Of a stretch of DNA of 33,049 bases, positions 1 through 33,049 are shown piece after piece. Positions within the stretch are counted from its first letter, which is position 1, and each line of letters begins with the position of its first letter. Both the position numbers and the translations under genes were made by a program. Under the pieces are notes generated by a model that was not told where the DNA came from, searched no databases, and saw only the letters and a program-made list of their open reading frames with translations. The DNA comes from Bacteroidota bacterium. GTDB taxonomy: Bacteria > Bacteroidota > Bacteroidia > UKL13-3. The stretch spans positions 1 to 33,049 of the forward strand of contig CANGGG010000035.1 of NCBI GenBank assembly GCA_947453415.1, written 5' to 3'.

Positions 1-1
1 A

Positions 2-3000
2 CAGATTTTTCTTGATACAGAGAGAGATAGAGCAGTTTCTTCTAGCGGTTGGAATAATACATTGCGTATTAAAACTTCAGAATTTAGCAGATCGGAATTT
101 AATAATAAAATCAATAATATTTTATTACCTGCAATTAATAATGACTACATAAAAATTTGTGCTAATAATTATAATAATCCGATATGGGACACGACAATTG
201 GAAAAGAAGTTATGCAAGTAACATTAATTCCATTCGGTATATCTCGTATTCAGAGATCAATATTAGAAGCTATATCTCATAATACCTTACCAATTGATAA
301 AGAAATTTGGAAAATTGCAGTATTAGAAAGAGACGTACCATGTGCTCAATTAGCAATAGATGATTTACAAAAACTTATTGAGGAACTAAATAATCTTGCT
401 TTTGAACAATTAATAATTCCCCAAATTGAACTACATATTTATTCTACTGATGAATTTATCGATAGTGATTTCCAAATAAAAAATGCCAAATTGATAGATA
501 GTTTTAAATCTGACGAATTTTATGATTTAGTAATTGATATAGCAATTCTAGACAGAAATACAAATTCAACACATATTGCGGCTAATACTCCCGAAATAAT
601 TAATATTCGTTCAGTACATTACCTTGATACAAAAAGAGTAATGGCTACTACAAAATTAATTAAATACAAACCATTTTGTGCAATTTCAAATAAAGACGGA
701 CTATGGGTAATAAATGATTTAACTATGAAAAATAGTTTAGATTATTTACTACAATCTATATTCCGTAAAAAAGAATTTCGCCCAGGTCAATTACCAATCA
801 TGCACAATGCTTTACAATGCAAAAGTGTAATTGGCTTGTTACCAACAGGCGGTGGTAAATCATTAACTTACCAACTATCTGCTTTATTACAACCTGGGAT
901 TTGCCTAGTCATTGATCCTATTAGGTCATTAATGAAAGACCAAGTTGACGGACTTTATAGAAACAATATTGATTCGTGTGTTTACATAAATTCAACATTA
1001 CAAGGAGAAGAAAAAAGAAAAGCAATGCGAAAATTGGCTGATGGCGAAGTTCAATTTGTTTTTGTTTCTCCCGAAAGATTGCAAATGGAAGAATTCCGAA
1101 ATATGTTAGATGACATGTTCAATCAAGGCTTATATTTCAGCTATTGTGTTATTGATGAAGCACACTGCGTTTCAGAATGGGGACATGATTTTAGAACAGC
1201 TTATTTACGATTAGGTGAGAATGCTATAAAATATTGTAAAACAAAAAATTTGGAACACCTTCCATTATTTGGTTTAACAGCAACAGCATCCTATGATGTG
1301 TTAGCTGATGTGCAAAGAGAATTATCAGGTAATGATGAAGCAAGAAGGCTTACAGAAGATGCAGTAGTAAGGTCTGAATACACTAAAAGGAATGAATTAC
1401 AATATGTAATAGAAGAAGTAACATTTCCAACAGATGCCCTAAACAACATTTGGGCTTTAAAAAGAGAGTTAAGTTCAAAAAAGCAAGAACGTATAAAAAG
1501 ATTATTAATTGATATTCCTCAAACTATCAATGAGTTTCTTTCTGAACCTACTTTAGTTTTTAGTCTAAATGATTGGGAACTAAACGAAAATGGTGAAAAA
1601 GAAGCTTTTGAAAAAATGCAACTTGAAAAATATATTCCAGAAAATTTCTACTATGATAATAATGCAGCTTTAGTATTTTGCCCTCATACTAAAGGTTCAT
1701 TTGGTGTAACTGATAAATTTAAAATAGATATAGTAGGAATGCCCGTGGTTCGTGAAGGATATTATGATATTCTTTCAACTATACATAGTATTAACGCTGG
1801 CTACTTCATGGGTTCTGGAAATGATTCAGACACTAAAGGAAAAGTAATTCAAGAAGAATCATTTGATAATCAAGATAAATTCATAAATAGTGAATTGAAT
1901 ATGATGGTAGCTACGAAAGCATTTGGTATGGGTATCGACAAGGAAAATATAAGATACACAGTTCATGTTAACTATCCAGGATCTATCGAGAGTTATGTGC
2001 AGGAAGCTGGTCGTGCAGGAAGAGACCGTAAAATAGCCCTTTCCTACATTCTCTTCAATGATCAAGAAGTTTATCTTCCTAATGAAGAAGAACTTATAGA
2101 CCACGATCTTGACATTAATATGTACTTTCATAAAAATTCATTCAAAGGGGTTGTTAAGGAATTAGCAGTATTGGATGAATTACTGACAGAGATATATTTT
2201 CCCGACCGTACATTTGAATTAGAAAATTTAATTAATAATGAATTTGATACAAACGTAAAATGCAATTATTGGGAAGGTGGAGCTAATAAAAGACTTTATA
2301 TTAATTTTAATTTTTCAGAGCCATTAGGTTATTTAGATTTAAATTCTTTAAATAGTTTTCAGGGTGGTAGCATAAACCATAGCTTATCAAGTGATATTTT
2401 CCTACTTTTAAAAAAATATATTGAAAATCTTAATTTAACAGAGTCAGTCCATTTGTGGATACAAAGAAGCGATAAAATTTCAGGTATTGAAGAAATCCTA
2501 AAATCAAAGCGTACGGGTGATTCATTTGATATTACTGTTGGTTTTTATAATAATGCAAAAGAGCGAGTTAAAACGATTACTAAATGGCTACATGATGTGA
2601 TCCACAATAATTTTACTGAACAAATTGTTCAACGAATGAGAGCTAATTGTTCGGATGCTGAAGCATTTATTGAAGAAGTTTGCGATAACTTTCTAAGATT
2701 CACAGGCGGAGCTACTCTTGATTTTGAAACACTATGCACCAACAGAGATGTAACACGAGGAAATACTAAAGGAACAACTTTTAAAATGTTCATGGCATAT
2801 TACAATGGTTATCGTGATAAAATGGATACTGAAAAAGCAATATATCGTCTATCAACTTTAGGTATAATTGATGATTATACTGTAAATTTCTCTTCAAATA
2901 CTTTTTCTTTAAAAGGAACAAAAAAAACAGAAGAAGAATATACAAATACTCTTAAGGGCTTTCTTTTAAAATACTATTCTGAAAAAACCACAAGTATTAG

Positions 3001-3730
3001 ATTAAAGACTTTGGCGAAAATTGATGAGCCAACACAAATAAGAAAATCAATCAATTTTCTTGTAAATTTTGTTTACAAAGAAATTCAGAAGAAGCGAAAA
3101 CTGGCAATGCAAGATATGAAAACTGCTTGTCGAATTGGATTAGAAAAAGGGAGTGTTGAACTTAAAGATTACATTGATTTATATTTTAACTCAAAATATG
3201 CTAGAGTAGGATATTCTTATATTAATGAAAAGGAAGTAGAAGTTAATGCATCATTACCTGATTTAACTGGCAATGGAATTAATGATGATTTAAAATGGGT
3301 TTGGAAATTTATTGATATTGTTGAAGAAGATCCAAAAGCAGGACAAATCGACAATATAAAACACCTTAGAGGTGCATGTACTCGAATGCTAAATAATCAG
3401 CCTGATAGCTATACTTTATTATTGTTAAATGCTTTTGCCCTATATATGTTAGAATTCAAAAATCCGAGGTATTTATTTGAAGCTGAAAATCTAATAATTA
3501 CTGCTTTTTCAAATATCATGGAAAAAGAGTCAGATTGGGATGATAATAAATTAGAGGAAATATATAATAAATTTGTATCAATAGTAATAGATAAAAATAC
3601 AGAGTTAGAAGCAAATATGGAGAAAAATAATTTCTCTTTCGATTTCGATTCGGTATTGATTAAGAGATTATTATATCCATTACAAAAAGCAAATAACCTA
3701 CTGCAATCACTTAACGAAATATTAGAATAA
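2..3730 (+). CDS. RecQ-like superfamily 2 DNA helicase, 5' end outside the window
   Basis: The reading frame is open to the left edge, so the N-terminus is missing; a TTG at 62 is only an internal possibility. The helicase core is clear: a RecQ Q-motif-like FRPGQ near 779, Walker A GLLPTGGGKS near 835, DEAH box DEAHCVSEWGHDFR near 1153, motif III GLTATAS near 1270, motif V ATKAFGMGIDKENI near 1912 and motif VI QEAGRAGRDR near 2000. Between motif III and motif IV (LVFCPHT, near 1672) lies an insert of well over 100 residues. After motif VI I see no cysteine cluster of the RecQ zinc-binding domain and no obvious HRDC domain; instead about 560 residues of unrecognised, mainly helical sequence follow. 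The next gene begins 1 nt after the stop, so it heads a cluster with 3732-8015. Long RecQ-like helicases of this sort occur in anti-phage systems (Shango includes one), but assignment to any named system is only inference. Confidence 0.85.
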   Translation, partial: QIFLDTERDRAVSSSGWNNTLRIKTSEFSRSEFNNKINNILLPAINNDYIKICANNYNNPIWDTTIGKEVMQVTLIPFGISRIQRSILEAISHNTLPIDKEIWKIAVLERDVPCAQLAIDDLQKLIEELNNLAFEQLIIPQIELHIYSTDEFIDSDFQIKNAKLIDSFKSDEFYDLVIDIAILDRNTNSTHIAANTPEIINIRSVHYLDTKRVMATTKLIKYKPFCAISNKDGLWVINDLTMKNSLDYLLQSIFRKKEFRPGQLPIMHNALQCKSVIGLLPTGGGKSLTYQLSALLQPGICLVIDPIRSLMKDQVDGLYRNNIDSCVYINSTLQGEEKRKAMRKLADGEVQFVFVSPERLQMEEFRNMLDDMFNQGLYFSYCVIDEAHCVSEWGHDFRTAYLRLGENAIKYCKTKNLEHLPLFGLTATASYDVLADVQRELSGNDEARRLTEDAVVRSEYTKRNELQYVIEEVTFPTDALNNIWALKRELSSKKQERIKRLLIDIPQTINEFLSEPTLVFSLNDWELNENGEKEAFEKMQLEKYIPENFYYDNNAALVFCPHTKGSFGVTDKFKIDIVGMPVVREGYYDILSTIHSINAGYFMGSGNDSDTKGKVIQEESFDNQDKFINSELNMMVATKAFGMGIDKENIRYTVHVNYPGSIESYVQEAGRAGRDRKIALSYILFNDQEVYLPNEEELIDHDLDINMYFHKNSFKGVVKELAVLDELLTEIYFPDRTFELENLINNEFDTNVKCNYWEGGANKRLYINFNFSEPLGYLDLNSLNSFQGGSINHSLSSDIFLLLKKYIENLNLTESVHLWIQRSDKISGIEEILKSKRTGDSFDITVGFYNNAKERVKTITKWLHDVIHNNFTEQIVQRMRANCSDAEAFIEEVCDNFLRFTGGATLDFETLCTNRDVTRGNTKGTTFKMFMAYYNGYRDKMDTEKAIYRLSTLGIIDDYTVNFSSNTFSLKGTKKTEEEYTNTLKGFLLKYYSEKTTSIRLKTLAKIDEPTQIRKSINFLVNFVYKEIQKKRKLAMQDMKTACRIGLEKGSVELKDYIDLYFNSKYARVGYSYINEKEVEVNASLPDLTGNGINDDLKWVWKFIDIVEEDPKAGQIDNIKHLRGACTRMLNNQPDSYTLLLLNAFALYMLEFKNPRYLFEAENLIITAFSNIMEKESDWDDNKLEEIYNKFVSIVIDKNTELEANMEKNNFSFDFDSVLIKRLLYPLQKANNLLQSLNEILE

Positions 3731-3731
3731 A

Positions 3732-4607
3732 ATGGCAAATCCAATTGTACAACAAATCAATACTGAATTAGAAAATCTTAAAATTAAATTAGATGAATTT
3801 AAATCAACAGTAACTTATTTAAATAGTGCTAAGGATAAAGTGGCTTTAGCCATTGTATCTTTAAACAATTCAGAAAACCATTTTGATTTAAAAGTAGAGG
3901 AACTAAAAAATACATATAATTCAATTATTAAATTAACAGATTCTGTTTCAAGTATTTTATCTAAAATTGATACTATAAACTTTCCAGAAAGATTAGATAG
4001 TATTGAAAAAACTGTTAAGGAAACTATTACAGAAATTAATGGGATAAAAAATGATACTTTGATTGAACTATATAAAGCCACTGAGGTAATATCTAAGTCT
4101 GATTTTGAAGGGAAATTTCAAAATCTTCAAAAAGCAATTAATAATTCAATTTTATCAAATGAAAACCTTGTAAATTCAATTGAAAAACAAAAGTTATCTG
4201 AAAAAATTGAAGAATCTGAAAAAAACATCAAATCAAAGTTAGAAACATCAATTTTTGAATTACAAAAAAGCACAAAATTAATTTCTTCGGAAGCAATAAA
4301 AACAATTAGTGATTTAAACATTCCAACTCATTTAGAAAAAATAGATACAACAATTAATTCTATAAATCAAGGCATTCAGACTACACAAAAACAAATTGGT
4401 GAAATTGAAAGAAATATAAAAGAAGAAATATTTTCAAAATTTAAAGATTTAAAATCAAAATTTGAATTAACATCAAAAGATACACAAGTTGATTTAAAAA
4501 ACATTTCAAAAAGTATTACCTTCTTGAAAATACTCCTGTTTATTTCAATTATTTTATTAATTGGAAATATTTTTTTAAGTATGATTTTGAAAATTAAATT
4601 CCGATAA
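3732..4607 (+). CDS. Coiled-coil protein with C-terminal transmembrane anchor
   Basis: The 291-residue product is almost entirely charged, heptad-like helix rich in Lys, Glu, Asn and Ser (residues about 1-260). One strongly hydrophobic segment at about 264-286 ends in a short basic tail (KIKFR). That predicts a C-tail-anchored inner-membrane protein with a long cytoplasmic coiled coil. There is no signal peptide and no enzymatic motif. The ATG lies 1 nt after the helicase stop, which implies translational coupling. Its first 40 residues resemble the start of the protein at 7557-8015 (pattern E(L/I)xxLKxxVxYI/LxxAK), so the two may be related anchors. Function is unknown; a scaffold or sensor that brings the helicase or the cold-shock-domain protein to the membrane is inference. 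Confidence 0.8.
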   Translation: MANPIVQQINTELENLKIKLDEFKSTVTYLNSAKDKVALAIVSLNNSENHFDLKVEELKNTYNSIIKLTDSVSSILSKIDTINFPERLDSIEKTVKETITEINGIKNDTLIELYKATEVISKSDFEGKFQNLQKAINNSILSNENLVNSIEKQKLSEKIEESEKNIKSKLETSIFELQKSTKLISSEAIKTISDLNIPTHLEKIDTTINSINQGIQTTQKQIGEIERNIKEEIFSKFKDLKSKFELTSKDTQVDLKNISKSITFLKILLFISIILLIGNIFLSMILKIKFR

Positions 4608-4630
4608 CTATTTTTTATTTTTTTTATTAT

Positions 4631-7552
4631 ATGACTATAAATTCAAATAAGATTCAAGAAGGTACAATTATATTTTGGAATAAAGTATATGGTTTTATTC
4701 AAATTTCAAGTGAATATTCTATATTTTTCCATAAATCGAGTGTTCTTTTATTAAATGAATCTAATTTAAATTTACTAGATAAAGTTTCTTTTCAAGTTTC
4801 TAACGCAACAAATGGCAGACATCAAGGAAAAGAAATAGCAATTAATGTTGAAAAAACTGGAAATTTTGATTTACAGGATTATGATAGATTTGTAGGTAAA
4901 ATAATAAAATGGAATGGCAAAACAGGCGAAATCATAAGCCCACCACAAAAAAAACACATAATTTTTTTTAGTACTAGAAAACTTTATGATATTGATTTAT
5001 TTAAAAAAGATGATCTAGTTGTATTTAATCAAGTTATATCAAATAAAAATCCTGACCAATTATTTGCACTTTTTGCTTATCCTATTAATAGGGAAAAGGA
5101 TATAATTTTTCTACAGCAAGCATATTTTGATTGTAAATTTAGTGATATAGAAAATTATATAGATAAACTGATTTTAGAACAAAATTATTATACTGATTTT
5201 GAATTGTTCGAATTGAAATTATTGCGATTAGGTAAAATAGACAGTCAAAAATCTTTTTTAAAATTGGTCTCATTAATAAATGAAAGTAGTAAAAGAAATT
5301 TTTGTCCACCATATTCATTATTAAAGGTTTATTGCACTGAAATCTATTTAATTCAACTTTGGGAAATGAAATTAATTCCTGAGATTGATATTAAAATAAT
5401 TAAGGAGTATTTCCACAATACAAATTCTGAAAATAAAAGAATTATTATCCTTAAACTTAGTGAAATTGAAAAGTTTGAAGTATTAGAAAACCATTTTGAA
5501 AAATTGATTTTGGAAGGGTACCTATTCAATATAAATAATAATTTAAAAACCTTATTAGACATTACATTTAGAGATGAAAAAAGTAGATGCATAGAAATAT
5601 ATAATAAAGTAAAAACATTATTATTTAAAGAATTAAATAATAATGAATTAGTTTTTTTATGGCTTAATGGGTATATAGATAAAATAGATGAAAGAATAAT
5701 TGTAGAAAATTTTGATATTAATGTTTCCAGCAATTTAAAATTATTATTTTCAAATAAAACAGAAAAAAATATTGATATAGTTAAAAATATTTTCGAAAAT
5801 TATTTTTTTGAACTATCACAAATCGACTTTAATGATAATTTCCCTATAATAGTAATAAGATTTATTAATTTCAATACTTTTTTCAAAGATAGATTCAAAG
5901 AAATAATAAATGATATTATTACCAGGTTTAATAATTATCAAAAATTTATTTTATGGGTATTTAACGTACCTTTTAAATTTGATGCTTTTGACTATCTCGA
6001 TAAAAATTATTTAGACATAAATGACTTTTATAAAATAAAATTTTTTATTCATAAATCAACTGATTTAAAAAAAACATTGAACCTAAATTTATTGAATAAA
6101 GTAAATATTAATGAAATAAATTTAATAAATTACATTTATCAAAATCCCTGGAATGAACTAATTCATCCTACTGAAATATTTCCATCTGATAAAAGTAATT
6201 GTTATTTTTTATTGGATTTATTAAATTTTATCGAAAAGTATAAACTTGAAAATATTGATATCGAAAACATTAGTTTATCTATTTTTAATTCTTTACCAAA
6301 ATATAAAGTACATCATTTGAGATTATGGCTATATGATTACGTAATTAATAAATATGATTATGTTGGCTTTAGATCAAGTTATAATTTATTAAATTCAATT
6401 GAAAAAAAAATATTTAAACATAAATTAAACGATGTAATATATCATGAAGATGTAGTTATGCCAGAATTTTTAGAGGTTATTCCATGTAATTTAATTATTA
6501 ATAAAACTGAATTTTCTACAATATATGATGCTAAAATTGAAAATATTTATTTTGAAAACAATAAATTTAAATTAAGAACTGAAAATGAATTATATACTGA
6601 ATATTATATTGAAAAATACTCAAGTTCAGGGTTTAATAGAATTCCATCAAATGACATTTTAAATAATTTTGAAATAGTAATTGAAGTTAGTAATGAAAAT
6701 AAAATAATAAATGTAAGTGGCTTAGAAGAGATATTTACGCAAATACATACAGATAGTATTAAACGTTCTTCAGGGGGATCATTGGTAAATAAAAAAAGCA
6801 GAAAAGTTGAAGAGTCATATGTTGAAAATTGGGAGCTAAGAAAAGAAATTATAACTTATCTTGAAAATAACCAAACAAAGAATTTTAATTCAAAAAGTGT
6901 ATGGGAACCTAAAAATCGTTTTAGAAGATTAGATGAATATTCTGGAATTGATTCACTTGAATTAACTCGTTTATTTACAATTGATACAAAAGATGGTTAT
7001 GGAATTGTATGGGAAAACATTGACTTAATGGATGATCGTGCAACTTATGTTTTCAAATCAAATTTTGAATCTATAACTACACAAATTAGTAAAATTGCAA
7101 ATAGTATTGTGAATTATGCACAATTTCGTTCATCTTTATTAAGTGTTAGTAAAAGCAAAGAAACAAAAACATTTAAATCAAATTTAGGTCTAATTGGTAC
7201 AATAAGAAATGAGAGAGGTGGGAATAATTCCTTTGAAAAATGGCTTGATAAACTAAATAAACATTTATCAGAAGATATTCCGAATATTCCATCTGATGAA
7301 GAACTTAGTACAATTGAAAATTGGAAATCAGAAACTGGTAATTCAAAAGCAACTGGTAAAAAATGGGAAACAGGTGTTGTAAATGGTAAGTCTATAAATG
7401 ATGTAAAAGTTAAAAATATTCCGTTGGATCCCTCTAAAAATGAAATAAATAATATAGAAAAAAATAACAATTTAGAATTACAAAAAAAACAGGAAATATT
7501 AACCGCACTTAAAACTTTTAACAGTCAATTCTTAGAAAATTTTAAATATTAA
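4631..7552 (+). CDS. Large protein with two N-terminal cold-shock-like domains, function unknown
   Basis: This 973-residue protein starts with a cold-shock domain at about residues 7-72. The pattern is GTIIFWNKVYGFIQ, then IFFHKSSV, then LLDKVSFQV: the yGFI and FFH nucleic-acid-binding strands are both present. A second, more divergent copy lies at about 85-155 (GKIIKWNGKTGEI, then HIIFFSTRKL, then KDDLVVFNQV). Residues 160-690 are helical, rich in Asn, Ile, Lys and Phe, and unrecognised. A C-terminal part (about 715-880) has a more conserved look (GIDSLELTRLF, then DGYGIVWENIDLMDDRATY). Cold-shock domains bind single-stranded RNA or DNA, so nucleic-acid sensing is a reasonable inference for the N-terminus. 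No nuclease or ATPase motif is visible. It sits 23 nt after the first coiled-coil gene and 4 nt before the second. The base composition is strikingly A+T-rich. Confidence 0.8.
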   Translation: MTINSNKIQEGTIIFWNKVYGFIQISSEYSIFFHKSSVLLLNESNLNLLDKVSFQVSNATNGRHQGKEIAINVEKTGNFDLQDYDRFVGKIIKWNGKTGEIISPPQKKHIIFFSTRKLYDIDLFKKDDLVVFNQVISNKNPDQLFALFAYPINREKDIIFLQQAYFDCKFSDIENYIDKLILEQNYYTDFELFELKLLRLGKIDSQKSFLKLVSLINESSKRNFCPPYSLLKVYCTEIYLIQLWEMKLIPEIDIKIIKEYFHNTNSENKRIIILKLSEIEKFEVLENHFEKLILEGYLFNINNNLKTLLDITFRDEKSRCIEIYNKVKTLLFKELNNNELVFLWLNGYIDKIDERIIVENFDINVSSNLKLLFSNKTEKNIDIVKNIFENYFFELSQIDFNDNFPIIVIRFINFNTFFKDRFKEIINDIITRFNNYQKFILWVFNVPFKFDAFDYLDKNYLDINDFYKIKFFIHKSTDLKKTLNLNLLNKVNINEINLINYIYQNPWNELIHPTEIFPSDKSNCYFLLDLLNFIEKYKLENIDIENISLSIFNSLPKYKVHHLRLWLYDYVINKYDYVGFRSSYNLLNSIEKKIFKHKLNDVIYHEDVVMPEFLEVIPCNLIINKTEFSTIYDAKIENIYFENNKFKLRTENELYTEYYIEKYSSSGFNRIPSNDILNNFEIVIEVSNENKIINVSGLEEIFTQIHTDSIKRSSGGSLVNKKSRKVEESYVENWELRKEIITYLENNQTKNFNSKSVWEPKNRFRRLDEYSGIDSLELTRLFTIDTKDGYGIVWENIDLMDDRATYVFKSNFESITTQISKIANSIVNYAQFRSSLLSVSKSKETKTFKSNLGLIGTIRNERGGNNSFEKWLDKLNKHLSEDIPNIPSDEELSTIENWKSETGNSKATGKKWETGVVNGKSINDVKVKNIPLDPSKNEINNIEKNNNLELQKKQEILTALKTFNSQFLENFKY

Positions 7553-7556
7553 TTAC

Positions 7557-8015
7557 ATGGAAAACAAAAATGAACAAAGTATTGAAGAAATATTATTTAA
7601 TGAAATTTCAAAACTTAAAACTGCTGTTGAATACATAGAAAAAGCTAAAACTTCTATTGAAAAATACGAAAAATATGATTCTAGATTTCAAGAATATATT
7701 TCAGAAATAAATTCATCTAGAATTCATAATAATGGAACTGTTAACTTAATTTCAAAATTTGAAAAAAAACAAAATGATTTAATTGTAGAATGTAAAGTAT
7801 TAAAAAAATCAAATGATGAATTTAAATCTCAAATAGAGATTTTACATAAAACAATAAAAAATATCAAAAAAAATAATTTAATAATTAATATTTTTAGTTT
7901 TATCATTTCTATTTCCGCAATTCTATTTAGCTTTATTTTGTTATACAACTTGGATGAATATTTTAGAAATTTTATTCTAAAATATTCAAGTGAATTTATA
8001 AAAATTATTCTTTAG
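7557..8015 (+). CDS. Small coiled-coil protein with C-terminal membrane anchor
   Basis: The 152-residue product has a charged helical N-terminal part (about 1-105) followed by a hydrophobic segment at about 108-130 and a 20-residue tail. It looks like a shorter relative of the protein at 3732-4607: both open with an E(L/I)xxLKxxVxY(I/L)xxAK pattern and both end in a single transmembrane helix. The ATG is 4 nt after the upstream stop, so it closes the four-gene cluster. No enzymatic signature is present. Beyond it the next gene is convergent, and I see no strong terminator hairpin in the 49-nt gap. Confidence 0.75.
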   Translation: MENKNEQSIEEILFNEISKLKTAVEYIEKAKTSIEKYEKYDSRFQEYISEINSSRIHNNGTVNLISKFEKKQNDLIVECKVLKKSNDEFKSQIEILHKTIKNIKKNNLIINIFSFIISISAILFSFILLYNLDEYFRNFILKYSSEFIKIIL

Positions 8016-8064
8016 AAAGTATAATTTCAATAACAACCAATTTCGGATATTGATTATGATATAT

Positions 8065-8454
8065 TTATTTTAGAAATACACTTGTAATATCTGTGCTTGA
8101 ATCATAACTTATATTACCATAATTGGATAACTTTTTAGTTAATTCTGGTGAGGCTGAAACAAACTTAACCACTCCATTTTCGGCATTATCCATCACCACT
8201 TTTCTTAAAAAACCTTTACCCTGGAATTCTGGTTTAAATTCAATAAAATCTATCCCACCCAAATCCCAGTGTATACCACCCAGCATTTGGTTATTTATAA
8301 TGATTGGTTGTAAAGCTCCACCGCTATAACTTTTTCTTCCTTTTTGTTCCAACCATTTTTGATCATCCTTGCTAACCTTTCCAAAATATTTTATTTCGTT
8401 ATTTTCAAATTCAAGAATTAAGTTGATCCATTTTCGTATTTCATCATTTTCCAT
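8065..8454 (-). CDS. Small hypothetical protein, possibly GNAT-like
   Basis: The protein is 129 residues. The only recognisable feature is an acetyl-CoA-loop-like stretch, EFQGKGFLRKVV at about residues 78-89, preceded by a strand (GGIDFIEFKP), as in motif A of GNAT N-acetyltransferases. The rest of the fold is not obvious, and the family length is usually 140-180. The same frame continues upstream of the chosen ATG to an ATG at 8550, interrupted by one TAG at 8521-8523, so the 5' end could have been longer once. It converges on the coiled-coil gene at 7557-8015. It could also be an unrelated small alpha/beta protein; the GNAT assignment is tentative. Confidence 0.55.
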   Translation of the reverse strand: MENDEIRKWINLILEFENNEIKYFGKVSKDDQKWLEQKGRKSYSGGALQPIIINNQMLGGIHWDLGGIDFIEFKPEFQGKGFLRKVVMDNAENGVVKFVSASPELTKKLSNYGNISYDSSTDITSVFLK

Positions 8455-8602
8455 AACAATAAATAGTGTTATTAAAAAAAATGGATCGTTTAATGAACTA
8501 AACCATAAAAAATCTTCTAGCTATGGATGTAATTTGTTCCACTCGTTCATATTTTGTCATTGGCTGTAAGGAAACTCTGCAAATGTGTTTTTATGTGCCC
8601 TA

Positions 8603-8917
8603 TTATTGTCCAACGCTGATGTTCAGGTTAGTCAATTCAACTTGAAGTTTTATTTTTGCTTTTAATGCTATAAAAACTTTTATCAAAGTGTCCATTGTAA
8701 CATTACTTGCATTGTTTTCAAGTCTTGAAATTTGAGTTTTTTGAACACCAATAAGTTTTCCAAGTTCTTCCTGTGTCAAATGTCTTTCTTGTCGTCTTTG
8801 CTTAACGGCTTTACCAATTATGTCCATTTGAAGTTTATATTCAAATATTTCACGTCCAGGTGTCCCAATTTTACCAATAAGTTTGTCTTGCACTTGCTCT
8901 AAAGTATATGCTTTCAT
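8603..8917 (-). CDS. XRE-family helix-turn-helix antitoxin-type regulator
   Basis: The 104-residue protein has a Cro/CI helix-turn-helix at about 47-68 (LTQEELGKLIGV, then QISRLEN). It is preceded by the IGTPGREIFE-type segment common in HigA-like antitoxins of RelE/HigB-type modules. Its C-terminus (ALKAKIKLQVEL) also fits that family. No RelE/HigB toxin gene is visible next to it, so it is an orphan within this window. Immediately upstream (8971-9206) is a broken gene of the same family. DNA binding and autoregulation are expected from the family; a toxin partner is not shown. Confidence 0.8.
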   Translation of the reverse strand: MKAYTLEQVQDKLIGKIGTPGREIFEYKLQMDIIGKAVKQRRQERHLTQEELGKLIGVQKTQISRLENNASNVTMDTLIKVFIALKAKIKLQVELTNLNISVGQ

Positions 8918-8970
8918 TTTTTCTGTTTTTTTGAGTAAATCTATTTTAGGACGAGACAGTTTATAAAACG

Positions 8971-9206
8971 TTGAATATCGCTGTGTCCATTTTCAATTCA
9001 TGAAATAAAACTTTTCTTTGCTCCAATTTTACCAGCTAGTTGTTATTGCATTAAATAAGCTAACTTTTTTCTACTTTAATAAGCTCTCCAATAGCAAAAG
9101 ATTTGGCTTTAATTTCAAAGTCAGTTCTTACTTTTGTTCCTGTTTCCCCGTATCTTTTGTCAAGATGTTAAGCAAATGTTTTGATGTTTTTATTTTTTGT
9201 TTTCAT
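8971..9206 (-). pseudogene. Decayed XRE/HigA-type antitoxin gene
   Basis: Read on the minus strand from the ATG at 9204-9206, the remnant gives MKTKNKNIKTFA, a TAA at 9168-9170, then HLDKRYGETGTKVRTDFE, then IKAKSFAIGELIKVE. A one-base frameshift near 9070 moves the reading to KKLAYLMQ, a TAA at 9043-9045, QLAGKIGAKKSFIS, a TGA at 8998-9000, then IENGHSDIQ. Joined together this is a near-complete XRE antitoxin: the GTKVRTDFE segment, the LxxxQLAxKIG helix and the SFISxIENG recognition helix are all in order. Each stop sits where a single base change from Glu or Arg would make it. It lies 30 nt downstream of the DUF2130 stop and just upstream of the intact XRE gene of the same family. The remnant fills most of the otherwise gene-free 8918-9235 stretch. 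Confidence 0.8.
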
Positions 9207-9235
9207 TATTTTTTGCAACCAAAATTAGTTTTTTA

Positions 9236-10519
9236 TCACTCTATTTTAGTTTTACCCAACAAATCATCAAACTTTGACTTCATGGTTGGGTTGTTATGAG
9301 TTAATTTTTTAATGGTTAAATCTTCTGTTTTCTCATTTGCAAGTCGCAGGTTATTTTCCGATGATAACAATGATACCTTGGTTTTTTCTAATTCTTTTAT
9401 TGTTTTATCTATACCGTCAATGGCTTCTTTGAATTTACGACTTGCCAAATCATAATTTCTTGCAAAGCCATCTTTAAAAGTGTTCATTTTATCCTCAAAA
9501 TTGGTAATATCTATATTCTGACTTCTTACCAATGCAAGTTCTGATTTATATTGCATAGAGTTCATGGCAGCATTACGAAGTAAGGTAATAATAGGAATAA
9601 AAAACTGTGGGCGCACCACATACATTTTGTTGTACTTGTGCGACACATCAACAATTCCTGAGTTATAAAGCTCACTATCTGTTTCTAATAGTGAAACCAA
9701 CACTGCATATTCACATTTCTTTTCTGTGCGGTCTTTGTCAAGTTCTTTTAAAAAATCTTCATTTCTTTTTTTCGTTGCAGTTTCATCTCCCTCATTCTTC
9801 ATTTCGAACATAATAGAGATGATTTCATTACCCGAATCATCCAATTCTTTGTATATAAAATCACCCTTACTCCCCGACTTTGAATCATTGTCTTTTTCAA
9901 AATAGGCTTTTTGAAATGCAGTTGCACGAAGTTTGTTAAACTCAATCTCGCAATGTTGTTCAAGCGTTTCGCCTATCATTTTAGTCGATAATTTGAGTTT
10001 CATGTCTTTTACACGGGCTATCTCATCGTCCTTGTATTTTATAATTGCATCTTTACTTTGCAATTCTGTTGAATACTGATGCTTTAGTGAGCTTTCAAGG
10101 TTTTGCTTTTCTAGTTCTTTGGTCTTTAAATCATTTGCTAAAGAGTCTCTTTCTTTTTCTATTTTTTGAACGGCTTCCGTAACTTTAAGTTTAGTCTCTA
10201 ATTCAGCCTTCTGTATTTTAGATAACATTTCAGTAATTTCAGCTGTTTTTTCTGCTAACTGTGATGAAAGATCTTGTTGATTTTTAGCTTGCAGTGCTAT
10301 TATTTCTTTGTCCTTTTTTACTAAATTTTCTTGCAATGAATTTCTAAGATTCGCTTCAGCCAGTTTAATCGCATTTTCTTTTTCTTTTTCAGCAATGGCT
10401 AATCGCTGTAGTATTTCTTCTTCAAATCTATGGTCTCTAACTTGCTTTAAAATATCAGCAAAACCAGCTTCATCTACTTTAAATACTTTATTACAATGTG
10501 GGCAAATAATTTCGTTCAT
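9236..10519 (-). CDS. DUF2130 protein with PD-(D/E)XK nuclease-like signature
   Basis: The protein is 427 residues. It starts with a CPHC knuckle (residues 6-9), continues with a long coiled coil (about 30-180) and then the DUF2130 core. The core shows a D...ExK pattern at about 219-245: KGDFIYKELDD, then SIMFEMKNEGD. This matches the catalytic layout of PD-(D/E)XK nucleases (Asp on one strand, Glu-x-Lys on the next). A further helical tail covers about 320-427. DUF2130 proteins are common hypothetical genes in accessory regions; a DNA-cleaving role is inference from the motif. The start codon lies about 40 nt after the stem-loop element at 10559-10692, and the gene is followed by the antitoxin remnant. 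Confidence 0.8.
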   Translation of the reverse strand: MNEIICPHCNKVFKVDEAGFADILKQVRDHRFEEEILQRLAIAEKEKENAIKLAEANLRNSLQENLVKKDKEIIALQAKNQQDLSSQLAEKTAEITEMLSKIQKAELETKLKVTEAVQKIEKERDSLANDLKTKELEKQNLESSLKHQYSTELQSKDAIIKYKDDEIARVKDMKLKLSTKMIGETLEQHCEIEFNKLRATAFQKAYFEKDNDSKSGSKGDFIYKELDDSGNEIISIMFEMKNEGDETATKKRNEDFLKELDKDRTEKKCEYAVLVSLLETDSELYNSGIVDVSHKYNKMYVVRPQFFIPIITLLRNAAMNSMQYKSELALVRSQNIDITNFEDKMNTFKDGFARNYDLASRKFKEAIDGIDKTIKELEKTKVSLLSSENNLRLANEKTEDLTIKKLTHNNPTMKSKFDDLLGKTKIE

Positions 10520-10558
10520 ATATTTTCAGTTTGTTTTTATATTTGTTGTTTTATGTTG

Positions 10559-10692
10559 TATAACGTTTTGGGGCTTGGCGAAGTGGGGGGATTTGAAGTA
10601 CAAATGTTCAATTTAGCACTAATGTTGATAGAAGTACAAATGCTCAATTTAGCACTAATGCCCCCATTTTGCCAAACCCCTGTTAGCGGCTG
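10559..10692. repeat. Imperfect stem-loop with two internal 30-nt direct repeats, attC-like
   Basis: The left arm (10559-10590, TAACGTTTTGGGGCTTGGC and onward) pairs with the right arm (10660-10692, GCCAAACCCCTGTTAGCGG), with G-T wobbles and one small bulge. The loop carries two copies, 29/30 identical, of a repeat beginning GAAGTACAAATG (10595-10624 and 10631-10660, period 36). Read on the gene strand it begins CGCTAAC and ends GTTATAC, close to but not exactly the RYYYAAC/GTTRRRY boxes of integron attC sites. It lies between a stop codon (10703) and the next start codon (10519), as an attC would. Calling it a recombination site is inference. Confidence 0.6.
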
Positions 10693-10702
10693 CCCCCTTT
10701 TA

Positions 10703-12664
10703 TCATTTGAGTAATTCAGTCATTTTTTCGCTGTGTTCTTTTATTTCATTATGGTTGTTCGTGCCATTTGTGTCCCAATGTTCATATTCCATCATAATGC
10801 GTTGTTTTATGCTGTCAATTGTCGTGCTACCTGTGTAATAATCTTTCTTTGCGACTGGCATAAAATTGCTCAAACGTGAATTTTTACTTCCACTAATTAG
10901 ACATAAATTTCCGAAATTGTCTAACCAAACAGCATCTTGTCCTTGTAAAATTAAGTTCTCGTCAATTGGGTGTTGTGGATAATAATGCTCAACCGAACTT
11001 CTAAATGTGTATTCAAAGTCTTTTACACGGTTGTCTGAAAATACTTGTCCATTTTTGATTTTGAAATAGTTTTTGTTAGCTCTATAATCTTGCCACAACA
11101 AATAATCAAGATAGTTGAAAATAAAGTTTTCTACGGCTGTTCCTTGATTGATTTTGTTGGTGTCAATATCGGTTAGTGAATTTTTTTGTATGCCGTTATT
11201 TGTGTAGATTATTTCAAAATAATCTTTTTGGTTCTTTGCTAAAAATCTGTCGTTTAAGAAAGTTTTTGCAAGATTTTCAAGATACGATTTATAATCGTTT
11301 GCTAGATTAGTTTCAGAATATTCTACAACGAATTTCAACGAAGCGTTTAACCAATGCTTGTAAACCAAAGTAGGGTTTGAAACGTGAAACATTGATAACA
11401 ACATTAGAATTTCTCTGTTTACACCGTCATTGGTTTCTGTATTGTCTGCATCAAATGTATTTACATAACTTACTTTGTTACCATCATACCATTTTAGTCG
11501 TTTTAAACTCCAATGGTCTGTGCCTTTTGCAAACTCTCTTTTTATAACATACTTGTCAAAATTAAACTTGCCTTTCAATAAATTGTAACCAAATTCTTTT
11601 ACAAATTCTTTGTCATTTTTGTAAAAAGGTTCAAATATTTCCAATAAGCGTTTGTCATCTAATGGAACATCGGATTTTGTTTGTATTCTTAAAATGTGAA
11701 GTAGGAAGTTTGCAAAATTGATAATCGTATTAAATCTATCAGGGCTTTCATCCGTAGTGCTAGAATTGTCAGTAATTGGTTTTGCTGTTTTTACAAGAAG
11801 TTGGCTTATCGTCAAAGTTTCTTCCGTAGTTTGATTGGCTGTTGGAATTTGTAATTTCTCATAAAGAACATCTTTGCCAACTAAATTGTTCCAATCATTT
11901 TTACCAAATAGCTCATCTCTTTGTGCAACTGAAAAACCGTACTGAACATATTTTTCCATATTTGAAGTTGCTTCCCAAATCAAGTTGAAAGCATATTTCA
12001 AATTGTCATCTTCCAAAATTTCAAGCATTTTTGCTTTTAAGATTTCGTGTTTTTCTAATTGTTCGCCACGACTATTCATTATTTCAAAATAGTGATTCAA
12101 GTCTGTGTCTTCTGGAACTAAAACACGTAATATTGTAACCTTTTCAAAAAAATAAATGCAAAATTCATCAATAGACAATTTATTGTCAGCTAAAATTTTT
12201 GCTAATGATTTTTTTGCATCGTAATAACCTTGCTGAATAGCAACATTACATTCTTTATTGTCTAAACTTTCTCGGTTAAAAAGATACGAAAGTGTGTTTG
12301 AGGCAACTTTACGGCTATCAAAATTTAAATTGAGTTTTTTATACCAAGATAAATCTATTGTTGAATACTGTTTTTTGATTACATTTAACAATATGGTCAA
12401 TGTTGTTAATCGTTGCTGTCCATCTATAGTTTCATAGATTACTCCACCTTCTAATTTTCTTTCGTAAGCAATCAACGAACCAATGTAGTATTTGGGTTTG
12501 TTATCTGATATTTTACTTTTAAGAATGTAATCTACAATGTCCTGTATGAGTTGAGTTATTTGAGGTTCGCCCCATTCGTAATTTCTTTGATAAATAGGAA
12601 TTACATAGTCGTCTGAACCAAATAATGCTTTAATGCTGTAATATTTCGGTTGTTTATCATTCAT
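10703..12664 (-). CDS. DUF262/DUF1524 protein, GmrSD-like type IV restriction enzyme
   Basis: The 653-residue protein carries an N-terminal DUF262 domain: IPIYQRNYEW at 22-31 and DGQQR at 81-85, the ParB/Srx-like nucleotide-handling motif. The C-terminal part has a DUF1524 HNH-type nuclease signature, VEHYYPQ at about 557-563, then NFGNLCL and KNSRLSN at about 585-600. In GmrSD enzymes DUF262 (GmrS) binds and hydrolyses NTP while DUF1524 (GmrD) cuts modified phage DNA. The gene overlaps the upstream DUF262 gene by 8 nt, so the two are probably co-translated and may work as a complex. Its target modification cannot be read from the sequence. Confidence 0.87.
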   Translation of the reverse strand: MNDKQPKYYSIKALFGSDDYVIPIYQRNYEWGEPQITQLIQDIVDYILKSKISDNKPKYYIGSLIAYERKLEGGVIYETIDGQQRLTTLTILLNVIKKQYSTIDLSWYKKLNLNFDSRKVASNTLSYLFNRESLDNKECNVAIQQGYYDAKKSLAKILADNKLSIDEFCIYFFEKVTILRVLVPEDTDLNHYFEIMNSRGEQLEKHEILKAKMLEILEDDNLKYAFNLIWEATSNMEKYVQYGFSVAQRDELFGKNDWNNLVGKDVLYEKLQIPTANQTTEETLTISQLLVKTAKPITDNSSTTDESPDRFNTIINFANFLLHILRIQTKSDVPLDDKRLLEIFEPFYKNDKEFVKEFGYNLLKGKFNFDKYVIKREFAKGTDHWSLKRLKWYDGNKVSYVNTFDADNTETNDGVNREILMLLSMFHVSNPTLVYKHWLNASLKFVVEYSETNLANDYKSYLENLAKTFLNDRFLAKNQKDYFEIIYTNNGIQKNSLTDIDTNKINQGTAVENFIFNYLDYLLWQDYRANKNYFKIKNGQVFSDNRVKDFEYTFRSSVEHYYPQHPIDENLILQGQDAVWLDNFGNLCLISGSKNSRLSNFMPVAKKDYYTGSTTIDSIKQRIMMEYEHWDTNGTNNHNEIKEHSEKMTELLK

Positions 12665-13991
12665 AATATTTTAAGGTCTTGAAGTGTTCAACAATTTTTT
12701 CTGTTTTACTTGATTTATTTTCTTTTAAAGTTTCAAGTCGGAAGTTTAAAATTTCGTTTGGTTTAATTGTTTCCTTAATTCTTTTGAATAACTGTACTTG
12801 AGAATGTCCCTGATTGAGAGCAAAATTATCAACTGAATCAAGTCCGACTGCTTGTAATTTTAAACGCAATGAATACGCCCAAGCAAAAATTTTGTCAATA
12901 GCTTTTGATAAATCTTTATCTCCGAATTTGTCTATGTAATAAATCAAGCCACAATAAAACAGGTTGCGAATATATTTGTCTCCTATCCGAAAACTGCCAT
13001 CATAAGTTTTGATTATGTTCAATAGAGGATATTTTTCGCTCATTTCTTTTGATTTCACTTTATCAATCATAATTTGATAATGTTCTATCATTTCAAAAAA
13101 TCGTTTTCCGTTTATGATAGTTTCATCTATTTGAAATGGAAAAGCCATTTCTCGTTTATCAATATTTCTGTGATATGAACGGTTGTATTCTTCAACATAA
13201 AAGTGAGCAATGCGAAGCATTGCTGCAAAAGGATAATTTTCTTCTATGTCGGGGCTTACGCCTTTGAAAACATCAACTTCGTTCTTTGAAAAATACCGTG
13301 CAGAATGTCCATTACTCCAATTTCTGATTCTAAATAAATATTGTGAAAATAATTTTGAAAGTTTTGCTGTGTCTAAATTTTCCCACTTTTCAACTGTCTT
13401 TTTACGTTCTTCTTCTGTTGAAAAATTATTCATTTCTCGCAAGTGATATGCTTTTAGTAAGTCGTGTGGTTCAAGGTCTTTACCTCTCGAATTTTGAGAA
13501 TCAAAAAACTGAAATGCTTCTGAAATATCATTCAATACGACTTCTACCAAAGTGCATTTCTCTAAAAAAAACCAAATTGATTTTTCGTCAAAATCTGCAA
13601 TTCGTCTTTCAATTTGTTTGTAGTTATTTTGGATATTGGCTTTTGATATGTCATTAGCAAAAGATAAGTTCAAAAGTTTTGGGGCAAAACTTTTTAATGC
13701 TTTTTCTTCTTCTGTCGTCTTGTTCTGTTTTTGTGTTATTGCGAATGCAATCAACGTCAATGTAATTGTTCGTTGTTGTCCATCAACAATATCAGAAATA
13801 TTGTCGTGATTATGAACGACAACTGTTCCTAAACGATATTCTGATTTTTCTTTATGTATTAAAACATCGTCAATAAGTTGATTGACATTTTTTGTTGTCC
13901 ATTTGTATGGTCGTTGATAGCTTGGAATTTGTAAGCTGTCATTTGTAAGTAAGTCCCTTACTTTTATTATTTTCGGTTTGTTTTGTTCCAT
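12657..13991 (-). CDS. DUF262 protein (GmrS-like partner)
   Basis: The 444-residue protein has an N-terminal DUF262 domain with IPSYQRPYKW at 22-31 and DGQQR at 70-74. I find no DUF1524 HNH motif at the C-terminus, so it looks like a nuclease-less GmrS-type subunit. It is the first gene of a two-gene unit and overlaps the DUF262-DUF1524 gene by 8 nt. About 45 nt upstream of its ATG is a GTTAGCGGC sequence on the same strand (14038-14046) that recurs inverted beyond the end of the second gene. The pairing suggests a regulatory or sensing subunit plus an effector subunit; that division of labour is inference. Confidence 0.85.
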   Translation of the reverse strand: MEQNKPKIIKVRDLLTNDSLQIPSYQRPYKWTTKNVNQLIDDVLIHKEKSEYRLGTVVVHNHDNISDIVDGQQRTITLTLIAFAITQKQNKTTEEEKALKSFAPKLLNLSFANDISKANIQNNYKQIERRIADFDEKSIWFFLEKCTLVEVVLNDISEAFQFFDSQNSRGKDLEPHDLLKAYHLREMNNFSTEEERKKTVEKWENLDTAKLSKLFSQYLFRIRNWSNGHSARYFSKNEVDVFKGVSPDIEENYPFAAMLRIAHFYVEEYNRSYHRNIDKREMAFPFQIDETIINGKRFFEMIEHYQIMIDKVKSKEMSEKYPLLNIIKTYDGSFRIGDKYIRNLFYCGLIYYIDKFGDKDLSKAIDKIFAWAYSLRLKLQAVGLDSVDNFALNQGHSQVQLFKRIKETIKPNEILNFRLETLKENKSSKTEKIVEHFKTLKYYE

Positions 13992-14324
13992 TCTGTGTTT
14001 TTCAATTGCTGGGTTGCACGGTCTGTCTTGGGGTTGCCGCTAACTTGTTTATATGGATGCCTTTTGCATCTTTTTACTCCCAATTAAGATGTAATAAGAA
14101 TATATTTTAATATACTTTTCAAATATACTTTTATTTATTATTTGTAAGCATAACAAAAACTTTCCATGCAATATACTGATACTAAATTACTTTTTTACAA
14201 TACTTTTGCATGACTTCATTATTTTGGGGGGCTTTAAATAGACAAATCAACCGTTGGGATAAATTAGCACTCTTTTAGCACTGTTTTTTGTTAAACAATT
14301 GGTATTCAATGCTAATCGGAGTAT
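13992..14324. other. Gene-free end of the island with short direct repeats
   Basis: No coding sequence is supported here. It contains GTTAGCGGC read on the minus strand (14038-14046), a small hairpin GATGC-N5-GCATC near 14056-14070, two copies of AATATACTTTT (14109-14119 and 14122-14132), and two copies of TTAGCACT spaced 11 bp apart (14264-14271 and 14275-14282). Closely spaced short direct repeats beside a tRNA-like end are what integrase arm-type sites look like. No integrase gene is in the window, so this is inference. Confidence 0.45.
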
Positions 14325-14340
14325 CCCTAACTCTCCGCCA
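14325..14340 (+). other. tRNA-Ser 3'-end-like sequence, putative attachment site
   Basis: CCCTAACTCTCCGCCA matches the last bases of a serine tRNA: a T-stem-like CCCTA, acceptor strand ACTCTCC, discriminator G and CCA. The upstream bases do not form a T-arm, so there is no intact tRNA here. A terminator follows 20 nt later. This is what remains at the far junction when an element integrates into the 3' end of a tRNA gene; the full tRNA would then lie left of the window. Confidence 0.5.
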
Positions 14341-14360
14341 GTAGTAATACAAAACAAATC

Positions 14361-14396
14361 AAAAGCCCGTAAAAATCAGTGTTTACGGGCTTTTTT
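14361..14396 (+). terminator. Rho-independent terminator
   Basis: A perfect 13-bp stem (AAAAGCCCGTAAA at 14361-14373 with TTTACGGGCTTTT at 14382-14394), an 8-nt loop and a run of T follow the tRNA-like end. It probably ended the original tRNA transcript. On the minus strand it could also stop transcripts leaving the Nudix gene. Confidence 0.85.
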
Positions 14397-14467
14397 GTTT
14401 TTACCTTTTCAAAACAGGATAATTCAGATAAATGTACAATGATTTACAATTGGATTGATTGTAATTT

Positions 14468-15067
14468 TTAAACGAAATAATTATTCAAAACGTCCTTTAT
14501 ACTTTCATAAGTATTTAAATTAGTAATATTCTTTTTAGTAAAATGCTGCCATTCAACTTTAGTAATATTTTCTTCTTCTTGGGGAACCAAAAGTCCGTTA
14601 AAGGTAGTATTCATTTTATACCAAAAAGTTCTTTTTAAAATATACTTATCCTTAAAAAAATAAGTGTGATAACTTTTATAAGCCAAATATTCAATAGAAA
14701 GTCCATTTACAGCACACTCCTCCTCTACTTCTCTTAAAGCAGCAATTTCAGGTGTTTCACCTGAGTCAATTTTACCTTTTGGTAAATCCCAAACGCCTAG
14801 TCTTTCTATTAAAAGTAATTCATTATTACTGTTAAAAACCAAACCACCAGCCGCTTCTATTAATTTATAATTACTTGCAAAAAGTTGAAATACCATTTCC
14901 ACATCTTCACAAATTAAAATAATTCCTTTAAAATCAATATTTTTAGTGCTTTGCAATAAACTATCAAATAAAGTTTTGTTGAAAAAAATAGTTTCTAAAT
15001 CATCATCAATATTTAATTTTGAATTGGTAATAAAGAATGGCTTATCATTTATAAAAATTTTATACAT
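14468..15067 (-). CDS. Nudix hydrolase
   Basis: The protein is 199 residues. The Nudix box spans 98-120 (GKIDSGE, then REVEEECAV) and matches Gx5Ex7REUxEExGU except that the late Gly is Ala at 119. The preceding GVWDLPKGK is the usual lead-in. About 70 N-terminal residues form an extra domain before the Nudix fold, as in several Bacteroidota homologues. It should hydrolyse a nucleoside diphosphate linked to another moiety; the substrate is not readable. The start is only 8 bp from the divergent pyrE start, so the two promoters must reach into each other's coding sequence or the transcripts are nearly leaderless. Its location next to pyrE suggests nucleotide housekeeping. Confidence 0.88.
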   Translation of the reverse strand: MYKIFINDKPFFITNSKLNIDDDLETIFFNKTLFDSLLQSTKNIDFKGIILICEDVEMVFQLFASNYKLIEAAGGLVFNSNNELLLIERLGVWDLPKGKIDSGETPEIAALREVEEECAVNGLSIEYLAYKSYHTYFFKDKYILKRTFWYKMNTTFNGLLVPQEEENITKVEWQHFTKKNITNLNTYESIKDVLNNYFV

Positions 15068-15070
15068 TTG
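15063..15070 (+). promoter_or_regulatory. Candidate -7 box for pyrE
   Basis: TACATTTG matches the Bacteroidota -7 consensus TAnnTTTG. It ends 5 bp before the pyrE ATG at 15076, so transcription from it would give an almost leaderless mRNA. I see no convincing -33 TTTG at the usual distance, so support is weak. Confidence 0.35.
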
Positions 15071-15075
15071 TAAAT

Positions 15076-15717
15076 ATGAATTTAAGCAATACTGCTGCTG
15101 AAAAAATAGCTAATTATCTTTTGCAAATAAATGCAATAAAATTGAAACCCAATGAACCTTTTACTTGGGCAAGTGGTTGGAAAAGTCCAATTTATTGTGA
15201 CAATCGCATTTCACTTTCACACGTTGAGGTAAGAAATTTCATCAAAATTGAATTGTCAAAATTAGTTCAGGATAATTTTAAAAATATAGATGCAATCATT
15301 GGAGTTGCAACAGCTGGTATTGCTCCTGGAGCATTAGTTGCTGATGCTTTAAATTTACCTTTTGGATACGTGCGTTCTGAAGCTAAAAAACACGGAATGG
15401 GTAAACAAATAGAAGGTGATATTATAAAAGGAGCAAATGTTGTTGTGATAGAAGATTTAGTATCTACCGGAAAAAGCAGTTTACAAGCTATTGATTCTTT
15501 AAAAGATTTTGGCTGCAATGTTTTAGGATTAGCAAGTATATTTACCTACGCATTTGACGAAGCTCAAAATGCATTTGATAAAATAAACTGCCCATATTTA
15601 TCATTAAGTAATTATCCAACTTTAATAGACTTAGCAGTAAAAAAAGAATTAGTAAAACCTGAGGAATTAAGTAAATTAAATGAATGGCGTAAAAGTCCTT
15701 CAACTTGGATGCAATAA
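15076..15717 (+). CDS. pyrE: Orotate phosphoribosyltransferase
   Basis: PyrE transfers the phosphoribosyl group of PRPP to orotate, giving OMP in de novo pyrimidine synthesis (cytoplasmic). The 213-residue length is typical. The PRPP-binding loop VVVIEDLVSTGKS lies at about 122-134, and the mobile catalytic loop is SEAKKHGMGKQIEG at about 102-115. The substrate-proximal FTWASGWKSPIYCDNR near residue 29 also matches the family. It is followed 15 nt later by plsC and then gatC, probably as one transcript. Confidence 0.95.
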   Translation: MNLSNTAAEKIANYLLQINAIKLKPNEPFTWASGWKSPIYCDNRISLSHVEVRNFIKIELSKLVQDNFKNIDAIIGVATAGIAPGALVADALNLPFGYVRSEAKKHGMGKQIEGDIIKGANVVVIEDLVSTGKSSLQAIDSLKDFGCNVLGLASIFTYAFDEAQNAFDKINCPYLSLSNYPTLIDLAVKKELVKPEELSKLNEWRKSPSTWMQ

Positions 15718-15732
15718 AACATAAAAAATAAC

Positions 15733-16482
15733 GTGAAATTTTCAAAAAATCCTTTAAAAACAAGCTATGCAATTTGGTTTGGTTTATGGACTGTTGTAAC
15801 ATTTACAGTTTTATATCCATTTATTAGATATGCCTTAAGCAATCCTAAACGATATTCTTTAGGTCATAAAATTAGAAGAATATGGGGTAAAGTATTATTA
15901 GTTACAGGATTTGTAAAAGTTATTCAAATTATTGAAGAGCCATTTGATACATCAAAACCTTATATTATTTGCCCGAATCATACCTCTCAACTTGATATTG
16001 TAACCTTAACTGTAAAATTAAATCAACTAGATTTTAGTTTCATGGCAAAAAAAGAATTGGAAGAAATTCCAGTTTTTGGAATCTGGTTCAGAACAATAGA
16101 TATAGCGGTTGATAGAAAAAATGCCAGAAAAGCAGCTGAGGCATATAAAAAAGCAACTCGTTTTTTTGAAAGTGGTCGTAGCTTAGTTATATTTCCGGAA
16201 GGTACAATTTCAAATCAGGTTCCTAAATTAATAAAATTTAAAGATGGTCCTTTTAGAATGGCCATTGAGAAACAAATAGATCTTTTGCCCGTTACCATTA
16301 TAGGAAATTGGGATGTATTACCAGATCAAGGAGTTTTTGAGGGAAAGCCAGGAAAAGCATATCAAATTATTCATAAACCAATTTCAACAAAAGGATTAAC
16401 CTTAGATGATACTGAAATGCTTAAAAATAAAGTATTTCAAATTATTGAAAACAAACTAAAAGAATACAATCATGGAAATTAA
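15733..16482 (+). CDS. plsC: 1-acyl-sn-glycerol-3-phosphate acyltransferase
   Basis: The enzyme acylates lysophosphatidic acid to phosphatidic acid at the inner membrane. The 249-residue protein has a hydrophobic N-terminal helix (about 11-35), the catalytic NHTSQLD (HX4D, His83/Asp88) and the FPEGT box at about 153-157. The start is a GTG; no ATG fits better, since the conserved N-terminal helix begins here. Its 3' end overlaps gatC by 11 nt, showing translational coupling. Confidence 0.9.
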   Translation: MKFSKNPLKTSYAIWFGLWTVVTFTVLYPFIRYALSNPKRYSLGHKIRRIWGKVLLVTGFVKVIQIIEEPFDTSKPYIICPNHTSQLDIVTLTVKLNQLDFSFMAKKELEEIPVFGIWFRTIDIAVDRKNARKAAEAYKKATRFFESGRSLVIFPEGTISNQVPKLIKFKDGPFRMAIEKQIDLLPVTIIGNWDVLPDQGVFEGKPGKAYQIIHKPISTKGLTLDDTEMLKNKVFQIIENKLKEYNHGN

Positions 16483-16762
16483 TATAGACATTATCAATAA
16501 ACTTTCGGATTTAGCAAAACTAAATTTTTCAGAAAACGAGAAAGTAAATTTAGAAAAAGACATGAACCAAATAATTTCTTTTTTTGAAAAAATGAATGAA
16601 GTAAATACTGAAAATATTGAACCATTAATATTTATGACTGATGAAGAAAATATTTTACGTTCAGATGAGCCCAAAAGTGTGATATCTCATCAGGAAGCAT
16701 TATTAAATGCACCTGCTAAAGATTCAGATTATTTTAAAGTACCTAAGTTTTTAGACAAATAA
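16472..16762 (+). CDS. gatC: Asp/Glu-tRNA amidotransferase subunit C
   Basis: GatC stabilises the GatAB complex that converts Glu-tRNA(Gln) or Asp-tRNA(Asn) to the amidated form. The 96-residue length is typical. The family pattern is clear: KLSDLAKLNFSENEK near the start, DMNQIISFFEKMNEVNTENIEP in the middle, and the end pattern LRSDEP then APAKDSDYFKVPK. gatA and gatB are not in the window. It overlaps plsC by 11 nt. Confidence 0.93.
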   Translation: MEINIDIINKLSDLAKLNFSENEKVNLEKDMNQIISFFEKMNEVNTENIEPLIFMTDEENILRSDEPKSVISHQEALLNAPAKDSDYFKVPKFLDK

Positions 16763-16871
16763 ATAATTGAAATTCATTTTCAAATCTGAAACTACCAATA
16801 TTTTCCATCTATCAAATTAGAGAAAACAATTACAAGTAAATTAATTTTATTGCAAAAAATAAAAACTACAA

Positions 16872-17558
16872 ATGGCAAGTTTAGTAATTGATATTAACAA
16901 AATTGGTAAAACATATAAAATTGGTGAAGTAATTGTAAATGCTTTAGAAACGATAGATTTAAAAATAGAAAAAGGAGAATATGTTGCATTAATGGGTCCA
17001 TCGGGTTCCGGAAAATCAACATTAATGAATATATTAGGTTGCTTAGACACGCCAAGCAGAGGCAGTTACAAACTAAATGGAATTGACGTGAGTCATATGA
17101 CAGATAATGAACTAGCAGAAATTAGGAACAAAGAAATTGGTTTTATTTTCCAAACATTTAATTTATTACCCAGAAACAGTTCACTTGAAAATGTAGCATT
17201 GCCATTAGTATATGCAGGCATAGGAAAAACTGAACGATTAGAAACAGCAAAACTTGCATTACAAAGCGTTGGACTTGGAGATAGAGTTGAGCATAAACCC
17301 AATGAATTAAGTGGAGGACAGCGTCAGAGAGTTGCCATTGCAAGAGCATTGGTTAATAAGCCTGCCATTATTTTAGCAGATGAGCCAACAGGAAATTTAG
17401 ATACAAAAACAAGCTATGAAATTATGGATTTATTAGAAGAAATTCATAAAAAAGGAAACACCGTAATAATTGTTACTCACGAAGAAGACATAGCAAAAAG
17501 AGCTAGAAGAATAGTTCGATTAAGAGATGGAATAGTTGAAAGTGATACTATGAGTTAA
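16872..17558 (+). CDS. LolD/MacB-type ABC transporter ATPase
   Basis: The 228-residue protein has Walker [10 protein letters not shown] (42-50), Q-loop IFQTFNLLP, signature LSGGQRQR (from about 146), Walker [10 protein letters not shown] (about 165-173) and an H-loop in VTHEED. Length and the NLLP Q-loop place it in the LolD/MacB/FtsE-like exporters that act with MacB-type permeases on lipoproteins or small molecules. No permease gene is adjacent: the next gene is convergent ispE, with stop codons overlapping by 4 nt. Its real partner must be elsewhere, so I leave the symbol open. Confidence 0.88.
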
Positions 17559-18379
17559 AGATTACAACTGAAATAAAAATCACCTTCAAACTGATTTTTC
17601 AAATCAATATTTTCTTTAAACAAACCAAAAACACTAGAACCACTTCCACTCATACTTGCATAAATTGCTCCATTTTCATAGAGTTTTTCTTTCAATTTTT
17701 TAATTTCAGGATGATTCAAAAAAACTGATTTTTCAAAATCATTTTCAATTAAACCTTTCCATTTTTCAACAGGATTTTTAATTAAATCCTTTAAAGAAAT
17801 TTGTTGTTCACCACGTATATAAACATTTGAAAAAGCCTCGGCAGTACTTACATGAATATTAGGATTTATCAATACAAAAAAGTATCCTTTTAGCGACAAA
17901 TCAATTGTTTCAATAACCTCACCTCTACCCTTTGCAAAGCTTGGAATATTTTCAATAAAGTATGCGCAATCACTTCCTAAAATTGCTGCGTATTCTTTTA
18001 GTTTTTGTATGGAAATATTCAATTTAAAATGTTCATTCAATAATTTTAAAGCAAATGCAGCATTGCTGCTACCACCTCCCAAACCCGCACCCATTGGTAT
18101 ATTTTTTAATAAATAAAAATCAACAGGTTTTAATTCAAAATCTTTTGCTAATAAATGATAAGCTTTTACAATTAAATTTTGTTTGCTATCACCATCAATT
18201 GGCAAGCCAAAAGAATGAAAATCAACTTGATTAATAGCATCATTCTTTCCAGGTATTAATTCTAAACAATCATTCAACGGAATTGAATAAAATACCGTTT
18301 CCAAATTATGAAATCCATCATCACGTTTATTTAAAATGTGAAGACCTAAATTAATTTTACAGTTAGAAAAAATTATCAT
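17555..18379 (-). CDS. ispE: 4-diphosphocytidyl-2-C-methyl-D-erythritol kinase
   Basis: IspE is the GHMP kinase of the MEP isoprenoid pathway; it phosphorylates CDP-ME at the 2-hydroxyl. The 274-residue protein has CKINLGL at 7-13 with the catalytic Lys8, the ATP loop [14 protein letters not shown] at 95-108, and LGSDCAYFI with the catalytic Asp near 133. A C-terminal [11 protein letters not shown] glycine loop completes the GHMP fold. It is convergent with the ABC ATPase gene, and the RES toxin gene ends 1 nt upstream of its start, so read-through from the toxin-antitoxin operon into ispE is plausible. Confidence 0.93.
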
Positions 18380-18380
18380 T

Positions 18381-18839
18381 TTATTTTAAAATTCTACTAT
18401 CAATATTCATGTCAACAAAGTTTTCAATTTCAAGTTTAAAAAACTCCTTATGCAATGAATTTATCAATAAATTACATTCCAATGGCATAATTGCAGATGG
18501 AACTTTCAATGCCAATGTTTTATTACTTTTCAACCAATTATTTCCAATAACTTTTAAAGAATCAGGGCTTGGAACTTGCTGCCAATTGGCTGGTAAATCA
18601 TTCAAAGTAATTATTTCAATTTTCACCTTGCTATCTAATTTCAAAGTTAACAAACTGGTTTGAATTGTTTTTGTAATACCACTGGCATTGCAAGCAAATT
18701 CAAGCATTGCCAAAGAAGGACTATATGATGTATATAACATTGAATTACCAACAGAATTCCATCTTCCTCCATATAATTTAGCACCTTGACCACTTAAGTC
18801 ACCAATAAATTTCTTTAAACCAAATCTATAAATAAGCAT
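18381..18839 (-). CDS. RES-domain toxin
   Basis: The 152-residue protein has the RES signature: YRF near residue 4, GGRWNSVG at 24-31, LYTSYSPSLAMLEFA at 35-49. Conserved Arg26, Tyr36 and Glu47 match the residues that bind and act on NAD in RES toxins, which deplete NAD+ (MbcT) or modify host proteins with ADP-ribose (ParT). It lies 9 nt downstream of an Xre/ParS-type antitoxin gene, the standard order of this type II module. The length is standard and it appears intact. Confidence 0.88.
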   Translation of the reverse strand: MLIYRFGLKKFIGDLSGQGAKLYGGRWNSVGNSMLYTSYSPSLAMLEFACNASGITKTIQTSLLTLKLDSKVKIEIITLNDLPANWQQVPSPDSLKVIGNNWLKSNKTLALKVPSAIMPLECNLLINSLHKEFFKLEIENFVDMNIDSRILK

Positions 18840-18848
18840 TATTTACAA

Positions 18849-19370
18849 TTAAGAAAAAATGCCATGTTCAATTCTACCCAAAACATCAGAAACCATTTTT
18901 ACACCAAAACTTGTGTCCAATAAATCTAAAGGTTTTTGATTGCCTAAAGCATAATTAGGCGTTTGAAACCATTGTTTAATTGCATCTTCATCTGAAAATA
19001 TTTGGTAAGCTTTAGCATAAACATGAGCCATTTCTATGGTTTGTTCTGATGTATAAATATCTAATGGTGAGGTTTCCTTAATACGTTGAAAATTTCGAGC
19101 GCTCATATGTAAAAGTTCACAAATTTTTTCTTGTGTTATTCCAAACTTTGCAGCCATATTAGTAACTGATTGCTTTAACAAACCATTTCTGCTTAATTTC
19201 ACTAAATCCATTTCATTTTGAAAATGAGAAGATAAATTCAATATAGATAATAATGGATTTTGAGATGCATAATAAGAAGGAGCTGGTTCATCAACAATCA
19301 TTGGGTGTTCAATGTTATTGAGTGTTTTTACTGTTCGAGTTGATTTATAAGTTTTTCCCACCCACAACAT
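18849..19370 (-). CDS. Xre/MbcA/ParS-family antitoxin
   Basis: The 173-residue protein has a helical DNA-binding part (about 63-100, including FGITQEKICELLHMS) and ends with the toxin-binding domain of the ParS/MbcA family: a IKQWFQTPNYALGNQKP segment then LLDTSFGVKMVSDVLGRIEHG. That domain covers the active site of the RES toxin encoded directly downstream. An inverted repeat TACGACA/TGTCGTA begins right at the start codon and probably is its operator, so autorepression is likely. Confidence 0.88.
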   Translation of the reverse strand: MLWVGKTYKSTRTVKTLNNIEHPMIVDEPAPSYYASQNPLLSILNLSSHFQNEMDLVKLSRNGLLKQSVTNMAAKFGITQEKICELLHMSARNFQRIKETSPLDIYTSEQTIEMAHVYAKAYQIFSDEDAIKQWFQTPNYALGNQKPLDLLDTSFGVKMVSDVLGRIEHGIFS

Positions 19371-19407
19371 TACGACATTTTTTTCGAATAAAAAATTTTT
19401 TGTCGTA
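19371..19407. promoter_or_regulatory. Inverted-repeat operator of the RES/Xre module
   Basis: TACGACA at 19371-19377 and TGTCGTA at 19401-19407 are perfect 7-bp inverted half-sites with centres 30 bp apart, about three helical turns. They fill the gap between the antitoxin ATG and the upstream DUF58 stop codon. The A/T-rich spacer would hold the promoter. Antitoxins of this family repress their own operon. Confidence 0.6.
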
Positions 19408-20316
19408 TTATTTCATTTTTTCTCTTTTTTGTAAGAAAGTTAAAATAATTTGATTGAAGTTATCTTGAATGGCTGCATCCACAAAATCAACCTTAAGTTG
19501 GGCACATTTTAGTTTTATTTCTTCTTTAAAATTTTCAAACATTTTCTTGTAATCATTACTCACTAAGTTTGGAAAAACTTTTAGCTTTTCTCCTGTCTCA
19601 CTGTCAATAAATAGATAAGGTCGTTTTGAAAAATCAAAATCAATTTCAAATTTTTTATCTTGAACATGAAACAAAACAACTTCATGTTTACAATATTTCA
19701 AATGTTGCAATGCCTCAAATAAAGTTTCCATATTTTCAGTACTAAACATATCAGTAAAAATGATAATCATGGAACGTTTTTGAATACTTTCAGCAATTTG
19801 GTGTAAACCAACTGCCAATTTACTTCCAGCATTTACATTTTTTGCGGCATTTAATTTATTCAATTCATTAAAAATCATTTTTACATGAACAGAACTTGAT
19901 TTTGCGGGTGATTGAAAAACAATTTCATCATTTAAAATACTTAAACCAACAGCATCACGTTGTTTTTTGAGCATATAAGTAATACATGCAGCTGAATAAG
20001 TGGCAAAATTAATTTTACTCATTCCATCCGTTGGAAAATACATAGAAGCTGAATTATCAATGACCATATAGCACCTCAAATTAGTTTCTTCTTCATACCT
20101 TTTGGTATATAGTTTTTCTGTTCTACCAAAAAGTTTCCAATCAATATGTTTGATACTTTCACCAGGATTATACTGCCTATGTTCGGCAAATTCAACGCTA
20201 AATCCGTGAAAAGGACTTTTATGTAAGCCGGTTATAAAACCTTCTACTACTTGTTTTGCAAGCAATTCTAAGTTACCAGTTTCAAGTAAATTATGTTCTG
20301 TGATGATATTTTCCAA
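19408..20316 (-). CDS. DUF58 domain protein (VWA-like)
   Basis: The 302-residue protein matches the DUF58 family: HRQYNPGESIKHIDWKLFGR at about 47-66, then ETNLRCYMVIDNSASM at about 76-91, which includes a DxSxS-like metal-ion adhesion site. DUF58 proteins normally sit beside a MoxR AAA+ ATPase in a chaperone-like system; no moxR gene is adjacent here. The next gene upstream, trxA, is separated by a terminator. Its role is not established from the sequence. Confidence 0.88.
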   Translation of the reverse strand: MENIITEHNLLETGNLELLAKQVVEGFITGLHKSPFHGFSVEFAEHRQYNPGESIKHIDWKLFGRTEKLYTKRYEEETNLRCYMVIDNSASMYFPTDGMSKINFATYSAACITYMLKKQRDAVGLSILNDEIVFQSPAKSSSVHVKMIFNELNKLNAAKNVNAGSKLAVGLHQIAESIQKRSMIIIFTDMFSTENMETLFEALQHLKYCKHEVVLFHVQDKKFEIDFDFSKRPYLFIDSETGEKLKVFPNLVSNDYKKMFENFKEEIKLKCAQLKVDFVDAAIQDNFNQIILTFLQKREKMK

Positions 20317-20321
20317 GATTT

Positions 20322-20361
20322 GTAAAAATAAAAAATCCCTTCAAATATTTAAAGGGATTTT
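20322..20361 (-). terminator. Rho-independent terminator of trxA
   Basis: On the minus strand AAAATCCCTT (20352-20361) pairs with AAGGGATTTT (20332-20341) around a 10-nt loop and is followed by T-rich sequence. It lies directly after the trxA stop and before the DUF58 start. Confidence 0.8.
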
Positions 20362-20383
20362 CAGAAAAAATTATTGTTAATTT

Positions 20384-20704
20384 TTATGCCAATTGAGCAT
20401 CCAATTTGCCAGCCAAAATATGTTTTGGAACTGCACCAACTTGTTTATCTACTAATTTTCCATCTTTAAAAAACAATAAAGCAGGAATGCTCATAATACC
20501 AAAATCAGTTGCTATTTTAGGATTATTATCCACGTTTACTTTACCCACTAAAGCTTTACCTTCATATTCTTTCGATAATTCATCAACCACCGGACCTACC
20601 ATGCGGCAAGGACCACACCACTCCGCCCAAAAATCAACTAAAACTGGAACTTTTGAATCTAAAACTAATTCTTGAAAATTAGCGTCTGTTATTTCTAATG
20701 CCAT
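20384..20704 (-). CDS. trxA: Thioredoxin
   Basis: A cytoplasmic thiol-disulfide oxidoreductase that reduces protein disulfides and is itself reduced by thioredoxin reductase. The 106-residue length is typical. The redox site WCGPC lies at 29-33, and the cis-proline motif is MSIPALLFF. There is no signal peptide. It is a stand-alone gene with its own terminator. Confidence 0.96.
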   Translation of the reverse strand: MALEITDANFQELVLDSKVPVLVDFWAEWCGPCRMVGPVVDELSKEYEGKALVGKVNVDNNPKIATDFGIMSIPALLFFKDGKLVDKQVGAVPKHILAGKLDAQLA

Positions 20705-20821
20705 AATTTATCTATTTATTTTTTATAATATTTATTGTTACGCAATTTAAAATCCAAATTATAAAATACAAACAAAATGTCAGTCTTTAATTTTTTGATT
20801 TAGTATTTAAGCAATTATAAT

Positions 20822-23800
20822 TTAATTCAATTTATAAGTAAGACCCAAATCATCCAAAATTTGAAGCATTTCATTTGTTAACGAAACTTTATATTTACTA
20901 GATCGCATGCTAATTGCCATTTGTTCTTTTCGGTTTGTAACTATAAAATTAAGAGAAGCGGTGCCATCATTTCCTTTTATTTTATCAAAAATTAAACTGA
21001 TGAACTGATCATCTAATCTTTCTAAATCTACTTCTACGCTTATATTTTTAATATACTTTTCTCTTACATCCGTAAGCATTTCAATAGATGAAATTTTAAA
21101 TTCAAAATCATCCTCTTTACCCCATCTGTTGTCAACTCTACCTTTTATGTATAAATAATATCCCGCTTCTAAATATTTTTTATAGTTCAAATAGTTTTCG
21201 CCAAATAATGGTATTTCAATAAATCCGCTGTAATCCTCAATTACAAAACTACCAAAAGGTTTTCCAGCTTTACTCATTCTATGATTTGCTGAGGCAACCA
21301 CACCAACAACTTTCAAATCAACACCTTTTAACGATTTCAATTCCTTTAACTCAACCAAAGGATGTGATGATAATTTATCAATTTCTACTTTAAAAGGATC
21401 TAAAGGATGTCCTGAAAGATAAATTCCAATTACTTCTTTTTCTTTCTTTAACTGTTCCATTAAACTCCAGGTTTCAGCGGCAGGAATAATTGGTTCTGGT
21501 AAACTTACAGATATACCTCCACCAAATAAACTTTGTTGGTTTGCATTTTCATTAGCTTGCAAAGCATTACTAAACTTAATGGCTTTTTCTATGATACTAG
21601 CATCTTCATTTGCTGAAAAATATTGAGCTCTATGTGTTCCTTCGAAACAATCAAATGCACCACCAAAAACCAAACCTTCTAATGTTTTTTTAGTAACCGA
21701 TCTTAAGCTTACTCTTTTAGTTAAATCAAAAATACTTTTGTAGGTACCTGTTTTTTTTCTTTCTTCTATAATTTCTTCAACGGCAGCTTCGCCAACGCCT
21801 TTAATGGCAGCTAATCCAAATCGTAATTCACCTTCCTTATTCACCGAAAACTTTACTTCCGATTTATTTACATCTGGCCCAAAAATATTTAATCCCATTC
21901 TTCTGCATTCTTCCATAAAGAAAGAAATTTGATCCATATCACCAGATGCATTATCTAATGTGGCAGCCATAAATTCGGCTGGATAATGTGTTTTTAAATA
22001 AGCAGTATGAAAAGCAACATAAGCATAACAAACAGAATGCGATTTATTAAAAGCATATTGTGCAAAAGCTTCCCAATCTTTCCAAATTTTTTCTAATTTA
22101 TCAGTAGGATGCCCATTTGATGTGGCACCTTCAATAAATTTGCTTTTCATTTTATCCAAAGTTTTGATGTCTTTTTTTCCCATTGCTTTTCGCAATGTAT
22201 CAGCATCACCTTTGGTAAAATTTCCAATTTTTTGTGACAATAACATTACCTGTTCCTGAAAAACGGTAACACCATAAGTAGGCTCCAAATATTCTTGCAT
22301 TTCAGGCAAATCATATTCTATTTTTTCATTGCCATGTTTCCTATTAATATAAGTAGGGATATAAGCAATTGGACCTGGCCTGTATAATGCATTCATGGCC
22401 ACTAAATCGTTAAAAGTATCAGGTTTTAAATCCTTTAAATGCTTTTGCATTCCAGCACTTTCAAACTGAAAAACTGCATTGGTATCACCTTTTTGAAAAA
22501 TAGTTTCATACGTTTTTTGATCATCTAAAGGAATATCTTCTAAGTTAATTTCAATGTCATGATTTTCCTTTATAAATCTCAGCGTATTTTTTAAAATTGT
22601 TAAGTTTTTTAAGCCTAAAAAATCCATTTTAATAACACCCGCATCTTCAATTACTTTACCCTCAAATTGTGTAACCAATAAATCAGAATCTTTTGCAACA
22701 GCAACAGGAATTAAATCGGTTAAATCGCAAGGTGCAATGATTAAACCAGCTGCATGAACGCCAGTTCCTCTTACCGAACCTTCTAATTTTTCGGCTTCTT
22801 TTAAAACTTTACTTTGTAAATCTGTTCCTTCATAAATTAATCGAAGTTTCTTTACATTTTCAATATCATCTCCCTCTAAACCTTCTTTTTCTTTTAAACT
22901 TTTTTCACCGTCTAAAGGAGCATGAAGCAACCTTACTAATTTTACACCAGGTTTTGACGGAACTAATTTTGCTAAAATATTTGCTTCTGCTAATGGTAAA
23001 TCTAAAACGCGCGATACATCTTTTATACTTGACTTAGCAGCCATAGTACCATAAGTGATAATTTGAGCAACTTGATTTCTACCATATTTTTGAATCACAT
23101 AATCAATTACTTTTTGCCTTCCAACATCGTCAAAATCTGTATCAATATCGGGTAATGATTTCCTATCAGGATTTAAAAATCTCTCAAAAAGTAGTTCATA
23201 TTTTATAGGGTCAATATTAGTTATTTCAATACAATAAGCCACAACACTTCCAGCTGCCGAACCACGACCAGGACCAATAAAAACACCTAAATCTCTGCCT
23301 GCTTTTATAAAATCCATTACTATTAAAAAGTAGCCAACAAATCCCATTGTTTCAATGGTTAACAATTCAAAATTTATTCGTTCCTCAATGGCAGGAGTTA
23401 CCTCAGAATAACGTCTTCGAGCGCCTTCCCAAGTTAAGTGTCGCAAGTATTGAGCTTGGGTTTGAAACTCAGTTGGAATTTCAAAATTGGGCAATAAAAC
23501 TTCTCGTTTTAAATCGAGCGTTTCTATTTTACTTACTATTTCATTGGTGTTATCAATGGCTTGAGGAATATCGCTAAAAAGGGTACTCATTTCCTCGGTA
23601 GTTTTAAAGTAAAACTGATCATTTGCAAATGCAAATCTTCTACCTTTTACACTTACATCATCGTCTGAAAAATCCTTGTTACTTGGTGTGCTTTGCAATG
23701 AACCAGTGTTTACACATAATAAAATATCGTGTGCATTGGCATCCTGCTGATCTACATAATGTGAATCGTTTGATGCAATCACTTTAACATTATATTTTGC

Positions 23801-24403
23801 AGCAAATTTCATCAAAACTTCGTTCACAATATTTTGTTCATTAATATCGTGACGTTGCATTTCTACATAGTAATCTTCACCAAAAATATCTAACCACCAT
23901 TTGAATTCTTTTTCAGCTTCGGCTTCACCTTTTTTCAGAATAGTTTGAGGAACCATTGCCCCAAGGCAACAAGTAGTAGCAATTAATCCTTTGTGGTATT
24001 TTAAAATTAATTCCTTGTCTATTCTTGGATATTTTCCATACATGCCTTCCATGTATCCAAGCGAGCAAATTTTTATTAAATTTTGGTAGCCTTCTGCATT
24101 TTTTGCTAATAGTAATTGATGGTAACGTTTATCCTTGTCATCTTTAGTAAAAGCACGTTTTGTTCTATCATTTACCACATAAAACTCACAGCCTACAATG
24201 GGTTTTACTTTTAAAGAACCATCATCGTTTTTATGTTTATATGCTTCCGCAACAAATTGAAATGCGCCAAACATATTGCCATGATCAGTAATGGCTATAG
24301 CAGGCATATTGTCTTTGAGTGCTTTTTTGTATAAATTACCAATTTCTGCCGCTCCATCGAGTAACGAAAATTGGGTGTGAACATGTAAATGTGAAAACTG
24401 CAT
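20822..24403 (-). CDS. dnaE: DNA polymerase III alpha subunit
   Basis: The catalytic subunit of the replicative polymerase, 1193 residues, typical for DnaE1. Domains in order: PHP (HLHVHTQFSLLDG at 5-17, ITDHGNMFG near 40) with the metal-binding His/Asp residues retained; palm with PDIDTDFDD at about 416-424 supplying two catalytic aspartates; the third in KMDFLGLKNL; fingers and beta-binding region; helix-hairpin-helix near FGLAAIKGVGEAAVEEI; and an OB fold near 1000-1110 (KVVGVVASANHRMSK). No DEDD exonuclease insertion is present, so proofreading is supplied in trans or by the PHP domain. It is probably transcribed alone. Confidence 0.97.
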   Translation of the reverse strand: MQFSHLHVHTQFSLLDGAAEIGNLYKKALKDNMPAIAITDHGNMFGAFQFVAEAYKHKNDDGSLKVKPIVGCEFYVVNDRTKRAFTKDDKDKRYHQLLLAKNAEGYQNLIKICSLGYMEGMYGKYPRIDKELILKYHKGLIATTCCLGAMVPQTILKKGEAEAEKEFKWWLDIFGEDYYVEMQRHDINEQNIVNEVLMKFAAKYNVKVIASNDSHYVDQQDANAHDILLCVNTGSLQSTPSNKDFSDDDVSVKGRRFAFANDQFYFKTTEEMSTLFSDIPQAIDNTNEIVSKIETLDLKREVLLPNFEIPTEFQTQAQYLRHLTWEGARRRYSEVTPAIEERINFELLTIETMGFVGYFLIVMDFIKAGRDLGVFIGPGRGSAAGSVVAYCIEITNIDPIKYELLFERFLNPDRKSLPDIDTDFDDVGRQKVIDYVIQKYGRNQVAQIITYGTMAAKSSIKDVSRVLDLPLAEANILAKLVPSKPGVKLVRLLHAPLDGEKSLKEKEGLEGDDIENVKKLRLIYEGTDLQSKVLKEAEKLEGSVRGTGVHAAGLIIAPCDLTDLIPVAVAKDSDLLVTQFEGKVIEDAGVIKMDFLGLKNLTILKNTLRFIKENHDIEINLEDIPLDDQKTYETIFQKGDTNAVFQFESAGMQKHLKDLKPDTFNDLVAMNALYRPGPIAYIPTYINRKHGNEKIEYDLPEMQEYLEPTYGVTVFQEQVMLLSQKIGNFTKGDADTLRKAMGKKDIKTLDKMKSKFIEGATSNGHPTDKLEKIWKDWEAFAQYAFNKSHSVCYAYVAFHTAYLKTHYPAEFMAATLDNASGDMDQISFFMEECRRMGLNIFGPDVNKSEVKFSVNKEGELRFGLAAIKGVGEAAVEEIIEERKKTGTYKSIFDLTKRVSLRSVTKKTLEGLVFGGAFDCFEGTHRAQYFSANEDASIIEKAIKFSNALQANENANQQSLFGGGISVSLPEPIIPAAETWSLMEQLKKEKEVIGIYLSGHPLDPFKVEIDKLSSHPLVELKELKSLKGVDLKVVGVVASANHRMSKAGKPFGSFVIEDYSGFIEIPLFGENYLNYKKYLEAGYYLYIKGRVDNRWGKEDDFEFKISSIEMLTDVREKYIKNISVEVDLERLDDQFISLIFDKIKGNDGTASLNFIVTNRKEQMAISMRSSKYKVSLTNEMLQILDDLGLTYKLN

Positions 24404-24619
24404 CTTTTAAAAATAGTCTGCTAATTTACACTAACATTTATATTGAAAACACATTGTTGAAAAAGAAAATTGAACTGACTGATTACATTGAATGTTTAAA
24501 AAAGTTATCAACGATTGATAAAATTTTGAATGTTGAATTTTAAATTTTGAATGATACAACTAAGTCAATTTGTTGATACAAATTTCACTAAAAAAAAAAG
24601 AAAGAAAGGTTTTCTAAAC

Positions 24620-25429
24620 TTAAAAAACACGTAATTTAAAATGTTGCCTGTTTTGTTCCGCTCTAAAAAAAACTAAACCAATAAAAAACAAATCAACGGT
24701 TTGATACACATTATTATTTTGTTTTATTTCCTCCCAAGCATTTGTCATTCCTGGGCTCCAATAAATATCGTCAAATATAAACACGGAATCATTGTGTGCC
24801 TTTGGCAATGCTTTGTTAAAGTAATCCATGGTGGCTTCGTAAGTATGATTTCCATCCACAAAAAACACATCAATGCTTTGGTAATTATTTAAAACATCAT
24901 CTAATTTTTCGTTAAAACTACCTTCAATGGAGTTAACATGTTTTGATAATTCTAATGTTTCAAATTGTTTTAAAGCCACTTTTCTAACATCTTGAATTCC
25001 TTCTATGGTAGTAAAATTTGTTTCCTCCAATGGGTAGTTTTCTTTTATTGCTGAAGCAATATAGCTAGCTGTAATTCCCAGCGAAGTACCTAATTCTATG
25101 ATATTTTTATACTTATACTTTAAAACAATTTGATGAATGATCTGAGCAATTCTAGCTGGTTTTAAATGCGCTTTTGCTAAGTCTTTTACTACTTTTTTAG
25201 TTTCAGTTGACAGTAAATTACTGCCCGCACCTAAATCATAATAGGAAACAAGTTCATCGTTTTTTAAAAGATTAGTTCTACAGTTTTCAATGGCTTTAAA
25301 CTTTAAATTATTGTTTTGTTTCTTAATTGTATTTTGATATAAATCAAAAACAAATGGTGAATGCAATACATCGATGAATGTAGCTGTTAAATAATGTTGT
25401 ATAAATTTTTTAAGGTAATGTAATTTCAA
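24620..25429 (-). CDS. Class I SAM-dependent O-methyltransferase-like protein
   Basis: The 269-residue protein has motif I NIIELGTSLGIT at about 109-120, an acidic post-I strand (FTTIEGI) and the VFFVDGNHTYEATM segment typical of the methyltransferase-24 family of O-methyltransferases. The acceptor is unknown. The start must be TTG at 25429: an in-frame TGA lies 18 nt upstream, with no ATG between it and the conserved part. A TATATTTG promoter box precedes it by 16 nt. Confidence 0.82.
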   Translation of the reverse strand: MKLHYLKKFIQHYLTATFIDVLHSPFVFDLYQNTIKKQNNNLKFKAIENCRTNLLKNDELVSYYDLGAGSNLLSTETKKVVKDLAKAHLKPARIAQIIHQIVLKYKYKNIIELGTSLGITASYIASAIKENYPLEETNFTTIEGIQDVRKVALKQFETLELSKHVNSIEGSFNEKLDDVLNNYQSIDVFFVDGNHTYEATMDYFNKALPKAHNDSVFIFDDIYWSPGMTNAWEEIKQNNNVYQTVDLFFIGLVFFRAEQNRQHFKLRVF

Positions 25430-25445
25430 ATGTTTAGCTTTTTTT

Positions 25446-25453
25446 CAAATATA
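25446..25453 (-). promoter_or_regulatory. Candidate -7 box of the methyltransferase gene
   Basis: TATATTTG on the minus strand fits TAnnTTTG exactly and lies 16 nt before the TTG start. No TTTG at a good -33 distance was found. Confidence 0.4.
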
Positions 25454-25494
25454 AAACTTGCTTTAAAATTGTTTATGCTAATTATTTACAAAAA

Positions 25495-26508
25495 CTATAA
25501 ACTCAACAAAAACGCTATGGTGTCAACATTATCGGCATAATCCCAAAGTTCGGGTTGCTGGGTTTTACCAAAAGGAATATTTACTCCCAAATCTATTTTA
25601 CTTACTACACATTGAATTTCGTTTTTGCGGTTTTCAATCATTGCTTTAATATCATCAATATTCTCGTAATATTCGTAAAAAACACTTGCTAATGGCGATG
25701 AAAAACTTTTGTCTTCTTTCAAATTTATCAATCCATTTTCTAAAAAATCATCTTGATTTAATAACCAAATAGATTTATGGTACATCAAATTATTGGCGTA
25801 TTTGTTATGGTTTAAATACAAATCATAGTCTTTGGTGTTTTCAAAAAACAAAGCCATATCAAAACCTTTTGGAAGATACAACTTACTCACATTGCGGCAG
25901 CCCAAGCCAAAATAAGTAAAAATGTCTTTTGCCAATAATTTCATTTCATCATTGGTTTCATTGCCCGTTAAAACGGCAATGCTATTTCTGTTTTTACGTA
26001 AAATATTAGGAACCTTACTAAAATAATGTTCAAAATAACGGTTGCTATTATTGCTGCCTGTGGCAATAACTGCATCGTATTTTTCCAACTTTTCATCGTT
26101 TAATAAAGTTATTCTATCGGCAAAAGCAGGTTCAATTCGCAGCAATGCGGCCACAATAAATTTAGGCAAAATTTTATCATCGCTACTTAATTTAACCAAA
26201 GCATGATGACCAGAAAGCAACACACAAATTAAATCGTGGAGACCCACTAACGGAATATTTCCTGCCATAATAATGGCAACAGTTTTTGAATTTTGAGGTT
26301 TTTCAAAATCATATTTTGCTGTCCACTCATTTATTTTTTGCTCACTTAAAGCATCGGCCCAAGCTTGCAAAGCCATTCTTTGACTTTCTTCTGTGAACCA
26401 CTGATTGTATAAATAGGCCTCAACTATAGCCTTATGTGCATTATTAGCAGCATCTTGTAAAAAATGTCCTAGTTGAATAAAAGCTTCTTTGCGTTGTTGA
26501 AAAGTCAT
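25495..26508 (-). CDS. LuxC-like acyl-CoA reductase
   Basis: The 337-residue protein resembles the LuxC acyl-CoA reductase family, which reduces acyl thioesters to aldehydes with NADPH. The aldehyde-dehydrogenase-like fold shows MAGNIPLVGLHDLI (81-94) for cofactor binding, IATGSNNSNRYFEHYF (148-163) and the nucleophile Cys204 in YFGLGCRNVSKLY. It is shorter than LuxC (about 480 residues) and has no luciferase neighbours. It is divergent from the ferredoxin gene at 26608. The physiological acyl substrate is unknown. Confidence 0.8.
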   Translation of the reverse strand: MTFQQRKEAFIQLGHFLQDAANNAHKAIVEAYLYNQWFTEESQRMALQAWADALSEQKINEWTAKYDFEKPQNSKTVAIIMAGNIPLVGLHDLICVLLSGHHALVKLSSDDKILPKFIVAALLRIEPAFADRITLLNDEKLEKYDAVIATGSNNSNRYFEHYFSKVPNILRKNRNSIAVLTGNETNDEMKLLAKDIFTYFGLGCRNVSKLYLPKGFDMALFFENTKDYDLYLNHNKYANNLMYHKSIWLLNQDDFLENGLINLKEDKSFSSPLASVFYEYYENIDDIKAMIENRKNEIQCVVSKIDLGVNIPFGKTQQPELWDYADNVDTIAFLLSL

Positions 26509-26607
26509 GTAATTTAGAACGATTCTATTTTTAGTTTTGAGGGAACAAAACTAATCTTGCAGTAGTTAAATACAATAACAAAAACAAAAAATAATTTATA
26601 ACATATT

Positions 26608-26952
26608 ATGGCAATAATAATAACTGACGAATGCATAAACTGCGGTGCGTGCGAACCTGAATGTCCTAACAATGCAATCTATGAATCGGGTGCTGAATGG
26701 GCTTGGAAAGATGGAAATAATTTAACTGGATCTATTGATATAGATGGAACTTCAACTGATGTAAGCGCTCGTTTTGAGCCAGTTTCATCAGATGTTTACT
26801 ATATTGTAACTGGAAAATGTACAGAGTGTGTAGGTTTCCATGAAGAACCACAATGTGCGGCTGTTTGTCCGGTTGATTGCTGCTTACCTGATCCTGAAAA
26901 CGTAGAAACTAAAGAGCGTTTAACAGAAAAGAAAGACAGAATGCACGCTTAG
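26608..26952 (+). CDS. 2[4Fe-4S] ferredoxin
   Basis: A 114-residue electron carrier. Cluster one ligands are Cys9, 12, 15 and 19 ([12 protein letters not shown]). The second set is Cys71, 74, 83 and 87 ([18 protein letters not shown]), with the 8-residue loop between the second and third Cys typical of YfhL/Chromatium-type ferredoxins. A 50-residue acidic insert separates the two motifs. It is divergently arranged with the acyl-CoA reductase gene and ends in a strong terminator. Confidence 0.92.
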
Positions 26953-26971
26953 TTTGCAAATTATAATTAAT

Positions 26972-27007
26972 AAAAAAGCTCATAATTTAAAATTATGGGC
27001 TTTTTTT
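26972..27007 (+). terminator. Rho-independent terminator of the ferredoxin gene
   Basis: AAAAGCTCATAATT pairs with AATTATGGGCTTTT around a 3-nt loop (26988-26990) and is followed by a T run. It lies 20 nt after the ferredoxin stop. Confidence 0.85.
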
Positions 27008-27051
27008 ATTTAAAAAAACCAACATATTTTATAAGAAATATAGGAAAAAAA

Positions 27052-27065
27052 TGACTTTTAAGTCA
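27052..27065. promoter_or_regulatory. Palindrome upstream of the patatin-like gene
   Basis: TGACTTTTAAGTCA is a 6-bp inverted repeat with a 2-bp spacer, 24 bp upstream of the candidate -7 box. Position and symmetry suit an operator, but no regulator can be named. Confidence 0.3.
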
Positions 27066-27088
27066 AGATTACTATTATTTTCATTTCA

Positions 27089-27096
27089 TAACTTTG
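27089..27096 (+). promoter_or_regulatory. Candidate -7 box of the patatin-like gene
   Basis: TAACTTTG matches TAnnTTTG and ends 22 nt before the ATG at 27119. A -33 element is not evident. Confidence 0.45.
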
Positions 27097-27118
27097 AATA
27101 AGTAATTAAAAATAAGTG

Positions 27119-27895
27119 ATGAAAAAAATTGGATTAGTATTATCGGGAGGGGGTGTGCGTGGAATTGCTCATTTAGGAGTAATAAAAGCATTAGGAGAAA
27201 TTGATATTGAGCCATCAATCATTTCAGGAACAAGCTCAGGAGCAATCATAGCAGCATTTTATTCGGCAGGTTATACTCCTGAAGAAATTATTGAAGTTTT
27301 AATAAACAGTAAAATATTTAGTTATGCTAATTTTCGATTTAATAAGTCGGGTTTATTTACCATGCAAGCTTTTGAAAAAGTATTTCTAAAACATTTTAAA
27401 GCAAATTTGATTGAAAAATTACCAATTCCAATTTGTATTACAGCAACTGATATTATTAAAGGAAAAACAAAATTTTTTAGTGAAGGTGATTTATCAAAAG
27501 CGTTGTTAGCTTCTTCATGTATACCATTATTATTTGAACCCATTAAATGGAATGATACATTATATTTAGATGGAGGTATATTAAATAATTTCCCTGTTGA
27601 ACCAGTTATTGGAAAATGTGACTTTATTATTGGTGTTCACAGCAATGAAATGGGAATAAAAACCGAAAATATTCATATCAAAGACATGCTTGACAGAAGT
27701 TTTCACTTAGCTATGAGCAAAACGGTTTACGACAAAGTTCACCTTTGTGATTTGTTCATTGAACCACCTGAAATGAGTAGATTTGGAATGTTTGAAGTAC
27801 AAAAAGCTGAAGAGATTTTTCTTTTTGCATACCAATACACCAAAGAATATTTAAACAGTTATGAAGTATTTAAAACCATAGATGAATTTATTTAA
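27119..27895 (+). CDS. Patatin-like phospholipase (RssA-like)
   Basis: A serine lipid acyl hydrolase of 258 residues. The oxyanion loop SGGGVRG lies at 9-15, the nucleophile elbow GTSSG has Ser39, and the Asp of the Ser-Asp dyad is in DGGILNNFP near residue 151. The ATG at 27119 is preferred over the GTG at 27116 because it is the stronger codon and the domain starts immediately. No signal peptide and no membrane segment are seen, so a cytoplasmic patatin acting on phospholipid or acyl-CoA is likely. It stands between terminator 26972-27007 and tnaA. Confidence 0.9.
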   Translation: MKKIGLVLSGGGVRGIAHLGVIKALGEIDIEPSIISGTSSGAIIAAFYSAGYTPEEIIEVLINSKIFSYANFRFNKSGLFTMQAFEKVFLKHFKANLIEKLPIPICITATDIIKGKTKFFSEGDLSKALLASSCIPLLFEPIKWNDTLYLDGGILNNFPVEPVIGKCDFIIGVHSNEMGIKTENIHIKDMLDRSFHLAMSKTVYDKVHLCDLFIEPPEMSRFGMFEVQKAEEIFLFAYQYTKEYLNSYEVFKTIDEFI

Positions 27896-27937
27896 ATTCA
27901 ATCAAAACTCTTTTCCCTGAAAATACTTTAATTATAC

Positions 27938-27965
27938 AACTTGAACTAAATCAATATTTCAAGTT
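27938..27965. promoter_or_regulatory. 8-bp inverted repeat upstream of tryptophanase
   Basis: AACTTGAA (27938-27945) and TTCAAGTT (27958-27965) are perfect inverted half-sites with a 12-nt spacer, 72 bp before the tnaA ATG. Without a T run it is not a clear terminator, so an operator is more likely. No TnaC-like leader peptide with a Trp codon and Rho site is evident in the 142-nt gap. Confidence 0.4.
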
Positions 27966-28037
27966 ACTTGTGTCATGTTAAGCATGCCTGATTCAAATGT
28001 TATTTGCTCCTATAAATATTATTGAAAAAATAACATT

Positions 28038-29414
28038 ATGGAGTTTAAAACTATCATTGAACCATTTAAAATTAAATCGGTTGAATCAATTAAAATGAGT
28101 ACTGAAAGCGAACGTGTAGAATTTTTAAAAGCAGCACATTTCAACACTTTTTTATTAAAAAGCGACCAAGTAATCATTGATTTTTTAACTGATAGCGGAA
28201 CATCAGCCATGAGTAATGAACAATGGGCAGGAATCATGCGTGGTGATGAATCGTATGCTGGCGCAAAAAGTTGGGAACGTTTTTATAATGCTGTTCATGA
28301 TTTAACAGGTTTTGAATATATTTTACCTACTCACCAAGGTAGGGCAGGTGAAAGAATTTTATACGGACATTTGGGAGGTAAAGGAAAAGTATTTATTAGC
28401 AATACTCATTTTGATACCACAAGAGCAAATATAGAATTTGGAGGTGCTACAGCATATGATGTTCAAATAGATGAAGCAAAATACCATGATGTTTACCATC
28501 CATTTAAAGGAAATTTGGATTGTATAAAATTAGAAAAGTTAATCATTGAACATGGTGCTGAAAATATTGGTGCGGTAATTTTAACAGTAACTAATAATAG
28601 TGGTGGTGGACAACCGGTAAGCATGCAAAATGCAAAAGATGTTGCTGCTGTTTGCAAAAAATACAATGTGCTTTTCATATTAGATTGTTGCAGAATAGCA
28701 GAAAATAGCTATTTTATTAAACACAGAGAAAAAGAATACGAAAACCATACTTATAAGCAAATAGCTCAAGAAATGTTTGCTCTTACAGACGGTTGTGTGA
28801 TGAGTGCAAAAAAAGATGCGTTGGTAAACATGGGCGGATTTATAGCTTTAAAAGATGAAAAAATAGCAGAGGCTTGTACCAATTTATTAATTATTACAGA
28901 AGGATTTTCAACTTATGGCGGATTAAGTGGACGAGATATGGAAGCAATTGCAATTGGATTAGTAGAAGTTTTTGACAAAGATTATTTGTATTACCGTATA
29001 AAAAGCACTGAATATTTAGGTAATAAAATGCGCGAAAAAGGAATTCCCGTTATGTTTCCAATTGGTGGACATGCAGTATATATTGATTCAGCTAAAATGT
29101 ATGAACATATTCCTTTAAACGAATATCCTGGGCAAGCATTGGTTTGTGAATTATACCGAATTGGTGGCATTAGAAGTGTAGAAGTTGGATCGGTTATGTT
29201 TGGAAAATACGATGAAAATGGTGAACTAATTCCTGCAGCTATGGAATTGGTTAGATTAGCTATTCCAAGACGAGTTTATACCCAAAGTCATATTGATTAT
29301 GTAGTGGAAGTTTTTGATGAATTAATTAAAAATAAAGCCAATGTGAGAGGTTATAAAATTACAAAAGAACCAAAATTGTTGCGCCATTTTACAGCACATT
29401 TTGAGCAGCTATAA
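28038..29414 (+). CDS. tnaA: Tryptophanase
   Basis: A PLP enzyme that cleaves L-tryptophan to indole, pyruvate and ammonia. The 458-residue protein carries the PLP lysine in SAKKDALVNMGG (Lys259). Two features separate it from tyrosine phenol-lyase: the SVEVGS segment lacks the Arg of the phenol-lyase pocket, and the C-terminal LLRHFTA has His450, where phenol-lyase has Phe. The final PKLLRHFTA is family-typical. No Trp permease gene is adjacent; a Crp/Fnr-type regulator gene follows after a repeat-rich gap. Confidence 0.9.
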   Translation: MEFKTIIEPFKIKSVESIKMSTESERVEFLKAAHFNTFLLKSDQVIIDFLTDSGTSAMSNEQWAGIMRGDESYAGAKSWERFYNAVHDLTGFEYILPTHQGRAGERILYGHLGGKGKVFISNTHFDTTRANIEFGGATAYDVQIDEAKYHDVYHPFKGNLDCIKLEKLIIEHGAENIGAVILTVTNNSGGGQPVSMQNAKDVAAVCKKYNVLFILDCCRIAENSYFIKHREKEYENHTYKQIAQEMFALTDGCVMSAKKDALVNMGGFIALKDEKIAEACTNLLIITEGFSTYGGLSGRDMEAIAIGLVEVFDKDYLYYRIKSTEYLGNKMREKGIPVMFPIGGHAVYIDSAKMYEHIPLNEYPGQALVCELYRIGGIRSVEVGSVMFGKYDENGELIPAAMELVRLAIPRRVYTQSHIDYVVEVFDELIKNKANVRGYKITKEPKLLRHFTAHFEQL

Positions 29415-29747
29415 TTCGAAATTCGAAAAATAAAATTCGAAATCCGAATACTTAATTTTGAAAAAAATTGAACCACATAGATAACATAGACAACATAGTT
29501 TGCAAACTGAATTTGTTCAGCTTTATTTGCGAAATAAGCAGGAAAAATTAAACTCAATTCTTGAACCATATAGGTACGTAGAAAACATAGGAACAAGGCT
29601 GTGTATTCTATGTTTCTTTGTGGTTTTTTATACAAATAATTGAACCACATATACTCTTTGTAAACATAGAACAAAAGATATGTTTTAATTAGTTTGCTTA
29701 CAATATTTTTTTTCAAATTAAAAGGTTTCAAATTGTAACTTCGTCAA
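29415..29747. repeat. Repeat-rich intergenic region
   Basis: There is no gene in these 333 nt. The first part repeats ATTCGAAATTCGAAA-type units (about 29413-29447). After that TTGAACCACATA or TTGAACCATATA recurs three times (near 29469, 29562 and 29640), each followed by AACATAG-type units. An inverted copy, CTATGTTTCTTTGTGGTT (near 29609-29626), can pair with the first. Such short AACCACATAG repeats are scattered repeats rather than genes. The Crp-type gene starts at the right end. Confidence 0.6.
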
Positions 29748-30371
29748 ATGGAATTAGACAATTTAATTGAATTCAAATCGCTACCCGAAATAAAAGAAAA
29801 ACTGAAAGATTACGGTTTTATAAAAACTTTTGCCGAAGGTGATATTATTTTAAATGAAAATGCATTTATAAAAGCCATTCCAATTGTTACTCGAGGAAAT
29901 ATAAAAGTTATGCGAACGGATGAAGATGGCCGTGAAATTTTATTATATTACATTAAAGCTGGAGAAAGTTGTATCATGTCGTTTTTAGGTGGAATTCATA
30001 ATGATACGAGTAAAGTAAAAGCCGTGGCTGAAGAACCTTCTGAAATTTTATTTATTCCAATTGATAAAGTAACATTATTGATAAAAGAATATCCTGAATG
30101 GTTAGATTATATTTTTAGATTATACCACAAACGCTTTGAAGAATTATTAGAAGTAGTAAATGCAGTAGCATTTACCAGAATGGATGAGCGATTATTGAAC
30201 TTCATTAAAAAGAAATGTGAGTTGACAAACGCTCATACTTTATACATTACTCATGAACAATTAGCCAACGAATTAGGCACCGCAAGAGTAGTTGTTTCAA
30301 GATTACTTAAGCAAATGGAAGAAAATAAATTAGTAATTTTGGGGAGAAATAAAATTCACTTAATTGAATAA
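29748..30371 (+). CDS. Crp/Fnr-family transcriptional regulator
   Basis: The 207-residue protein has an N-terminal cyclic-nucleotide-binding-like beta roll (about 25-125) and a C-terminal winged helix-turn-helix: YITHEQLANELGTARVVVSRLLKQME at about 163-188. No cysteine cluster for an iron-sulfur centre is present, so it is not an Fnr oxygen sensor. The ligand is unknown. It is on the same strand as tnaA and could act on it, but this is inference from position only. Confidence 0.9.
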   Translation: MELDNLIEFKSLPEIKEKLKDYGFIKTFAEGDIILNENAFIKAIPIVTRGNIKVMRTDEDGREILLYYIKAGESCIMSFLGGIHNDTSKVKAVAEEPSEILFIPIDKVTLLIKEYPEWLDYIFRLYHKRFEELLEVVNAVAFTRMDERLLNFIKKKCELTNAHTLYITHEQLANELGTARVVVSRLLKQMEENKLVILGRNKIHLIE

Positions 30372-30400
30372 AATTTCAAATTAAAAAAAACAAATTTTCT

Positions 30401-31528
30401 TTAATTTTTAGTATAAAATACGCCTCTTTCATTCAAGTAATTCATGATATAGTTGAAACAGTTTTCGTGTTTGCCAACTAATTCTGGAGGGAATATTCCT
30501 TTATTTACAAACAACCCTTCTAAACACAAATTAGCAACGGCAGTAGCAGTATAACCAGTTGTTCTGGCCATAGATGAAGTTTGCGTTTTTGCACAATATT
30601 CATCAAATAAATTATAAATAATTTCTACTTTTTCACCTTTTTCATTGTTGCCCTTTAAAGTAATTCGCATAACAGTATACTCTTCTTCATTTTCACCTAA
30701 TTTCCACTCATTGAATAATATTTTACTGGTGAAATCTAAAGGAGAAATTGCTATGCCATTAACCATCATTTTATCTTTACTAAAAAAACCACTTTCTTTT
30801 AAAACCCTAACATATTCTACATGTCCGGGATATCTTAACGTTTTTTCTTTCCTATTATTAATATGTGGCATGGTATAAATGATAGACCTTAATCCATCGG
30901 AATTAAATGATTCGAGCGTTCCTACTATATCAAATTCTACAAACTCACAATCAGTTAATGGTTCACGCGTAATGATGTTTCCGTTTTCTACATATCGCGC
31001 AGGACGAGTATATTCTTCAATTACATCAATAGGCGAAAAAGGAGCTTTATAACAAAAAGGCCATTTTTTTACTTTAGGCAATCCACCAACCAAACATTCA
31101 AAATCTGTGAGTTTTAGCTTTTCATTATAATAACCCAAAATAATATTTCCCATTCCTGGCGCCACTCCACAATCTACAATGGCAGTTACATTTTGATGAA
31201 TGGCTAGTTCATTTAAATCAAAAGCATTTTCAGAAAAAAATGAAATGTCTACCACGTTTTTTCCTGCTAAAATAATTTGTTTTAAAGTTTCAAAACCTAA
31301 AAATCCAGGAACTGCACAAATCACTAAATCAAAATTTTGAATGGCATTTTTTAATTGTAAAAAATTGCAAACATCCAATTGTAAAATTTGCAATGAATTA
31401 CATTTTTGTTTTACATAAGCTAACCTAACTTCATTCAAATCAGTTATTGTAACATCATGTAATTCCGACAAATCGATGGCCATAGCACTACCAACCATTC
31501 CTGCACCTAAAACTATTATTTTACTCAT
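30401..31528 (-). CDS. Saccharopine dehydrogenase-like oxidoreductase
   Basis: The 375-residue protein opens with a Rossmann fold (VLGAGMVGSAMAIDL, residues 6-20) with acidic DLNEV at the second strand, indicating NAD preference. The middle part has DCGVAPGMGNI and the C-terminal half MARTTGYTATAVA, as in saccharopine dehydrogenase/lysine 6-dehydrogenase-type enzymes of lysine metabolism. Which reaction it performs cannot be decided from the sequence. It is convergent with the Crp-type gene, 29 nt apart. Confidence 0.82.
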   Translation of the reverse strand: MSKIIVLGAGMVGSAMAIDLSELHDVTITDLNEVRLAYVKQKCNSLQILQLDVCNFLQLKNAIQNFDLVICAVPGFLGFETLKQIILAGKNVVDISFFSENAFDLNELAIHQNVTAIVDCGVAPGMGNIILGYYNEKLKLTDFECLVGGLPKVKKWPFCYKAPFSPIDVIEEYTRPARYVENGNIITREPLTDCEFVEFDIVGTLESFNSDGLRSIIYTMPHINNRKEKTLRYPGHVEYVRVLKESGFFSKDKMMVNGIAISPLDFTSKILFNEWKLGENEEEYTVMRITLKGNNEKGEKVEIIYNLFDEYCAKTQTSSMARTTGYTATAVANLCLEGLFVNKGIFPPELVGKHENCFNYIMNYLNERGVFYTKN

Positions 31529-31558
31529 TTAATTAATTATTTATTTAAAAATTACAAC

Positions 31559-33049
31559 TTATTCCTTCACAAATTTTTGCGTAAATTTTTGTTGATTTTC
31601 TAATACAATATTTACCAAATATATTCCATTTTGAAGATATGATAAATCAAGTTTTACATTAGATGCTGTAGTGCTAATTTTCCTAGCATAAATTTCTTTT
31701 CCCATCAAATCAAATATAATTATTTTATCAATTTTAAATTGACTTGCGTTTTCAATTTCAACAAAACCAATACTTGGATTAGGGTATAATTTCAATTGAT
31801 TGCTGTTAGTTATTTCAAACAAACCGTCATTCTTAATTGGTGGTGGAATTTCAAATGATTCAGTACCATCAAAAGTACTTGATGAAGCACCTTGACTGGC
31901 TTTATATCCAAGACCTCTTCTGGCAAATGCTTTCCAAAGCAAATCCTTATTTTTAAATTTATTATTCAATGAATCAGCCAATAAAATTGCATCTCTTGCA
32001 TCTACAAAACCAGGTGAACATGGTTGTAATTTCAAACCATCCATTACCAATTGCATTGCAATATTATTACCCAATTTACCATTATAAATATCATTACTAA
32101 ATCCATATTTATCAACTAAATCCCAAAAAATATCGTACAAAACTGTACACCAAACAAACCCAACATAGTGAACTTCTGAATTTGTTTTTATTGAATTATA
32201 AGTAGTTGGATTGATTGTCATATTTCTACTGTATGGATAATCTCTAATGCCAACTCCAGCAGTATCCTCACCAATTAAATAAGTTCCAATTCCTCTTCCA
32301 ATTTGAGGATTATCGGTAGCTTTTGCGGTAAGTGCTAAAGCAAAAAAATCGCTCCAACCCTCTCCTCCTTGTTCACCATTAGTTAGGCAATTTGTATTGT
32401 TTGGCCCACCAGTTAACCTATTTGAAAGTCCATGTGTATATTCATGAATAATTACCCCATTATCTAAATCGCTGTCAAAATATTTTGGACCTCCGCTTGA
32501 GTCAACTAAGGTAACATTGATTGTTACATTATTAGCCAAATCATTTTTAAGTTGAGCTCCCAAATCTTGACTAATCATAACAGAGGGAATGGTAATTAAT
32601 TTATCAATTCCATTACCTCCAGAACCCATTGAAAAAGGTGCCCCAGGAACATTATTAATAATAATTGCAGCCTTTGCACCAGCTAACTGAGCATTATAAA
32701 CTTTATTTACAAAAAAACAATCTCCCCTATCAATCAACGCAATTTTGTTTGATAAATTATTTACCAAGCTGCTGCAACATAAATTTGGAGCAATGGTATT
32801 GTCTAAACCTATTTCTAAATTTCCATTTACACCCGTAAAATTTAAAATTGGGCCAAATGAACCTGACGCAGATAAATACTGACCTTTTAAAGAATCAGGA
32901 CTCATAATATTAAACACTTTATTTGAAGAACTTGCTTGCCAAATAAACATTTGCATTCTTGGATTATAACCATCCGGTGGAGTGCTAAAATTAGCATTAT
33001 TCGTTCCACTTCCATCTTGTGCGTCTGCAAATACATGGTCGTCTTCACC
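31559..33049 (-). CDS. M36 fungalysin-like secreted metalloprotease with T9SS sorting domain, 5' end outside the window
   Basis: The frame is open to the right edge and the visible sequence begins inside the protease domain (DAQDGSGTNNANFSTPPDG, then PRMQMFIW, both family-typical). A PA domain follows (KIALIDRGDCFF then AQLAGAKAAIIINN), inserted before the zinc site. The HEYTH ligand motif is encoded at 32432-32446, with the third ligand Glu in GEGWSDFFAL. The C-terminal 75 residues (LKLYPNPSIG to the KFVKE end) are a Por/T9SS type A sorting domain. The signal peptide and pro-region must lie beyond the window. It is expected to be exported by the type IX system and to degrade extracellular protein. 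Confidence 0.93.
   Translation of the reverse strand, partial: GEDDHVFADAQDGSGTNNANFSTPPDGYNPRMQMFIWQASSSNKVFNIMSPDSLKGQYLSASGSFGPILNFTGVNGNLEIGLDNTIAPNLCCSSLVNNLSNKIALIDRGDCFFVNKVYNAQLAGAKAAIIINNVPGAPFSMGSGGNGIDKLITIPSVMISQDLGAQLKNDLANNVTINVTLVDSSGGPKYFDSDLDNGVIIHEYTHGLSNRLTGGPNNTNCLTNGEQGGEGWSDFFALALTAKATDNPQIGRGIGTYLIGEDTAGVGIRDYPYSRNMTINPTTYNSIKTNSEVHYVGFVWCTVLYDIFWDLVDKYGFSNDIYNGKLGNNIAMQLVMDGLKLQPCSPGFVDARDAILLADSLNNKFKNKDLLWKAFARRGLGYKASQGASSSTFDGTESFEIPPPIKNDGLFEITNSNQLKLYPNPSIGFVEIENASQFKIDKIIIFDLMGKEIYARKISTTASNVKLDLSYLQNGIYLVNIVLENQQKFTQKFVKE

Follow-up and report, generated by a model that had tools for sequence, protein, structure and literature searches.

The 33,049-nt stretch of Bacteroidota DNA analyzed here (the window) appears to hold two adjoining recombination junctions, the end of a genomic island that entered a tRNA-Ser(UGA) gene and a stand-alone attI-like site that has been loaded with gene cassettes. 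We assign this reading a probability of about 80%. The features on which it is built are listed in Table 1. They were compared within the genome that contains the window (G000; 2.89 Mb in 107 contigs) and with a set of 77 relatives, nearly all of which are represented by draft genomes.

Table 1. Features of the window discussed in the text, from left to right
Feature	Positions	Strand	Basis or remark
Second cassette (DUF2130 gene at 9236-10519)	9236-10563	-	Shared with G007
attC-like site of the first cassette	10561-10685	-	125 nt; TAAC, A, 20-bp stem, loop, stem, 5 nt, GTTA; 122 bits (model R1)
First gene cassette, 3480 bp, two GmrSD-type genes	10564-14043	-	In G000 only; other cassettes in G001 and G007
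Gene for a 653-aa protein, GmrSD_N and GmrSD_C, type IV restriction-like	10703-12664	-	Pfam E values 9.5e-32 and 1.9e-7
Gene for a 444-aa protein, GmrSD_N and DUF7834	12657-13991	-	Pfam E values 1.3e-32 and 1.4e-77
Stand-alone attI-like site, ending ATATAAACAAG/TTA	14044-14132	-	About 90 bp; cassette insertion point 14044/14043
Island-end block separating the attI-like site from the tRNA core	14133-14322		Contains repeated TTAGCACT words
Displaced 3' end of tRNA-Ser(UGA), ATCCCTAACTCTCCGCCA	14323-14340	+	18 nt; attachment-site core
Left end of an element that integrates at tRNA-Ser, here a probable relic	14341-14413	+	blastn; leads into an integrase gene in G036
Hairpin ending the tRNA-Ser transcript (intrinsic terminator)	14361-14394	+	Fold; twin after the intact tRNA in G004
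NUDIX gene, first of the conserved right-hand side	14468-15067	-	Pfam E value 2.7e-19; in 71 of 77 relatives

A pattern search of the window located CCCTAACTCTCCGCCA on the plus strand at positions 14325 to 14340, a 16-mer for which 0.02 matches would be expected by chance with three mismatches permitted. Together with the two preceding nucleotides, it forms an 18-nt fragment that covers the end of a T loop (last 2 nt), the 3' halves of both the T stem and the acceptor stem, and G73 with CCA. A preliminary description of this DNA had taken the 16-mer for the end of a serine tRNA, and this assignment was borne out, as all 18 nucleotides are identical to the 3' ends of intact tRNA-Ser(UGA) genes in 10 relatives (3' end, ...GGTTCGAATCCCTAACTCTCCGCCA). 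The same description had noted that the remainder of the tRNA is missing and that a hairpin terminator follows. Consistent with the former, a tRNA gene search of the entire window found none. No Rfam family scored above threshold in it, and the 16-mer with its left flank folded no better than shuffled sequences. Since the tRNA body is missing from the window, the fragment is best read as a displaced tRNA end marking the end of an island. The hairpin, for its part, has a predicted energy of -17.4 kcal/mol (z = -5.9 relative to shuffles) and a T run on its 3' side, and a matching hairpin follows the intact tRNA in G004.

Searching the 77 relatives, we found the exact 16-mer in 12 of them in addition to the genome of the window (carriers, with the two sister copies counted, G001, G003, G004, G005, G006, G007, G009, G011, G015, G016, G018, G027, and G036). 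At 10 of the 12 loci inspected with ARAGORN and Rfam, an intact tRNA-Ser(UGA) ends in the 16-mer; the other two (G006 L277 and G036 L283) are bare remnants that lack a tRNA body, as in the window. In G004, which belongs to the same genus, the intact tRNA-Ser(UGA) is followed by 74 bp that are 97% identical by blastn to window positions 14341 to 14413, terminator included, and in G036, a member of another genus (g10), it is followed by a homologue of the same positions at 82% identity. The preliminary description had advised looking for relatives in which this terminator stands behind an unbroken tRNA-Ser. Such relatives exist, and these intact loci with a matching flank support its proposal that the fragment is a remnant of integration into the 3' end of a tRNA gene. 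That the 16-mer resembles a tRNA end by coincidence might be suspected from the lack of any tRNA with this end in the assembly of the window genome and from the continuation of the conserved block past the 16-mer, but the agreement of 18 of 18 letters plus the 74-bp flank with the intact G004 locus leaves this idea a vanishingly small probability. We consider it refuted by the intact tRNA-Ser(UGA) loci of relatives, which share both the 18 nt and the flank.

The intact tRNA-Ser with this 3' end that was expected elsewhere in the same genome did not turn up in the 107-contig draft, an outcome that the preliminary description had named as one that would refute its proposal. No second copy of the 16-mer with up to two mismatches was found in this genome, nor was an intact tRNA-Ser(UGA); an anticodon-arm pattern search returned chance matches alone (nine, versus nine in a reversed control), and a search with RF00005, in which 150 of 313 candidates were scored, returned at least 29 tRNAs. 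The M43 protease gene that is the usual upstream neighbor of tRNA-Ser(UGA) was likewise not found in G000, and in G001 and G007 this gene is cut by contig ends. To our knowledge, tRNA-Ser(UGA) is indispensable to every bacterium. Given that the tRNA is essential, that the assembly is divided into 107 contigs, and that the M43 neighbor is also missing, an assembly gap is a likelier cause of the absence than true loss. No integrase gene was present among the large open reading frames scanned in the window, the far end of the island lies outside it, and the assembly yielded neither an integrase nor a far end for the tRNA-borne island.

We then considered what lies to the right of the tRNA fragment. 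In G036, the 74-bp homologue leads into a gene for a 416-aa integrase with Arm-DNA-bind_5, SAM_5, and catalytic domains. In G018, a congener of G036, the tRNA-Ser(UGA) is instead followed by a different sequence (flank F), which in G036 stands behind a bare 18-mer, away from the intact tRNA of that genome. Comparison of these two genomes indicates that G036 has a complete attL/attR pair, with a displaced fragment that still adjoins the ancestral flank. In G036, the 74-bp sequence is thus an element left end, and homology between G036 and G004 downstream of the tRNA (84% over 112 bp) assigns it the same role in G004. Since the G036 homologue is the left end of an integrase-bearing element, window positions 14341 to 14413 would have to be a relic of such an end, abutted by the tRNA fragment of a later insertion. 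The right flank of the window, then, does not look like pristine chromosome, its first 74 bp evidently deriving from an element family that uses this tRNA. At a more distant locus (L250; G065:C1:1022588), a tRNA-Ser end precedes an integrase region that matches the one in the G036 element at 67% identity across 901 bp, so that this family of tRNA-Ser elements extends past the family of the window genome.

The same homology to an integrase-carrying left end could also be explained by a tandem, or attP-like, junction, at which two elements meet at the core, the right end of one against the left end of another, most of which (beyond 74 bp) was later lost next to NUDIX. In favor of this alternative, the NUDIX gene is not adjacent to tRNA-Ser(UGA) in congeners. 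No tRNA was seen close to NUDIX in the relatives. A resident relic flank, however, explains the data equally well, and both G004 contigs end too early to show how tRNA and NUDIX are arranged. A tandem junction is thus a real possibility, to which we give somewhat less than even odds, and we retain the relic flank abutted by an island end as the working interpretation of this side.

To the left of the tRNA fragment, the island-end block is 89 to 90% identical in G001 and G007 and has no match in the other loci fetched. The repeated TTAGCACT words, at about 14250 to 14290, lie left of the tRNA core and may be arm sites of the island integrase. Starting from NUDIX, whose protein is 99% and 94% identical in two sister genomes, G000, G001, and G007 align leftward through the terminator, the tRNA fragment, and approximately 280 bp more, and all three alignments stop at CAAGTTA. 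The genes past this point differ: two GmrSD-type genes in G000, an AAA ATPase gene in G007, and an unrelated gene in G001. Homology between G007 and the window returns, at 94.7%, where the second unit with its DUF2130 gene begins. This pattern is the one that insertion of a cassette at a fixed site, ahead of older cassettes, would produce. The cassette junctions read CAAG/TTA and CG/TTA (slashes mark the junction), which fits insertion at G/TT. A switch from defense-type to other genes, placed by the preliminary description at the 16-mer, therefore exists, but it lies about 280 bp to the left of the tRNA fragment, at 14043/14044, and the attI-like site itself starts approximately 190 bp inside the island end.

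These observations bear on whether the window is a plain tRNA island with its attR at 14323 to 14340, whose left side, cassettes included, is ordinary cargo altered by homologous or illegitimate recombination. An island boundary can be explained from the tRNA fragment alone, but such a history would have to explain why the gene exchange ends at one dinucleotide in three species, why the sequence at which it stops recurs beside a recombinase gene, and why the swapped unit terminates in an attC-like hairpin. We regard it as improbable and prefer the reading with two junctions. Two other gene sets in the window are recorded here. On the plus strand, opposite to the cassettes, positions 62 to 8015 hold a four-gene set that is possibly a defense system; it encodes a 1222-aa helicase near the DpdF/PsyrT profiles (PADLOC E value, 3.7e-81) and proteins of 291 aa, 973 aa (weak cold-shock domain), and 152 aa (weak Cas4-like match). 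On the minus strand at 18381 to 19370, a gene pair for a RES-domain toxin and an Xre/MbcA/ParS antitoxin sits on the otherwise housekeeping right side.

The attI-like site of the window has no recombinase gene beside it. It is, however, 82% identical over 113 bp to a site on another contig of the same genome (C50) that lies directly after the stop codon of a gene for a 347-aa tyrosine recombinase and is itself followed by another cassette. An attI site adjoins a recombinase gene in several congeners as well; the sites that follow the recombinase genes of other congeners are different ones, most of which end in ATATAAACAAG/TTA. A third copy in the genome of the window (C81) is without a recombinase gene, with the last recombinase codons still upstream, and its orthologue in G001 (C459) is 97% identical to it over 451 bp and then continues into a different cassette. 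G006 has two stand-alone attI sites, each followed by the same cassette. Within the window site, TATATTTG may be a cassette promoter; the attI strand folded no better than shuffled sequences. At four stand-alone sites (L216 in C81, L217, L219, and L220), the last recombinase codons (..KSPFDDLDL) stand directly upstream of attI, as if the remainder of the recombinase gene had been repeatedly deleted to almost one point.

Stand-alone attI sites could be dead remnants that were loaded with cassettes before the recombinase gene was deleted, and retention of just the last recombinase codons before the site in the C81, C459, and G006 copies is what this would leave behind. Against it, the first cassettes differ between sister genomes at two orthologous stand-alone sites (that of the window in G000, G001, and G007, and C81 versus C459) despite flanks that are 88 to 97% identical, which suggests that cassettes were loaded after the recombinase was lost. 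We therefore think it rather unlikely that the sites are dead and favor attI-like sites that may still be active.

The C50 recombinase scored above the cut-off for NF040815 (XerA / integron integrase). Its match to TIGR02249 (integron integrase) was below the cut-off and came in two pieces, leaving positions 181 to 235 unmatched, and residues 181 to 241 of VchIntIA (PDB 2a3v) have no counterpart in it. These two gaps indicate that the IntI-specific domain is absent from this protein. That domain is a defining feature of integron integrases and has been described as required for integron recombination (PMC9668308). With a recombinase that has no such insert, the system would be integron-like in its working yet depart from integrons on one defining test. 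By family and by structure, the C50 protein matches XerA and XerC-like recombinases best (NF040815; PDB 4a8e and 5hxy), but it differs from them by approximately 70 extra N-terminal residues and by the attI site and cassette behind its gene.

We examined attC-like sites with a scan for the stem offset seen in the first cassette. Across all fetched DNA, this gave 16 strong matches and 22 for the mirror image (the other strand), while other offsets gave 0 to 2. A covariance model built from 12 attC-like sites (R1) has matches in 70 of the 77 genomes and one in the window; no attC-like end was detected for the second cassette (9236 to 10563). In arrays from G024, G029, and G005, all 32 sites keep to a single strand of their locus. 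Pair changes on both sides were seen in 17 of 24 pairs, a count that is biased because the sites were chosen by their complementarity. The number of attC-like sites per genome (median, 8 with a recombinase and 6 without; P = 0.04) is weakly associated with the recombinase, an association that fragmentary assemblies may blur, and in 27 of the 70 genomes such sites occur without a close recombinase.

Several further features of these sites were noted. A one-contig genome (G029) carries a large cassette array of about 58 kb (L238 to L240; G029:C1:2566000-2623999), with its attC-like sites all on one strand and five recombinase matches in the genome. The loop of the window site (10603 to 10660) contains an 18-bp tandem repeat with TTTAGCACT. 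In an alignment of attC-like sites (A1), there are near-constant mismatches at columns 13/118 and 22/109. The top-strand A-C at columns 22/109 corresponds to a T-G wobble in the bottom strand, and the T-G at columns 13/118 to A-C; this difference between the strands recalls the extrahelical bases of attC sites.

Taken together, the comparisons suggest the following course of events. A tyrosine-integrase island would have entered the 3' end of the tRNA-Ser(UGA) gene, its own copy of that end making the gene whole again on the island's other side, outside this contig, while the original 3' end and terminator stayed behind at 14323 to 14340. The flank that the island came to abut would have been the preexisting left end of an earlier element from a family using the same tRNA. 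The C50 tyrosine recombinase or a relative, encoded elsewhere, would act in trans on the stand-alone attI-like site, and circular cassettes would be joined to it through their attC-like hairpins at CAAG/TTA, the newest cassette standing first. Supplying attI in trans to the integrase is a routine assay set-up (PMC9668308). Both the cassette recombination and the order of the tRNA insertions are proposed from genome comparison.

The tRNA part of this arrangement belongs to an established type (Islander; PMC4383910), and the junction alone is ordinary. Like Islander-type islands, it has a displaced 3' tRNA fragment with a core in the T-stem region and intact tRNA genes in relatives, with a tyrosine integrase behind the tRNA as seen in G036; it differs in that the assembly of the window genome is without the intact tRNA and integrase and in that the right flank is probably a relic element end. 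As in the chromosomal integrons of Treponema (PMC3607928), the recombinase is transcribed toward attI, cassettes are codirectional, attC-like palindromes are present, and sites remain where the integrase is lost. Unlike in those integrons, the recombinase is without the IntI-specific insert, a single genome holds several attI copies, not all of them with a recombinase, and the attC-like sites measure approximately 125 nt and have a constant asymmetric spacer (1/5 nt). CALINs are attC clusters without an integrase (IntegronFinder; PMC9024848), and the window likewise holds a cassette without a neighboring integrase. It differs in having an attI-like site that appears to acquire new cassettes and, by model R1, one attC-like site, whereas a CALIN comprises two or more attC sites that lack an integrase.

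The same survey lists complete integrons in Bacteroidetes proper for Salinibacter only, and no description of this arrangement of recombinase and attI in Bacteroidia was found in the literature outside subscription papers. That the window exemplifies a widespread integron-like system of Bacteroidia, in which an XerA-kind recombinase without the IntI insert serves several stand-alone attI sites in trans, one of them loading defense cassettes at the edge of a tRNA-Ser island, seems to us an evenly balanced proposition. The data nevertheless point to cassette capture in a phylum with almost no complete integrons in that standard survey (PMC9024848), and a recombinase without a domain held necessary for integron recombination (PMC9668308) appears to serve several docking sites. 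If true, this would bear on the origin of integrons from Xer-type recombinases and could account for part of the gene turnover of Bacteroidia, defense genes included.
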